From: Roseivirga seohaensis
Lineage (GTDB): Bacteria > Bacteroidota > Bacteroidia > Cytophagales > Cyclobacteriaceae
NCBI RefSeq assembly: GCF_001592945.1
Contig: NZ_LRPB01000006.1
Span: forward strand, 186,001 to 250,000
DNA length: 64,000 bases
Direction of reading: 5' to 3'
Shown: in pieces, positions 1 through 64,000 of the stretch
Layout of the letters: each line of letters starts with the position of its first letter
How positions within the stretch are numbered: position 1 is the first letter of the stretch
Notes under the pieces: generated by a model
Seen by the model: the letters and a program-made list of their open reading frames with translations, nothing else
What the model was told of the DNA's origin: nothing
The model's database searches: none
Made by a program: the position numbers and the translations under genes

Positions 1-81
1 TACCGACATATTCATCAGCAATCCGTAAGGATACAGACATCCGTATTTAATACAGAACAAGACAAACAACCTAATGACTGA
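1..81 (+). CDS. C-terminal end of an unidentified upstream gene (partial)
   Basis: Only one forward frame is open from the window edge. It runs 26 codons to a TGA at 79-81 and ends in QPND. It overlaps the next ATG by eight bases (ATGACTGA), which suggests translational coupling with the prephenate dehydratase-like gene. No domain can be recognised in so short a piece. In related genomes the neighbour is often an aminotransferase or prephenate dehydrogenase, but nothing here proves that. Confidence 0.4.
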   Translation, partial: YRHIHQQSVRIQTSVFNTEQDKQPND

Positions 82-616
82 ACTAGGACTACTCGGCCCT
101 GAAAACACTTATCATGATATGGCTAGGCAAAAGTTTTTGCCCAATATGAACCATATGCTTTTCACCTCTTTTGATGAAATTTTTAAAGCGCTCAAAGAAA
201 AGCGAATTAAAAAAGCATTGATCGCCATCAAAAACAACACCTCCGGCTTAGTTGGAGATAATTTAGAGCGAATCAAAAACTCTGGCCATCGTATTCTGGA
301 GCAATTTGAGCTTCCGATTCATCTTTGCTTGGGAAGTTTTAAGGCAACCAATATTGAGGGAATAAAGAAGATTTATTCTCACCCAATGGCAATCAAAGAG
401 ACCCAAAAATTCTTTATCAAATACAGCCATATCACTTTCATTTCAAGTACTAGCACGGTAAGTGCCATTCATGAATTGAAGAATAACCGTGAAAAAAACG
501 CAGGGGTAATTGCCAGCAAAGATGCGATAGAAGCCAATGATCTTATATTGTTATCAGAAAACATTGAAGACCATTCAACCAACAGCACTACTTTCGCTTT
601 GGTAGAGAATGCTTAA
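74..616 (+). CDS. Prephenate dehydratase-like protein, catalytic domain only, diverged
   Basis: The 180-residue product follows the order of prephenate dehydratase motifs: GPENTY (8-13), AIKNNTSG (51-58), SHPM (102-105), STST (125-128), VIAS (145-148) and NSTTF (170-174). The family converts prephenate to phenylpyruvate in phenylalanine synthesis. Two features are unusual. There is no C-terminal ACT domain, which normally senses phenylalanine. Several positions conserved in E. coli PheA also differ: the Glu of the PIEN motif is Lys53, the Gln of SHPQ is Met105, and the Arg of the TRF motif is Thr173. The catalytic-type Thr172 and Asn54 remain. It may be a slow or altered dehydratase or a non-catalytic partner. 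Its position before the DAHP synthase operon supports a role in aromatic biosynthesis. Confidence 0.75.
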   Translation: MTELGLLGPENTYHDMARQKFLPNMNHMLFTSFDEIFKALKEKRIKKALIAIKNNTSGLVGDNLERIKNSGHRILEQFELPIHLCLGSFKATNIEGIKKIYSHPMAIKETQKFFIKYSHITFISSTSTVSAIHELKNNREKNAGVIASKDAIEANDLILLSENIEDHSTNSTTFALVENA

Positions 617-670
617 AAAATAATTTCATTTTATATTTTTCTTTAAAGAAGAGATACCTAAGTTTATCGC

Positions 671-748
671 ATGTTAGCAGCAAGGACATCATTTTATTAC
701 TTTTTTTACTTTAGAACCCACTCGGGATCGAGCCTGCGCTATCATTAA
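671..748 (+). CDS. Phe/Tyr-rich leader peptide of an aromatic-biosynthesis attenuator
   Basis: A 25-codon frame from ATG 671 to TAA 746-748 encodes a short peptide with the run FYYFFYF at codons 8-14 (692-712). Seven consecutive Phe and Tyr codons in so short a frame, directly upstream of a terminator and of the first shikimate-pathway gene, are the hallmark of leader peptides such as E. coli pheL. Ribosome stalling here would report shortage of charged Phe or Tyr tRNA. There is no strong Shine-Dalgarno sequence, as is usual in Bacteroidota. The composition and position make chance unlikely. Confidence 0.85.
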   Translation: MLAARTSFYYFFYFRTHSGSSLRYH

Positions 749-772
749 ATGAAATTGTAAAAATATTTTATT

Positions 773-804
773 AGCCCGGTTCGAAAGAGTCGGGCTTTTT
801 TTTT
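773..804 (+). terminator. Intrinsic terminator of the aromatic attenuator
   Basis: A 6-bp GC-rich stem, AGCCCG (773-778) with CGGGCT (791-796), is followed by a run of T (797-804). It sits only 14 bases before the DAHP synthase start, so it would block the operon unless it is bypassed. UCGGG at 722-726, inside the leader reading frame, can pair with CCCGG at 775-779 and remove the 5' arm of the stem, giving a plausible antiterminator. CUCG/CGAG (721-732) can form a competing local hairpin. Confidence 0.85.
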
Positions 805-818
805 GACCAAACGTAATT

Positions 819-1913
819 ATGAACATCATCGACATTAAAGATTGGGGGCTAGGATTATCAGAGCATGTGCTTATTGCCGGCCCTTGCAGCGCAGAAAGTC
901 CGCAGCAAATCGAAACCATTGCCAAAGGTTTAAAAGGAAGCCCTGTTGAGTTATTTAGGGCGGGGGTATGGAAACCCAGAACTAGACCGGGCTCTTTTGA
1001 GGGCGTTGGTGCTGAAGCATTAGAATGGCTACAAATTGCCAAAGACATTCTGAATGTGCCCGTTACCGTAGAAGTAGCGAAAACAGAACATGTAGAAGCA
1101 GCACTAAAAGCTGGTGTAGACGTGCTTTGGATTGGCGCTAGAACCACGGTAAACCCATTTTCGGTACAAGAAATTTGCGAAGCCTTAAAAGGCACCAACA
1201 TTCCTGTAATGGTAAAAAACCCGATCAATCCAGACCTTCAACTTTGGTTAGGTGCTTTTGAAAGGCTTAATAAAGTAGGCATTAAAAAAGTAGCTGGTAT
1301 TCATAGAGGTTTTTCAGATCCTTACGAAAAAAGATACCGCAACAAGCCTGAGTGGTCTTTACCCATTCACTTAAAACGCATGATTCCTGGCATTTCTGTG
1401 ATTTGTGACCCAAGCCATATTGCTGGCGCACGCGAAATCATTGGAGCCGTGAGTCAAAGGGCCATTAACTTTGGCTTGGATGGTTTAATGATTGAAACCC
1501 ATCACGACCCAGACAAGGCTTGGAGCGATGCCAAACAACAGATTACCCCAGACACGCTCAAGATCATTTACGAAAGCCTAATTTTCAGAGAAAATGTAGA
1601 TGAACATCCAGAAATGCTCAATGAACTGGAGCAGTTCAGACAAAAAATTGATTTACTAGATGCCCAATTACTAGAACTTTTTGCCGAAAGGTTCAAAGTA
1701 ATAGAGCAAGTAGGCGACTATAAGCGTGAACATAATTTGGCCGTTTACCAGCCCAGCCGTTGGGAAGAAGTAATGGAAAGCAGAATTCAGGATGGCTTGC
1801 GTAAAAACATGACGGAGAAGTTTATGAAAAGCCTTTTATTTGCTATTCACGAGGAATCAGTGAAAAAGCAAGAAGCACAACTGAAAGAAACCCGTCCATT
1901 AACAAAAGCATGA
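819..1913 (+). CDS. aroF: Bifunctional DAHP synthase (type I-beta) / chorismate mutase
   Basis: The 364-residue enzyme catalyses the first step of the shikimate pathway (phosphoenolpyruvate plus erythrose 4-phosphate to DAHP) and also converts chorismate to prephenate. The DAHP synthase part (about 1-260) shows LIAGPCSAES (18-27), KPRTRPGSF (52-60) and CDPSHIAG near 193-200. The C-terminal part (about 268-355) is an AroQ-type helical chorismate mutase, with LEQFRQKIDLLDAQLLELF and a later YKREHNLAVYQPSR. The same order is known from characterised Prevotella enzymes, where prephenate inhibits the synthase through the mutase domain. It lies directly behind the Phe/Tyr attenuator and overlaps aroB by four bases (ATGA). 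Confidence 0.95.
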   Translation: MNIIDIKDWGLGLSEHVLIAGPCSAESPQQIETIAKGLKGSPVELFRAGVWKPRTRPGSFEGVGAEALEWLQIAKDILNVPVTVEVAKTEHVEAALKAGVDVLWIGARTTVNPFSVQEICEALKGTNIPVMVKNPINPDLQLWLGAFERLNKVGIKKVAGIHRGFSDPYEKRYRNKPEWSLPIHLKRMIPGISVICDPSHIAGAREIIGAVSQRAINFGLDGLMIETHHDPDKAWSDAKQQITPDTLKIIYESLIFRENVDEHPEMLNELEQFRQKIDLLDAQLLELFAERFKVIEQVGDYKREHNLAVYQPSRWEEVMESRIQDGLRKNMTEKFMKSLLFAIHEESVKKQEAQLKETRPLTKA

Positions 1914-2944
1914 GCCACATTGTAATTGACCACATAGAAACCAGCCTTAAGGCGGTATTAAAGGAAACTGACTTTACGCAACTAGCGGTTTTAGTCGATG
2001 AGAATACGCATGTGCATTGTTATCCTTTGATACAAGCCTTTCTGCCTGAGCATTTGCTCATACAAATTACTTCGGGCGAAGTACACAAAACCCTTCGCAC
2101 TTGCGAACACATTTGGGAGCAATTCACCACAAACAATTTTGACAGAAAAGCATTGCTGATCAATTTGGGTGGTGGTGTAATTGGCGATATGGGTGGTTTC
2201 TGTGCGGTGACTTACAAACGTGGAATTCGATTTATCAACATCCCCACTACCCTATTGGCCGCTGTAGATGCCAATGTAGGCGGAAAGTTAGGAATCGACT
2301 TTATGGGTTTTAAAAACCATTTGGGCTTTTTTCAAGAGCCAGAAAGTGTTTTGATCGACCCGGTGTTTCTAAAAACCTTAGCGCCAAGAGAACTCAGGTC
2401 GGGTTTTGCAGAAGTAATTAAACACGGGCTAATAGCCGATGCTGATTATTTTAAGCAAACCACTGCCCATGGTTTGGATATTGAAAACTGGGAAGCCGTG
2501 ATTGCGCATTCCGTAGAAATAAAAACAGCTGTGGTAAAAGCCGACCCAAAAGAAGCTGGACTCAGAAAGATTTTAAACTTTGGCCACACGATAGGTCACG
2601 CCATTGAAAGCTTCTATTTAAATACCGACAAAAAGCTTTTACACGGAGAAGCAATTGCTGCTGGAATGATCTGTGAAGCCTACTTGTCAAAAAAACTACT
2701 GGGTTTTTCGGAAGAAAATCTATTGCAAATTTCTCGCACCATTCTCGAAATTTATCCTGAAATTAACATCGCTAAAGAGGACTTTTCGGGCATAGTAAAA
2801 CTCATGTACCAAGACAAAAAGAATCTTAACAACCTCCTCAACCATTCCCTTCTGATGAACATCGGAAAGGCTACTTACGATATCGCTGTAGACGAAAAAG
2901 ACGTCATTGATGCATTGTTCTATTTCATTAAACTGAAGCAATAA
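1910..2944 (+). CDS. aroB: 3-dehydroquinate synthase
   Basis: The 344-residue cytoplasmic enzyme cyclises DAHP to 3-dehydroquinate, the second shikimate step, using NAD and a divalent metal. Visible signatures are GGGVIGD (87-93), IPTTLLAAVDANVGGK (111-126), the metal-binding LNFGHTIGHAIES near 222-234 and HGEAIAAGM near 245. Length and motif order are normal. The start overlaps the preceding stop (ATGA), so translation is probably coupled and the gene falls under the same attenuator. Confidence 0.96.
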   Translation: MSHIVIDHIETSLKAVLKETDFTQLAVLVDENTHVHCYPLIQAFLPEHLLIQITSGEVHKTLRTCEHIWEQFTTNNFDRKALLINLGGGVIGDMGGFCAVTYKRGIRFINIPTTLLAAVDANVGGKLGIDFMGFKNHLGFFQEPESVLIDPVFLKTLAPRELRSGFAEVIKHGLIADADYFKQTTAHGLDIENWEAVIAHSVEIKTAVVKADPKEAGLRKILNFGHTIGHAIESFYLNTDKKLLHGEAIAAGMICEAYLSKKLLGFSEENLLQISRTILEIYPEINIAKEDFSGIVKLMYQDKKNLNNLLNHSLLMNIGKATYDIAVDEKDVIDALFYFIKLKQ

Positions 2945-2946
2945 CC

Positions 2947-4161
2947 TTGGACACTATTCACCTTAAACACTCACCCCAACTTAGAGAAGTAGAAATTCCA
3001 CTTCCTGCTTCTAAAAGTGAGAGCAATAGGGCCTTAATCATTAATGCACTTTCGGGCAATATTTCTGAAATCCAAAACTTATCAGAGGCCAGAGATACGC
3101 AGACGATGATTCGGTTATTGGCAAGCAAAGAAGAAACACTCGATGTTTTAGATGCTGGAACCACCATGCGATTTCTCACTGCCTTTTCTGTTTTGGGTGA
3201 AAGCTCAAGAATACTTACAGGCACAGAAAGAATGCAGCAGCGTCCGATAAAGATTTTAGCAGATGCACTCAAAAGCATTGGGGCCAAGGTGAAGTTTTTA
3301 AAAGAAGAAGGCTTTCCTCCACTCAAGGTAAAACCGATCAAAGAACAGAAATCCAATCGGATTAAGATGAAGGGCGATGTAAGCAGTCAATTTATATCGG
3401 CTGTATTAATGATTGCCCCATGTTTGCCACAAGGGCTTAGCTTAGAATTAAAAGGGAAAATCGGTTCTCGCCCTTATATCCAAATGACTTTGGACATGAT
3501 GAAGCTTTTTGGAATTCATTCCAACTGGACCAACCAAACCATTGAAATTAAGCCACAACAATACAAAGATTATCCATATGTAGTAGAATCCGATTGGTCG
3601 GGTGCAAGCTATTGGTATAGCTTTGTGGCCTTGGCCGATGAAGCCAAAATCAAATTGAAAGGACTCAGGCAAAAATCGCTTCAGGGCGACATTGCCATTG
3701 TGCATATGATGAACCAACTGGGTGTAATGAGTACTTTCGAAGCCGATGGTGTAGTGCTTCAGAAAATTCCTCATTCTAATGAAGTGAATTTTGACTTCAG
3801 CGATTGCCCAGATTTAGCCCAAACCATAGCCGTTGTGTGTGCGGCAAAGAAAATACAATGCACCATGACGGGCTTAGAAAGCTTGGTCATCAAAGAAACC
3901 AACCGAGTAAAAGCCCTAAAAAAGGAATTGAAAAAATTTAAGGTCAAGCTAAAAGAAGTAGCACCAGAGGTATTTGAGCTTCGGTCGAAATTCGAATTGA
4001 GTGATGAGCCGATCGAGATTGAAACCTATGACGACCATAGGATGGCCATGGCCTTTGCTCCCCTGTGTACTTTACAAGATATCATCATCAAAGCCCCCAG
4101 CGTAGTCAACAAATCATACCCTGGTTTTTGGAAAGACATTGAATTGGCAACAGGTCGGTGA
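2947..4161 (+). CDS. aroA: 3-phosphoshikimate 1-carboxyvinyltransferase (EPSP synthase)
   Basis: The 404-residue enzyme transfers enolpyruvyl from PEP to shikimate 3-phosphate. Substrate motifs are PASKSESNRAL (20-30, with Lys23), GTTMRFLTA (71-79), QRPIKIL, DVSSQFISA and DDHRMAMAF. The predicted start is TTG, two bases after the aroB stop, with no nearby in-frame ATG. The position equal to E. coli Pro101 is Phe76, and Asn94 is replaced by Asp69. Changes at Pro101 are known to lower glyphosate binding, so natural tolerance is possible but untested. Last gene of the attenuator-controlled operon. Confidence 0.95.
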   Translation: MDTIHLKHSPQLREVEIPLPASKSESNRALIINALSGNISEIQNLSEARDTQTMIRLLASKEETLDVLDAGTTMRFLTAFSVLGESSRILTGTERMQQRPIKILADALKSIGAKVKFLKEEGFPPLKVKPIKEQKSNRIKMKGDVSSQFISAVLMIAPCLPQGLSLELKGKIGSRPYIQMTLDMMKLFGIHSNWTNQTIEIKPQQYKDYPYVVESDWSGASYWYSFVALADEAKIKLKGLRQKSLQGDIAIVHMMNQLGVMSTFEADGVVLQKIPHSNEVNFDFSDCPDLAQTIAVVCAAKKIQCTMTGLESLVIKETNRVKALKKELKKFKVKLKEVAPEVFELRSKFELSDEPIEIETYDDHRMAMAFAPLCTLQDIIIKAPSVVNKSYPGFWKDIELATGR

Positions 4162-4242
4162 CAATGTCATTCAAATTACTTTTGATCAATTGAACTAACT
4201 GACTTTCAAGACGGTTGGTCATACTATATTTCAGCGTTTACC

Positions 4243-5994
4243 ATGGCAAAGAAGAAAAAGCTCGACAACATCACAATAGGTGAGGTTTTTAAAAGAATCA
4301 TTTGGCCCAAAAGAGGGCTTTTACTTTTTGGACTGGTCTTAATTCTACTGAGAAGTGCGGCCAGTTTAGTGCTTCCTAAAGCCACTCAATACCTTATTGA
4401 CGATGTTGTGGTGAACAAAGACATGGAAATGCTAAAAACCGTTATCCTTATTACCATAGCGGCCATTATCACCCAAGCCATTACTTCCTTCGCCCTTACA
4501 CGTATCCTCAGCGTTCAAGCGCAAAAACTCATTGCTGAATTGCGTGTTCAAGTACAAAAGAAAATTTTATCACTCCCCCTAAATTTCTTCGATAGCACCA
4601 AGTCAGGAGCATTAGTTTCAAGAATTATGACGGATGTAGAAGGCGTAAGAAATTTGGTAGGTACAGGCTTTGTTCAACTGATTGGCGGAACAATTACCGC
4701 TGTAGCCGTACTCGTATTGTTAATCAACATGAACGCTAAACTCACCGCATTTGTAGTCGTTCCGGTTATTATTTTCGGTTTAATCGCCATGAAGGCCTTT
4801 GCCTATTTAAGACCAATTTTCAGAAAGAGAGGTCAACTCAATGCGGAAGTTACTGGCCGACTAACGGAAACCTTAAGCGGAGTTCGCGTAATCAAAGGCT
4901 TTGGTGCCGAATTACAAGAAACCGAAAGCTTTGAAGGCGGTGTGAGATCGCTATATGAAAACGTAAAACAAACACTTACCGCCACTGCCGTGGTCACAAG
5001 TTCAGCCACCTTCCTTTTGGCGGGTGTGGCGAGCACTGGTATTCTCGGTATTGGTGGTTATTATATTATTGAAGGAATCATGACTACTGGTGAGCTTTTC
5101 GCTTTTATTGGTTTGCTCGCTTTACTCATTGCCCCAATCGTTCAAATGTCGAACATTGGTAGTCAGATTACAGAGGCATTTGCTGGATTGGATCGTACTG
5201 AAGAAATTATATTGATGAAGGCGGAAGACGATGATGAAAATCGAACCGTCAAGCTTAAAGAAACAGACGCCAATATAAAATTCGAAAATGTTTCATTCGC
5301 CTATGAAAAAGATGTAGACGTTTTGAAAAACATCAGTTTCGATGCACCTTCAGGTAGCGTTACCGCCTTGGTGGGAACTTCTGGTTCAGGTAAATCTACG
5401 ATTGCAGGTTTGGCCGCTTCATTCCTTAACCCACGTGAAGGAAAAATCACCATTGATGGCATCGACCTTTCTACCATTTTATTGAAAAGTTATAGAAGGA
5501 AATTAGGTGTGGTACTTCAAGATGACTTCCTTTTTGAAGGAACCATCCGCGAAAACATTCTTTTCCCAAGACCAGATTCTTCTGAGGAAGATTTACAGAA
5601 CGCAGTGAAAGCAGCCTATGTAAATGAATTTACCGATCGCTTTGAAAAAGGTTTGGAAACCGTAATTGGTGAAAGAGGTGTGAAACTTTCTGGTGGTCAA
5701 CGACAGAGAATTGCCATTGCCCGAGCAGTTTTAGCCGACCCAAAAATCCTTATTCTTGACGAAGCCACTTCTAACCTAGATACCGAAAGTGAATCATTCA
5801 TTCAGGAAAGTTTATCGAGCTTAATGAAGGGCAGAACCACTTTTGTAATTGCTCACCGCTTAAGTACCATTCGCAAAGCCGATCAAATTTTAGTAATAGA
5901 AAATGGTGAAATTGCTGAAAGAGGTACACACGATGATTTGATTGCGAAAGAAGGAAGGTATTTCCAATTGTACACTTATCAGGCAAGAATTTAA
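4243..5994 (+). CDS. ABC exporter, fused membrane and ATPase domains (MsbA/LmrA type)
   Basis: The 583-residue half-transporter has an N-terminal exporter-type membrane domain (hydrophobic segments between about 20 and 310) and a C-terminal ATPase. Walker A GTSGSGKST is near 377-385, the signature LSGGQRQR near 482-489, Walker B ILILDEATS near 502, and the H-loop AHRLST follows. It should work as a homodimer in the inner membrane, exporting a lipid or drug-like substrate. The sequence does not reveal which one, and the neighbours do not help. It stands alone, 81 bases after aroA. Confidence 0.9.
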   Translation: MAKKKKLDNITIGEVFKRIIWPKRGLLLFGLVLILLRSAASLVLPKATQYLIDDVVVNKDMEMLKTVILITIAAIITQAITSFALTRILSVQAQKLIAELRVQVQKKILSLPLNFFDSTKSGALVSRIMTDVEGVRNLVGTGFVQLIGGTITAVAVLVLLINMNAKLTAFVVVPVIIFGLIAMKAFAYLRPIFRKRGQLNAEVTGRLTETLSGVRVIKGFGAELQETESFEGGVRSLYENVKQTLTATAVVTSSATFLLAGVASTGILGIGGYYIIEGIMTTGELFAFIGLLALLIAPIVQMSNIGSQITEAFAGLDRTEEIILMKAEDDDENRTVKLKETDANIKFENVSFAYEKDVDVLKNISFDAPSGSVTALVGTSGSGKSTIAGLAASFLNPREGKITIDGIDLSTILLKSYRRKLGVVLQDDFLFEGTIRENILFPRPDSSEEDLQNAVKAAYVNEFTDRFEKGLETVIGERGVKLSGGQRQRIAIARAVLADPKILILDEATSNLDTESESFIQESLSSLMKGRTTFVIAHRLSTIRKADQILVIENGEIAERGTHDDLIAKEGRYFQLYTYQARI

Positions 5995-6143
5995 AGCCAA
6001 CGGTATTACATTATTCTGAACCCCACTTCCCTTCTGGCAGCGCCACGTTTAGCCAATTCTCGGGCTTAAAAAAGTTTTATGTAAATATGTTGAATATTTC
6101 ATATTAATACTTCATCTTTAAGTCCGTTTCACCTAAACGTTTT

Positions 6144-6653
6144 ATGAAAACTGTCACTAATTTAGTGCTCGTGCTATGCACGAGCCTAGTGGCTTTTCTC
6201 GGTACACCTCGTGCCGAAAAAGTTACTGGACCTTACACTAGTCCAATGCTCGAACAGATCGAGGGTACGGTTGATTTCTATCGTTCAGATACCACACTAC
6301 ATACTTCAGACACTACGGAAAAGGATAACAAAAAAGAGTATCATATTTATTTTGAGAATCGTTCGCGTGAAAAAATTGAAGTCGCCATTCGGTACAAAGA
6401 ATACAATGGTGACTGGGTGACCTCGGGCTTCGAAGTTTTAGACCCAAAAGAAAAGAAGTTAATGGGTAATTCTGACGAACAAACTTACTTCTACTATGCT
6501 GCTACACAGCATAAATCAAAAAAGAAGGTGTGGCAGGGAGATCATAAATTTGCTTTAAAAGATGGCTCTAGAAAGAAGCTTGGTTTTAAGCGACAAAACA
6601 TTTGGGAGTGTTACAATTCAGATGCGTGCAACGAGATTGCCGTATTTAAGTAA
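6144..6653 (+). CDS. Small secreted protein, DUF1036-like
   Basis: The 169-residue product begins with a clear signal peptide (hydrophobic LVLVLCTSLVAFLG, cleavage probably after PRA near residue 24). The mature part contains IYFENRSREKIEVAIRYKEYN and WVTSGFEVLDPKE, resembling DUF1036 proteins, whose core describes an 'ordinary tissue' pattern of N-x-(S/T) and A-x-x-Y plus W-x-(T/S)-x-G-(W/F). Lysine-rich, with two cysteines near the end (ECYNSDAC) that could form a disulfide outside the cytoplasm. Function unknown. No operon partner: the ABC gene ends 149 bases upstream and the next gene converges. Confidence 0.6.
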   Translation: MKTVTNLVLVLCTSLVAFLGTPRAEKVTGPYTSPMLEQIEGTVDFYRSDTTLHTSDTTEKDNKKEYHIYFENRSREKIEVAIRYKEYNGDWVTSGFEVLDPKEKKLMGNSDEQTYFYYAATQHKSKKKVWQGDHKFALKDGSRKKLGFKRQNIWECYNSDACNEIAVFK

Positions 6654-6661
6654 CCTTGTAT

Positions 6662-6684
6662 GAGGAAGCTGCTGGGGCTTCCTC
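6662..6684. terminator. Hairpin between convergent genes
   Basis: An 8-bp perfect stem, GAGGAAGC (6662-6669) with GCTTCCTC (6677-6684), has a 7-base loop. It sits in the 34-base gap between convergent genes and overlaps neither. A TC-rich tail follows on the plus strand. It probably ends transcription from the left, and perhaps from both sides. Confidence 0.65.
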
Positions 6685-6687
6685 TCT

Positions 6688-7467
6688 TTATTTCAGGTTT
6701 GCGAAATAAGAAGGGGCTTGCATTAGTCTACTTCCGTACCAACTGAACATTTCGCCATCTACAAGCTGAACATCACAATTGGGCAAAACTGCCTTTAATT
6801 CGCTGATGTGCTTTTCTTTAAAAGGGTAAGGTTCCGAAGAAAGAAGAATAGCTTCTGGCGTTAATTCTTGAATAGCCTCTAGCGTAAGTTCTGGATAACG
6901 TGTTTCTGAAAGCACATTTTCAAAGCCAGCGAAATCCATCATTTCATCAATAAAGGTTGCTCTGCCTGCTGCCATATAAGGCTTCTTCCAAATAAGATAC
7001 AGTGTCTTTCTTCTCGACTTATAGGGAAGCGAAGCAAAACCTTCCTTCACTTTTTCAACAATAGAGATGGATTTAGCCCTTTCGTCCACCAAATTACCAA
7101 TGGCCAAAATCATATCGAAAGCTTGATCCAATCCAGTGATATCACTCATCCAAACAGGGTATTTCTTGGCCAGTTCCTCTATGCCTTCAATGTAGTTTTC
7201 TTCTTTATTTCCAATGATTAGATCAGGTTTGAGTTCATCAATTACATCGAACTTAAACTGCTTGGTGCCACCCACAAAGATTTTGGATTGATGCCATTGG
7301 CTTGGGTGAATACAAAACTTGGTGACCCCAACAACGCGGTCACCAAGTCCTAAATCATATAATAACTCTGTTTGGGAAGGTACTAAAGAAATAATGCGCT
7401 GAGGCAAGCTAGGCACTTCTACCTTTCGTCCCATTTGATCCAACACGATTCTTATACCCCCTTCCAA
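6688..7467 (-). CDS. BtuF-like ABC substrate-binding protein (cobalamin/iron-chelate type)
   Basis: The 259-residue protein has the helical-backbone metal receptor fold motif set: PQRIISLVPSQTELLYDLGLGDRVVGVTKFC near 23-53, then KPDLIIGNKEEN and LTPEAILLSSEPYPF. Relatives deliver vitamin B12 or chelated metal to BtuCD-type importers. No signal peptide or lipobox is seen, which is common for this Bacteroidota subgroup and leaves its true location and ligand uncertain. It follows the M42 peptidase on the same strand with a 5-base gap. Confidence 0.75.
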   Translation of the reverse strand: MEGGIRIVLDQMGRKVEVPSLPQRIISLVPSQTELLYDLGLGDRVVGVTKFCIHPSQWHQSKIFVGGTKQFKFDVIDELKPDLIIGNKEENYIEGIEELAKKYPVWMSDITGLDQAFDMILAIGNLVDERAKSISIVEKVKEGFASLPYKSRRKTLYLIWKKPYMAAGRATFIDEMMDFAGFENVLSETRYPELTLEAIQELTPEAILLSSEPYPFKEKHISELKAVLPNCDVQLVDGEMFSWYGSRLMQAPSYFANLK

Positions 7468-7472
7468 ACTAA

Positions 7473-8543
7473 TTATTTTAAATAGCTAAAATCATGATCG
7501 GCAGGCAATTGAATAATAAACTGATACATCAATTCAATTACTTTCTCAATATCACTTTCGTGCGCAGTTTCTACGGTAGTGTGCATGTACTTCAAAGCCA
7601 AAGAAATTAAAGCTGAAGGCACACCTTCGTTTGAATAAGCAAAAGCATCAGTATCGGTGCCCGTTGACCTTGAGCTTGCATGACGCTGGAAGTCAATCTT
7701 ATTTTTCTCCGCAACTTCGATAAGCATTTTCAACACATTGTTATGTACCGCAGGGCCATAAGCCAACACAGGCCCTAAACCGCATTTCTGATCACCTTGC
7801 AATTGTTTTTCATACATTGGAGAAGCCGTATCGTGACATACGTCTGTAATGATGGCTACATCTGGTTTAATTCTAGCGGCAATCATTTCTGCACCACGCA
7901 AACCAATTTCTTCTTGTACCGAATTGACCACATAAAGACCAAATGGAAGTTTCTTTCCTTCTTCATGAAGTCTTCTGGCTACTTCGGCAATCATAAATCC
8001 ACCAATACGGTTATCGAGTGCACGCCCACACCAGAACTTCTTATTCAGTTTGAAAACCTCATCGTCAAAAGTGATTACAGTACCCACATGAACGCCCATA
8101 TCGAGCACTTCCTGTTTCGACTCTGCTCCTACATCGATAAAGATATTTTTCAGTGAAGGTGATTTTTCAGACGCTTTATCGCGCACGTGAATGGCTGGCC
8201 AACCAAAAACACCTTTCACAATTCCTTTCTCTGTATGGATGTTCACCCTTTTTGAAGGCGCTATTTGGTGATCAGAACCACCATTTCGAACTACATAAAT
8301 GTAGCCGTTGTCGTCAATGTAGTTTACGAACCAGCTGATCTCATCGGCATGTGCTTCAATCACCACTTTAAAGGGTGCATCAGGATTGATTACCCCTACT
8401 GCTGTTCCGTATTTATCCGTGAAATAAGTATCTGTAAATGGCTTAATATAATCCAACCAGATTTGTTGACCTGAAGCTTCAAAACCTGTTGGCGAAGCAT
8501 TATTTAAATATTTGGTAAGGAATTCCTGACTCTTTTGATTCAT
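7473..8543 (-). CDS. M42 family metallopeptidase (glutamyl aminopeptidase/cellulase-M type)
   Basis: Cytoplasmic di-metal aminopeptidase. Key pieces: ASPTGFE at the N terminus, EAHADEISW (metal His and the following Asp), ALDNRIGGF, the catalytic EEIGLRGAE, ITDVCHD and TGTDTDAF; His of the VETAHESD motif is the last ligand. I start at the ATG at 8543 (MNQKSQEF, 356 residues), not at an ATG 36 bases further upstream, because that one lies inside the terminator hairpin of the preceding gene and relatives begin near MNQK. It likely shares a transcript with the BtuF-like gene. Confidence 0.88.
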   Translation of the reverse strand: MNQKSQEFLTKYLNNASPTGFEASGQQIWLDYIKPFTDTYFTDKYGTAVGVINPDAPFKVVIEAHADEISWFVNYIDDNGYIYVVRNGGSDHQIAPSKRVNIHTEKGIVKGVFGWPAIHVRDKASEKSPSLKNIFIDVGAESKQEVLDMGVHVGTVITFDDEVFKLNKKFWCGRALDNRIGGFMIAEVARRLHEEGKKLPFGLYVVNSVQEEIGLRGAEMIAARIKPDVAIITDVCHDTASPMYEKQLQGDQKCGLGPVLAYGPAVHNNVLKMLIEVAEKNKIDFQRHASSRSTGTDTDAFAYSNEGVPSALISLALKYMHTTVETAHESDIEKVIELMYQFIIQLPADHDFSYLK

Positions 8544-8564
8544 AATTTTCAGTATTCTAAATGC

Positions 8565-8587
8565 TAAAAAACTGGCCAAGGCCAGTT
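8565..8587 (-). terminator. Terminator after the carboxyltransferase gene
   Basis: Read on the minus strand, AACTGGCC and GGCCAGTT form an 8-bp stem with a 2-base loop, followed directly by a T run. It lies 33 bases after the stop of the gene at 8620-10200 and separates it from the peptidase gene. Confidence 0.8.
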
Positions 8588-8619
8588 CTATAATTTAATT
8601 CGGTACAGAGAATTCCTTC

Positions 8620-10200
8620 TTACAAAGGAATGTTCCCGTGTTTCTTTTTAGGCAGCGTAGCCACCTTGTTCTCCAACATGGTAAAGGCCCTAATAAGTTT
8701 CTTGCGGGTATCTTGCGGTAGAATAACTTCATCCACATAACCTCTTCGGGCAGCACGATAAGGGTTGGCAAACTTCTCAGTGTATTCGTCTACTTTCTCT
8801 TCGAGTTTGGCCTCTGGATCATCGGCAGCGGCAATTTCTCTTTTGAAAATGATTTCTGCAGCACCCTTAGCTCCCATTACAGCAATTTCAGCCGAAGGCC
8901 AAGCATAGTTCATGTCTGCCCCAATATGCTTTGAGTTCATTACATCATAGGCCCCACCGTAAGCCTTTCTGGTGATTACGGTAATTCTTGGCACTGTAGC
9001 TTCAGAGAAAGCATACAACAACTTGGCTCCATTGGTGATAATAGCATTCCATTCTTGGTCTGTGCCCGGCAAGAAGCCTGGTACATCCTCTAACACCAAC
9101 AAAGGCACATTGAAACAATCACAGAAACGTACAAATCGCGCACCTTTTACACTCGCATCAATATCTAAAACCCCAGCCATAGAAGCCGGTTGGTTTCCTA
9201 CAATACCAATACTTCTTCCACCAATTCGGGCAAAGCCCACCACAATGTTCTCTGCGTAGTTTTTATGGACTTCGAAGAAAGAATCCTCATCAACCAAACC
9301 TTCAATTACCTCACGCATGTCGTAAGGCTGATTCGGGTTTTCTGGAATAATATCATTTAATACGGTTCTTACCGCATCTTCATTTAAATCATATTCATAT
9401 ACTGGAGCCGTGTCTTCGCAGTTCTGCGGGATGTACGACAGCAGTTGTTTGATTTCATTAATGCACTGGACCTCATTGGCGGAGGCGAAATGTGTCACTC
9501 CACTTTTTGTACTGTGCGTACTGGCACCTCCTAATTCTTCAGAAGTTACTTCCTCTTGTGTTACAGTTTTCACCACATTTGGCCCCGTAACAAACATATA
9601 AGAAGTGTTTTCTACCATGAAGATAAAATCGGTAATGGCTGGCGAATATACCGCACCACCCGCACATGGCCCCATAATGGCAGAAATTTGAGGTACTACA
9701 CCTGATGCCAAGGTGTTTCTATAAAAGATATCGGCATAACCGCCAAGCGACACTACGCCTTCTTGAATTCGAGCCCCACCAGAATCGTTTAGGCCAATCA
9801 CAGGCGCACCGTTCTTCATGGCCAAATCCATAATTTTAACAATCTTTTCGGCATGTGTTTCAGAAAGCGAACCTCCAAACACGGTGAAATCTTGTGAATA
9901 CACATATACTAAACGGCCATGAACCGTTCCATACCCCGTCACAACGCCATCACCCAAGTAGATTTCTTTTTCCAGACCGAAATCCGTAGCTCTGTGTTCT
10001 ACAAACTTGCCTATTTCTTCAAAGCTTCCTTCATCTAGTAAGAGTTCAAGACGTTCTCTAGCGGTAAGCTTACCTCTTTTATGTTGACTATCGATCCGTT
10101 TCTGGCCTCCACCTAATAAGGCTTCTGCATTTTTCTGCTCTAACCATTCAATTTTTTCTGCTTTGGTCTTATGCTTTTTAAGCGGGGTATTCTTAGCCAT
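8620..10200 (-). CDS. Acyl-CoA carboxylase carboxyltransferase (beta) subunit, propionyl/methylmalonyl-CoA type
   Basis: The 526-residue protein carries both carboxyltransferase halves. The N-terminal half has [12 protein letters not shown], the oxyanion-type GGARIQEGV and [12 protein letters not shown]; the C-terminal half has [12 protein letters not shown] and [10 protein letters not shown]. Length and motifs match PccB/MmdA more than AccD. It moves carboxyl from biotin to propionyl-CoA (or acts in a decarboxylase). The carrier protein probably used is encoded 38 kb away at 48161. No biotin carboxylase is present here. Its ATG is almost back-to-back with the divergent Ppx/GppA region. Confidence 0.9.
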
Positions 10201-10222
10201 AGATGTGGTTTTATATACTTGC

Positions 10223-10230
10223 CAAAGATA
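10223..10230 (-). promoter_or_regulatory. Putative -7 box for the carboxyltransferase gene
   Basis: TATCTTTG on the minus strand fits the Bacteroidota TAnnTTTG box exactly and ends 22 bases before the ATG. No TTTG is present at the usual 19-20 base spacing, so the call is weak. Confidence 0.35.
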
Positions 10231-10334
10231 TACAGGTCAGTACAAAAAAAGAACATAATCGGCATCTATTACCTTTCGATGAACACCCATATTTTAATAG
10301 AATGCCTTATATTCGCCCATCTTTGCAGAGGGGC

Positions 10335-11291
10335 ATGAAAGAGAGAATAGCAGTTATTGATTTGGGCACTAATACCTTCCACTTATTTATAGTGGAGTTG
10401 AGCAAGCGCGAGGTCAAAACGCTATACCGCGAGAAAATAGCCGTAAAAATTGGCAAGAATGGCATTAGCAAAGGGAGAATCTCAGCTGATGCCAAAAAAA
10501 GAGCCCTTCACACCCTTCAAGTTTTCAAAACTATTATCGACCAATTCGAGGTAAAAACCGTTACGGGAGTTGCCACAAGCGCCATTCGATCGGCTAAAAA
10601 TGGCCAACAACTGTTGGATGAGATCAAAGAGAAAACTTCTATTGACATTCAAATTATTTCTGGTGACCGTGAAGCTGAACTCATTTTCTATGGAGTGAAG
10701 TCTACTTTTCACCTCACAGAAACGCCACAGTTGGTAATGGATATTGGTGGCGGAAGTGTAGAGTTCATCATAGGAAACAACGAAGAAATCTTCTGGAAAC
10801 AAAGCTTCGAAATTGGAGCGCAAAGGCTTTTAGATAAATTCCATAAGGACGATCCTATGCCTCAAGAAAGTATAGAAGAAATGAGTTCTTGGCTCGAAAC
10901 TGAACTTTCTAGCTTAGTAAGTGCTATTGAAGAGTTCAAGCCTCAAGGCTTAATTGGATGTTCGGGCACCTTTGACACCCTTTCTGAAATTTACATGAAA
11001 GAGAATGGGATTGAAAGAGCTCCGAATAGCTTGATTTTCCAATTCCCGATAGAAGCAAACAACCGTATTTACAAAGAACTGATTACCAAGAACAGGAAAG
11101 AGCGAATGCATATACCTGGCATGGTAACCATGCGTGTAGATATGATTGTTGTAGCCAGTTGCCTAATACAGTTTGTATTAAAACACATGAATACCGAAAA
11201 TATTACAGCCTGCGCTTACGCATTAAAAGAAGGGCTTTTATATACTTCGTTTTCGCACATTAAGATTTCGGAGAAAAGCACTCCGAATTAA
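10335..11291 (+). CDS. Ppx/GppA family phosphatase (exopolyphosphatase or pppGpp hydrolase)
   Basis: The product (318 residues from this start) is an ASKHA-fold phosphatase: AVIDLGTNTFHLFIVE at the N terminus, GVATSAIRSAKNG, ISGDREAELIFYGV, and the second phosphate loop VMDIGGGSVEFII. It should degrade polyphosphate or pppGpp. An in-frame ATG at 10203 would add 44 residues with no family resemblance (and run through the divergent promoter region), so I start at MKERIAVIDLG. A near-consensus box CATCTTTG at 10318-10325 would give a very short leader for this start. The next gene starts 11 bases downstream. Confidence 0.85.
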   Translation: MKERIAVIDLGTNTFHLFIVELSKREVKTLYREKIAVKIGKNGISKGRISADAKKRALHTLQVFKTIIDQFEVKTVTGVATSAIRSAKNGQQLLDEIKEKTSIDIQIISGDREAELIFYGVKSTFHLTETPQLVMDIGGGSVEFIIGNNEEIFWKQSFEIGAQRLLDKFHKDDPMPQESIEEMSSWLETELSSLVSAIEEFKPQGLIGCSGTFDTLSEIYMKENGIERAPNSLIFQFPIEANNRIYKELITKNRKERMHIPGMVTMRVDMIVVASCLIQFVLKHMNTENITACAYALKEGLLYTSFSHIKISEKSTPN

Positions 11292-11302
11292 AAAATAAAA
11301 GC

Positions 11303-12376
11303 ATGTCGAATTATTCTTACCAAGATTTATATCAGTTTTCTCATTCTGTTTTTATTAAAATGGGTTGCTCAGAAGCAGATGCTACCCAGGCTTGTGAAAC
11401 ACTTCTTTCTGCCGACTTAAGAGGAATCGACTCTCATGGGGTCGCGCGACTTACTGGCTACGTTAGGCTTTGGGAAAAAGGAAGAATTAATGCGACCCCG
11501 AACATCAAAATAACTTATGAAACCCCAAGCACGGCCGTTGTTGATGGGGATGCTGGCTTGGGTTTAGTCGTTGCTCCTTTCGCTATGAGAGTAGCCATGG
11601 ATAAGGCAAAAAATGTAGGAACAGGCTGGGTTTCGGTAAAAAACTCTAACCACTATGGCATTGCTGGCTACCATTCGTTATTGGCTGCACAAAACGACAT
11701 GATTGGCATTTCAATGACCAATGCCAGTCCTTTAGTTTCTCCTACTTTTTCTAAAGAAAGACTTTTAGGTACCAATCCAATTGCCATTGCAATTCCAGCC
11801 GGAAACGAACCTCCCTTTGTGGGCGACTTTGCTACCACCACAGCGGCCAATGGTAAACTCGAAATTCTTCAAAGAAAGGGAGAACCCGTACCTCAGGGTT
11901 GGGTGCAAGACAAAGACGGCATAGATACCACCAATGCCTTCGGAGTAAAAGAAGGTGGTGCTTTACGGCCTTTAGGCGGAAGTAGGTTACACGGAAGCCA
12001 TAAAGGTTATATTATGGGTTCGGTAGTAGATATTTTCTCTGCTGTACTCTCTGGTGCAAATTATGGTCCTTGGGCACCTCCGTTTGTAAGCTTTATGGAT
12101 CCGGTAAGTGACCCCGTTGGCGAAGGCCTAGGCCATTTCTTTGGTGCTATGCGTGTAGATGCTTTCCGCCCTGCATCAGAATTTAAAGAGCATATGGACA
12201 ATTGGATTCAGCGATTTAGAAGCTCAACTCCCGTAGATTCAGAACAGCCTGTGCTTATTCCCGGTGACCCAGAACGCGAAATGGAGAAAATAAGAATGGC
12301 ACAAGGAATTCCACTACTTCAACCTGTGGTAGATGATTTGAAAGAAGTAGGTAAGAAATTTGGGATTGATTTCTAA
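11303..12376 (+). CDS. Ldh family oxidoreductase (malate/L-lactate dehydrogenase type 2)
   Basis: The 357-residue NAD(P)-dependent 2-oxoacid reductase is of the non-Rossmann Ldh family. Markers are DSHGVARLTGYV (substrate/catalytic His), VKNSNHYGIAGYHS, GTNPIAIAIP and GSHKGYIMG. Substrate cannot be fixed from the sequence: malate, lactate, sulfolactate and ureidoglycolate enzymes share this fold. It is 11 bases behind the Ppx/GppA gene, so the two are probably co-transcribed although no functional link is obvious. Confidence 0.88.
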   Translation: MSNYSYQDLYQFSHSVFIKMGCSEADATQACETLLSADLRGIDSHGVARLTGYVRLWEKGRINATPNIKITYETPSTAVVDGDAGLGLVVAPFAMRVAMDKAKNVGTGWVSVKNSNHYGIAGYHSLLAAQNDMIGISMTNASPLVSPTFSKERLLGTNPIAIAIPAGNEPPFVGDFATTTAANGKLEILQRKGEPVPQGWVQDKDGIDTTNAFGVKEGGALRPLGGSRLHGSHKGYIMGSVVDIFSAVLSGANYGPWAPPFVSFMDPVSDPVGEGLGHFFGAMRVDAFRPASEFKEHMDNWIQRFRSSTPVDSEQPVLIPGDPEREMEKIRMAQGIPLLQPVVDDLKEVGKKFGIDF

Positions 12377-12397
12377 AAACCAGAGTAGATTAAGAGA

Positions 12398-12480
12398 GCC
12401 CTCCAAAAATTCCTATTTAGACTTTAAACAAAGTGAATTACCACTGATGATATAATTACATCAACTTTTGGAGGGTTTTT
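12398..12480. terminator. Long-loop inverted repeat between convergent genes
   Basis: CCCTCCAAAA (12399-12408) and TTTTGGAGGG (12466-12475) form a perfect 10-bp stem around a 57-base AT-rich loop. TTTTT (12476-12480) follows, so it can end the Ldh transcript. It lies between convergent genes. The right arm shares TCAACTTTTGGA with a second convergent-gene repeat at 57595-57657. Confidence 0.6.
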
Positions 12481-12503
12481 CCAGATTTGAAATCAAGCTT
12501 AGA

Positions 12504-13079
12504 TCAAAAAGTAATTCCGCCTCGTATTACCAATGCACTTCCGTAAGGAGACCTAAGGTCATCATGAAGCAGGTTATATAGTACCGTAATATTTAATCCG
12601 CCCTTTCCAAAAATAGGTTGAAATGCACCGCCACCAATAAATAAGCCAGGTACCCATTCACGATTCGTAGCTTCACTAAAAGGATCTGGGGCAAATTCAA
12701 CATTCAAAGTCTCAAATTCCAAATGAGCAAAATAGGTGTCGAAAATATTATGTCTAAGAAAAGTACGCCCTCCATATACATTACTACTCACTTTAAATTC
12801 GTCACGTGAAGGTAGAAGAGTGTACTTACGGGAAAGATAAAGATATGTGGCACCTAAACCCGCAGAAAAGTCCTGAGTAATCATATAACCGGCTAGCGGT
12901 GAAACATCGATATAAGTAAAGTTGGTACCGAGGTTGAATGAAAAATTTCCTCCAAAATAAACCCGATCCATAAAACTAACAGAATCCGCTTCTTGAGGTT
13001 CTTCCTCGAAGTAAATCTGAGCCTGAAGGCTTGAAAAGCTTATAAAAAATAAGGCGACAAGGGTGAATAGTTTTCTCAT
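12504..13079 (-). CDS. Outer-membrane beta-barrel protein (hypothetical)
   Basis: The 191-residue product starts with a signal peptide (LFTLVALFFISFSSLQAQ, cleavage after AQA-like site near 20). The rest alternates polar and hydrophobic/aromatic residues in strand-length stretches and ends in GGITF, with a terminal Phe as in outer-membrane barrels. The short length fits an eight-strand barrel of the OmpW/outer-membrane porin-like kind. No catalytic motif is seen. It lies downstream of the DivIC-like gene, but a terminator separates them. Confidence 0.65.
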   Translation of the reverse strand: MRKLFTLVALFFISFSSLQAQIYFEEEPQEADSVSFMDRVYFGGNFSFNLGTNFTYIDVSPLAGYMITQDFSAGLGATYLYLSRKYTLLPSRDEFKVSSNVYGGRTFLRHNIFDTYFAHLEFETLNVEFAPDPFSEATNREWVPGLFIGGGAFQPIFGKGGLNITVLYNLLHDDLRSPYGSALVIRGGITF

Positions 13080-13091
13080 AGTTCTGATAAC

Positions 13092-13116
13092 GAAAAAGTC
13101 CTCAAAAAGAGGACTT
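13092..13116 (-). terminator. Terminator after the DivIC/FtsB-like gene
   Basis: On the minus strand AAGTCCTC and GAGGACTT form an 8-bp perfect stem with a TTTTT loop, followed by TTT. It lies 24 bases after the stop codon at 13140. Confidence 0.8.
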
Positions 13117-13139
13117 GGTATGCATATTTTTTTCTTGAT

Positions 13140-13439
13140 TTAGTCTTCCGTTACTATGACGAAAAGATCTTCAGATGGTTTCTTCATTAAGTACTTTTCT
13201 CTTGCGAACTTCTCAAGTAACTCCTGATTAGTCGTCAACTCTTCTCTATTCTTAAGTACTTCTACTTTTTTCTCTAGGTAGTATTCTTTCTGTTTTTCAA
13301 GATTACTTAGTTTCGACTTCAGCCTAATCTGAGTCACGATGTCATTTGAGTCTACAAACAGCATCCAAATAATAAAAAACGTTCCGAAGAGGAAGTAAAA
13401 ACTCTTTGCGAAGCGAGGAACCTTGGTGAAAGCCTTCAT
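13140..13439 (-). CDS. Septum formation initiator family protein (FtsB/DivIC-like)
   Basis: The 99-residue bitopic membrane protein has a short cytoplasmic N terminus, one membrane segment (FYFLFGTFFIIWMLFV, about 14-29) and a coiled coil (about 40-75) ending in FAREKYLMKKPSEDLFVI, the usual C-terminal signature. The family joins FtsL and FtsQ in the divisome. Position behind enolase is a conserved arrangement in Bacteroidota. A TACTTTTG box ends only four bases before the ATG, so transcription may start at or near the start codon, though this is weak evidence. Confidence 0.85.
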   Translation of the reverse strand: MKAFTKVPRFAKSFYFLFGTFFIIWMLFVDSNDIVTQIRLKSKLSNLEKQKEYYLEKKVEVLKNREELTTNQELLEKFAREKYLMKKPSEDLFVIVTED

Positions 13440-13530
13440 AGTACAAAAGTAACTAACTTTTTAGCACAAAATCAAAAGTATGACGATTTACTGTTAACTC
13501 ATATGACAGGCTTTATAATGCATATAAAGC

Positions 13531-13565
13531 AAAAAGACTTCATCCTTTACAGAATGAAGCCTTTT
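13531..13565 (-). terminator. Terminator after enolase
   Basis: On the minus strand an approximately 13-bp stem (AAAAGGCTTCATT with GGATGAAGTCTTTT, including G-U pairs) is followed by T. It lies 22 bases after the eno stop codon. Confidence 0.75.
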
Positions 13566-13586
13566 AACTATGAAGTATTATTCGAC

Positions 13587-15994
<2,408 letters not shown>

Positions 15995-16044
15995 ATTTAT
16001 AGATTCGTGCGCAAATTCAATTCTTCAATGCGATACAAAAGTAA

Positions 16045-16080
16045 ATAAAAAAGGGATTGAACAAATTAGCTCAATCCCTT
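16045..16080 (-). terminator. Terminator at the end of the ribosomal protein operon
   Basis: On the minus strand AAGGGATTGA and TCAATCCCTT form a perfect 10-bp stem around a 10-base loop, followed by TTTTTTATTT. It lies 26 bases after the rplQ stop and is the strongest terminator in the ribosomal region. Confidence 0.9.
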
Positions 16081-16105
16081 ATTCTATATTTTTAAGAAAG
16101 TAGAA

Positions 16106-16678
16106 TTATTCCCCGTCTTTCTTATCATCTTCTTTCGCTTCTTCAGCTTTAGCTTCAGGAGTTTCTTCAGTTTCAGCAGCTGGTGCCTCTACAGCTTCTT
16201 CTTTTGCTGCCTTAGGTGCTTTTGCTGCCGGAGTAGCTTCAGTAGTAGCGTCATCTTTCTTACCACCTCTTCTGCTTCTTCTGCTCTTCTTAGCAGGAGT
16301 TGCTTCTTTAAGTAGTAATTCGTTGTAGTCTACTAATTCAATGATACACATATCAGCATTATCACCTAATCTGTTTCCAGTTTTGATAATTCTAGTGTAC
16401 CCTCCAGGTCTGTCTGCTACCTTTTCTGCGATCTCGTTGAAAAGTGTTGTTACCGTTTCCTTATTTTGAAGATAAGAGAATACAACTCTTCTTGAGTGAG
16501 TAGTATCAGTCTTAGCTTTTGTAATAAGAGGCTCAACATATTTCCTAAGCTCCTTTGCCTTCGCTACAGTAGTTGAAATTCTCTTGTGCGCGATCAAAGA
16601 AGAAGCCATGTTAGAAAGCATTGCTTTTCTATGCGGTGCCTTTCTACTCAGGTGATTAAATTTCTTCCCGTGTCTCAT
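16106..16678 (-). CDS. rplQ: Ribosomal protein L17 with an acidic tail
   Basis: Residues 1 to about 120 are an ordinary L17 ([21 protein letters not shown], then [27 protein letters not shown]). A tail of about 65 residues follows: first basic ([12 protein letters not shown]) and then rich in Ala, Glu, Thr and Pro, ending in EDDKKDGE. E. coli L17 is 127 residues, so the tail is an extension, probably disordered and solvent exposed. Last gene of the rplC-rplQ block, 6 bases after rpoA. Confidence 0.95.
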
Positions 16679-16684
16679 CTTACT

Positions 16685-17674
16685 TTATTCCTCGTCAAGT
16701 TTATATTTTGATAAGTCCATACCGAAAGTAAGGTTCTTATCAGCTATTAGTTGCTCCAATTCAGCCAAAGACTTTTTACCGAAGTTTCTGAATTTCATCA
16801 TATCAGAAATTTCAAGTCTTGCTAAGTCGCCTAATGTTCTTACATCAGCAGCTTTAAGACAGTTGTAAGCTCTTACTGAAAGATCAAGATCGTTCAGTTG
16901 AGTTTTTAACAACTTACGCATATGAAGCATTTCTTCATCTACTTGCTCTGGCTCATCTAGAGAACCTGTTTCCAAGATCATATTCTGATCAGAGAATAGC
17001 ATGAAGTGTTGAATTAAGATATGGGCTGCACCTTTCAAAGCGTTCTCAGGGTGAATAGAACCGTCAGTTTGAATATCCAAAACCAACATTTCATAGTCAG
17101 TTTTTTGTTCAACCCTAGTGTTTTCTACACTGAATTTTACGTTTTTGATTGGCGTATAAATAGCGTCAATTGGAATGTATCCGAATAATTGCTCAGAAGG
17201 TCTGTTCTCTTCAGCAGGAACGTAACCTCTACCCTTATCGATAGAAAGCTCAATTTCGAACTTTACCGAACTATCAAGGTGACACACTACTTCATCTGGG
17301 TTAAGGATTTCGAAAGCACCAGTGAATTTTCCAATATCACCAGCAGCAAACTTATCCTGACCTTCAATAATTACAGTAATTTTATTATCAACAGTGTCGG
17401 AGATTTTCTTGAAACGAACCTTCTTTAAATTTAGAATGATTTCCGCTACGTCTTCTACAACACCCTCAATCGTTGAGAATTCATGCAAAACACCAGGGAT
17501 TTTAATACCTGTGATAGCGTAACCTTCTAATGAAGAAAGAAGAATTCTTCTTAATGCATTACCGATTGTAACCCCGTATCCTTTTTCAAGCGGTTTAAAT
17601 GTGAACAGACCGTGAAAGTCGTCCGCCTTTTCCATCACCACCTTTTCAGGGATTTGAAATGCGAGTATTGACAT
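16685..17674 (-). CDS. rpoA: RNA polymerase alpha subunit
   Basis: The 329-residue subunit dimerises to start core assembly. The N-terminal domain shows [25 protein letters not shown]. The C-terminal domain, joined by an acidic linker, shows [23 protein letters not shown] and [13 protein letters not shown], the HhH surface that contacts DNA and activators. Typical position between rpsD and rplQ. Confidence 0.98.
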
Positions 17675-17704
17675 ATGATTAGATCGTTTAAGTTCTTAAA
17701 TAGA

Positions 17705-18310
17705 TTATTTAGAGTAAAGCTCGACAATAAGCTGCTCATTGATTTTTTCAGGAATTTCGTCCCTCATAGGTAGAGCAATCATCTTACCGTTCATTTCAGC
17801 TTTATTCCACTCAATCCATGGATATTTTTGTGCTGAATTGTTAGCTAAACTGTCGGTGATGGCCTCTAGAGATTTAGACTTCTCTCTTACTCCTACTACA
17901 TCACCTGGTTGAACTACATAAGATGGGATGTTAACTAGTTCTCCATTCACGGTGATGTGTTTGTGAGAAACTAATTGTCTTGCACCTCTTCTTGTAGGAG
18001 CAATACCCATTCTATATACTGTATTATCAAGTCTTGCCTCCAACATTTGTAAAAGGATTTCACCTGTAATACCTGATTTTCTTGATGCACGATCGAACGT
18101 GTTAGCAAACTGACGCTCCAATACACCATAAGTGTATTTTGCTTTTTGCTTCTCCATTAACTGGATAGCATATTCAGATTGTTTTTTTCTTCTACCTCTT
18201 CCGTGTTGACCAGGAGGGTAAGCTTTCTTTTGCAATGCTTTGCTATGACCAAAGATAGGATCGTTAAATCTTCTCGCAATTTTGGCCTTAGGACCTGTAT
18301 ATCTTGCCAT
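17705..18310 (-). CDS. rpsD: Ribosomal protein S4
   Basis: The 201-residue primary 16S rRNA binder has the N-terminal [15 protein letters not shown] and the S4 domain [31 protein letters not shown]. It lacks the zinc cysteines found in some S4 proteins. In E. coli S4 represses the alpha operon; the same gene order (rpsM-rpsK-rpsD-rpoA-rplQ) is kept here, but I see no S4 target structure. Confidence 0.98.
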
Positions 18311-18328
18311 TACTTTCTAATTTCTGGA

Positions 18329-18721
18329 TTAAACTCTTCTACGTTTTGGAGGACGACATCCGTTGTGTGGCAATGGAGTAACATCTTTAATCATCGTTAC
18401 TTCGATACCAGTATTTTGGAGTGATCTAATAGCAGACTCTCTTCCTGAGCCTGGTCCTTTAACAAATACCTCAACTTTTCTCAAACCCAAATCGTAGGCA
18501 GTTTGAGCGCAATTTTGGGCTGCCATTTGGGCTGCATAAGGAGTGTTCTTTTTAGAACCCTTAAAACCCATTTTACCAGCAGATGCCCAAGAAATCACTT
18601 GACCTTGTAGGTTAGTGATTGATATGATGATGTTATTGAAAGAAGCCTTAATGTGGGCTTGTCCAATAGCTTCAACCTGAACTACTCGTTTTTTAGCTTT
18701 ATCTTTTCTCTTCTGAGCCAT
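18329..18721 (-). CDS. rpsK: Ribosomal protein S11
   Basis: The 130-residue platform protein of the small subunit has [30 protein letters not shown] and the C-terminal signature [19 protein letters not shown]. Eighteen bases separate it from rpsD, 39 from rpsM. Confidence 0.98.
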
Positions 18722-18760
18722 TCTTCAAATATTTTCAGACCTAGCGGCCATTAATTCAAA

Positions 18761-19138
18761 TTACTTGGTTGCTTTTTTCTTGTTCGCAACAGTCTTTCTC
18801 TTACCTTTTCGGGTACGTGAGTTGTTTTTAGTATGTTGACCACGAACAGGAAGACCTTTTCTGTGTCGCAAACCACGGTAACAACCAATATCCATCAGAC
18901 GCTTAATGCTCAATTGAACCTCTGATTTTAAAACTCCTTCTACTTTGAACTCTTCACTGATGATGGTACGAATTGCTTTTTGCTCCTCGTCATCTAAATC
19001 ACCAATTTTCTTGTTCACATCGATACCGGCTTTACTTAAAATGTAAACAGCCGAGCTGCGACCAATTCCGAAAATATAGGTCAAACCTATCTCTGACCTC
19101 TTGTGATCCGGAATATCTACTCCTGAAATTCTAGCCAT
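18761..19138 (-). CDS. rpsM: Ribosomal protein S13
   Basis: The 125-residue head protein of the small subunit has [29 protein letters not shown], the signature [14 protein letters not shown] and a basic C terminus ([14 protein letters not shown]) that reaches toward the P-site tRNA. It lies two bases after rpmJ on the same transcript. Confidence 0.98.
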
Positions 19139-19140
19139 AA

Positions 19141-19257
19141 TTACCCTTGTCTTTGTTTGAATCTAGGATTCTTTTTGTTTATCACGTATAACTTTCCATT
19201 CCTACGGATCAGCTTACAATCAGCACTACGCTTCTTGATAGATGCTTTCACTTTCAT
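19141..19257 (-). CDS. rpmJ: Ribosomal protein L36, cysteine-poor form
   Basis: A 38-residue frame between infA and rpsM starts [17 protein letters not shown] and ends NPRFKQRQG, matching L36 in length and ends. Of the four usual zinc ligands (three Cys and one His) only Cys14 is kept, so it should not bind zinc. This is the C-minus version usual in Bacteroidota. Confidence 0.95.
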
Positions 19258-19263
19258 GATTTC

Positions 19264-19482
19264 TTATTTATATCTGTAAGTAATTCTTGCTTTGCTTAAA
19301 TCGTATGGCGACATCTCCATTTTCACTTTGTCACCTGGTAATATTCTGATATAGTGCATTCGCATTTTACCAGAAATATGAGCAGTTACGGTGTGTCCAT
19401 TATCAAGTTCTACTCTAAACATTGCATTTGGTAATGCTTCTAGAATAGTACCGTCCTGTTCAATAGATCCTTGTTTTGCCAT
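19264..19482 (-). CDS. infA: Translation initiation factor IF-1
   Basis: The 72-residue single OB-fold protein reads [20 protein letters not shown], then [26 protein letters not shown]. It binds the A site of the 30S subunit during initiation. One base separates it from map. Confidence 0.97.
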
Positions 19483-19483
19483 A

Positions 19484-20257
19484 CTAAAATTTAAAAACTT
19501 CTTCTATATACTTATGTGTTGTTAACACTTCTGTTCTGTCTTTGAATATCGCCACAGTATGCTCAAAATGGGCTGAAGGCTTTCTATCTCTGGTTCTGAT
19601 GGTCCAACCATCATTCTCCTGAACTATATTCCTTGTACCCAAATTGACCATCGGTTCAATGGCTATTACTAAACCCTCCTGTAATTTAACTCCTCGTCCA
19701 CGTTTACCGTAGTTAGGAACCTCAGGTGATTCGTGTAAGCTTCTTCCTAATCCGTGCCCAACAAGTTCTCGTACTACAGTGTAGCCCCTGTCTTCAACGT
19801 ATTTCTGGATAGATGCACTTACATCGCCTAACCGATTGCCATACTTGGCTTGTTCAATACCTATATACAACGACTCTTTCGTTGCCTTAAGCAGTGCTAA
19901 TATCTCTGGGGAAACTTCTCCTACGGGGTATGTATAAGCGGAATCGCTATGAAAACCTTTGTAGAAGACTCCACAATCTATAGAGATTATATCACCGTCT
20001 TTCAATTCGTATTCTCCTGGAAATCCATGAACTACATTTTCGTTCACAGAAATACACAGGGTAGAAGGAAATCCATTGTAGCCTTTGAACGATGCTTTCG
20101 CATTGTGATCACGAATATATTCTTCCGCAATCTTATCCAAGTCTTTGGTTTTAACACCAGCTCTAACTTGTTTAGCTACTTCTCCGTGAGCTCTACCAAG
20201 AATATCGGCACTCTCTCGGATCACCTGAATTTCCTCTTCAGTCTTGTAATGAATCAT
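19484..20257 (-). CDS. map: Type I methionine aminopeptidase
   Basis: The 257-residue enzyme removes the initiator methionine. Metal ligands can be read: [14 protein letters not shown] (two Asp), [10 protein letters not shown] (His), IAIEPMVN (Glu) and the last Glu in [11 protein letters not shown]. There is no N-terminal zinc extension. The secY-map-infA order is conserved across many bacteria. Confidence 0.97.
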
Positions 20258-20258
20258 A

Positions 20259-21587
20259 TTATGCTACAGCTACGTTCTGAGATCGGCCACGCATCTTGCC
20301 TGACTTCATCATTCCTTCGTAGTGTCGCATCAACAAATAACTTTCTATTTGTTGTAAAGTATCTAAAATTACACCCACCATAATTAAAAGTGAGGTACCT
20401 CCGTAGAAGTAAGCGAACTGCTGCCCTACACCTGCATTGTATGCAAAAGTTGGAAGGATAGCGATTATCGCTAAGAATATTGATCCAGGAAGCGTAATTC
20501 TATCTAAGACATCTCCTATAAATTCAGAGGTTGGTCTTCCAGGCTTAATACCTGGGATAAAACCACCGCTTCTTTTAAGGTCATCTGCCATGTTAGATGG
20601 ATTTACCGTAATGGCAGTGTAGAAGAATGTAAATGCTATGATTAATATAGCAAAGGTAACATTATACTGCCATGAGTATGGGTTACTAAACGCTGCTCCA
20701 ATCGAGTTAGCAATATCGCTACTGTCTTGCCATATCCCTGCCAATAAACTTGGAAGAATCATTAATGCTTGAGCAAAGATGATGGGCATTACACCAGAGG
20801 CATTCACCTTTAAAGGAATAAACTGACGTTGGCCACCATATACCTTTCCACCTACTACTTGCTTTGCATATTGTACAGGAATTCTTCTGGTTGCTTGAAC
20901 CAAAGCTACTGTAACAATTACAACAAAGAACAAAACAATTACTTCAATCACAGAGAACAATGCTCTACCTATACCATTAGTAGTTACAAACTCCATCCAT
21001 GCTGCTCCAGGTAAACTTGAAATGATACCGATCATAATTAGCATAGAAATACCATTGCCAATTCCTTTATCGGTAATCTTCTCTCCTAACCACATACAGA
21101 ACATTGTACCTGCAGTTAACAAGATCATTGAACTGATCATGAAAAGAGAAGGGTCAATGCTTGGTAAAACAGCATCTTGAGAAATAATAGTCGCTTTTAT
21201 ATATCCAAAGCTTTGAGCAAGAGTTACTAGAATTGTTAAAACTCTAGTGATTTGAGTAAGTTTCTTCCTACCAGATTCACCCTCTTTCTGCATTTTCTGG
21301 AAGCTTGGTACCGCCACAGTCATCAATTGAATTACAATTGAAGCTGAGATATAAGGCATAATACCTAAACCGAATATAGATGCTCTACTAAATGAACCTC
21401 CTAACAATGAGTTAAGGATACCAAATATCCCACCCGCATCATCGGTTAATTTAGCAACGTCTACACCAGGTAAAACAACAAAAGATCCAAGTCTGAAAAC
21501 GATCAAGAATCCCAGCGTAGCTAGGATCCTATTTCTCAATTCCTCAATGGAGTATATATTTCGTATGGTAGTAAAAAACTTCTTCAT
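20259..21587 (-). CDS. secY: Preprotein translocase subunit SecY
   Basis: The 442-residue channel protein has ten hydrophobic membrane segments, with LGIMPYISASIVIQLM (plug/TM2 region), TQITRVLTI, and KNSG-like GFIPGIKPGRPT before TM8. It forms the Sec channel with SecE, encoded at 45707-45901. Gap of 6 bases to rplO upstream and 1 to map downstream. Confidence 0.98.
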   Translation of the reverse strand: MKKFFTTIRNIYSIEELRNRILATLGFLIVFRLGSFVVLPGVDVAKLTDDAGGIFGILNSLLGGSFSRASIFGLGIMPYISASIVIQLMTVAVPSFQKMQKEGESGRKKLTQITRVLTILVTLAQSFGYIKATIISQDAVLPSIDPSLFMISSMILLTAGTMFCMWLGEKITDKGIGNGISMLIMIGIISSLPGAAWMEFVTTNGIGRALFSVIEVIVLFFVVIVTVALVQATRRIPVQYAKQVVGGKVYGGQRQFIPLKVNASGVMPIIFAQALMILPSLLAGIWQDSSDIANSIGAAFSNPYSWQYNVTFAILIIAFTFFYTAITVNPSNMADDLKRSGGFIPGIKPGRPTSEFIGDVLDRITLPGSIFLAIIAILPTFAYNAGVGQQFAYFYGGTSLLIMVGVILDTLQQIESYLLMRHYEGMMKSGKMRGRSQNVAVA

Positions 21588-21593
21588 CTTATA

Positions 21594-22040
21594 TTAAAGC
21601 TTTGTAACGGTTCCGCCTACTTTTTCGATTGCTGCTTGAGCAGAACTAGAAAATTTATGGGCCGATACATTCACTTTAGAGGTTAATTCGCCTCTACCTA
21701 AAATCTTAACTAGATCATTCTTCTGAGCAAAACCATTCTCCATCAAAGTGTTGAAATCAATGGTGTCAGCATTTAATTTTGTTGCTAACTCTTGAAGCGA
21801 ATCAAGGTTTAACGCCTTGTATTCAACTCTGTTAGGGTTAGTAAAACCAAACTTAGGCACACGTCTTTGTAATGGCATTTGACCGCCTTCAAAACCGCCT
21901 TTGCTTTTATATCCAGATCTAGATTTAGCCCCTTTGTGACCACGTGTTGACGTTCCGCCACGACCAGAACCTGTACCTCTAGCTATTCTTTTTCTATTTT
22001 TCGTAGAACCTTCTGCAGGCCTTAAACTATTCAAATCCAT
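21594..22040 (-). CDS. rplO: Ribosomal protein L15
   Basis: The 148-residue protein has the glycine/arginine-rich N terminus (RIARGTGSGRGGTSTRGHKGAKSR) and FEGGQMPLQRRVPKFGF. It threads into 23S rRNA late in large-subunit assembly. It follows rpmD by one base. Confidence 0.98.
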   Translation of the reverse strand: MDLNSLRPAEGSTKNRKRIARGTGSGRGGTSTRGHKGAKSRSGYKSKGGFEGGQMPLQRRVPKFGFTNPNRVEYKALNLDSLQELATKLNADTIDFNTLMENGFAQKNDLVKILGRGELTSKVNVSAHKFSSSAQAAIEKVGGTVTKL

Positions 22041-22041
22041 C

Positions 22042-22221
22042 TTACAGTTCCTTTACAGATACTAAATGATTTACCTTATTAATCATACCAGCAATAGATG
22101 CAGTTAACTCTACCTCTACTGTTCTGTTGATTTTACCAAGGCCTAAAGCCTGGATTGTCCTCTTTTGTCTTTCAGGTCTGTCGATTGTGCTCTTAACCTG
22201 TGTAATTTGAACCTTTGCCAT
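22042..22221 (-). CDS. rpmD: Ribosomal protein L30
   Basis: A 59-residue frame between rpsE and rplO starts [20 protein letters not shown] and continues with [16 protein letters not shown], the L30 signature. Length is that of a normal bacterial L30. Confidence 0.96.
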
Positions 22222-22226
22222 TCTTA

Positions 22227-22745
22227 TTATCCGTTAAAAACTTTAGACATCGTGATTCCTCTTTGTTCAGCAACGGTATAAGCATCTCTCATGCTCAAAA
22301 GAGCATCAAATGTAGCCTTTACTACGTTGTGAGGGTTTGAAGAACCTTTAGATTTGGCCAAAACATTGTGATAACCCGCACTTTCAAATACGGCACGCAT
22401 CGCACCACCGGCAATCACACCAGTACCTTCAGCAGCTGGCTTCACTAATACGAAACCACCACCAAATTTACCGATTGACTCGTGAGGCACAGTACCTTTC
22501 AACAAAGGAACTTTTACCAAGTTCTTTTTTGCATCATCAATACCTTTAGTTATCGCGTCAGTAACCTCATTAGCTTTTCCTAAACCGTATCCAACAACAC
22601 CATTTCCGTCACCAACTACAACGATTGCAGAGAAACTAAATCTTCTACCACCTTTAACTACCTTAGCCACACGCTTGATCGCAACTACCTTTTCTTTAAG
22701 GTCGATCTCACTTGCTTTTACTGATTTTATATTTTTCTGTGACAT
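22227..22745 (-). CDS. rpsE: Ribosomal protein S5
   Basis: The 172-residue protein has the double-stranded RNA-binding half ([37 protein letters not shown]) and the C-terminal half ([29 protein letters not shown]). It helps decoding fidelity and mRNA unwinding at the entry site. Confidence 0.98.
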
Positions 22746-22750
22746 CCTGA

Positions 22751-23098
22751 TTAAAATTTAAGACCGCCTTCTCTAGCTCCTTCTGCCAATGCTTGTACTT
22801 TACCATGGTATACATAACCATTACGGTCGAAAACCACACTGGTGATACCTTCTGCTATTGCCTTTTCAGCCAATTTTTTCCCAACTTCTTTAGATAATTC
22901 TATGTTGGTATTTTTCTTCTTACTATCAAATTCAACAGAAGAAGCTGATACTAGCGTATGCCCTTTTGAATCATCGATAATTTGGGCAGATATACGTGAA
23001 TTACTTTTGAAAACTGAAATTCTCGGTCTTTCGGAAGTTCCAGAAATCTTATTTCTAATTCCTCTTTTTATTCTTAGTCTACTTTTACTAACAGCCAT
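22751..23098 (-). CDS. rplR: Ribosomal protein L18
   Basis: The 115-residue 5S rRNA binder has [22 protein letters not shown] and ends [25 protein letters not shown]. Overlaps nothing; 8 bases after rplF. Confidence 0.97.
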
Positions 23099-23106
23099 GA
23101 TTACTC

Positions 23107-23661
23107 TTATTTAGAAGCAGTTTTACCAGCTTTTCTTCTGATTACCTCACCAACGAACTTGATACCTTTACCTTTATAAGGCTCTGATTTTCTTAATGAC
23201 TTAATCTTAGCAGCCACTTGACCAATCAATTCTTTATCAATTCCTTCTAAAGAAACTGTAGGGTTCTTTCCTTTCAACATTTCGGCACTCGCCTTAATCT
23301 CATCAGGAACAGCAACAAAGATATTATGTGAGTAACCTAGGCTTAGCTCTAACACGTTATTAGTAACGGTCGCTTTATAACCTACACCTACTAATTCTAA
23401 ATCTCTCTTGTAACCCTCACTTACACCAACAACCATGTTATTGATTAATGAGCGGTATAAACCGTGTAGTGACTTGTGTCTTTTTTGTTCAGTTGGTCTT
23501 TCAACCATAAGAACAGCACCATCAACGGTTACTTTTATATCAGGATTTACTGCCTGTTTCAGCTCTCCTTTAGGTCCTTTAACAGTAACCACATTGTCTG
23601 CGGTTACGTCTACAGATACTCCTTGAGGTAGATCAATCGGTTTCTTACCAATTCGTGACAT
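23107..23661 (-). CDS. rplF: Ribosomal protein L6
   Basis: The 184-residue protein reads MSRIGKKPIDLPQGV, with two alpha/beta repeats and the C-terminal signature PYKGKGIKFVGEVIRRKAGK. It lies near the factor-binding site of the large subunit. Confidence 0.98.
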   Translation of the reverse strand: MSRIGKKPIDLPQGVSVDVTADNVVTVKGPKGELKQAVNPDIKVTVDGAVLMVERPTEQKRHKSLHGLYRSLINNMVVGVSEGYKRDLELVGVGYKATVTNNVLELSLGYSHNIFVAVPDEIKASAEMLKGKNPTVSLEGIDKELIGQVAAKIKSLRKSEPYKGKGIKFVGEVIRRKAGKTASK

Positions 23662-23672
23662 CTCTTCTTATC

Positions 23673-24068
23673 TTAGTATACGTGACATAAAACTTCACCA
23701 CCGATATGAAGATTTCTCGCTTCTTTATCGGTCATAATTCCCTTTGATGTAGAGATAATAGCTATACCTAAGCCATTTAAAACTCTAGGTAATTCCTCTG
23801 CACCAACATATTTTCTTAAGCCTGGCTTACTCACACGGAGTAATTTCTCGATAGCTGACTTTTTTGAAACTCTATTATATTTTAGAGCGATTTTGATATT
23901 ACCCTGTGGACCTTCATCTTCAAACTTATAGTTTAAAATGTATCCTTTTTCGTGTAATACACTTGTCAGCTGCTTCTTCAAGTTAGAAGCAGGAATGTCT
24001 ACGACTCTATGCTTTGCCTTTATGGCATTACGTAATCGTGTTAAATAATCTGCTATTGGATCAGTCAT
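23673..24068 (-). CDS. rpsH: Ribosomal protein S8
   Basis: The 131-residue protein starts [20 protein letters not shown] and has the C-terminal [27 protein letters not shown] chose the ATG at 24068 because the in-frame extension upstream has no S8 similarity and overlaps palindromic sequence. In E. coli S8 is the translational repressor of the spc operon. Here it is the first gene after an unusual 154-base gap with a predicted promoter, which makes a local S8-responsive leader worth testing. Confidence 0.96.
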
Positions 24069-24180
24069 TGTTTTTTGTTTATGACGGCTCGATTTTTCAA
24101 AAATCCGTCTCCAATCTGGCGATATCACCCAGAATTGGAATTCTATTTAAAATTAATACCTCCCGACCTAAATCGGCCTG
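24069..24180 (-). promoter_or_regulatory. Structured leader of rpsH
   Basis: This stretch contains AGAATT-GG-AATTCT (24131-24144), GATTTTT-C-AAAAATC-type palindrome at 24091-24105 inside an outer GACGG/CCGTC pairing (24084-24110), and CCGA/TCGG around 24163-24176. No frame here looks coding. It could be an autoregulatory RNA, for example for S8, or only spacer structure. No family match can be checked by eye. Confidence 0.4.
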
Positions 24181-24211
24181 CAAAGGTATTGAAAATATTT
24201 TATTAGCGAAA
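24181..24211 (-). promoter_or_regulatory. Predicted internal promoter upstream of rpsH
   Basis: On the minus strand TTTC, 19 bases, TACCTTTG followed by CA differs from the Bacteroidota consensus at one base in the -33 box. The -7 box lies about 110 bases before the rpsH start. The resulting leader contains three palindromes (see the gap at 24069-24180). Confidence 0.6.
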
Positions 24212-24212
24212 T

Positions 24213-24232
24213 AAAAAAAAGCTTACCAGCTT
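24213..24232 (-). terminator. Weak terminator at the rpsN stop codon
   Basis: On the minus strand AAGCT-GGTA-AGCTT forms a 5-bp stem across the end of rpsN, followed by a T run of eight. The stem is short, so it may only attenuate. It lies directly before the predicted rpsH promoter. Confidence 0.45.
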
Positions 24233-24492
24233 GATTTTGTTACTCCAGGTATTTTACCTGCAGAAGCCATTTCTCTAAATGTAACACGAGAAATGCCAAA
24301 TTTCCTCATATATCCTTTAGGACGACCAGTAAGTTTACATCTGTTGTGTAGTCTTACTGGAGATGCGTTTCTAGGTAATTTATCCAAACCTTCCCAGTCA
24401 CCAGCAGCTTTAAGCTCTGCCCTTTTTTGAGCGTACTTAGCAACAAGACGTTCTCTTTTTCTTTCTCTAGCTTTTATCGATTCTCTAGCCAT
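24223..24492 (-). CDS. rpsN: Ribosomal protein S14, cysteine-poor (long) form
   Basis: The 89-residue protein starts [14 protein letters not shown] and contains [28 protein letters not shown]. It lacks the CxxC pairs of the short zinc form. I chose the ATG at 24492 rather than one 36 bases further upstream that would overlap rplE. Confidence 0.96.
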
Positions 24493-24496
24493 AGTA

Positions 24497-25051
24497 TTAT
24501 TTTTTACCAGTTGCGAAAGGCATTCCAAATGCTTTCAACAACTCGAATGCTTCTTCATCAGAATTTGCAGTAGTAACAATAGTGATATCCATACCCGTGA
24601 TTTTATTCACTTTATCGATGGAAATTTCAGGGAAAATGATTTGTTCTTTGATACCCAAAGTGTAATTACCTCTTCCATCAAATCCTTTATCTTTTACACC
24701 TCTGAAATCCCTTACACGTGGTAAAGCGATATTCAAAAGTCTATCAAGGAATTCGAACATTCTATCTCCTCTCAAAGTTACGCGGGCACCAATAGGCATC
24801 CCTTCTCTTAACTTAAAGTTTGAAATTGAATTCTTAGCAATTGTAGCAACAGCTTTCTGACCAGTGATGGTAGTAAGTTCTTCTACTCCTACGTCAACTA
24901 ATTTTTTGTCTGCAACTGCAGCTCCTATACCTTTGTTAACCACAATTTTAGTGATTTTAGGCACCTGCATAATGGAGGTATATTCAAACCTCTTCATCAT
25001 TGCAGGAGTTATATCATTGATATAAGTATCTTTTAATCTAGGATTAGCCAT
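24497..25051 (-). CDS. rplE: Ribosomal protein L5
   Basis: The 184-residue 5S rRNA-binding protein has [45 protein letters not shown] and [16 protein letters not shown]. It forms the central protuberance and the B1b bridge. Four bases separate it from rpsN. Confidence 0.98.
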
Positions 25052-25056
25052 TATAA

Positions 25057-25389
25057 TTAATTTGACTTAGTCTTAAAATACCTTTCTAATTTTCCTTCGC
25101 TGTTCACTTTTCTACCTGTTCTAGCAAATTGACCAGTAGCTGGATCCTTTACCATAAGGTTTGAAACATGAATTGGAGCTTCTGTTTTTTCAATTCCCCC
25201 GTTAGGGTTAGTAGCAGAAGGCTTAGTATGTTTTGATACAATATTAACGCCTTCAACAATTGCTCTCTGCTTTGCGATGAAAACTTCAAGGACTTGTCCT
25301 TCTTTACCTTTTGAGTTTCCAGAAAGTACTTTCACAGTATCTCCTTTTCTCAAATGCAGTTTTTGCTGCTTGTTTTTCTTTCTTTCCAT
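25057..25389 (-). CDS. rplX: Ribosomal protein L24
   Basis: The 110-residue protein has the KOW motif ([24 protein letters not shown]) near 14-37, then [14 protein letters not shown]. An assembly initiator of the large subunit. Three bases after rplN. Confidence 0.97.
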
Positions 25390-25392
25390 TGC

Positions 25393-25761
25393 TTACAATA
25401 CTTCTGGTGCCAATGAAACAATTTTCATGAATTGTTTTTCACGCAATTCTCTAGCCACCGGGCCAAACATACGAGTACCTCTTGGTTCATCGTTCTGGTT
25501 CAGTAATACAGCAGCATTGTCTTCGAATCTGATATAAGAACCATCTTTCCTTCTTACGGCTTTCTTGGTTCTAACAATTACTGCTTTTGTAACAGTACCT
25601 TTTTTCAAATTGCTTGAAGAGTGAGCCGCTTTCACAGAGACCACAATTTTATCGCCAACAGTCGCGAATTTCTTTTTTGTACCGCCTAATACGCGAATAC
25701 ATAGAACTTCTTTTGCTCCACTGTTATCTGCAACGTTCAATCTTGATTCTTGCCTGATCAT
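25393..25761 (-). CDS. rplN: Ribosomal protein L14
   Basis: The 122-residue protein reads [27 protein letters not shown], a classical L14 N terminus, and ends [18 protein letters not shown]. It contacts the 30S subunit in bridge B8. Two bases after rpsQ. Confidence 0.98.
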
Positions 25762-25763
25762 GA

Positions 25764-26021
25764 TTACTTAGCTCTTTCAATAATTTCTACTAATCTCCAA
25801 CGCTTATTCTTACTCAGCGGACGAGTTTCCATGATTTTCACAGTATCACCGATACCACAATCATTAGTTTCGTCATGAGCAGAAAATTTGGTAGTTTTCT
25901 TAACAAACTTACCGTAGATCGGGTGCTTTTCTTTACGTAACACGGCTACAGTAATGGTTTTTTCCATTTTGTTGCTGGTTACTATCCCGATTCTTTCTTT
26001 TCTAAGATTTCTGGTCTCCAT
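25764..26021 (-). CDS. rpsQ: Ribosomal protein S17
   Basis: The 85-residue OB-fold protein has [21 protein letters not shown] and [24 protein letters not shown]. Normal length. Seven bases after rpmC. Confidence 0.97.
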
Positions 26022-26028
26022 GCGTATC

Positions 26029-26223
26029 TTAATTTGCGAGTTCTTTAGCTCTCAACTCAGTTTTTAGTCTAGCTATCAACTTTCTAGAATCCCTGATTTT
26101 CATTGGGTTTTCTATTGGAGAGATGGCTTGGGCAAATTTCAATTTGCCAATGTTATCTGTCTCGGCCTTGATTCTTTCCGCCAATTCCTCAACGGTAAGT
26201 GCTTTGATCTCTTGATTTTTCAT
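26029..26223 (-). CDS. rpmC: Ribosomal protein L29
   Basis: The 64-residue two-helix protein has [13 protein letters not shown] and [22 protein letters not shown]. It lies at the peptide exit and touches trigger factor and SRP. Two bases after rplP. Confidence 0.95.
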
Positions 26224-26225
26224 AA

Positions 26226-26645
26226 CTATCCAACGTAATCTCTACGTACAACAAACTTTGTTGATATAGGTAGCTTTTGGGCTGCCAATCTCAACGATTC
26301 TTTTGCCAATTCTTGGCTTACTCCACCAGATTCGAAAAGAATAGTACCAGGCTTAATACAAGCTACCCAATATGAAGGAGCTCCTTTACCTTTACCCATC
26401 CTTACCTCAGCAGGCTTACTCGTGATTGGTTTATCTGGAAAAATTCTAATCCAAACTTGACCTTCCCTTTTCATAGCTCTGGTCATGGCAATACGAGCAG
26501 CTTCTATCTGACGTGCTGTGATCCATCCAGCTTCTAATGATTTTATACCAAATGTTCCGAAAGCCAAAGTGTGACCGCGACCCGCAAGTCCCTTCACACG
26601 GCCTTTTTGCATTTTTCTAAATTTGGTTCTCTTTGGTTGTAACAT
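26226..26645 (-). CDS. rplP: Ribosomal protein L16
   Basis: The 139-residue protein has [45 protein letters not shown] and [14 protein letters not shown]. It shapes the A-site tRNA contact of the large subunit. Confidence 0.98.
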
Positions 26646-26673
26646 CGTTGTAAACTTTTAACAGGTGATGTGA

Positions 26674-27426
26674 TTAACGTCTTCTACCGGCTGGGGCTCC
26701 TCCTCTATTGTTGCCAGAAGGTCTTCTTCTGTTTCCAGGTGCACCTCCAGCTCCTCTTTCTGATTGATTTCCACCTCCTATGTTAGGAGAAAGATCTCTC
26801 TTACCGAAAACCTCACCTTTGAATACCCATACTTTGATTCCGATTTTTCCGTAAACTGTATCAGCTTCAGAAATTGCGTAATCTATGTCGGCCCTAAGTG
26901 TATGCAAAGGAATTCTTCCTTCTTTATACATCTCAGTTCTTGCCATTTCAGCTCCGCCTAAACGTCCTGAACACTTTACTTTAATTCCTTGAGCACCAAC
27001 TCTCATTGCAGAAGCAATTGCTTGCTTCATTGCTCTTCTGTAAGAAATTCTAGCTGCTAATTGTTGAGCAATTGATTCTCCTACTAGCTTGGCATCCAAT
27101 TCTGGTCTTTTGATCTCGAAGATATTGATTTGAACATCCTTACTTGTAAGTTTTTTCAACTCTTCTTTGATGCGATCCACTTCTTGTCCACCTTTTCCAA
27201 TTACAACTCCTGGTCTAGCAGTATGTACTGTAATGGTGATACGTTTAAGTGTTCTTTCAATAATAATCTTAGAAATACCACCTTTTGGAATACGGGCATT
27301 TACATACTTTCTGATTTCTTGATCTTCGACCAATTTATTAGAAAAGTCTTTACCTCCGTACCAGTTGGAATCCCAACCTTTGATGATACCCAATCTTAGA
27401 CCTATAGGATTTACTTTTTGTCCCAT
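26674..27426 (-). CDS. rpsC: Ribosomal protein S3 with a Gly/Arg-rich tail
   Basis: The 250-residue protein starts [20 protein letters not shown] and carries a KH domain ([14 protein letters not shown]). The C-terminal domain has [15 protein letters not shown] and [16 protein letters not shown] tail of about 35 residues after [10 protein letters not shown] is rich in Gly, Asn and Arg and ends in AGRRR; it should be disordered and may bind RNA. Confidence 0.98.
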
Positions 27427-27432
27427 CTGTTC

Positions 27433-27834
27433 TTAATTAGCAGTTTCGTTAGTGACTTCTTCCTCCTGACCAGCGGTAACCTTAGTAGATGCATTTTTTG
27501 AGTCTACAATAAGTGTTACATGGTTAGATCTTTTTCTTATTCTATGTGCTCTTCCTTGTGGAGCTGGTCTTAATCTTTTTAAGATTCTGCCACCATCAAC
27601 ACGGATTTCTTTGATCACAAGATCTGCATCTTCTAATCTTTCGTCCTCATTTTTAGCAATCCAGTTAGATACAGCTGATCTCAATAATTTCTCAAGACGT
27701 GCTGCTCCTTCTTTTGGCTCAAACTTTAAAAGATTCAAAGCTCTGTCTACACGTTGGCCTCTGATTAAATCAGCTACCATTCTCATTTTACGAGCAGATG
27801 TAGGTACATTATTTAACTTAGCTACAGCTTCCAT
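27433..27834 (-). CDS. rplV: Ribosomal protein L22
   Basis: The 133-residue protein has [20 protein letters not shown] and the tunnel-lining loop region [23 protein letters not shown]. The start overlaps the rpsS stop by one base, so translation is coupled. Confidence 0.97.
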
Positions 27835-28112
27835 TATCTTCTACCTTTATCTTTTTTAGCAATGTGACCACGGAAATTTCTAGTTGGTGAAAACTCACCT
27901 AACTTATGCCCCACCATATTCTCAGTTACAAACACTGGAATAAATTTATTTCCATTATGAACAGCGAAAGTGTGCCCAATAAAATCTGGGGCTATCATTG
28001 ATCTTCTGGACCAAGTCTTAATTACAGACTTCTTACCAGACTCTTCCATAGCCTCTACTTTACCGGCTAAACGAAAATCGATATATGGTCCTTTTTTTAA
28101 CGAACGTGCCAT
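27834..28112 (-). CDS. rpsS: Ribosomal protein S19
   Basis: The 92-residue protein starts [15 protein letters not shown] and has [30 protein letters not shown] and [12 protein letters not shown]. It binds 16S rRNA in the head with S13. Confidence 0.98.
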
Positions 28113-28115
28113 GTC

Positions 28116-28946
28116 TTATTTCTTCTTTTTACCAATGATCAAACGATTCGAATATTTCTTAGGTGTTCTGGTTTTCAAACCTTTAGAGAACAATCCTTTT
28201 CTTGATCTAGGATGTCCACCTGAAGATTTACCTTCACCACCACCCATCGGGTGATCAACTGGGTTCATTACTACACCCCTTACTCTTGGTCTTCTTCCTA
28301 ACCATCTTGTTCTACCAGCTTTACCAAGCACAACGTTCATATGCTCTGCATTTCCTACAGCACCAATAGTTGCCATACAAGCAGAAAGAACGTTTCTCAT
28401 TTCACCAGAAGGTAATTTGAGGGTAGCGTATTTTCCTTCACGGGCTACAATCTGAGCATAAGCCCCAGCACTTCTCGACATTGAAGCTCCTTTGCCTGGC
28501 TTCAATTCAATATTGTGAATAATTGTACCCATTGGAATTTTAGAAAGAGGCATTGCATTACCTACTTCAGGTGCAACACCTTCACCAGACACTACAACCT
28601 GACCTACTTCTAAGCCTTTAGGGGCAATGATATATCTTTTCTCTCCATCAGCGTAAAACAACAATGCAATTCTTGCTGAACGTGTTGGATCATATTCAAT
28701 TGATTTTACCGTGGCAGGTACATCAAATTTTTCTCTCTTGAAATCAACAATTCTGATTTTTTGTTTATGACCGCCACCCATGTAGCGCATGGTCATTTTA
28801 CCAGTATTATTACGTCCACCAGATCTCTTAGAAGGTACGGTCAACGATTTCTCAGGAGCACTCTTTTTAACAGTTACTTCTGCAAAGTCAGGAGCCATTC
28901 TATGCCTGGTTCCTGGAGTCATTGGTCTTAGTTTTCTAACGCCCAT
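28116..28946 (-). CDS. rplB: Ribosomal protein L2
   Basis: The 276-residue protein has [23 protein letters not shown], the OB fold, and the functionally important C-terminal region with [21 protein letters not shown] (His included). It supports peptidyl transfer and subunit joining. Confidence 0.98.
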
Positions 28947-28956
28947 TATTATCTAT

Positions 28957-29244
28957 TTAAATGCCGCTATAAAAATCAATAACATCACCCTCAGCAACTG
29001 TTACAATTGCTTTTTTGAATGCGCTGGTTTGACCTTGTACTACTCTAGATTTTGTCATTCTAGATTTGGTCTTACCACTATATCTCATGGTGTTAACATC
29101 TTCCACGGTTACACCGTACATTTGCTCAACAGCCACTTTGATTTCTATTTTGTTGGCTTTGTAGTCTACAACAAATCCGTACTTGCCTTTTTCGTTCAAG
29201 GCCGATACTTTTTCGGTAACTAAAGGTTTTTTAAGAACACTCAT
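28957..29244 (-). CDS. rplW: Ribosomal protein L23
   Basis: The 95-residue protein has LKKPLVTEKVSALNEKGKYGFVVDYKANKIEIK. It is the docking site for trigger factor and SRP at the tunnel exit. Six bases after rplD. Confidence 0.97.
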   Translation of the reverse strand: MSVLKKPLVTEKVSALNEKGKYGFVVDYKANKIEIKVAVEQMYGVTVEDVNTMRYSGKTKSRMTKSRVVQGQTSAFKKAIVTVAEGDVIDFYSGI

Positions 29245-29250
29245 TTTCTG

Positions 29251-29877
29251 TTACTTCAATAAGTTTTCGATTATTTCAACTGAGCTTTCACTCAAAAGCA
29301 AGCTTTCAGCATTCAGCACATCATAAGTATTCAATGCACTTGCTGTGATTACTTTAGTATTCTGGATATTTCTTCCAGACAAAAGAACATTAGTATCATG
29401 TTCACCTACAACCACAAGAGTTTTCTTACCAGATAATGACAAACCGTCAATCATCTTTTTGTACTCTTTTGTTTTAGGAGCATCGAAAGTAAAGTCTTCC
29501 AAAATCAAAAGATTATTATCTTTCGCCTTGTATGCTAAAGCAGATTTACGAGCTAAAACTTTAAGCTTTTTATTCAACTTGAAGTGATAATCTCTTGGCT
29601 CAGGACCGAATACTCTACCACCGCCTCTAAATACTGGTGATTTAATACTACCAGCTCTCGCTGTTCCTGTACCTTTTTGCTTTTTAATTTTTCTGGTAGA
29701 ACCTGCAATCTCGGCTCTCTGCTTCGACTTATGTGTTCCTTGTCTTTGGTTAGCCAAGTACTGCTTTACGTCTAAGTAAATTGCGTGATCATTCGGTTCA
29801 ATACCGAAGATGTCGCCTGAAAGCGTTACTTTTCTTCCAGTGTCTTCGCCACTATTTTTTAGTACTGCAATCTCCAT
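29251..29877 (-). CDS. rplD: Ribosomal protein L4
   Basis: The 208-residue protein has the RNA-binding loop region ([39 protein letters not shown]). In E. coli L4 also represses the S10 operon by binding its leader. Here the first gene of the L4 transcript is rplC, whose leader (30515-30567) is short but folded. Confidence 0.98.
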
Positions 29878-29881
29878 CTTC

Positions 29882-30514
29882 TTATTTCTCTAGGATTACG
29901 GTTGAATTTTTCGCACCAGGAATAGAACCACTGATTACAATCAGATTCTTTTCTGGCACCACTTTCATTACGCGCAGGTTGATTACTGTCACTCTATCTC
30001 CACCAGTTCTTCCAGCCATACGAGTACCTTTAAATACTCTTGCAGGATAAGAAGCTCCACCAACGGAACCAGGTGCTCTCAATCTGTTGTGCTGACCGTG
30101 CGTTGCTTGTCCAACTCCACCAAATCCGTGTCTTTTTACAACACCTTGAAAACCTTTACCTTTTGAAGTACCAACGGCATCAACAAAATCACCTTCTTTG
30201 AAGACATCGCCTACAACGATTTCGTTACCTAAAGCCACCTGACCTTCAAATTCTTCGCGAAAATTTCGGAACTCAACAACATCTTTCTTTGGAGTAGTAT
30301 TCGCTTTAGCGAAATGACCCTTTAAAGCCTTAGGAGTATTTTTCTCCTTACGCTCTCCAAAAGCAAGCTGTACAGCTGTATACCCGTCTGTTCCCTCATT
30401 TTTTACTTGCGTTACTACGCAAGGACCAGCCTCTATCACCGTGCATGCGACACTACGTCCATCGGCACTGTAAATGCTAGTCATTCCGATTTTTTTTCCG
30501 ATTATTCCAGACAT
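29882..30514 (-). CDS. rplC: Ribosomal protein L3
   Basis: The 210-residue protein has [31 protein letters not shown] (finger toward the peptidyl-transferase centre), [16 protein letters not shown] and [15 protein letters not shown]. It is the first gene after a textbook promoter, so a new transcription unit begins here rather than at rpsJ. Confidence 0.98.
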
Positions 30515-30567
30515 CTTATTAATTCATTTAGAACCTCACAAATCCGAGGCTCCCGTGAAACGGATTG
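30515..30567 (-). promoter_or_regulatory. Folded 5' leader of rplC
   Basis: Right after the predicted start site, AATCCG and CGGATT (30541-30546 with 30561-30566) close a hairpin whose loop contains ACGGGAGC-like sequence; CCTC and GAGG offer an alternative pairing nearer the gene. A candidate target for L4- or L3-type autoregulation, not proven. Confidence 0.4.
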
Positions 30568-30598
30568 CAAAGATAGAGAATTAATTTTCTGCTACAAA
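30568..30598 (-). promoter_or_regulatory. Promoter of the rplC-rplQ operon
   Basis: On the minus strand TTTG (30598-30595), 19 bases, TATCTTTG (30575-30568), then CA. Both boxes match the Bacteroidota consensus exactly and the spacing is ideal. The ATG of rplC is about 54 bases downstream. Confidence 0.85.
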
Positions 30599-30670
30599 CT
30601 CTAGATTTGAAATTTCTATAATAAATTCTCTCAAATTCAAGCCGTTAGTAATGGCTTGCTCTCTTCGCAT

Positions 30671-30703
30671 AAAAAAGAGGCTAGCCAAAAAGACCAGCCT
30701 CTT
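30671..30703 (-). terminator. Terminator after rpsJ
   Basis: On the minus strand AAGAGGCT and AGCCTCTT form an 8-bp stem with a 13-base loop and a T run of six. It lies 24 bases after the rpsJ stop and isolates rpsJ from rplC. Confidence 0.85.
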
Positions 30704-30726
30704 ATATTCTGTATCTAAAAAAGTAC

Positions 30727-31032
30727 TTATACTTTGATTTCAACGTCAACACCACTAGGAAGCTCAAGCTTCATAAGGGCATCTACAGTTTTAGCACTGC
30801 TAGAATAAATATCTACCAATCGCTTGTAAGTACAAAGTTGAAATTGCTCACGCGCTTTTTTGTTTACGTGTGGAGATTTCAATACTGTAAATTTCTCTTT
30901 TACTGTTGGTAACGGAATTGGACCGCTAACAATAGCTCCAGTAGTTTTCACAGCTCTTACGATTTTCTCTGATGACTTATCCACCAAGTTGTGATCGTAT
31001 GACTTTAATTTGATTCTTATCTTCTGTGTCAT
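30727..31032 (-). CDS. rpsJ: Ribosomal protein S10
   Basis: The 101-residue protein has [30 protein letters not shown] and [28 protein letters not shown]. Besides its ribosomal role it is NusE, a partner of NusB in antitermination. It closes the rpsL-rpsG-fusA-rpsJ unit and is cut off from the rest of the S10 operon by a terminator and a promoter. Confidence 0.98.
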
Positions 31033-31050
31033 TATTCTAAAATTTACAGA

Positions 31051-33150
31051 TTATTCTCCTTTGGATTTTTTGATCACTTCGTCTGCAATGCCATTAGGTA
31101 CTACGTCATAGTGAGAGAAAGTCAGAGCAGCCGTAGCACGACCAGAAGACATTGTTCTCAAATCTGTAACGTAACCGAAAAGTTCTGACAAAGGAACACT
31201 GGCTCTAACAACTGTAGAAGTTCCTTTTGTATCCATACCTTTCATAATACCTCTTCTCCTATTCAAATCACCAGTAATTGAACCAGTATATTCATCAGGA
31301 GTAACTACATCTACCGACATAATTGGCTCTAGCAATTTTGGACCGGCTTGCTTACCAGCAGCCTTAAAGCCCATTCTAGCTGCAAGTTCGAAAGAAAGCG
31401 CATCCGAATCCACATCGTGGAATGATCCGTGGAACAATCTAACTTTCATGTCTTCAACAGGGTAACCTGCCAAAGGCCCGTTCTTCATAGCTGAAGCAAA
31501 TCCTTTTTCAATAGCTGGGATAAATTCTTTTGGAATTACACCACCAACGATTTGATTCACAAATTGAAGTCCTTTTCCTACGAAATCTTCATCCTTTGGA
31601 CCAATTTCGAAAGAGATATCGGCAAATTTACCTCTACCACCAGACTGTTTCTTATAAACCTCTTTGTGTTCAACTGACTTCGTAAGTGCTTCTTTATAAG
31701 CCACCTGAGGTGCTCCTTGATTCACTTCCACTTTGAATTCTCTTCTCATACGATCCATGATGATATCAAGGTGAAGCTCACCCATACCTCTAAGAATCGT
31801 TTGACCAGTTTCTTCGTCAGTGTTTACTGTCAATGTAGGATCTTCTTCTACTAGCTTGGCAATTGCCATACCTAGTTTATCTACATCAGCCTGAGTTTTT
31901 GGCTCAATAGCGTAACCAATTACTGGCTCAGGGAAATCCATTGATTCAAGAACAATTTTATGTTTCTCGTCACAAAGAGTGTCTCCAGTTTTAATATCCT
32001 TAAATCCTACAACCGCAGCGATATCTCCAGCATGAAGCTGATCAATAGCGTTTTGTTTGTTCGCATGCATTTGGAAGATTCTAGAGATACGCTCTTTCTT
32101 ACCAGTTCTTGTATTGAATACATAAGAACCTGAATCTAGCATACCTGCATATGATCTAACAAAACACAAACGACCTACAAATGGGTCAGTAGCGATCTTA
32201 AATGCTAGAGCTGTGAATGGCTCTGATGCAGATGGCTTTCTAAACGTAGGCTCTTCAGTATCAGGATCAATTCCCTCAACACTTTCTCTATCAAGAGGAG
32301 ATGGAAGCAATTCCATAACATAGTTCAACATTGACTGAACACCTTTATTTTTAAAGGCAGAACCACACAACATTGGAACAAAAGCTAAATCTATAGTTGC
32401 AGCTCTTAAAGCTTTGATAATCTCTTCTCTAGAGATTGACTCTGGATCTTCGAAATACTTTTCTAATAGTGATTCGTCATACTCCGCAACAGCTTCTAAT
32501 AGATGCTCTCTATATTCAGCTACTTCATCAACCATGTCAGCTGGAATTTCGATTTCGTTATAGGTCATCCCCATATCTTCTTCGTTCCAAACAATGGCCT
32601 TATTCTCTACCAAGTCAACAACACCTTTAAAGGTATCTTCAGCTCCGATAGGCAATTGAAGTGGAACAGCTTTAGTTCCTAACATTTCTTTCACTTGCTT
32701 ACACACGTTCAAGAAGTCAGCACCAGACCTGTCCATTTTGTTTACGAAGCCTAAACGAGCAACCTTATAGTTGTCCGCAAGTCTCCAGTTAGTTTCTGAT
32801 TGTGGCTCAACACCATCAACAGCAGAAAACAAAAACACCAATCCATCAAGAACTCTTAGAGAACGGTTTACCTCTACAGTAAAATCTACGTGACCAGGAG
32901 TATCAATAATGTTGATATGGTATTGTTCGTCTTTGTAAGGCCAGAATACAGTAGTTGCAGCAGAGGTAATTGTAATCCCTCTTTCTTGCTCTTGCTCCAT
33001 CCAGTCCATTGTAGCCGCACCATCATGAACCTCACCAAGTTTGTGAGAAACACCAGTGTAGTACAAAACTCTTTCGGTAGTCGTTGTTTTACCCGCATCA
33101 ATGTGGGCTGCGATACCTATATTTCTTGTTAATCTTAAATCTCTTGCCAT
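31051..33150 (-). CDS. fusA: Elongation factor G
   Basis: The 699-residue translocase GTPase has the G motifs [22 protein letters not shown] (P loop), [12 protein letters not shown] and NKMDRSG, then the EF-G domains II-V with [31 protein letters not shown] (domain IV). Length is normal. It lies between rpsG and rpsJ as in the str operon. Confidence 0.98.
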
Positions 33151-33163
33151 TTCTATCTAGGAA

Positions 33164-33631
33164 TTAAAATCTAAAGTGAGAGAATGCCTTGTTTGCATCG
33201 GCCATTCTATGAGTGTCGTCCTTTTTCTTCACGGCAGCTCCTTCTCCTTTTGATGCAGCAAGAATTTCGGCAGCCAATCGGTCCCTCATTGTCTTCTCAC
33301 CTCTTTTTCTAGAAAAAGAAATCATCCACTTGATCCCCAGTGAAGTTTTTCTAGCCGGCCTCACTTCAGTTGGTACCTGAAATGTTGCTCCGCCTACTCT
33401 ACGGCTTTTTACTTCGACTGAAGGCATGATGTTACTCAATGCTTTCTTCCAAGTCTCAAGACCATTCTCACCACTTTTCTTTTCAACGATCTCGATCGCA
33501 TCATAGAAAATGTTGTAGGCAATACTCTTCTTCCCATCTACCATTAAGTAGTTCACAAACTTTGTCACCAAAGTATCATGGAACTTAGGATCAGGAAGAA
33601 TATATCTCTTCTTTGGTTTAGCTTTTCTCAT
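33164..33631 (-). CDS. rpsG: Ribosomal protein S7
   Basis: The 155-residue protein starts [17 protein letters not shown] and has [11 protein letters not shown]-type [21 protein letters not shown] and [16 protein letters not shown]. It organises the 16S head domain. Thirteen bases separate it from fusA. Confidence 0.98.
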
Positions 33632-33643
33632 TTTATAAAAATT

Positions 33644-34027
33644 CTATTTTTTAGCTGCTTTAGGGCGTTTTGCGCCATATTTTGATCTACGTTGCGTACG
33701 ACCATTAACACCAGCGGTATCTAATGCACCTCTAATGATGTGGTATCTTACACCTGGAAGATCTTTTACTCTTCCTCCTCTAATCAATACGATTGAGTGT
33801 TCTTGAAGATTGTGACCTTCACCTGGGATGTACGCGTTTACCTCCTTACCGTTAGTCAACCTTACTCTGGCTACTTTTCTCATAGCTGAGTTTGGCTTCT
33901 TAGGCGTAGTAGTGTAAACCCTTGTACAAACCCCTCTTCTTTGCGGGCAGCTATCCAGAGCAGGAGATTTTGACTTAGAAGTCAATTTCTTTCTGCCCTT
34001 TCTTACTAATTGTTGTATAGTAGGCAT
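33644..34027 (-). CDS. rpsL: Ribosomal protein S12
   Basis: The 127-residue decoding-site protein has [24 protein letters not shown] and [20 protein letters not shown]. Both lysines whose change gives streptomycin resistance in E. coli (Lys43 and Lys88 equivalents) are present, so this allele should be sensitive at these positions. First gene of the str-type unit. Confidence 0.98.
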
Positions 34028-34076
34028 TTACAGTTATTTTTTAGATTTTATTTCCCTATGTACAAATTTAGGACTG

Positions 34077-34107
34077 CAAAGGTAACAAAAGAAGTTTTCA
34101 GAACAAA
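34077..34107 (-). promoter_or_regulatory. Promoter of the rpsL-rpsG-fusA-rpsJ operon
   Basis: On the minus strand TTTG (34107-34104), 19 bases, TACCTTTG (34084-34077), then CA. A perfect consensus match 50 bases before the rpsL ATG. Confidence 0.85.
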
Positions 34108-34234
34108 CACATCAGATTAAATAAATCAAACATGTAACTTCCTTACTTCCACCATAAAACCCTTCTTGCTAATCCTGTTTCAGAACGTCTAAAAGATGAT
34201 TTTAGAACCGCTCCTTTCTACCATTTTTACACCT

Positions 34235-34264
34235 AAAAAGCCCCAATCTTTCGAAAGGGGCTTT
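34235..34264 (-). terminator. Terminator after the rpoBC-DUF3467 unit
   Basis: On the minus strand AAAGCCCC and GGGGCTTT form an 8-bp stem with a 12-base loop and a T run. It lies 27 bases after the DUF3467 stop and separates it from the rpsL promoter region (34085-34234, otherwise without visible genes). Confidence 0.85.
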
Positions 34265-34291
34265 CTAAAAATATTTATAAGTACGAGCCCA

Positions 34292-34615
34292 TTAAGCCTC
34301 TCCTATTGTTCCTCCGAAATTCATTGGGAATTTTGGAGCTTCATCGGACTGGGTAATGGTACCAAAATGACTTTCGAATTTATCGATATTATCCTTTAAA
34401 GCCATCAGTAGCCTTTTGGCATGCTCTGGTGTAATGATAATTCTCGATTTTACTTTCGCCTTTGGTACGCCTGGCATCATTTTGATAAAATCAATCACAA
34501 ATTCACTGTTTGAATGTGCGATCATAGCCAAGTTCACATATTGACCTTCCGCAATTTCTTCGGAAAGCTCAATATTGATTTGGTTCTGATTTTTTTGATT
34601 TTTATCCTCAGCCAT
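34292..34615 (-). CDS. DUF3467 family protein
   Basis: The 107-residue protein is highly charged at the N terminus and carries the family core EGQYVNLAMIAHSNSEFVIDFIKMMPGVPKAKVKSRIIITPEHAKRLL, with the second half helical. It lies 3 bases after rpoC and in the same transcript, a position conserved across Bacteroidota. Function unknown; the tie to RNA polymerase genes suggests a role in transcription, but that is inference from location only. Confidence 0.88.
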   Translation of the reverse strand: MAEDKNQKNQNQINIELSEEIAEGQYVNLAMIAHSNSEFVIDFIKMMPGVPKAKVKSRIIITPEHAKRLLMALKDNIDKFESHFGTITQSDEAPKFPMNFGGTIGEA

Positions 34616-34618
34616 GGC

Positions 34619-37600
34619 TTAGTACTCTACTTCTTGTTCTTCTGATTCTGATCTATTGTAGGCGGCTTTCGCTGCTTGCAATCTTTCGTAAGCTTCTTTG
34701 TTTCCAACGATAAGGTCTTCGTATTCTCTCAAACCTGTACCTGCTGGAATCAAGTGACCCACGATTACGTTTTCCTTCAAACCTTTCAAATGATCTGCTT
34801 TACCTCTAATTGAGGCTTCACTTAGCACTTTAGTTGTTTCTTGGAATGACGCTGCAGAAATGAAACTTTCAGTTCCTAATGAAGCTTGCGTGATACCTTG
34901 AAGTTTCGGTTGTGAAACTGCTGGTTGTGCATCTCTAACTTCTACAAGCTTCATGTCTTTTCTTCTCAACGAAGAGTTTTCATCTCTTAATTGACGAGGA
35001 GTAACAATCTGACCTGGTTTTAGGTTTGTAGAGTCACCTGCATCTGAAACCACTTTCATATCAAGCATTGCATCGTTCTCTTCTCTAAAGAGGAATTTAT
35101 CAACCACTTGACCTGGAAGGAAGCTAGTATCACCAGCATCCATGATTTCTACCTTCTGCATCATTTGCTTCACGATTACTTCGATGTGCTTATCATTGAT
35201 TTTCACACCTTGTAGTCGGTATACTTCCTGAATTTCATTTACTAAATATTCTTGAACCGCAGTTGGACCTTGAATATTCAAAATGTCATTTGGAGTAATA
35301 GCACCATCAGATAAAGAATAACCTGCTCTTACAAAGTCATTGTCTTGTACAAGAATGTGCTTAGACAATGGCACCATGTATTTCTTCTTCACACCATCTT
35401 TAGATTCGATGAAGATTTCTCGGTTACCTCTCTTAATTCCACCGTAAGTAACAACACCGTCAATTTCTGACACTACTGCTGGGTTAGATGGATTTCTAGC
35501 TTCAAACAATTCCGTTACTCTTGGCAGACCTCCAGTAATATCTCGAGATTTACCCATTGTTCTAGGGATTTTAGCAAGTGGTTGACCCACTTTAACTTTA
35601 TCACCTGCTTCAACAGCTAAGTGAGCCCCTACTGGAATGTTATAAGCTTTAGTATCGTTTTTAGAGTTTACAATAACCGCAGGGTTTTTAGTTTTATCTC
35701 TGGTGTCAGTGATAACTTTTTCTCTGTGGCCTGTTTGCTCATCAAACTCTTCTTTATATGTAACACCTTCTTCTATGGCATCGAATTCTACTTTACCATC
35801 GAATTCTGAAAGAATTACAGCGTTATATGGATCCCACTTACAAAGTTGTTGTCCTTTTTCAACCTTATCTCCTTCTTTAACATCAAGAGTTGCTCCGTAA
35901 GGTACGTGGTTAGAGATCAATACTTTATTAGACTTAGGGTCAACGATCTGGATCTCTCCAGTACGTCCCATTACCATTTCTATTTTATTACCATCGTTGT
36001 CGGTAGTTGGAAGTGACCTAAGTTCTTCGAACTTAATTACACCTTCAAACTTGGCCTTAACTGTTGCATCAACTGCAATGTTAGAAGCTGTACCCCCAAC
36101 GTGGAACGTTCTCAAGGTAAGCTGCGTTCCTGGCTCACCAATCGACTGTGCTGCAATTACACCAACAGCCTCGCCTTTTTCGACCATATTAGAGGTAGAT
36201 AAGTTTCTACCGTAACATTTGGCACAAATTCCGCGCTTGGTTTCACAAGTCAACACCGATCTTATCTCTACTTCATCAATCGCAGTTTCATCAATACGAG
36301 CTGCAATTTCTTCCGTGAACTCTTCTCCGGCAGAAATTATCAATTCCTCAGAGATTGGATCGAAAATATCGTGTACAGAAACTCTACCTAAAATTCTCTC
36401 AGATAAAGATTCAACTACATCTTCGTTGTCTTTCAAAGCAGATACTGTTAAACCTCTTAAGGTTCCACAATCTTCTTCGTTAACAACAGCATCTTGAGCA
36501 ACATCTACCAAACGTCTAGTTAAGTAACCAGCATCAGCAGTTTTAAGGGCTGTATCGGCCAAACCTTTACGAGCACCGTGAGTAGAGATAAAGTACTCAA
36601 GTACATCTAGCCCTTCTTTAAAGTTAGATAGAATTGGGTTTTCGATAATGGCACCCACAGACCCCGCAAGGTTCTTTTGTGGTTTCGCCATCAAGCCTCT
36701 CATTCCACCTAGCTGACGAATTTGCTCTCTTGAACCCCTGGCTCCAGAGTGCATCATCATATAAATAGAGTTGAAACCTTGATTATCCTCTTCCATCTCG
36801 TTCATCAAGTCATTGGTCAACTTAGTGTTAACCCTTGTCCAGATGTCGATAACTTGGTTGTAACGTTCGTTATCAGTAATCAGACCCATTAGGTAGTTTT
36901 GCCATACAGCATCAACTTCCTCTTTGGCTCCTGATACCAATTCTTCTTTATGTTCTGGAATGTGAATATCATTCAATCCCATTGATAGACCGCCTTTGTA
37001 TGCCATTTGGAAACCTAGTTCTTTGATATCATCAAGGAACTGAGCCGTTCTAGCTACACCAGAGATGGCAAATACATTGGCAATAATTTTCTGAAGTTTC
37101 TTCTTCGTCAATAACTCATTCACGTATCCTACTTCTGCAGGTACGGCTTGGTTAAATAGAATACGACCGGCAACAGTTTCGATTACTTTATCAACTAAAC
37201 CATCACCTTCTCTTACTTTCGTTTTCACATGAATGTAAGCGTGCTTAGAAACTTTGCCTTCGTTCATTGCTATAATCACCTCTTCGGCACTATAGAAACG
37301 CATTCCCTCACCATCTACTTTGAAATCTTCAGTAGATCTTCTGCCTTTGGTTACATAATACAGACCCAAAACCATGTCTTGAGAAGGTACAGTTACCGGA
37401 GCTCCGTTAGCTGGGTTAAGAATGTTGTGTGAAGAAAGCATTAGTGTTGAGGCTTCCAAAACTGCTTCGTGCCCTAGTGGTACGTGAACAGCCATTTGGT
37501 CACCATCAAAGTCAGCGTTAAATGCTGTACATACTAATGGGTGCAATTGAATTGCTTTTCCTTCAATTAATTTTGGTTGGAAAGCCTGAATACCCAACCT

Positions 37601-38932
37601 GTGCAATGTAGGAGCACGGTTAAGCAATACAGGGTGTCCTTTCAATACGTTTTCAAGGATATCCCAAACCACAGGGTCTTTACGATCCACTATTTTCTTG
37701 GCAGACTTCACTGTCTTAACAATACCTCTTTCAATCAGTTTTCTGATAATAAATGGTTTAAAAAGCTCGGCAGCCATATTCTTTGGCAAACCACATTCGT
37801 GAAGTTTCAACTCTGGTCCTACTACAATTACAGAACGACCTGAGTAATCCACCCTTTTTCCTAGCAAGTTCTGACGGAAACGACCTTGCTTACCTTTAAG
37901 CATATCACTCAAAGATTTCAAAGCTCTATTACCATCTGAACGCACAGCATTTACTTTTCTCGAGTTATCGAAAAGAGAATCTACTGCTTCCTGAAGCATC
38001 CTTTTTTCGTTACGAAGGATTACCTCTGGTGCTTTAATATCAATTAATCTCTTAAGACGGTTATTTCTAATGATTACCCTTCTGTAAAGATCATTCAAAT
38101 CTGAAGTTGCGAAACGACCGCCATCCAATGGCACCAATGGACGCAATTCTGGTGGAATTACAGGAACCATTTTAATGATCATCCACTCTGGACGGTTCTC
38201 GATTCTTGTTCTTGCATCACGGAAAGCTTCAACAACTTTCAACCTTTTTAAAGCTTCTGCTTTTCTTTGTTGAGAAGTATCTGTTGCTGCTTGGTGACGA
38301 AGTGCATATGAAAGTTCGTCAAGATCAATTCTTGCCAAAAGCATCTCTAATGCATCCGCTCCCATTTTAGCGATGAATTTCTGAGGATCTTCATCATCTA
38401 ACATTTGGTTCTCTCTTGGAAGTTTATCTAAAATATCTAGATACTCATCTTCAGTCAAGAAATCCATGTAGGCGATTCCATCCTCTTCTTTCATACCTGC
38501 TTGAATTACTACATAACGCTCGTAGTAAATAATCTGATCAAGTTTTTTGGTAGGAAGACCTAGAAGGTAACCAATCTTGTTAGGCAATGATTTGAAGTAC
38601 CAGATATGAGCTACAGGCACTACCAATTCGATATGGCCCATGCGCTCTCTTCTTACCTTTTTCTCGGTAACTTCAACACCACATCTATCGCAGATAATAC
38701 CTTTATATCTGATTCTTTTATATTTCCCACAATGACATTCCCAATCCTTAACAGGTCCGAATATTCTTTCACAGAATAAACCTCCCATTTCTGGTTTGTA
38801 TGTTCTATAGTTTATCGTTTCCGGTTGTGTAACCTCACCATGAGAACTCTCAAGGATTGATTCCGGAGAAGCTAAGCTGATAGTGACTTTATCAAAGTCA
38901 TTGTTAAGTTTTCTATTCTTTTTAAATGCCAT
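34619..38932 (-). CDS. rpoC: RNA polymerase beta' subunit
   Basis: The 1437-residue subunit has the N-terminal zinc site ([22 protein letters not shown], about 70-85), the catalytic NADFDGD near 470, and the second zinc site [15 protein letters not shown] near 890-905. The trigger loop and bridge helix regions follow normally. With RpoB it forms the active centre. 42 bases after rpoB. Confidence 0.98.
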
Positions 38933-38974
38933 AGCTTTTGTATTCTAATTTATTGGCCGAAGCCTGTTTAAGAA

Positions 38975-41900
38975 TTAGTCAAGTGTAATTTCAAGTGCCA
39001 AACCTCTTAGTTCGTGAACCAATACGTTGAATGATTCAGGAATATTTGGTTTAGGAATATTCTCACCTTTCACGATGGCTTCGTAGGCTTTCGCTCTACC
39101 AATCACGTCATCGGATTTTACCGTTAGAATTTCCTGCAACACATGAGATGCGCCAAAGGCCTCAAGAGCCCAAACCTCCATCTCACCAAAACGCTGACCA
39201 CCAAACTGGGCTTTACCACCCAATGGTTGTTGAGTAATGAGAGAGTAAGGTCCGATAGAACGCGCGTGCATTTTATCGTCAACCAAGTGACCTAGTTTCA
39301 GCATGTATGCAATACCTACTGTAACAGGCTGGTCAAATTTAACACCTGACAAACCATCATATAGATAAGCACGACCAGCATCTGGCAATCCAGCCTCAGC
39401 CAATTCAGCTTGAACTTCTTCCATAGTAGCTCCGTCAAAAATTGGAGTAGCATATTTTCTACCCAACTCTAATCCAGCCCATGCCAATACGGTTTCGTAT
39501 ATCTGACCAATGTTCATCCTCGAAGGTACACCAAGTGGATTCAATACAATATCCATTGGAGTTCCATCTTCTAGGAATGGCATATCTTCTTCTCTAACAA
39601 TTCTGGCTACAACACCCTTGTTACCGTGACGACCCGCCATTTTATCACCTACTTTAAGCTTACGCTTTTTAGCAATATAAACTTTGGCCAATTGTACGAT
39701 ACCTGTTGGCAATTCATCACCTACTTCGATTGTGAAACGCTTACGTTTAAATTCGCCCGCAATTTCATTTCTCTTCAGTTGGTAATTTTTAACCATACGA
39801 ACGATAATCTGGTTAGTCTTATCGTCAGTAGTCCAGTTATCAAGGTTCAAATCAGAAATTAGGTTAACTTCTTCCTGAACGTTGTAGTTACTCTCGTCTC
39901 TGTATATGTTTTTCTCAGGGAAGATGTTTTCTGTAATATTGGTTTTGTTGAATTTCACTCCTTTCGAAATGACTTCATCACCAAATTTATGTTTTACTCC
40001 TTGAGAAGTTTTTCCTTGTAGCAAAGAGAAGATTTTGTCAATCATTTCATTTCTCACAGCAGTCAAATCTTTGCTGTACTGAGCTTTCAATGCTTCAACC
40101 TCTTTCTTTGATTTTGCTCTAAGATCTTTATCTTTTTTAGGTCTTGAGAACAACTTAGTGTCAATAACCACACCTTGAAGCGAAGGAGATGCTTTCAATG
40201 ATGCATCTTTCACATCACCAGCTTTATCTCCGAAGATGGCTCTTAAAAGCTTCTCTTCTGGAGTTGGGTCAGTTTCACCTTTAGGGGTAATTTTACCAAT
40301 CAGAATATCACCTTCTTTGATTTCAGCTCCTACTCTGATGATACCATTCTCATCAAGGTTTTTCACTGCTTCCTCACTTACGTTCGGAATCTCAGAAGTT
40401 AATTCTTCTTCACCTCTTTTTGTATCTCTAACTTCAAGTTCATATTCATCGATGTGAATTGAGGTGAACACGTCATCTCTAACCACTCTCTCTGAAATTA
40501 CAATCGCATCCTCGAAGTTATATCCTTGCCAAGGCATGTAGGCTACTCTCAGGTTTTTACCTAAGGCTAACTCTCCATTTTGGGTAGAATATCCCTCACA
40601 AAGTACTTGTCCCTTCACAACTTTGTCACCTTTCAATACGATTGGTGTAAGGTTGATAGAAGTGTCTTGGTTGGTTCTTCTGAACTTAATCAATTTGTAC
40701 GTTTTGTACTCATTATAGAAGTTCACTAACTCATCCTCAGTACTTTGTTCGTACTTTATAATAATTTTTTCAGCATCAACATAGTGTACAACACCCGTTC
40801 CTTCAGCAATTACTAGCATTCTAGAATCTCTCGCTGCTCTACCTTCCAAACCAGTTCCCACAATTGGAGCTTCAGGTTTCAATAAAGGCACTGCTTGACG
40901 CTGCATGTTCGATCCCATCAATGCCCTGTTTGCATCATCGTGCTCAAGGAAAGGAATCAATGAAGCTGCAACAGATACAATTTGGTTAGGAGCTACATCC
41001 ATATAAGTAAGCTCATTCGGCTCTACTACAGGGAAATCTCCTTCAAATCTTGCTTTTACTCTGTCGTTTACGAAAGTACCCTTATCATCCAAAGGCGCAT
41101 TGGCCTGTGCAATGTTGTGAGTATCTTCTTCTTCAGCAGTAAGGTAAACCACATCTTCAGACATGTTTACTTTACTTTCTTTTACTTTTCTATATGGAGT
41201 CTCAATGAATCCCATGCTGTTAATCTTAGCATGAACACATAGAGATGAAATCAAACCAATGTTTGGTCCCTCTGGAGTTTCAATTGTACAAAGACGACCG
41301 TAGTGAGTATAGTGAACATCTCGAACCTCAAAACCTGCTCTTTCTCTTGAAAGACCACCTGGTCCTAAGGCTGACAATCTTCTTTTGTGAGTAATCTCTG
41401 CCAATGGATTCGTTTGATCCATAAACTGAGAAAGTTGGTTGGTTCCGAAGAACGAGTTAATCACAGAAGAAAGTGTTCTTGCGTTAATAAGATCCACAGG
41501 TTTGAAGTCCTCATTATCACGAACGTTCATTCTTTCTTTGATCGTTCTAGCCATTCTGGCCAAACCTACACCAAACTGAGCGTATAATTGCTCTCCTACA
41601 GTTCTAACTCTTCTGTTCGATAAGTGGTCAATATCATCCACTACCGCCTTAGAGTTAATCAACCCGATCAAATATTTCACAATTGAAATAATATCCTGAG
41701 TTGTTAATACTCTCTTATCAAAAGAGATATCTAAGCCGAGTTTCTTATTAATTCTGTATCTACCTACTTCTCCAAGATCATATCTCTTATCTGAGAAGAA
41801 AAGGCTTTGGATAATATCTCTTGCAGTTTGCTCATCTGGCGCTTCAGTATTTCTCAACTGACGATAGATTTGCTCTACAGCCTCTTTCTCAGAGTTGGAG

Positions 41901-42847
41901 TTATCTTTAGATAGTGTATTATAAATAATAGTGTAATCTGCAATGTTGATGTCTTCTCTATGAAGAATGATAGAATCAACACCAGACTCAAGGATCATTT
42001 CTACATCTTCCTCGCTTAAAACAGAGTCACGCTCTAATAACACTTCGTTTCTATCGATAGATACTACTTCTCCAGTATCTTCATCTACGAAATCTTCTAT
42101 CCATGTCTTAAGAACTCTTGCTGCAAGTTTTCTGCCTACACCCTTCTTAAGCTGGGCTTTATTGGCTTTAACCTCTTCAGACAAGCCGAATAGGTCAAGA
42201 ATATCTTTATCTGTTCCGTAACCGATGGCTCTTAAAAGCGTGGTTACTGGAAATTTCTTCTTACGGTCAATGTAAGCGTACATTACGCTGTTAACGTCTG
42301 TCGCAAATTCAATCCAAGAACCTTTAAAAGGAATAATTCTGGCAGAATATAAAGCGGTACCGTTAGTATGTTTGCTTTGTGCAAAGAACACACCAGGAGA
42401 TCTATGTAATTGAGAAACAATTACTCTTTCCGCACCATTTACCACGAACGAGCCCTTTACAGTCATGTAAGGAATATTCCCTAAGAATACTTCTTGTTCG
42501 ATGGTTTCAAAATCTTCATGATCTGCATCATTACATGTCAGACGAAGCTTTGCTTTTAATGGAACTGAATAGGTAAGTCCTCTATCGATACACTCTTCAA
42601 CAGAGTATTTTGGAGGGTCAACCAAGTAATCAATGAACTCTAATACAAAGTTATCTCGTGAATCAGAAATGGGGAAATTTTCTGAAAATACTTTGAAAAG
42701 GCCATCTTGAGTCCTTTTTTCAGCAGGAGTTTCAAGCTGAAAAAAATCTTCGAAAGACTTCACTTGTATGTCAAGAAAATCAGGATAATCAAGAACTGAT
42801 TTAATTGAAGAAAAACTTATTCTTTCTGTTTGAATTGCGTTAGCCAA
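38975..42847 (-). CDS. rpoB: RNA polymerase beta subunit
   Basis: The 1290-residue subunit contains the rifampicin pocket near 465-495: [25 protein letters not shown]. The residues equal to E. coli Asp516, His526 and Ser531 are unchanged, so rifampicin sensitivity is expected. The C-terminal [47 protein letters not shown] block is intact. It follows rplL after a 176-base gap full of hairpins. Confidence 0.98.
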
Positions 42848-43023
42848 GGCCGTAATATTTTAGTTTAAACCAAGAATAATTTTTGCACTTAAAGCGTACA
42901 AAGGCTTGTAGAGAAAAACCTCTTTACTGTATACAAACAGGAAAAGACCCATGATACCGATCCCGAAATTCGGGAAGGGATCAGGGCCTGTTCCTTTGCC
43001 ATAGTTAGCTATGGCCAGTCAAA
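42848..43023 (-). promoter_or_regulatory. rplL-rpoB intergenic structured RNA
   Basis: This gap holds two strong hairpins on the minus strand: GCCATAG-CTAA-CTATGGC (42998-43015) directly after the rplL stop, and CCCGAA-ATT-TTCGGG-type (42962-42974), enclosed by GATCCC/GGGATC (42959-42982). Neither is followed by a T run, and I see no consensus promoter. In E. coli this spacer has an attenuator and an RNase III site that lower rpoBC relative to L7/L12. A similar role is likely but inferred. Confidence 0.5.
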
Positions 43024-43404
43024 TTACTTAAGCTCTACTTCAGCACCAGCTTCTTCAAGCTGCTTTTTAAGTGCTTCAGCTTCGTCTTTAGCTACACCTT
43101 CTTTAATTGCTTTAGGAGCGCTGTCTACGATTTCTTTAGCTTCTTTCAATCCTAAACCAGTCAATTCTTTAACTAGTTTAACAACGGCTAGCTTTGAAGC
43201 ACCAGCAGCAGTCAACACTACGTCAAAAGCCGACTTTTCTTCAGCAGCACCTTCACCATCACCACCAGCAGGACCAGCAGCAACTGCTACCGCTGCAGCA
43301 GCAGGCTCAATACCGTATTCGTTTTTAAGGATATCAGCTAATTCGTTAACTTCCTTTACAGTTAAGTTTACCAACTGCTCTGCGAAATCTTTTAAATCTG
43401 CCAT
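43024..43404 (-). CDS. rplL: Ribosomal protein L7/L12
   Basis: The 126-residue stalk protein has an N-terminal dimerisation helix, an Ala/Gly hinge ([19 protein letters not shown], 34-52) and the factor-binding C-terminal domain [41 protein letters not shown]. Typical order after rplJ. Confidence 0.98.
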
Positions 43405-43444
43405 TTTTGATTTTGTTTATTAAATTCTAAATCTTGATTAATTA

Positions 43445-43978
43445 CTAATTTTCACGCTCAGATAATGTCTGAAGAATTCCTGCCAATTTGCCACCAGCAC
43501 CTTTAAGGCCTGAAATAACATTCTTAGCTGGTGATTGTAACAATCCTATCACCTCTCCGATAAGTTCAGCCTTAGACTTAAGACTACTCAACATATCTAA
43601 ATTCTCCTCCCCAATGAAAAGATCGGTATCGATGGAAGCACCTTTCAACATTGGAGATTTTAAACCTGATTTTTTTCTAAATTCTTTGATCAATTTTGCA
43701 GGTGAATTTGCATCCTCTCCTGAGAACATAATTCCTGAGAAACCTTTCAAAACTTTTTCATCAAATGGAGCGTAATCTGCATCCATTTTTTCCAAAGCTT
43801 TCTGAATCAAAGTATTTTTAAACACTCTATACTCTATACCCTTTTCAAAGCATAGTCTTCTAAGTGCCGTGGTTTGTGCAACCGACATTCCGGAAGCATC
43901 AGTTATGTAGAAATTGTTGTTAACAGAAAATTTCTGAAACAATTCTTCAATTAATACGCCTTTTTCTGCTCTAGTCAT
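43445..43978 (-). CDS. rplJ: Ribosomal protein L10
   Basis: The 177-residue stalk base protein has FSVNNNFYITDASGMSVAQTTALRRLC and YRVFKNTLIQKALEK; its C-terminal helix carries L12 dimers. In E. coli L10 with L12 represses its own mRNA. Two bases after rplA. Confidence 0.97.
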   Translation of the reverse strand: MTRAEKGVLIEELFQKFSVNNNFYITDASGMSVAQTTALRRLCFEKGIEYRVFKNTLIQKALEKMDADYAPFDEKVLKGFSGIMFSGEDANSPAKLIKEFRKKSGLKSPMLKGASIDTDLFIGEENLDMLSSLKSKAELIGEVIGLLQSPAKNVISGLKGAGGKLAGILQTLSEREN

Positions 43979-43980
43979 GT

Positions 43981-44679
43981 TTATATGCCCGAAATGGAGT
44001 TTTTATCAATTTTAATACCTGGACTTTGAGTCGAAGACAAGTTGATACTTTTAAAATAAGTACCTTTTGCCGATGCAGGTTTCAATCTTGAGATGGTTTG
44101 AATTACTTCAGTTGCATTTTCAATGATCTTCTCTGCTGAGAAAGATGCTTTTCCAATACTAGTATGAATAATACCAAACTTATCGACTTTGAAATCGATT
44201 TTACCTCCCTTAACTTCTTCCACTGCTTTTCCAACTTCCAAAGTAACTGTACCAGATTTTGGGTTTGGCATCAAACCTCTTGGTCCTAGAACTCGACCTA
44301 AACGACCTACTTTTGCCATAACTGTTGGCATAGTGATAATGACATCAATGTCAGTCCATCCACCTTCAATTTTAGCGATGTAGTCATCTAACCCAACGTG
44401 ATCTGCACCAGCATCTCTAGCTTCCTGCTCTTTGTCAGGAGAACACAATACCAATACTCTCACCTCTTTTCCAGTACCATGAGGAAGTGCTACCACTCCT
44501 CTAACCATCTGGTCTGCCTTGCGCGGATCCACTCCTAAACGAATATCAATATCAACAGAGGCATCGAAATTTGCATTGGAAATCTCCTTTACAATTGATG
44601 ATGCATCCTTCAAAGAATAATCTTTTTGTGGATCATATTTACTTAAAGCTTCTTTTTGCTTTTTTGTCAACTTTGCCAT
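43981..44679 (-). CDS. rplA: Ribosomal protein L1
   Basis: The 232-residue L1-stalk protein has [27 protein letters not shown] and [19 protein letters not shown]. It controls E-site tRNA release and in many bacteria represses rplK-rplA translation. Confidence 0.98.
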
Positions 44680-44691
44680 TTCAACAAATCT

Positions 44692-45135
44692 TTAGTTTTC
44701 CCAAGGTGCTTTACCGGTCACTCTAATGCCCATGCTTCGTGCAGTACCAGCTACCATTTTCATAGCAGATTCAACTGTAAAAGCATTCAAATCCGTCATC
44801 TTAACTTCAGCAATCTCTTTCACTTGAGCCCATGTAACCGAACCGACTTTTACTCGATTTGATTCATTAGAACCTTTCTTGATTTTCGATGCTTCCATTA
44901 ACATTACCGGTGCTGGTGGTGTTTTGATAACAAAATCAAAAGACTTATCAGAATATATGGTAATTAATACAGGTAACACCTGTCCCATTTTGTCCTGAGA
45001 ACGTCCGTTGAATTGCTTGCAAAACTCCATGATGTTAAGTCCTTTCGAACCTAAAGCAGGACCAACCGGAGGGGAAGGGTTTGCTTGACCTCCCTTAACT
45101 TGCAACTTCAGATAACCAGATATTTCCTTAGCCAT
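44692..45135 (-). CDS. rplK: Ribosomal protein L11
   Basis: The 147-residue GTPase-centre protein has [30 protein letters not shown], with the flexible proline-rich switch, and [10 protein letters not shown]. It also triggers RelA activation under amino-acid starvation. Two bases after nusG. Confidence 0.98.
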
Positions 45136-45137
45136 CT

Positions 45138-45698
45138 TTAATCTTGTTTTTCGACTTGCATGTAACTTAATTCAACAGGGGTATTTCGGCCGAAAATCTT
45201 AACCATAACATTAAGTTTTCTTCTCTCCTCAAAAACCTCCTCAATTGTACCTGTAAACCCACTGAAAGGCCCATCCATTACTTTAATGGACTCTCCAACT
45301 ATATATGGTGTATCAATGTGTTCGTCAAATTCATCGATTTCCTCAACCTTACCTAAAATACGGTCGACTTCAATCTGTCGTAACGGAACAGGAGGAGTGT
45401 TGGAAGCATCCCCCCCCTTTTGACCTAAGAACCCTATGATACCAGGAATATTTTTAATCATATGAATGACCTCACCATTAGTAAGATCTGCCTGAACCAT
45501 GATATAGCCCGGAAACATGTTTTTATCGCGTGAACGTTTTTTCCCGTTACGCATTTCATACACCTTTTCCGAAGGAATTAATACTTGAGGAATATGGTCT
45601 TGGAATTGCTCCCGTTCCACTTCATTCTCCAAATACTCTTTCGATTTCCTTTCTTGACCAGACACGGCCCGAACCATATACCACTTCAGCTCTGCCAT
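45138..45698 (-). CDS. nusG: Transcription termination/antitermination factor NusG
   Basis: The 186-residue factor (from [14 protein letters not shown]) has the NGN domain ([33 protein letters not shown]) and a C-terminal KOW domain ([17 protein letters not shown]). The in-frame upstream ATG at 45731 would overlap secE and is not supported by family length. Confidence 0.97.
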
Positions 45699-45706
45699 TC
45701 TATCAA

Positions 45707-45901
45707 TTATCTTCCTATTGTGTAAAACCAATCCATGATGTTATTAAATCCTAAATCAATGATCCCAATAAAGAGAGCAAAGATTAAAGATGCCACTAAC
45801 ACCAACACAGAGCTACTTTGAAGCTCAGAATATTTAGGCCAGCTCACCTTATGTCTCATTTCGAGATAAGATTCAGCGATAAATGTTTTCAGTTTACTCA
45901 T
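45707..45901 (-). CDS. secE: Preprotein translocase subunit SecE
   Basis: The 64-residue single-membrane-segment subunit starts [27 protein letters not shown], with the conserved amphipathic helix and KVSWP, then a membrane segment (about 32-55). I start at 45901 because an ATG 24 bases further upstream adds residues outside the family and reaches toward the tRNA-Trp gene. The clamp of SecY. Confidence 0.95.
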
Positions 45902-45922
45902 CGGCTTTACTTTACTTATTTG

Positions 45923-45995
45923 CACGGGTGGTAAGAATCGAACTCACGACCTTTGGTTTTGGAGACCACTGCTCTACCAGCTGAGCTACACCCGT
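45923..45995 (-). tRNA. tRNA-Trp (CCA anticodon)
   Basis: Read on the minus strand the 73 bases fold into a full cloverleaf: acceptor ACGGGTG with CACCCGT, D arm GCTC/GAGC, anticodon loop CTCCAAA (anticodon CCA), and T arm GTGAG-TTCGATT-CTTAC. Discriminator G. The 3' CCA is not encoded. It sits between tuf and secE, as usual in Bacteroidota, and is transcribed from the promoter at 46106-46137. Confidence 0.95.
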
Positions 45996-46105
45996 GTATA
46001 CTCATTAAGTCTTTTCTTTATTAATCTCTCGTTTAAGAACTAAAATCTGTTTTTAAAAAGAGAATCAACATTTCAAACTTCACTATCCAGCCCCAAAACG
46101 GGCTG

Positions 46106-46137
46106 CAAATGTAGATAAAAATACTATATGAAACAAA
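46106..46137 (-). promoter_or_regulatory. Promoter of the tRNA-Trp-secE-nusG-rplK unit
   Basis: On the minus strand TTTG (46137-46134), 20 bases, TACATTTG (46113-46106), then CA. The -33 box lies inside the outer arm of the tuf terminator hairpin, so the two elements share sequence. Confidence 0.8.
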
Positions 46138-46166
46138 CGCGTTTCCGAAAAATCGAAAACGCGTTT
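46135..46166 (-). terminator. Hairpin after tuf
   Basis: Two copies of AAACGCGTTT (46135-46144 and 46157-46166) form a 10-bp stem with a 12-base loop 28 bases after the tuf stop. Each arm is itself a perfect palindrome. The T stretch after it (GTTTCATA) is poor, so termination may be partial. Confidence 0.6.
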
Positions 46167-46193
46167 GAAATATCTAATAAGCTTAGAAAGTTT

Positions 46194-47381
46194 TTAGTCA
46201 AGAATTTCAGTTACCTGACCGGCACCTACTGTTCTACCACCTTCTCTGATCGCAAATCTCAAACCTTTCTCAAGCGCTACAGCGTTGATCAAGTTCACTT
46301 CAATAGTTACGTTATCACCTGGCATTACCATTTCGATATCAGCAGGAAGCATAATTTCACCAGTTACGTCAGTAGTTCTTAAATAGAACTGAGGACGGTA
46401 CTTGTTAAAGAATGGAGTGTGACGTCCACCTTCTTCTTTCGAAAGCACGTATACTTCAGCTTTGAAGTGAGAGTGAGGCTTAACAGAGCCTGGCTTACAG
46501 ATAATCATTCCTCTTTTGATTTGAGATTTTTCAATACCTCTCAAAAGAAGACCTACGTTATCTCCAGCTTCACCTCTGTCCAAAATCTTACGGAACATCT
46601 CTACTCCAGTAATTGTAGACTTTAGGCCTTCAGCACCCATACCGATGATATCAACAGGATCTCCAGTATTAGTAACACCTCTTTCAATTCTACCAGTAGC
46701 AACAGTACCACGACCAGTGATCGAGAACACATCTTCAACAGGCATTAAGAATTCTTTATCAACAGCACGCTCTGGAAGTGGAATATAATCATCCACAGCA
46801 GCCATAAGCTCATTGATTTTTTCTACCCAAGCAGGCTCACCATTCAAACCACCCAAAGCAGAACCTTGGATTACCGGAATGTCATCACCTGGATAATCAT
46901 AGAAAGAAAGAAGTTCTCTAATTTCCATTTCTACTAGCTCAAGAAGTTCTTCATCGTCAACTAAGTCAACTTTATTCATGAACACCACTAGAGAAGGTAC
47001 ACCTACCTGACGAGCCAAAAGAATGTGCTCTCTTGTCTGTGGCATTGGACCATCAGTCGCAGCTACAACAAGAATTGCACCGTCCATTTGAGCAGCACCA
47101 GTTACCATGTTCTTCACATAATCCGCGTGACCTGGACAGTCAACGTGTGCATAGTGACGATTAGCAGTTTGATACTCAACATGAGAAGTGTTAATAGTAA
47201 TACCTCTTTCTTTCTCTTCAGGAGCATTATCAATAGAAGAGAAATCTCTGTTTTCGGCAAGACCTTGTTCTGCCAAAACTTTAGTAATAGCAGCAGTTAA
47301 TGTGGTCTTACCGTGGTCAACGTGACCGATAGTACCAATATTAACGTGCGGCTTAGAACGGTCAAAGTTTGCTTTAGCCAT
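46194..47381 (-). CDS. tuf: Elongation factor Tu
   Basis: The 395-residue GTPase delivers aminoacyl-tRNA. G motifs are [10 protein letters not shown] (18-27), [21 protein letters not shown] and GSALGG. Domains II and III follow ([42 protein letters not shown]). Length is normal. It is probably co-transcribed with the three upstream tRNA genes; the 75-base gap to tRNA-Thr shows no consensus promoter. Confidence 0.98.
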
Positions 47382-47456
47382 AACTTGAAAATTAGTTAAT
47401 ATTTAAATTCAATTATTTAATTTAATCTTAGACACCTGATTTTTTTCAGCGTCTTG

Positions 47457-47528
47457 AGCCAATGACGAGATTTGAACTCGTGACCCCTTCCTTACCAAGG
47501 AAGTACTCTACCCCTGAGCTACATCGGC
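47457..47528 (-). tRNA. tRNA-Thr (GGT anticodon)
   Basis: The minus strand folds as a cloverleaf: acceptor GCCGATG with CATTGGC (one G-U), D arm GCTC/GAGT, anticodon stem CTTCC/GGAAG with loop TTGGTAA, T arm ACGAG-TTCAAAT-CTCGT, discriminator T. Anticodon GGT. It is 75 bases before tuf. Confidence 0.95.
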
Positions 47529-47534
47529 TTTACT

Positions 47535-47578
47535 AAGTTTAATGTTCGAAGTTTTTCAGTTCGACAAACATTAAACTT
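47535..47578. repeat. Inverted repeat in the tRNA-Gly/tRNA-Thr spacer
   Basis: AAGTTTAATGTT (47535-47546) and AACATTAAACTT (47567-47578) pair perfectly over 12 bp, and CGAA/TTCG add four more pairs after a 3-base bulge. It forms a long hairpin in the precursor RNA and could mark a processing site. Confidence 0.7.
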
Positions 47579-47602
47579 CGCACTTTATAACTCAAAGTTT
47601 TG

Positions 47603-47675
47603 AGCGGGTGACCAGGTTCGAACCGGCGACCTACAGCTTGGAAGGCTGTCGCTCTACCAACTGAGCTACACCCGC
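47603..47675 (-). tRNA. tRNA-Gly (TCC anticodon)
   Basis: The minus strand folds as a cloverleaf: acceptor GCGGGTG with CACCCGC, D arm GCTC/GAGC, anticodon stem ACAGC/GCTGT with loop CTTCCAA, T arm GCCGG-TTCGAAC-CTGGT-type stem. Discriminator T. Anticodon TCC. Confidence 0.95.
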
Positions 47676-47696
47676 TTTTAAAAGAATCAAAAATCA

Positions 47697-47728
47697 AACT
47701 CCAAATAACAAACTTGCCGTTTGGAGTT
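47697..47728. repeat. Inverted repeat in the tRNA-Tyr/tRNA-Gly spacer
   Basis: AACTCCAAA (47697-47705) and TTTGGAGTT (47720-47728) form a perfect 9-bp stem with a 14-base loop. The TCCAAA/TTTGGA core also occurs in the convergent-gene repeats near 12399 and 57595. Confidence 0.65.
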
Positions 47729-47753
47729 CTAAATTGATAATTCTCATTAATTG

Positions 47754-47836
47754 TGGGGGGAGAAGGATTCGAACCTTCGAAGACATAAGTCAACGGATTT
47801 ACAGTCCGTCCCAGTTGGCCGCTTTGGTATCCCCCC
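47754..47836 (-). tRNA. tRNA-Tyr (GTA anticodon)
   Basis: The minus strand gives an 83-base class II tRNA: acceptor GGGGGGA with TCCCCCC, anticodon stem ACGGA/TCCGT with loop CTGTAAA (GTA), a long variable arm, T arm with TTCGAAT and discriminator A. First gene of the tRNA-tuf transcript. Confidence 0.95.
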
Positions 47837-47895
47837 AACTAGTTTTCCTACCGACTAAATGCTTGTTTCAACCATGCTTTTAGCGAAAGGGAATG

Positions 47896-47926
47896 CAAAA
47901 TTAGACCCTTTTTTATATTATTCAAA
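47896..47926 (-). promoter_or_regulatory. Promoter of the tRNA-Tyr-Gly-Thr-tuf unit
   Basis: On the minus strand TTTG (47926-47923), 19 bases, TAATTTTG (47903-47896), then CA. A perfect consensus match 60 bases before the tRNA-Tyr 5' end. Confidence 0.85.
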
Positions 47927-48074
47927 CATATCCCAAAAAAAGATCAAGAGTTTTTGTTCAAGATTGAAAACAACGCTTAAACAGCCCATTTTGGCACTTA
48001 TGGTTATCATTTATTTTATTGACAATGATTTTCAAGTACGCCACTATTGCTTATTCCTAATCAAAATACTTCTC

Positions 48075-48082
48075 TATATTTG
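48075..48082 (+). promoter_or_regulatory. -7 box upstream of the biotin carrier gene
   Basis: TATATTTG followed by CA matches the TAnnTTTG consensus and the CA seen after other promoters here. The expected TTTG at 19-20 bases upstream is absent. The gene starts about 78 bases later. Confidence 0.5.
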
Positions 48083-48160
48083 CAGGGTTTAAAACAAAAA
48101 ACTCAACGGAGCTTAAATTTTATAGTATCGAGAATTGAGCCCTACTCTTAATTTAGCCTG

Positions 48161-48658
48161 ATGTACAAAGTAAGTCTTAAGAAAAACATCGAAGCAGAAG
48201 TCGAATTCAAAGACAGTAATATACTTCTAAATGGTTCTGATTTTGATTGGAACATCTCAAAAACTTCAAAGGACAAATTTCAGATCACAAAAGACGGAAA
48301 AAAATTAAATGCCGAGGTTATTGGCTATGAAAGAGAAAGCAAGGTAGTTGAAATAAAAATCAACAATCAGATTTATAATGTATCTGTTAAAGATAAAATG
48401 GATCAGCTTCTTCAAAAAATGGGAATTACCAATTTAAGTAATTCAACTATAAAGGATGTTAAAGCTCCTATGCCTGGACTAATACATGATATTTTAGTTG
48501 AGGCTGGGCAAGAGGTAAAAAAAGGGGATCAACTCATGATTTTGGAAGCCATGAAAATGGAAAACGTTTTGAAATCTCCGGGCGCTGGAACTATTGCGTC
48601 AATTGATGTTAGTAAAGGTGACAGCGTAGAAAAAAATCAAATTCTGATAAAATTTTAA
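48161..48658 (+). CDS. Biotin carboxyl carrier protein of an acyl-CoA carboxylase
   Basis: The 165-residue protein ends in a biotinyl domain (about 95-165): [34 protein letters not shown], where the Lys of AMKM carries biotin. The N-terminal half is a beta-rich docking part without known motif. This layout matches carriers of propionyl/methylmalonyl-CoA carboxylases more than AccB. The likely carboxyltransferase partner is encoded at 8620-10200. It is followed at 13 bases by pyrH. Confidence 0.88.
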
Positions 48659-48671
48659 CATAATCACACGG

Positions 48672-49379
48672 ATGAAGTATAAAAGAATTCTTCTAAAGCT
48701 TAGTGGAGAAGCCTTAATGGGTAATCAACAATATGGAATTGACCCAGTTCGAATAAATCAATACGCTGAAGAAATTAAAAAAGTGCACGAAAGTGGTGTT
48801 GAAGTAGCGATTGTTATAGGAGGAGGCAATATATATAGAGGGGTTCAGGCCGAAGCTTCAGGCATCGACAGAGTTCAGGGTGATTACATGGGAATGCTGG
48901 CCACCGTCATTAATGCGATGGCAATTCAAAGCACTCTTGAGAATCATGGTTTGTATACAAGATTGATGTCTGGGATAAAAATGGAAGCGGTTTGCGAACC
49001 TTTCATTAGAAGAAGAGCTGTTCGGCATTTAGAAAAAGGAAGAATTGTTATTTTTGGTGCCGGAATAGGAAACCCTTATTTTACAACTGACTCTACAGCA
49101 AGTTTAAGAGCTATTGAAATTGAGGCGGATGTTGTTTTAAAAGGAACTCGTGTAGATGGCGTTTATACCGCAGACCCAGAAAAAGATTCTTCTGCAACTA
49201 AAATACCTAACCTATCTTTTGAACAAGCCATTAGAGAAGGATACAACATTATGGACATGACCGCCTTCACGCTTTGTCAGGAAAATAATGTGCCGATTAT
49301 TGTTTTCGATATGAACGCTAGTGGCAACCTCTTAGACATAATGGAAGGAAAAGAAAATATCGGAACATTGATAAGCTAA
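48672..49379 (+). CDS. pyrH: UMP kinase
   Basis: The 235-residue enzyme phosphorylates UMP to UDP. It has the amino-acid-kinase fold: [14 protein letters not shown] (5-18), [34 protein letters not shown] and [16 protein letters not shown]. Usually hexameric and GTP-activated. It precedes frr, a widespread pairing. Confidence 0.97.
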
Positions 49380-49388
49380 TTTACAATC

Positions 49389-49949
49389 ATGGAAGAACTG
49401 GAATTATACTTGGATACCGCCAAGGAGATGATGGAGAAAGCCATCTCCCACACAAAACAAGAACTAGCAAAGATTAGGGCAGGCAAGGCGATGCCAAGCA
49501 TGCTTGATGTGATTAAGGTTGATTATTACGGATCGCTTACCCCCCTTAATCAAGTAGCTTCGGTAACTAGCCCTGATGCAAGAACACTTTTTGTAAAGCC
49601 TTGGGAGAAATCTATGACCACGGCTATTGAAAAGGCAATAATGAATAGTGACTTGGGTTTAAACCCTCAGAATGACGGTGAACAGATCATTATTAATATT
49701 CCGCAGCTTACAGAAGAAAGAAGACGCGATTTAGTAAAACAATCTAAAGCCGTTACTGAAGATGGCAAAATCAGTATTCGAAGCGCCAGAAAGGAAACCA
49801 ATGATGAGCTTAAAAAACTTCAAAAAGATGGTTTGGCTGAGGACTTGGTAAAAACTGCTGAAGACAAAGTTCAAGACCTTACGAATACATACAATAAGAA
49901 ACTTGACGATTTACTGGCTCATAAAGAGCAAGAAATAATGACCGTTTAA
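49389..49949 (+). CDS. frr: Ribosome recycling factor
   Basis: The 186-residue factor splits the post-termination ribosome with EF-G. It has the signature KIRAGKAMPSMLDVIKVDYYGSLTPLNQVASV and the C-terminal LTEERRRDLVKQSKAVTEDGKISIRSARKETNDELKKL helix. Nine bases after pyrH, ended by the hairpin at 49977-50004. Confidence 0.97.
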   Translation: MEELELYLDTAKEMMEKAISHTKQELAKIRAGKAMPSMLDVIKVDYYGSLTPLNQVASVTSPDARTLFVKPWEKSMTTAIEKAIMNSDLGLNPQNDGEQIIINIPQLTEERRRDLVKQSKAVTEDGKISIRSARKETNDELKKLQKDGLAEDLVKTAEDKVQDLTNTYNKKLDDLLAHKEQEIMTV

Positions 49950-49976
49950 TAGTCCTGAAAAATTAGAAACACACTG

Positions 49977-50004
49977 AAAGGCAACCGAAAGGCTGCCTTT
50001 TTTT
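49977..50004 (+). terminator. Terminator after frr
   Basis: AAGGCA-ACC and GGC-TGCCTT with a GAAA loop form a stem of about 9 bp with one mismatch, followed by a T run. It lies 28 bases after the frr stop and, read the other way, just after the end of the PIN gene, so it may serve both. Confidence 0.85.
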
Positions 50005-50005
50005 A

Positions 50006-50434
50006 TTATTTAGAGTTAAATACATGGGTTTTCAAAAACACTTCAGAGGAATAAACTGGAATTTCAGCAAAGTGATAGTCCGATAAATTTTCAGTAATCA
50101 AACAATTACACCCGGCCTCCACGGCAGCATAATACTGAAAACCATCTTCTATATCGTTAATCTTAGCATTGTTTAAAGCATTCCTCACTGCATTTTCATC
50201 AATTTGCGCAATTGATAGGTGACTGCATAACAATTGAATTTTACGCTTAGCTTCAACTTCCCCACATTTTTTAGAAGCAAAATAAAATCCAATGGCCAAA
50301 CAAAGGGAGGAAGTAAAAAGCTCAAATCCATTTCGCTCAGCTAATGAAAGAACACGAGCAGAATAAGTAAATAGTGGATATTCCTTATTGAGTACAGAAA
50401 CCAATACATTCGCGTCAACAAATGCCTTTACCAT
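50006..50434 (-). CDS. PIN-domain toxin (VapC-like)
   Basis: The 142-residue protein starts MVKAFVDANVLVSVL, with the first acidic residue Asp7, and has NDIEDGFQYYAAVEAGCNCLITENLSDY, the PIN_3-type motif with the acidic pair in IED. The last acidic site usually reads TRD or TRN; here it is TEN. The family consists mainly of RNases of type II toxin-antitoxin systems. The start overlaps the antitoxin stop by one base (TAATG), so synthesis is coupled. Confidence 0.85.
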   Translation of the reverse strand: MVKAFVDANVLVSVLNKEYPLFTYSARVLSLAERNGFELFTSSLCLAIGFYFASKKCGEVEAKRKIQLLCSHLSIAQIDENAVRNALNNAKINDIEDGFQYYAAVEAGCNCLITENLSDYHFAEIPVYSSEVFLKTHVFNSK

Positions 50435-50682
50435 TACTTGCGCTCGTAATAGTCAGACTTAGATATTTTTCTTGGCTTAGTATAGTATTCGGCTTGCCCC
50501 TCAGCTACTGCATTAACCCAATCGGAAATCGGTAAGCTTTCTATGGATTGATAATCTTTAGAAATGAGCTGACGATATAAAAATTCAGTAAGTCTAGACA
50601 GACTAATATTGTTCTTCTCAGCAAAAGCTTTTGCCGACTTGATCACCTCTTGATCAAAACTTAAAGTCACCTTGGCATCCAT
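50434..50682 (-). CDS. Antitoxin of the PIN toxin (DUF6364-like)
   Basis: The 82-residue protein has an N-terminal KVTLSFDQEVIKSAKAFAEKNNISLSRLTEFLYRQL, matching ribbon-helix-helix-type DUF6364 antitoxins, and a C-terminal tail with WVNAVAEG and many basic residues that probably wraps the toxin. The N-terminal domain should dimerise and bind the operator at 50692-50727. It is transcribed first, ahead of the toxin. Confidence 0.78.
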   Translation of the reverse strand: MDAKVTLSFDQEVIKSAKAFAEKNNISLSRLTEFLYRQLISKDYQSIESLPISDWVNAVAEGQAEYYTKPRKISKSDYYERK

Positions 50683-50691
50683 AACGATCTA

Positions 50692-50732
50692 TTTATACGA
50701 CAAACTTATTTTTTCTTTACGTATAAAACAAA
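50692..50732 (-). promoter_or_regulatory. Promoter and operator of the toxin-antitoxin pair
   Basis: On the minus strand TTTG (50732-50729), 20 bases, TAAGTTTG (50708-50701) is a full consensus match. A perfect inverted repeat, TTTATACG (50692-50699) and CGTATAAA (50720-50727), overlaps the promoter spacer and the start-site region. Binding there by the antitoxin would block transcription. Confidence 0.75.
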
Positions 50733-50915
50733 TTTTAGTTCGTGGTTTGATTACTCCATCAACAAAAAGCTTAACTCTCTGATTCATCAGTTGGCTACAT
50801 GAATTTTACACCTGACTACCATTCATTTTAAAACTCAATGCAAAGAGGCTATTTATGTAGCGTCATGAAGTGTGAAGCTATATATTCATCATTTGTATAA
50901 AAAAAGAATTTAAGT

Positions 50916-50934
50916 TGTATTCATTTTTTATACA
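50916..50934 (+). promoter_or_regulatory. Inverted repeat upstream of the first padR gene
   Basis: TGTAT, nine bases, ATACA (50916-50934) lies 24 bases before the PadR start. PadR regulators often bind TGTAT/ATACA-like dyads, so autorepression is plausible. No clear -33 box is seen. Confidence 0.45.
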
Positions 50935-50957
50935 TTTAAGGAATAAATAAAAAGTCT

Positions 50958-51290
50958 ATGAAAGGAACTAACCTAGGGGAGTTTGAAGAAGTGGTTTTAC
51001 TAACCATAGCAAGTCTTATGTCAGAAGCCTATAGCGTTGCCATTTGCGATGAGATTGAAAGAATAACCGAAAGACAGGTCAAATTAGGTGTTGTACATTC
51101 TGTTCTTAATCGTCTGGAAGAAAAAGGATTTGTAACCTCCCAATTAGGAGAAGCCACTAAAGCTAGAGGCGGAAGAAGAAAGCGATTCTTTGAAGTAACT
51201 CATGCTGGAAAAGCCACATTGCAAAAGGTCAAATCGCAGCGTGATGAGCTCTGGAGCTTAATCCCTGAATTCAATTTAAAAATGATATGA
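50958..51290 (+). CDS. PadR family transcriptional regulator (copy 1)
   Basis: The 110-residue winged-helix protein has MKGTNLGEFEEVVLLTIASLMSEAYSVAICDEIE and the wing VLNRLEEKGFVTSQLGEATKARGGRRKRFFEVT. Such regulators normally repress neighbouring transporters in response to drugs or cell-envelope stress. Its stop overlaps the permease start by four bases (ATGA). A paralogue is at 54068. Confidence 0.92.
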   Translation: MKGTNLGEFEEVVLLTIASLMSEAYSVAICDEIERITERQVKLGVVHSVLNRLEEKGFVTSQLGEATKARGGRRKRFFEVTHAGKATLQKVKSQRDELWSLIPEFNLKMI

Positions 51291-53914
51291 GCAAAAAAAG
51301 TGCACATCAACCTCCACGCTGGGCCGATAGGTTTTTGGAATGGTATTGCCGTTCTGAAATACTTGAAGACCTACAGGGTGATTTGTATGAGCACTTTGAA
51401 CGCAACACGATTAGCAAAGGAAAGAGGAAAGCAAGACAAATTTACTGCTTAGATGTAATCAAGTTTTTCCGCCCCTACACCATCAAGAAATTCAAAATAG
51501 TCAACAACATAACATCATTTATCATGTTCAAAAATTATTTCAAAACTTCCGTGCGAAGCATCGCTAGAAACAAGCTTTTTTCAGCCATAAACGTCATTGG
51601 TCTGGCGGTTAGCATGTCCATTGGCCTCCTCATGATTACTTTTATTTCCGAAGTTTTCAGCTTCGATAAATTTCATAAAGATGGAGATAGAGTTTATAGG
51701 GTAAACAACATCTACCAAGAACAACAAGAAGACCCCACACCATTCGCCACAACCTCAATTATTATGGCAGACAGAATCAAGGAGTCTATTCCAGGGGTAG
51801 AGTCACAGGTTTTGATGACAAGAGGTTTTGGGGGAGATGCTAAACTCGATGATAAAATTATACCCATAAGCGGCCTATGGGCAACCGAAGGTTTTAACGA
51901 TGTATTCTCTTTCGAAATACTGCAAGGAAACCCCGAAACCATGCTTTCGGAACCAAACTCAATTGTACTGACAGATGAGACGGCAAAAAAAATATTTGGC
52001 GATACAGATCCTATGAACCAAACATTCATTCTTGGTAAAGAAGACCTTTATACGGTAACAGGTATTATTAAAAAACCTCCCTTTAATTCGCATTTTACCT
52101 TCCAAGCACTAGGCTCATACATTACCTATACAAACCAAAATCGACAAGGTGAACGTGGCGAAAACTGGTATAACGCTTGGAATAATATGTGGATGAACTA
52201 TGTGTATGTAAAGTTAGCTCCAAACACGGATGTTAATGATGTAAATCAGAAACTCCTTGCCTTAGGAGAAAAGGAAAGTGAGAAGTATGAGCATTTAACA
52301 ATTACATCGGAGCTTCAGCCCTTATACGGTATGATGGCTGGCCCTGATTTATCCAACAATATAGGGGTTTCAATAGGTGGGGCGGTTATTTGGGTATTGG
52401 CAGGCTTTACGTTAGTGGTACTACTTTCTGCTGGCTTTAATTACACTAATCTTTCTATTGCGCGGTCATTAAAAAGAGCTAAAGAAGTTGGAGTACGCAA
52501 AGTTGTTGGTGCCACAAAGCGACAAGTATTTAACCAGTTCATTACTGAAGCCACTATCATATCAGTAATAGCATTGGTATTTGCCTACTTAATTTTCATG
52601 TTTATAAAACCTCATTTTCTTGGCTTGGATCCAAGTATTGAGCGCAGCCTCCAACTTGAAATTACCCCAATTCTCTTTTTATACTTTTTCATATTTGCGC
52701 TTGCGGTCGGCCTGTTAGCAGGCTTTGTTCCAGCCATGTTTTTATCAAAGTTAAAGACCGTACAAGCATTAAAAAATGCGGGATCAACTAAGCTTTTTTC
52801 AAAAGTGAATATGAGGAAAGTTTTAATCGTAATTCAGTTCACTTTGTCAATGGCCTTTATCATTTCCGCCAGTATTGCTTATACTCAATTTAAATATGCC
52901 TTAAGCTTTGATTTAGGTTTTAAAACAGAAAATGTACTCAATGTTGAACTTCAAAATAACGATTGGCAAAAAATTGAAACAGCATTTGCTTCAATTCCAG
53001 AGGTTCAAATGATTTCGAAATCTGCCATGATACCAAGTGTAGGAAGCACCTATTTAGTAGACATGAAATACAATAATGACTCTACCGAACTTTTCTACAA
53101 TACCATTGACGAAAACTACATTGACCTGATGGATCACGAAATTATTGCTGGAGCCAACTTTACCAACAAGTCATTTGAAGGTGAGGAGTCTGAGATTATT
53201 TTAAACGAAGAAACCCTAAAACGTTTTAATCTTGGCACTCCAAATGAAGCTATCGGTAAACAGGTTGAAATTGACGAAAATAGCTTAACAGTTATAGGTG
53301 TGGTGCGTGACTTCCATTATGATAAGCTTGACCAAGGAATAAAAAGCTTTGGGTTTAGAAATAGAAGTAATTCGTATTACTATGTAAACCTAAAACTCAA
53401 CTCATCGGATTTACCAGCTACAATGACTAAAATTAAAAATGCATGGAATGAGGTAGACCCTGTTCACGAACTTCAAGCCCAATTCTTCGATGAGAATATT
53501 GAATCGGCTTATTCACAATATGTTATAATGGGTACAATTGTGGGTTTTCTGGCCGTACTCACCGTTTCCATTGCCGCATTAGGTTTGTTAGGTATGGCCG
53601 TTTACACAGCCGAAACCCGCATGAAAGAAATCAGTATTCGTAAAGTTTTGGGAGCCACAGAAGGAAGCCTCGTTAGCTTATTAACACGAGGTTTTATGTG
53701 GTTACTGGTAATCTCAGCAGCTTTGGCCATACCCCTCACCTACTTATTATTTGAACAACAAATTCTAAACGGCATTGAGAACCGCGCTACAATTGGAGTG
53801 CTGGAACTCTTCACTGGGGTAATCATAATATTCGGTATAGGCATATTAACCATAGGTTCGCAAGTAAGAAGAGCCGCAAAAGCTAACCCTGCCCAAACTC
53901 TGCGCAGCGAATAA
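51287..53914 (+). CDS. FtsX/MacB-type ABC permease with PadR-linked prefix domain (copy 1)
   Basis: The 875-residue permease has an N-terminal soluble prefix of about 85 residues (LEWYCRSEILEDLQGDLYEHFERN, KARQIYCLDVIKFFRPY), a first membrane helix near 105-125, a large periplasmic domain, three membrane helices near 365-470 (GFNYTNLSIARSLKRAKEVGVRKVVGATKRQVFNQ), a second periplasmic domain and a last set of three. The repeated xARSxxRAKExGxRKxxGAT motif marks the FtsX fold. No ATPase is encoded here, so the partner is elsewhere. Likely exports a peptide, lipid or drug. Confidence 0.9.
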   Translation: MSKKSAHQPPRWADRFLEWYCRSEILEDLQGDLYEHFERNTISKGKRKARQIYCLDVIKFFRPYTIKKFKIVNNITSFIMFKNYFKTSVRSIARNKLFSAINVIGLAVSMSIGLLMITFISEVFSFDKFHKDGDRVYRVNNIYQEQQEDPTPFATTSIIMADRIKESIPGVESQVLMTRGFGGDAKLDDKIIPISGLWATEGFNDVFSFEILQGNPETMLSEPNSIVLTDETAKKIFGDTDPMNQTFILGKEDLYTVTGIIKKPPFNSHFTFQALGSYITYTNQNRQGERGENWYNAWNNMWMNYVYVKLAPNTDVNDVNQKLLALGEKESEKYEHLTITSELQPLYGMMAGPDLSNNIGVSIGGAVIWVLAGFTLVVLLSAGFNYTNLSIARSLKRAKEVGVRKVVGATKRQVFNQFITEATIISVIALVFAYLIFMFIKPHFLGLDPSIERSLQLEITPILFLYFFIFALAVGLLAGFVPAMFLSKLKTVQALKNAGSTKLFSKVNMRKVLIVIQFTLSMAFIISASIAYTQFKYALSFDLGFKTENVLNVELQNNDWQKIETAFASIPEVQMISKSAMIPSVGSTYLVDMKYNNDSTELFYNTIDENYIDLMDHEIIAGANFTNKSFEGEESEIILNEETLKRFNLGTPNEAIGKQVEIDENSLTVIGVVRDFHYDKLDQGIKSFGFRNRSNSYYYVNLKLNSSDLPATMTKIKNAWNEVDPVHELQAQFFDENIESAYSQYVIMGTIVGFLAVLTVSIAALGLLGMAVYTAETRMKEISIRKVLGATEGSLVSLLTRGFMWLLVISAALAIPLTYLLFEQQILNGIENRATIGVLELFTGVIIIFGIGILTIGSQVRRAAKANPAQTLRSE

Positions 53915-53955
53915 TTTCTAATTTGAAAATAAGCTGATTTGGTGATTTGAAGATG
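53912..53955 (+). repeat. Duplicated downstream tail, copy A
   Basis: Starting at the first permease stop codon, this AT-rich stretch matches the one after the second permease (57027-57070) at about 35 of 43 aligned positions. It shows that the duplicated unit extends past the coding sequence. Confidence 0.6.
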
Positions 53956-53970
53956 GATTTTCAAATCACC
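53941..53970 (+). terminator. Hairpin after permease 1
   Basis: GGTGATTTGA (53941-53950) and TCAAATCACC (53961-53970) form a perfect 10-bp stem with a 10-base loop. There is no long T run, so termination strength is doubtful. Confidence 0.45.
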
Positions 53971-54013
53971 AAATTCTCAAATCAACCCATGTTCAAATCA
54001 AATTCCATGTCTT

Positions 54014-54062
54014 CATTTTAGAACTTGAATTTTATTTTATACATTGGTCTACATTTTAGAAC
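54014..54062 (+). repeat. Direct repeat upstream of the second padR gene
   Basis: CATTTTAGAAC occurs at 54014-54024 and again at 54052-54062, 38 bases apart, just before the PadR start at 54068. It could be an operator pair, or a remnant of local duplication. The copy-1 type dyad TGTAT/ATACA is not present here. Confidence 0.45.
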
Positions 54063-54067
54063 ATGCT

Positions 54068-54394
54068 ATGAAAGGAACAAATCTGGGTGAATTTGAAGAA
54101 ATAGCTTTACTCACCATTTTGGTTTTAAAAGATGACGCCTACGGAGTAAGCATCAAGCGCGAAATCAACGAACAGGGAAAAAGGAATATAAGCAGAGGTG
54201 CTTTACACACTGCTTTATCTCGCTTAGAAGAAAAAGGACTTTTAACTTCCAAACAAGGCCAAGGAAACGAAGACCGAGGCGGCAGACCAAAGCGCTATTA
54301 TGAGGTAACCAATAAGGGCTTGGCTGCTTTGCAGGAAGCCAAAGAAGTTCGCGACCAATTATGGAGTCAAGTACCGGCTTTTAGTCTAAAATAA
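54068..54394 (+). CDS. PadR family transcriptional regulator (copy 2)
   Basis: The 108-residue winged-helix protein closely parallels copy 1: MKGTNLGEFEEIALLTILVLKDDAYGVSIKREI and ALSRLEEKGLLTSKQGQGNEDRGGRPKRYYEVT. I start at 54068 because it aligns with the copy-1 start; an in-frame TTG 24 bases upstream adds eight residues not found there. It is followed after 13 bases by its permease. Confidence 0.9.
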   Translation: MKGTNLGEFEEIALLTILVLKDDAYGVSIKREINEQGKRNISRGALHTALSRLEEKGLLTSKQGQGNEDRGGRPKRYYEVTNKGLAALQEAKEVRDQLWSQVPAFSLK

Positions 54395-54407
54395 ATCCTT
54401 TATTGAC

Positions 54408-57029
54408 ATGCGTACCACTCCTCCAAAACTATATACCCGGCTTTTTAAAGCCTGCTGTAAGCCCGCTCTTTATCAAGAGCTTCAGGGCGATTTAGAAGAA
54501 GAATTCAACTTCAACCTAAAAACCTTAGGGCAGAAAAAGGCCAAAGCCATTTACCGTAACGAAGTGCTGAAGATGCTTCGCCCCTCTGTGATTAGAAAAC
54601 CTAAAATCATTGTCTCCATGTTTAACACCTCATTATTTCAAATTCATTTAAAGCTGGCCTTCCGCAACTTGTGGCGCAATAAGGTGTTCAGTGCCATCAA
54701 CATTTTCGGGCTAGCTGCCGCCATCACGGTAAGTATGTTTGCGCTGAATATTATTTACACTGGCTTGTCGGTTGATAAACAACACCCGCATACTGAGAGG
54801 CTGTATAGAGTATTAACAAAAGTTCAGAAGACTAACAATACTCCCTATATTCTAGCTTCTACCCCTTCTGTATTGGGAGAAAAACTTCGAGCAGATCTAC
54901 CAGAAATTGAAGTATTGACACAATTCAGCTCGTCCAGCCAATTCAAAGAAGTTATAAATGGCAATTCAGTAAGCCTTGTAAACTTAATGGTAGATGACCA
55001 TTTTTTTGAAGTATTTCAATTCAAAGCAATCGATGGTGACCCACATGCTGCATTACAAAATAAATCGAGTTGTATAATTACAGATGACATAGCAGAACGC
55101 TTCTTCCCAAATGAAAACCCTATTGGTAAAATTCTTGGTTCAGGACTGATCGTTAATGCCATAATTGAAAGTCCAAAAGGTCTTTCACATTTGAATTTCG
55201 ACATAATATCAAGTAGTTCAGAAAATCCAAATTTGGTGAATACAGAAAGCTCTAACTACTTAGAAAAGTGGAATAACTACTATCAAGGCTACACCTACTT
55301 TCGAACCATTGAAGGCGTAAGCCAAGAACAGCTAAACAATAAGCTGAAACAAGTCTCGGAAGAAGTAAATACTATAAAAAAAGGTACAGAATCCACTTTT
55401 GATTATCGCAGCCAGAAAATCGGAGATATCATGTTTAGTGATGAAGTGTATAACCCTATCGGGTCTAGCTTACCTAAGGATATACTTTATGTCCTTGTCA
55501 CACTGATTACTATCCTTCTTTTATTGGCGAGTTTTAATTACACCAATCTATCTATCGCCAGAGCCATTCAACGTACCAAAGAAATTGGCATTAGAAAAGT
55601 AGCTGGAAGCACAAAATCTCAAATTATTGGTCAAATTTTAGTGGAAACCATTGTTTTCTCAGTAGCAGCAACTCTGGTAGGTTTTTTACTCTACCGCTTT
55701 TTCGTTCCTGAATTTGTTGCCCTAATGGATACTGGTAATTTATTATTCAACCCCAATACAAGTCTTGGCCTTCTCTTAGTATTCCTAGGTTTTTCCGTTT
55801 TGATCGGCTTAGTGGCTGGACTGTTCCCCGCACTCTACTTTGCCCGCATTTCTCCTTTGAATACTTTTCGATCAAATATCAAGAGTAAAACCATGTCACT
55901 CATGAACATTAGAAAAGGCTTGGTGGTATTTCAGCTCACTGTCTCTATGTTCTGTATTATGGTGGTTACTGCAGGCTCGGACATCTACCATTCCATAGTT
56001 CAAAACAACTGGAATTTCAGCAAAGAGGGAGTGGTAAACGTAGAAGTCGCTCCTAAAAATAGGCAACTATTAAAATCTAGATATGAGCGCGTTTCTGGAG
56101 TAGTTGGTGTTTCTGCTGTTTCTTCCCTACCTGGTGTAGGTACGATGGGTATGACCATGGTGAGACGTTCTAATGGCACTGACAGTCTGATGGTCAATTT
56201 TTCCGTAGTAGACTCCGATTTCGACAAAGTTTTTGAGCCTAAATTATTTGCTGGTAATAATTTTAAAAGAGTATCGTCCGATTCAACACTTACTGAAGTT
56301 TGGGTAAACCGAAAGCTATTAGCTGACCTTAATATTCCATTAGACAGTGCGCTTGGTCAAACCCTTTCCTTTTTTAAAAACATTAGCCGATACCAAATAA
56401 TTGGGATTATAGAGGATAATGTCTTCGAACGACTTGATGCCCCTGAAATGGCAGCAATCATGGTTACTCACGAGAAAATAGACTTATATAAAAGGTCGCT
56501 TGCCATTAAAATAGAAAAACAAAATATAGCATCAACTTTAAATCAACTTGAAAAAGCCACCAAAGAAGTGGACGCTGAACAAGCCTTTACTCCTATCTTC
56601 CTAAATGACTCTATTGAAGAAAGTTATAACAATATCAACCAAGTGGTCAAGGCGTTTAAATTCCTTTCTGTCATCATTATTTCTATTTCGCTCTTGGGTC
56701 AATTGGGAATAGCGCTTTATAATGCCGAAACCCGTACCAAAGAGATTGGCATTAGAAAAGTACTTGGCGCTAGAGTTAAAAGCATTATTCTACTCTTATT
56801 GAAAGGAACGTTGACCTCATTAGTCATTGCGGCATTAATTGGTGCCCCTCTAGCCTATCTTTTTTTACAGGAAACATTCTGGCTCTCTTCCCTTATAAAA
56901 CCACAGTATGAAGGGCTTGTCTTGGCGCAAGGTGTTCTGCTATTGGGAAGCTTAGTCGTGTTCATTGTGATTATACAAACTTGGCGTGTAGCACGAGCCA
57001 ATCCTTCAGAATCGCTCAGAAGCGAGTAA
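54408..57029 (+). CDS. FtsX/MacB-type ABC permease with PadR-linked prefix domain (copy 2)
   Basis: The 873-residue protein has the same layout as copy 1: prefix (RLFKACCKPALYQELQGDLEEEFNFN, KAKAIYRNEVLKMLRPS), first membrane helix near 100, two large periplasmic domains and two sets of C-terminal helices (SFNYTNLSIARAIQRTKEIGIRKVAGSTKSQII and YNAETRTKEIGIRKVLGARVKSII). It ends RVARANPSESLRSE, as copy 1 ends AKANPAQTLRSE. No ATPase is encoded nearby. The pair arose by duplication and has diverged in the periplasmic parts. Confidence 0.9.
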   Translation: MRTTPPKLYTRLFKACCKPALYQELQGDLEEEFNFNLKTLGQKKAKAIYRNEVLKMLRPSVIRKPKIIVSMFNTSLFQIHLKLAFRNLWRNKVFSAINIFGLAAAITVSMFALNIIYTGLSVDKQHPHTERLYRVLTKVQKTNNTPYILASTPSVLGEKLRADLPEIEVLTQFSSSSQFKEVINGNSVSLVNLMVDDHFFEVFQFKAIDGDPHAALQNKSSCIITDDIAERFFPNENPIGKILGSGLIVNAIIESPKGLSHLNFDIISSSSENPNLVNTESSNYLEKWNNYYQGYTYFRTIEGVSQEQLNNKLKQVSEEVNTIKKGTESTFDYRSQKIGDIMFSDEVYNPIGSSLPKDILYVLVTLITILLLLASFNYTNLSIARAIQRTKEIGIRKVAGSTKSQIIGQILVETIVFSVAATLVGFLLYRFFVPEFVALMDTGNLLFNPNTSLGLLLVFLGFSVLIGLVAGLFPALYFARISPLNTFRSNIKSKTMSLMNIRKGLVVFQLTVSMFCIMVVTAGSDIYHSIVQNNWNFSKEGVVNVEVAPKNRQLLKSRYERVSGVVGVSAVSSLPGVGTMGMTMVRRSNGTDSLMVNFSVVDSDFDKVFEPKLFAGNNFKRVSSDSTLTEVWVNRKLLADLNIPLDSALGQTLSFFKNISRYQIIGIIEDNVFERLDAPEMAAIMVTHEKIDLYKRSLAIKIEKQNIASTLNQLEKATKEVDAEQAFTPIFLNDSIEESYNNINQVVKAFKFLSVIIISISLLGQLGIALYNAETRTKEIGIRKVLGARVKSIILLLLKGTLTSLVIAALIGAPLAYLFLQETFWLSSLIKPQYEGLVLAQGVLLLGSLVVFIVIIQTWRVARANPSESLRSE

Positions 57030-57070
57030 TTACAATTTAAAAATAAGTGAATTTGATGATTTGAAAATTT
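57027..57070 (+). repeat. Duplicated downstream tail, copy B
   Basis: Counterpart of 53912-53955, starting at the second permease stop codon. It lacks the hairpin that follows copy A. Confidence 0.6.
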
Positions 57071-57146
57071 AACTTCGAAGCTCTTTTCCATGATAATCAG
57101 TTTCGGTTCAGAGCTCCATTCTTTATCTTCCAGAAAAAAATAAAGG

Positions 57147-57566
57147 ATGAACATTGAAGACCGCGAACTACATAAAAGAAAGAGTCACCTATTTATGCTT
57201 TTAATGCTAGCAGAAGCGGATAATGAAGATAGTCCGCTTGAAACTTTGTTCATTAATAAGGTTGCTGAGCGACTGGGAATGACTCCTGAAGATGTTAAGG
57301 AAATAGACAAAAACCCTGAAAACCTTACGCTGGTTATTCCTAAAGCAGAACATGCAAGAATGGAGATTCTTTACGATTTATTGTTCTTAATGAAATTCGA
57401 CCAAGATGTAGACCAAAGCGAAATTGATTTAGTTCACCGACTTGCTTTCCGAATGGGTTTTCGCCCTACGATGACCCAAGAAATGATTGAAGTAATGAAG
57501 CAACACATTGGCCGAAACGTACCAAAGGACAGTCTGCTTAATATTATCAGAAAGTATATGAATTGA
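57147..57566 (+). CDS. TerB-like helical protein (hypothetical)
   Basis: The 139-residue all-helical, acidic protein contains two similar segments: FMLLMLAEADNEDSPLETLFINKVAERLGM and DLLFLMKFDQDVDQSEIDLVHRLAFRMGF. Each pairs an acidic turn with a helix, as in TerB/DjlA N-terminal proteins of the tellurite-resistance superfamily, where such turns bind metal. No other Ter gene is present. Cytoplasmic; function unknown. It follows the second permease after 117 bases and may not be co-regulated. Confidence 0.6.
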   Translation: MNIEDRELHKRKSHLFMLLMLAEADNEDSPLETLFINKVAERLGMTPEDVKEIDKNPENLTLVIPKAEHARMEILYDLLFLMKFDQDVDQSEIDLVHRLAFRMGFRPTMTQEMIEVMKQHIGRNVPKDSLLNIIRKYMN

Positions 57567-57594
57567 ATAGAAAAAGTAAATATTGTCGCTAATC

Positions 57595-57657
57595 AACTTT
57601 CCAAAAGTTAAACCCATCGTTTTGGAACCTAGCTAATGTTTCAACTTTTGGAAAGTT
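57595..57657. repeat. Inverted repeat of palindromic arms between convergent genes
   Basis: AACTTTCCAAAAGTT (57595-57609) and AACTTTTGGAAAGTT (57643-57657) are a perfect 15-bp inverted pair with a 33-base loop. Each arm is itself a hairpin (AACTTT, three bases, AAAGTT). It lies in the gap between the convergent TerB-like and SafE-like genes and may act as a bidirectional terminator, though no T run follows. Confidence 0.7.
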
Positions 57658-57672
57658 CTCAAAATAGCTAAA

Positions 57673-58374
57673 TCAGTCGCAAATCATCCCCGGCATATCG
57701 CTATTGAGCTTTGGGCTTACGTAAGGAATGCCTAAGTTCAGTCCGCGAAGAATGAGAATTAGACCCACCAACACCAGTAGCTTCGGCACAAACTTGAGCC
57801 ATGCGGAAGTGAAATTACTTTTGAACGAAAAGCCCAAATAAGCCGCACCGAGCATCATAGGAAAAGTACCCAAACCGAACAGCGCCATATAGGCTGCTCC
57901 TCCGTAAAAAGTACCCATTGAAATGGCAGCCACTAAAGCCATATAAACCAAACCACAGGGTAAAAGACCATTCAATAAACCCAGTGTAAGATTTGACTTG
58001 AAATTATTGGTTTTGAGTAAACCGCCTATTCGCACCTTAATGCTTAAGAAAAGCTTCTGAAGGGGTTTGATTTTAATATTGCCTGATAGTTTTCCGTTTA
58101 AGAGTAAGGCTCCAATGATGATTGTTGCGCCAGCCAAAACAGATAAGCCTTGTTGCACCCCGGCCATCGAAAGTATTTCGCCAAAAAGGCCTGCAATCGC
58201 ACCTAAAAAACTATAGGTAATCATACGACCGCTATTGTAGGCTAAACGGTTAGCTACCCAAACCTTTTTCTTTTTTTCGTTCTGAGGAACTGCCCAAGCG
58301 ATGGGTGCGCACATGCCTAAACAGTGCAGGCTACCAAAAAAGCCAAATGCCAGTGCTGTTCCTAAAAGCAACAT
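57673..58374 (-). CDS. SafE/TauE-like membrane protein of the cbb3 oxidase cluster
   Basis: The 233-residue protein has six predicted membrane helices; the first contains LGTALAFGFFGSLHCLGMCAPIAW, and GLLNGLLPCGLVYMALV is in the middle, both typical of the urease-accessory/SafE subgroup with CxM-C-like pairs. In Bacteroidota it is usually the last gene of the cco operon and may help copper delivery, but that is inference. Its start overlaps the ccoH stop by one base. Confidence 0.78.
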   Translation of the reverse strand: MLLLGTALAFGFFGSLHCLGMCAPIAWAVPQNEKKKKVWVANRLAYNSGRMITYSFLGAIAGLFGEILSMAGVQQGLSVLAGATIIIGALLLNGKLSGNIKIKPLQKLFLSIKVRIGGLLKTNNFKSNLTLGLLNGLLPCGLVYMALVAAISMGTFYGGAAYMALFGLGTFPMMLGAAYLGFSFKSNFTSAWLKFVPKLLVLVGLILILRGLNLGIPYVSPKLNSDMPGMICD

Positions 58375-58814
58375 CAGATTACAATATTAAGCTCTTGATA
58401 ATATTCCGTCCCTTTCGATTTCCATTCGATTTTAACCTTCCATGCGCCAGAAGCAAGGTTTTTCATATCGAAGGTTTGTAAACCAGTTTCATCAAAAACC
58501 AAATCAAACTCTTTGTCAAGACTAGCATTTGCCGAACGGAAAAAAGAAATTTTACCTTCTTCCATGGCCTTCATCACCGAGATCGGAAATCTTAACTCAG
58601 CTTTCCCTTCATTTCTAACCAATTTAAAATTTGGTTTTTCAGTCAAACTATTTACGTTTTTCATGCGCTGAATCTGACTTTCGTAATCCAACTCTTGTTC
58701 ATAGTAGTTATCGGCCACCAAATAGAAATCGGTGCTTACACTTACGTAAACCATAGTTACCAGCAGCCCAACAAAGCACACAAAACTGATTACGATTTTT
58801 GTTCCCCAGTTCAT
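58374..58814 (-). CDS. ccoH: FixH/CcoH-like cbb3 oxidase assembly protein
   Basis: The 146-residue protein has one N-terminal membrane anchor (about 7-29) and a periplasmic beta domain with YYEQELDYESQIQRMKN and WKVKIEWKSKGTEYYQELNI. FixH-type proteins assist assembly of the oxidase. Both ends overlap neighbouring genes by one base, so translation is tightly coupled. Confidence 0.85.
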   Translation of the reverse strand: MNWGTKIVISFVCFVGLLVTMVYVSVSTDFYLVADNYYEQELDYESQIQRMKNVNSLTEKPNFKLVRNEGKAELRFPISVMKAMEEGKISFFRSANASLDKEFDLVFDETGLQTFDMKNLASGAWKVKIEWKSKGTEYYQELNIVI

Positions 58815-60226
58815 TATTTAAATTTTATTGGTCCTAAGAAGTTCGTCTTTACCTTATCAATCAATTCATCACCATTATAAATTCCCACTGTGATGCTATT
58901 CTTATTGCCCTCCATTTCTGATTCAGGTAATCGCACTGTAAACACCGCATCTGCCTTTCCAGAATTTGAAAGTTGAATTTCGTTGCCTCCTACTACTTCA
59001 ATCACTCCACTTTCGTGATCGATTAATCGAAGACTCACGTTCATATCGTCAACCGTTTTATTTATCAATTGAATATTGTAAATATTCTGGATTTGATCAT
59101 TCTCTACTTTCTGATAGAGCATACCCGGCACTCTTAAAATTGTAGCCTGGATATCTGATCGACTGGAAACAAAAACAGTTAATAAAGTAATAAGTACCAC
59201 CAAAACGCCCGTGTACCCAGCAACTCTTGGCGTGAAAATCTTTTTCTTACCGTCTGCAATTGCACTATGTGACGTAACTCGAATTAAACCAGTTGGCTTA
59301 TTAATTTTCGTCATTACATCATCACAAGCATCAATACATGCCGTGCAATTCACGCACTCGAGTTGAGTTCCGTTTCTGATATCGATTCCGGTAGGACAAA
59401 CATGCACACAAAGCTTACAATCAATACAATCACCTTTATCGGCTTGAACCTCCGATTTCTTCATTTTACCTCTCGGTTCGCCTCTGATCCAGTCGTACAT
59501 TACGGCCATTGAATCACGCACCAAAAGTACACCCTGGAGCCTACCATATGGGCAAATAGCTATACAAGCTTGTTCTCTTAAGTATGCAAAAACGCCATAG
59601 AAAACAGCACTGAAAGCTATTAAACCAATGAAGCCCGCTAAATTCTCAGTAGGCGGCTGACTTACAATTTCCTTCACTTTATCAATACCTATTAAGTAAG
59701 CCATAGCCGTATGGCCTATCAAAACAGCAATGAAGGCGAAAATGCCATGCTTTAATACTCGCTTCCTAATTTTCTCTCCATTCCAAGGCATTTTGGCCAG
59801 TTTACGCTGCTGGTTGGCATCGCCTTCGATCAAGTACTCAATTCTACGGAAAACCATTTCCATAAACAGGGTTTGAGGACAAGCCCAGCCACACCATACC
59901 CGACCGAAAACCACGGTGAAAAGAATGATAAATACGAAGAATGTGATTAGCCCTAAAGCGAAAATAAAGAAATCTTGGGGCCAGAAAACCGTCCCCAAGA
60001 TTACGAACTTGCGTTCGAAAATATTCATCATTAAAAAGGGCTGCCCGTTGATTTTAATAAACGGACCAGCAAAAAGAATGGTAAGTAAGATTACAGATAC
60101 AACCTTTCGGGCATTAAAAAATTTGCCTTTTGGTTTTTTGGGGTATACCCAAACTCTTTTTCCGTGCTCATCTACCGTGGCTATACTGTCGCGGTATTCT
60201 TCGTCATATTCGTACAGCTCTTTCAT
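58814..60226 (-). CDS. ccoG: Cytochrome oxidase accessory protein CcoG (FixG-like)
   Basis: The 470-residue membrane ferredoxin has five membrane segments, RVWCGWACPQTLFMEM near 110-125, ICPYGRLQGVL, and two 4Fe-4S motifs (CIDCKLCVHVCPTG and CVNCTACIDACD, about 265-300). The C-terminal periplasmic part is Ig-like. It reduces copper during cbb3 assembly in the studied relatives. 39 bases after ccoP. Confidence 0.93.
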   Translation of the reverse strand: MKELYEYDEEYRDSIATVDEHGKRVWVYPKKPKGKFFNARKVVSVILLTILFAGPFIKINGQPFLMMNIFERKFVILGTVFWPQDFFIFALGLITFFVFIILFTVVFGRVWCGWACPQTLFMEMVFRRIEYLIEGDANQQRKLAKMPWNGEKIRKRVLKHGIFAFIAVLIGHTAMAYLIGIDKVKEIVSQPPTENLAGFIGLIAFSAVFYGVFAYLREQACIAICPYGRLQGVLLVRDSMAVMYDWIRGEPRGKMKKSEVQADKGDCIDCKLCVHVCPTGIDIRNGTQLECVNCTACIDACDDVMTKINKPTGLIRVTSHSAIADGKKKIFTPRVAGYTGVLVVLITLLTVFVSSRSDIQATILRVPGMLYQKVENDQIQNIYNIQLINKTVDDMNVSLRLIDHESGVIEVVGGNEIQLSNSGKADAVFTVRLPESEMEGNKNSITVGIYNGDELIDKVKTNFLGPIKFK

Positions 60227-60265
60227 TTCTACCCTCTTTAATTAGCGCACTCTCTACTGCTTTTA

Positions 60266-61150
60266 TTAATTCGATTCTTCTACATAAAGCTCACCATCTG
60301 GAGGCAAAGCTCCTGGAGGATTGGTTCCTCTTAAGCTTTTTACATATGAAGCCACGTTTTGTAAACGAATAGGGTTCAATTTGCTCTCCCACGAAATCAT
60401 GGCCGTATTCGGTACTCCATTCTTGATCACATTGTAAATATCCGTCATACTTCCACCATGTTTCCAGTAATCATCGGTTAGATTTGGACCAGCCAAACCA
60501 CCACCATCAGCTTTATGACACATTCCACACTGGGCTTCGAAAAACTTCTTACCATCTGCTAATGCTTCAGCGTCATCATTAAAAGGCACATTGCTTTCAT
60601 CAAAGTCTACCACAATGGTTTGCTCCATATTGCTTTTGGCAGCTTGAGCCAAGGCCATTTCAATTTCGTATTCCTCCTCTTGCAAAGGAGCCGACTTGAA
60701 CACGTGGAATACCATAAGGTAAATTACTGCATAAACTATTGATAAATAGAAGAGCGCCTTCCACCAAGGTGGCAAGTGGTTATCAAGCTCCTTAATACCA
60801 TCGTAATCATGGTCGAGCATAATATCTTGTTCTTCTTCTAACGGCTTAAGGTCGTTCCATTTTGCCCAGGTTTTAGCAAACCAGCTAGGCTCTTTTTCCA
60901 TACTGGCTTTCTTCTCTGGCGACATCTCTTTTTGTACAACTGCTTTTAGCAGCGACACAATATTAAAGGCCAAAAGAATGACTAACAGCGACACGATGAT
61001 AAGCAAGCCAATCACCACATAAAATGCCGTAGTCTGAGAAATTCCAGTTGAACTCTCGGTTTGAGCAGCCAAAGGCGTAGTCAAAAACAAGAATGGCAGT
61101 AACATGTATTTTGAACTCAGGTTTTTAATTTTTGATTTTATCCTTTCCAT
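60266..61150 (-). CDS. ccoP: Cytochrome c subunit CcoP of cbb3 oxidase, single-heme form
   Basis: From the start I favour (MERIKSKIKN, 294 residues, four bases after the ccoQ stop) it has a signal-like segment ending LAAQ, a membrane helix, a cbb3-type N-terminal region and one cytochrome c domain with CGMCH near 212 and axial Met in AMISW. Classical CcoP has two hemes; here only one CxxCH exists. An in-frame ATG 69 bases upstream would overlap ccoQ. Confidence 0.9.
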   Translation of the reverse strand: MERIKSKIKNLSSKYMLLPFLFLTTPLAAQTESSTGISQTTAFYVVIGLLIIVSLLVILLAFNIVSLLKAVVQKEMSPEKKASMEKEPSWFAKTWAKWNDLKPLEEEQDIMLDHDYDGIKELDNHLPPWWKALFYLSIVYAVIYLMVFHVFKSAPLQEEEYEIEMALAQAAKSNMEQTIVVDFDESNVPFNDDAEALADGKKFFEAQCGMCHKADGGGLAGPNLTDDYWKHGGSMTDIYNVIKNGVPNTAMISWESKLNPIRLQNVASYVKSLRGTNPPGALPPDGELYVEESN

Positions 61151-61154
61151 GAGC

Positions 61155-61355
61155 TTAGTGGTTTTCATTTTTAAAATCAGATGCAATAATTGGCGCGTCA
61201 TCAGTAAGTGGAATGTCACTCATTTCCTCCACATAATCCTTTTTCATTCTCCACACATAGAGCATTAGCCCTACAAAGAATATGAAGAAGATTGCGAGTG
61301 AAATAATTGGCCAAACCTCCACATTATGAATTTTTTCGAAATAGTGCTTAAACAT
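61155..61355 (-). CDS. ccoQ: CcoQ-like small subunit of cbb3 oxidase
   Basis: The 66-residue protein has one membrane helix (IISLAIFFIFFVGLMLYVWRM, about 18-38) followed by an acidic tail. Position between ccoNO and ccoP and the size match CcoQ, which stabilises the complex. It lies 3 bases after the ccoNO stop. Confidence 0.85.
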   Translation of the reverse strand: MFKHYFEKIHNVEVWPIISLAIFFIFFVGLMLYVWRMKKDYVEEMSDIPLTDDAPIIASDFKNENH

Positions 61356-61358
61356 GGC

Positions 61359-63524
61359 CTAAGGGTTTTGATCGTTTGAATTCACTTTAATATCAGTACC
61401 CAACCTTTGTAGGTAAGCAATTAGTGCAATGATCTCTGATGTTTCCGATATTTTCGTTTGAGTCTCATACTCTATGCTTTCCATAACCTGTTTTCCATTC
61501 GCATCATTCTTAATATCGTTCAAAATGCTATTAGCTTGGGCTTTCAGATCTAAGTTTGCAGTTTCTTCGTAGCCTTCTGCATAAGGAACCCCAACCCTTC
61601 TAAGCGCTTTAATTTTACCAGCAGTTTCATCCAAATCTATAGTTTGCTTAAATAGCCAAGGGTAACGTGGCATAATAGACCCAGGAGATGGAGCCGCTGG
61701 ATCATACATGTGACTTAAATGCCAAGCATTGTTCCATTTTCCCCCAACCCTATGCAAATCTGGCCCGGTACGTTTCGATCCCCAAAGGAATGGGTGATCG
61801 TATACAAACTCACCTGCTTTAGAGTATTCACCATAACGTTCAGTTTCTGACCTAAACGGCCTCACCATTTGCGTATGGCAGTTATTACATCCTTCCTTAA
61901 TGTATAAATCTCTTCCATGAAGTTCAAGTGGAGTATATGGCTGAACACTTTCTATAGTTGGAATATTAGACTTGATTAAGAAAGTAGGTACCATTTCTAC
62001 CACACCTCCTATAATGATAGCAACCAAAGTAAGGGCAGTAAAGATCACTGGTTTTCTTTCTAATACTGCATGCCAGTGGCCTCCAACAATTTTCTTTTTC
62101 TCCAATGCTGGTGCCTCGGCTGCTTCTTCTGCTTTGAAACTTCCTTGTTTAGCAGTTTTCACCAAGTTATAGGCCATCATTATTGCGCCAGTCAGGTATA
62201 ATACTCCACCTACCGCTCTCATCATGTACATTGGTACAATTTGAGTTACTGTTTCTAAGAAGTTAGGATACTCTAAAAAGCCTTCAGCATTAAAATTTTT
62301 CCACATTAAACTTTGTACTACACCAGCAGTGTAAAGCGGAAGCGCATAAACGATTATTCCTAGTGTACCAATCCAAAAGTGAACATTGGCTAGTTTAGTA
62401 GAATATAGTTTTGTGCCCCACATTCTAGGGATCATCCAGTACAGCATACCGAAGATCAAGAAACCGTTCCAACCTAAACCACCCACGTGAACGTGAGCAA
62501 CGATCCAGTCGGTAAAGTGAGCAATAGCGTTTACGTTTTTAATAGAAAGCAATGGACCTTCTAGTGTAGCCATACCATATGCCGTAACAGCTACTACCAT
62601 AAATTTCAAAACCGGATCTTCACGAACTCTGTCCCAAGCTCCTCTTAAAGTAAGAAGTCCGTTAAGCATACCTCCCCAAGATGGAGCGATCAGCATAATT
62701 GAAAATACAGTTCCTAAAGACTGTGCCCAGTTAGGTAATGAAGTATATAATAAGTGGTGAGGGCCTGCCCATATATAAATAAATATAAGCGACCAGAAGT
62801 GAATAATAGACAGTTTATAAGAGTAAACAGGTCTGTTGGCAGCCTTAGGTAAGTAGTAGTACATAATCCCCAAGAAAGGCGTAGTAAGGAAGAATGCTAC
62901 TGCATTATGACCATACCACCACTGTACTAAAGCATCTTGCACACCAGCGTACCAAGAGTAACTTTTGAACATGGTTACCGGAATTTCGAATGAATTTACC
63001 ACGTGCAATACCGCAACCGTAACAAATGTGGCGATGTAGAACCAAATAGCTACATACATGTGGCGTTCTCTTCTTTTCAGAATCGTTCCAATCATGTTGA
63101 TACCAAACACCACCCAAATCACCGTTATGGCAATATCTATTGGCCATTCTAGCTCAGCATATTCCTTTGAGGTGTTCATTCCTAGAGGAAGCGTGATTAC
63201 CGCTGCTAAAATAATGAGTTGCCATCCCCAGAAATGAATCCAGCTTAGTCTATCGCTAAACATGCGTGTTTTTAATAAACGCTGCATAGAATAATACACT
63301 CCGGCAAACATGGCGTTACCCACAAATGCAAAAATTACCGCATTGGTGTGTAATGGACGAATACGACCGAAAGTGGTGAATTGAAGACCCAAGTTGGCTT
63401 CGGGTAAAAAAAGTTGGGTGGCCATGAGAATACCCACCAGCATGCCAATAAGGCCGAAAGCGACCGTGGCGATGACGAAGTATTTGACAATTTTGTTGTC
63501 GTACTTAAATTGCTGTAGTTCCAT
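61359..63524 (-). CDS. ccoN: cbb3-type cytochrome c oxidase, fused CcoN and CcoO subunits
   Basis: The 721-residue protein joins both core subunits. Residues about 1-475 form a twelve-helix heme-copper oxidase: RIRPLHTNAVIF, WWYGHNAVAFFL, HHLLYT and VAHVHVGGLGWNGF supply heme and copper histidines. About 510-721 is the membrane-anchored mono-heme CcoO, with CNNCHTQMVRPF. It is the high-affinity terminal oxidase. The fusion is common in Bacteroidota. Confidence 0.95.
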   Translation of the reverse strand: MELQQFKYDNKIVKYFVIATVAFGLIGMLVGILMATQLFLPEANLGLQFTTFGRIRPLHTNAVIFAFVGNAMFAGVYYSMQRLLKTRMFSDRLSWIHFWGWQLIILAAVITLPLGMNTSKEYAELEWPIDIAITVIWVVFGINMIGTILKRRERHMYVAIWFYIATFVTVAVLHVVNSFEIPVTMFKSYSWYAGVQDALVQWWYGHNAVAFFLTTPFLGIMYYYLPKAANRPVYSYKLSIIHFWSLIFIYIWAGPHHLLYTSLPNWAQSLGTVFSIMLIAPSWGGMLNGLLTLRGAWDRVREDPVLKFMVVAVTAYGMATLEGPLLSIKNVNAIAHFTDWIVAHVHVGGLGWNGFLIFGMLYWMIPRMWGTKLYSTKLANVHFWIGTLGIIVYALPLYTAGVVQSLMWKNFNAEGFLEYPNFLETVTQIVPMYMMRAVGGVLYLTGAIMMAYNLVKTAKQGSFKAEEAAEAPALEKKKIVGGHWHAVLERKPVIFTALTLVAIIIGGVVEMVPTFLIKSNIPTIESVQPYTPLELHGRDLYIKEGCNNCHTQMVRPFRSETERYGEYSKAGEFVYDHPFLWGSKRTGPDLHRVGGKWNNAWHLSHMYDPAAPSPGSIMPRYPWLFKQTIDLDETAGKIKALRRVGVPYAEGYEETANLDLKAQANSILNDIKNDANGKQVMESIEYETQTKISETSEIIALIAYLQRLGTDIKVNSNDQNP

Positions 63525-63757
63525 AATTTATAAGGCGTAGTGATTCCTAAACAGTTGCAAGGTAGATTCAGCAGCACCGTTTCTACCTGACAGGCATTAG
63601 CCAAAAAGATGATATAAATCAGGTTTTCTGGTTTACCAGTTCTCTATTGAATAACTGGTTCATGAATTTACCAAAATTAACATTATGATTTACAGTAAAT
63701 TGCTTCAATAAAATCAGTCTTTAAGTATTTAAAAGCGCTTTGTATTTTTTCGCAATT
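63525..63757. other. Upstream region of the cbb3 operon
   Basis: No gene fits here. On the minus strand TACCTTGCA at 63564-63556 resembles a -7 box with one base missing. There is also a 7-bp stem (ACCAGTT/AACTGGT, 63635-63659), a 13-bp palindrome (ATTTAC-A-GTAAAT, 63688-63700) and the FNR/CRP-like dyad listed separately. Confidence 0.5.
63610..63621. promoter_or_regulatory. FNR/CRP-like dyad upstream of ccoN
   Basis: TGAT-ATAA-ATCA is the inner part of the FNR consensus TTGAT-N4-ATCAA, lacking only the outermost T and A. Its centre is 91 bases before the ccoN start and about 65 bases before a start site expected from the -7-like box. cbb3 operons are often oxygen-regulated by FNR-family factors, so it fits, but a chance match is possible. 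Confidence 0.5.
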
Positions 63758-64000
63758 ATGAAAACTATAAAAATGAGAGCTGCCCTCAAGCTCGAGGAAA
63801 TCGGGCTTTTATTAATCGTTTGTCTAATCTATTTTGAATTCTATGAAGGCGGATGGGTACTTTTTGCCAGCTTATTTTTCGCGCCTGACTTGGCATTTCT
63901 AGCGATTAATGTAAATAAAAAAGTGGCTACTATTGCTTTTAATGCAGCCCATCATAAAGGCTTGATTTCACTTTTAATGATTCTTGGCTACCTACTCTCT
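63758..64000 (+). CDS. DUF4260-like membrane protein (partial, cut by window end)
   Basis: Eighty-one codons are visible, reading MKTIKMRAALKLEEIGLLLIVCLIYF, then WVLFASLFFAPDLAFLAINV and HHKGLISLLMILGYLLS. Three membrane helices with GW and the PDL motif resemble DUF4260 proteins. Function unknown. It diverges from the cbb3 operon. Confidence 0.65.
   Translation, partial: MKTIKMRAALKLEEIGLLLIVCLIYFEFYEGGWVLFASLFFAPDLAFLAINVNKKVATIAFNAAHHKGLISLLMILGYLLS

Follow-up and report, generated by a model that had tools for sequence, protein, structure and literature searches.

Near one end of the window (the whole 64 kb stretch of Roseivirga seohaensis DNA that was analysed, G000:C6:186001-250000), a short reading frame rich in Phe and Tyr codons and a hairpin stand directly before a DAHP synthase operon, which raises the question of how transcription of this operon is controlled. 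A first-pass annotation had proposed an attenuator of the pheL/trpL design, and comparison with related genomes strongly supports that proposal, the design being conserved with compensatory changes. Our main reading, to which we give a probability of about 0.92, is that a ribosome-mediated transcription attenuator controls DAHP synthase-aroB-aroA.

Anatomy of the locus

The elements of the locus, numbered from the first base of the window, are the following:

636-641, + strand: possible -33 element, T-rich, weak in the window, assigned by eye from upstream sequences
659-666, + strand: putative -7 box for sigma-A, TAAGTTTA, separated by 4 nt from the start of the leader (consensus in Bacteroidota, TAnnTTTG)
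671, + strand: predicted transcription start, the A of the leader AUG, from the box spacing and the box position in Flavobacterium psychrophilum
671-748, + strand: leader ORF of 25 codons, MLAARTSFYYFFYFRTHSGSSLRYH, in the frame read from ATG 671 and kept in relatives
675-690, + strand: arm 1, a possible partner of the 3' part of arm 2 (putative protector hairpin, from folding, with weak statistics)
692-712, + strand: sensor run of seven Phe/Tyr codons, TTT TAT TAC TTT TTT TAC TTT
728-741, + strand: arm 2, the 5' strand of the antiterminator, core UCGAGCC at 728-734 (folding, shuffles, covariation)
772-784, + strand: arm 3, common to antiterminator and terminator, core GGUUCGA at 778-784
773-804, + strand: intrinsic terminator, in which 773-782 pair with 787-796 around a loop at 783-786, with a T tract running to 804
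819-1913, + strand: DAHP synthase-chorismate mutase fusion (PF00793, PF01817), first gene under the proposed control
1910-2944, + strand: aroB, 3-dehydroquinate synthase (PF01761, PF24621), overlapping the stop of the DAHP synthase gene
2947-4161, + strand: aroA, EPSP synthase (PF00275)

This anatomy of leader ORF, Phe/Tyr run, terminator and DAHP synthase operon is confirmed. Translation of the leader places its stop codon at 746-748 and reads codons 8-14 as F Y Y F F Y F, at 692-712 where the first-pass annotation had put the Phe/Tyr run. The terminator that it had placed 14 bases before the DAHP synthase ATG is also there: a stem of ten pairs (773-796), with T's running on to 804, begins 24 nt past the leader stop and ends 14 nt short of the ATG at 819. 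The short leader ORF is rich in codons for the end product of the operon, the intrinsic terminator sits between this ORF and the first gene, and an antiterminator that excludes the terminator lies downstream of the sensor codons. Pfam bears out the gene order annotated as aroF-aroB-aroA, giving DAHP synthase-chorismate mutase, aroB and aroA. The NCBIfam matches of the fusion protein lie under the curated cut-offs, and the window's DAHP synthase is 99% identical to that of Roseivirga ehrenbergii (L005).

A second DAHP synthase-chorismate mutase lies upstream of the leader (L091:8984-10081, of which only the last 81 bases are inside the window), and a prephenate dehydratase domain, at 74-616, stands between this paralog and the leader. 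The paralog does not lie behind the Phe/Tyr leader, which counts against the attenuator model. The 180-aa prephenate dehydratase, for which Pfam gives a PDT domain only and no ACT domain, is the sole pheA match of the genome; the paralog and the divergent gene preceding it are 49 nt apart.

The Phe/Tyr run by itself was rejected as evidence, since genome-wide matches show that it is not rare: the genome, 4.15 Mb in size, contains the [Phe/Tyr]7 pattern six times, at four places, and the reversed pattern 14 times. The folding energy of the whole leader region is likewise ordinary (z -0.87). The element stands out from chance because leader and terminator are conserved in relatives and because the antiterminator covaries (see below).

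The promoter assignment rests on spacing. In 58/58 scanned DAHP synthase leaders (the window and 57 loci), as well as in L034, the gap between an upstream TAnnTTT[GA] box and the start is exactly 4 nt; the start-picking script favoured starts near a 4-nt gap, but the starts nonetheless agree in the alignment. Furthermore, the leaders of L010 and L012 begin with GTG where others have ATG, which supports the assigned leader start. In many relatives TTTTG or TTTG can be seen by eye about 19 nt ahead of the -7 box, and a generic sigma-70 promoter scan gave no match at the leader. The sigma-A box of F. psychrophilum is reported at -12 to -5 (PMC9723704), which, together with the 4-nt gap, would make the A of the leader AUG position +1. 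The DAHP synthase leader mRNA is probably leaderless, a class reported to make up 5.5% of mRNAs in F. psychrophilum (PMC9723704); 5'-UTRs shorter than 10 nt are given as about 3.7% in Bacteroides (PMC7366714). Among 25 leaders before other genes, the strict box occurs in nine, 8-24 nt (once 50 nt) upstream of the start, and in none of the other 16; with a looser box, two leaders of family f16 (L132, L139) show gaps of 5 and 4.

Conservation and pairing of the leader arms

The leader with its terminator is present in 58 of the 59 near loci (L005-L063, from Roseivirga, Algoriphagus and kin), 57 of them by the standard scan plus L034, and the remaining one, L061, begins at a contig edge; the order DAHP synthase-aroB-aroA is kept in 59/59. 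Comparison of these Cytophagales leaders, along the lines suggested at the first pass, gives a recurring aromatic-rich leader in the same 58 loci, with compensatory changes in arms 2 and 3 of the aligned leaders. The run reads FYYFFYF in the window and YFYFFYF, YYYFFYF or FFYFFYF in other Roseivirga, that is, with F/Y swaps; YFTFFYFYF is common in Algoriphagus, and Trp is present in six near-locus leaders. FFYFYF is retained in 46 of the 47 Algoriphagus-type leaders scanned, a set not selected for this motif, and the exception (L048) has lost codons. Across these six codons in the 46 leaders, all 20 minority choices between TTT and TTC or between TAT and TAC are synonymous. In a related element before DAHP synthase (L222) the aromatic run is broken by a frame change. 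At greater distance, none of 21 DAHP synthase loci (L064-L084) has an aromatic ORF plus a strong terminator upstream; three of them (L066, L070 and L081) have an aromatic ORF 274-436 nt upstream of the gene without a strong terminator.

The mixed run bears on which amino acid is read. We infer that both Phe and Tyr are sensed. An attenuator that senses mainly Phe, with the Tyr codons as near-neutral filler, is unlikely but carries some weight, since the Phe-Tyr-Phe leader aroR of Corynebacterium, the closest of the studied cases, is reported to answer limitation for Phe and not for Tyr (PMC11802643). However, the run retains two to four Tyr in the window and in L005-L014 even as F and Y change places, and the related leaders of phenylalanine hydroxylase genes are Tyr runs with few or no Phe codons; these Tyr runs indicate that Tyr codons probably serve as sensors in this group.

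Covariation was measured in an alignment of 30 non-redundant leaders, with 210 cells and 500 shuffles. Arm 2 and arm 3 (728-734 with 778-784) pair in 98.1% of the cells, double changes fill 17 cells versus 4.9 after shuffling, and the covariation score is 0.313 versus 0.161; no shuffle out of 500 reaches any of these three values. When the partner is shifted by 1-3 columns, pairing falls to at most 54.3%. The double changes fall in three of the seven pairs (784, U-A to G-C; 783, C-G to U-A and A-U; 779, U-A to C-G), and two of them, at 783 and 784, fall within the loop of the terminator, so that their covariation speaks for the antiterminator alone. Neither the count of doubly changed pairs (3) nor that of further pair types (6) is out of the ordinary, since 156 and 162 of the 500 shuffles, respectively, reach them. 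The terminator stem pairs in 98.9% of the alignment cells. When only the 11 distinct arm pairs are counted, 72/77 positions pair, a value reached by 2/2000 shuffles. When the set is widened to 83 leaders (58 before DAHP synthase, 5 from regions of the order sample and 20 from the 60 pheA regions described below), the pairing of arms 2 and 3 is matched by at most 2/200 shuffles in 72, and arm 2 begins 3-14 nt beyond the run in 45 of the 46 rows inspected, the exception (L163) beginning before the end of the run. A swap control with 31 arms gives weaker support than the shuffle tests: a leader's own arm 2 is the best partner in 11/31 cases and among the top three in 17, and that of L013 ranks 23rd.

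The antiterminator strand proposed in the first-pass annotation was a different one, UCGGG at 722-726. It can pair with 775-779 (duplex -6.4 kcal/mol), but UCGGG occurs past the run in 2/58 DAHP synthase leaders, those of the window and L005; the pairing of 722-726 with 775-779 is therefore not the conserved antiterminator, whose conserved strand is 728-741. A protector hairpin of arm 1 with arm 2 is plausible but weak: at most 10/200 shuffles match it in just 20/83 leaders, and 49.7% of the cells are paired, yet its covariation score beats 500 shuffles.

These results weigh against a simpler account, in which the hairpin merely terminates the upstream operon of DAHP synthase paralog and prephenate dehydratase, whose stop is at 616, and T-rich sequence has given rise to the aromatic ORF incidentally. 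The region is indeed AT-rich, with Phe/Tyr runs elsewhere in the genome as counted above, and the hairpin would also end read-through from upstream. We nevertheless regard this account as highly improbable. A promoter-like box and the leader stand between 616 and 773, and leader and terminator are kept in 48 of the 49 loci L015-L063, which have no upstream prephenate dehydratase match (L061 is again the contig edge). Moreover, the aromatic residues are kept while synonymous codons vary, the covariation of arms 2 and 3 lies partly outside the terminator stem, and reverse-strand controls gave 0/60 pheA regions and 3/40 DAHP synthase regions, the latter all weaker runs with 5 of 8 aromatics. An action of the leader on translation, through reinitiation at or coupling to DAHP synthase instead of through transcription, is just as improbable. 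Gene-proximal leaders may help reinitiation in Bacteroidetes, with a reported peak at 11-14 nt (PMC4833913), but here 70 nt and a strong terminator separate the leader stop from the DAHP synthase start, and the covarying pairing aims at the terminator arm and not at that start. That the leader RNA is instead a T-box, a riboswitch or a protein-bound element is barely credible: any 5' terminator could be so controlled, but the element is mostly coding, with the codon run among its best-kept parts, and an Rfam search at gathering threshold gave four tRNAs only in the 64 kb window, with no match to a T-box or to any described leader, all sub-threshold matches on the element being far under their cut-offs.

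Folding and the proposed switch

RNA folding with a simulated ribosome agrees with ribosome-mediated attenuation. In the window, the terminator has a probability of 0.13 with the ribosome on the first Phe codon and of 0.96 with the ribosome at the stop. In the 83 leaders, as long as arm 4 has yet to be transcribed, the median probability that arm 3 is sequestered is 0.80 with a stalled ribosome versus 0.07 with the ribosome at the stop, and the difference exceeds 0.3 in 83/83. Arm 3 is sequestered in ribosome-free nascent RNA too (median 0.79); untranslated transcripts may thus read through, unlike in the textbook trp case. At full-length equilibrium, the drop in the terminator on stalling exceeds 0.3 in just 17/83 leaders, which implies that most leaders would need kinetic control. 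Additionally, in the rows inspected of Algoriphagus-type leaders, the stop codon ends 36-39 nt past the point where arm 2 begins, so that a ribosome positioned at the stop would not cover the whole of arm 2.

The proposed switch would work as follows. Transcription would start at, or adjoining, the leader AUG, and a ribosome would trail the polymerase through the 25 codons. When charged tRNA-Phe or tRNA-Tyr is scarce, this ribosome would stall in the run at 692-712, leaving arm 2 (728-741) free to pair with arm 3 (772-784) before arm 4 exists; with this antiterminator formed, the terminator could not fold and DAHP synthase-aroB-aroA would be transcribed. When both amino acids are plentiful, the ribosome would reach the stop and cover arm 2, the terminator at 773-804 would form, and a transcript of about 134 nt would be released. 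Most likely, then, the operon is switched on when the ribosome is short of Phe/Tyr.

Related leaders and known systems

Phe/Tyr leaders extend beyond the near loci. A DAHP synthase sample from the order comprised 40 upstream regions chosen from matches, 39 of them usable (L116 has 86 nt), and the leader stands in nine regions, four before DAHP synthase and five before pheA-aat-tyrA-DAHP synthase; a tenth match (L099) is weak and was discounted. In a pheA sample of 60 upstream regions across families, also chosen from matches, 25 combine a terminator with an aromatic leader (5 of 8), including two doubtful cases far from the gene (L136 and L159), and a stricter filter (6 of 8 within 420 nt) retains 20. 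By the 5-of-8 criterion, 13/17 pheA regions of the same class outside the order are positive. A covariance model built from the leaders has matches at E 0.001 in 139/295 genomes of the family, most of them counted by match alone. Seventeen weaker or second model matches were fetched, and 15 have an aromatic leader ORF: five before DAHP synthase, eight before phenylalanine hydroxylase, one before aat-tyrA and one before pheA. Another of the 17, L220, has no leader. Two tandem Phe/Tyr leaders with terminators are seen in 4/7 pheA regions (L118, L119, L148 and L149) of family f13, which may be Hymenobacteraceae.

The same genome carries a second leader outside the window (G000:C45:1501-1629, minus strand, MLHSSAHHYYYYYPNDRNGSAM), followed by a terminator, whose run AHHYYYYY has His codons and then poly-Tyr. 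This second attenuator spans 555-701 of L211 on the reverse strand (G000:C45:1500-1646), and similar ones occur in Roseivirga relatives. The gene behind it matches phenylalanine 4-monooxygenase (NF008877, 270.3 bits, cut-off 247; TIGR01267 just under its cut-off), and the next gene is HisH (TIGR01855, 210.7 bits, cut-off 105.4). Folding of the full-length second leader still favours the terminator with a stalled ribosome; it too would therefore need kinetic control. A search for prephenate dehydrogenase (PF02153) found none in this genome, which is 99.94% complete, whereas 14/14 control genomes gave PF02153; it is therefore likely that this organism obtains its tyrosine from phenylalanine through the hydroxylase.

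Of 48 hydroxylase regions, 36 were picked from 84 genomes with a match and 12 by model match; a leader is present in 21 of the 48, including 9/36 of those not preselected. The run contains His in 11/11 cases with hisH downstream versus 2/10 without it (L214 and L241; Fisher p 0.0002), a test in which 12/21 leaders were preselected by model match, the species are related with relatedness uncorrected, and hisH was sought only in the fetched stretch; among the nine not preselected, the figures are 6/6 versus 1/3. Where aat-tyrA follows the hydroxylase (L215, L264 and L265), the run is seven Tyr. Arms 2 and 3 of the hydroxylase leaders pass the level of 10/200 shuffles in 15/21. We think it somewhat more likely than not that these elements form a retunable family of leaderless or near-leaderless attenuators in Cytophagales, in which codons would follow the operon product: mixed Phe/Tyr for DAHP synthase and pheA operons, mainly Tyr for phenylalanine hydroxylase, in some cases with aat-tyrA, and interleaved Tyr and His for phenylalanine hydroxylase-hisH. 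As part of this same reading, the window's organism would make tyrosine through the hydroxylase under a Tyr/His attenuator.

Other amino acid leaders of the genome, all outside the window, were located in L197, L198 and L199. A Trp leader, MRNTNLHSAWWWHLTELS, stands before trpE with a terminator; a His leader, MLKNTHIASTTAPHVHHFHHLS, stands before hisG, where no clear intrinsic terminator was found; and ilvD and an ilvE-like frame, the latter identified by eye, are preceded by two Ile/Val leaders in tandem, which have terminators. No leader was found in the genome before homoserine dehydrogenase. The His, Trp and Ile/Val leaders make up an apparent attenuation regulon.

Classical attenuation depends on a ribosome that follows closely on the polymerase. 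The mRNAs of this phylum are reported to be without Shine-Dalgarno sequences (PMC9723704, PMC7366714), and yet such switches appear to be numerous in it, some with a start apparently at the AUG or a few nt from it, which would let transcription-translation coupling and leaderless initiation be tested directly. Sister leaders with Phe/Tyr, Tyr, and Tyr plus His codons are natural examples for testing the rule from codon to signal.

Attenuation itself is of a classical, known kind. In E. coli, attenuators control pheA or pheST and answer to Phe only, with a leader behind an ordinary 5'-UTR, and an attenuator at aroR-aroF of Corynebacterium glutamicum was reportedly described by Neshat et al. in 2014. 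Like E. coli pheL-pheA and pheST, as described in PMC11802643, the present system has a Phe-rich leader, mutually exclusive hairpins and a terminator before the operon; against the Rfam model RF01859 Phe_leader, the window element scores 18.1 bits (E 1), well under the gathering cut-off of 55 bits. The C. glutamicum system also has an aromatic leader peptide ahead of a DAHP synthase operon, and ribosome stalling on it is reported to raise transcription (PMC11802643, PMC4046766). That system is actinobacterial, with three aromatic codons versus seven or eight here and a reported lack of effect of Tyr supply, and the likeness is one of design as described. The trpL/rnTrpL transcript of Sinorhizobium meliloti is reported to start with the leader ATG (PMC7298713), a feature that is promoter-predicted here; that leader is a Trp leader of an alphaproteobacterium, whereas the window's is Phe/Tyr.

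The closest precedent within the phylum is F. psychrophilum, for which 'strong clues' of leader-peptide attenuation ahead of amino acid operons are reported, with conserved 5' elements before pheA and hisG that have no Rfam match (PMC9723704). This organism belongs to another family, and the first gene differs; the comparison is by description, which gives no codon content, arms or covariation. The first-pass view that little is described in this phylum thus needs qualifying for Flavobacterium. For Cytophagales, no Phe/Tyr or Tyr/His leader was found in the open-access main texts searched, with queries that did not single out hydroxylase leaders; the main text of a premature-terminator survey (PMC2965389) contains neither phenylalanine nor pheA or aroF. 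Attenuation is therefore already suspected in print for Flavobacterium, and what is new to us are the Cytophagales DAHP synthase members with their covariation, the fixed spacing between promoter and AUG, and the Tyr and Tyr/His sisters before hydroxylase genes.
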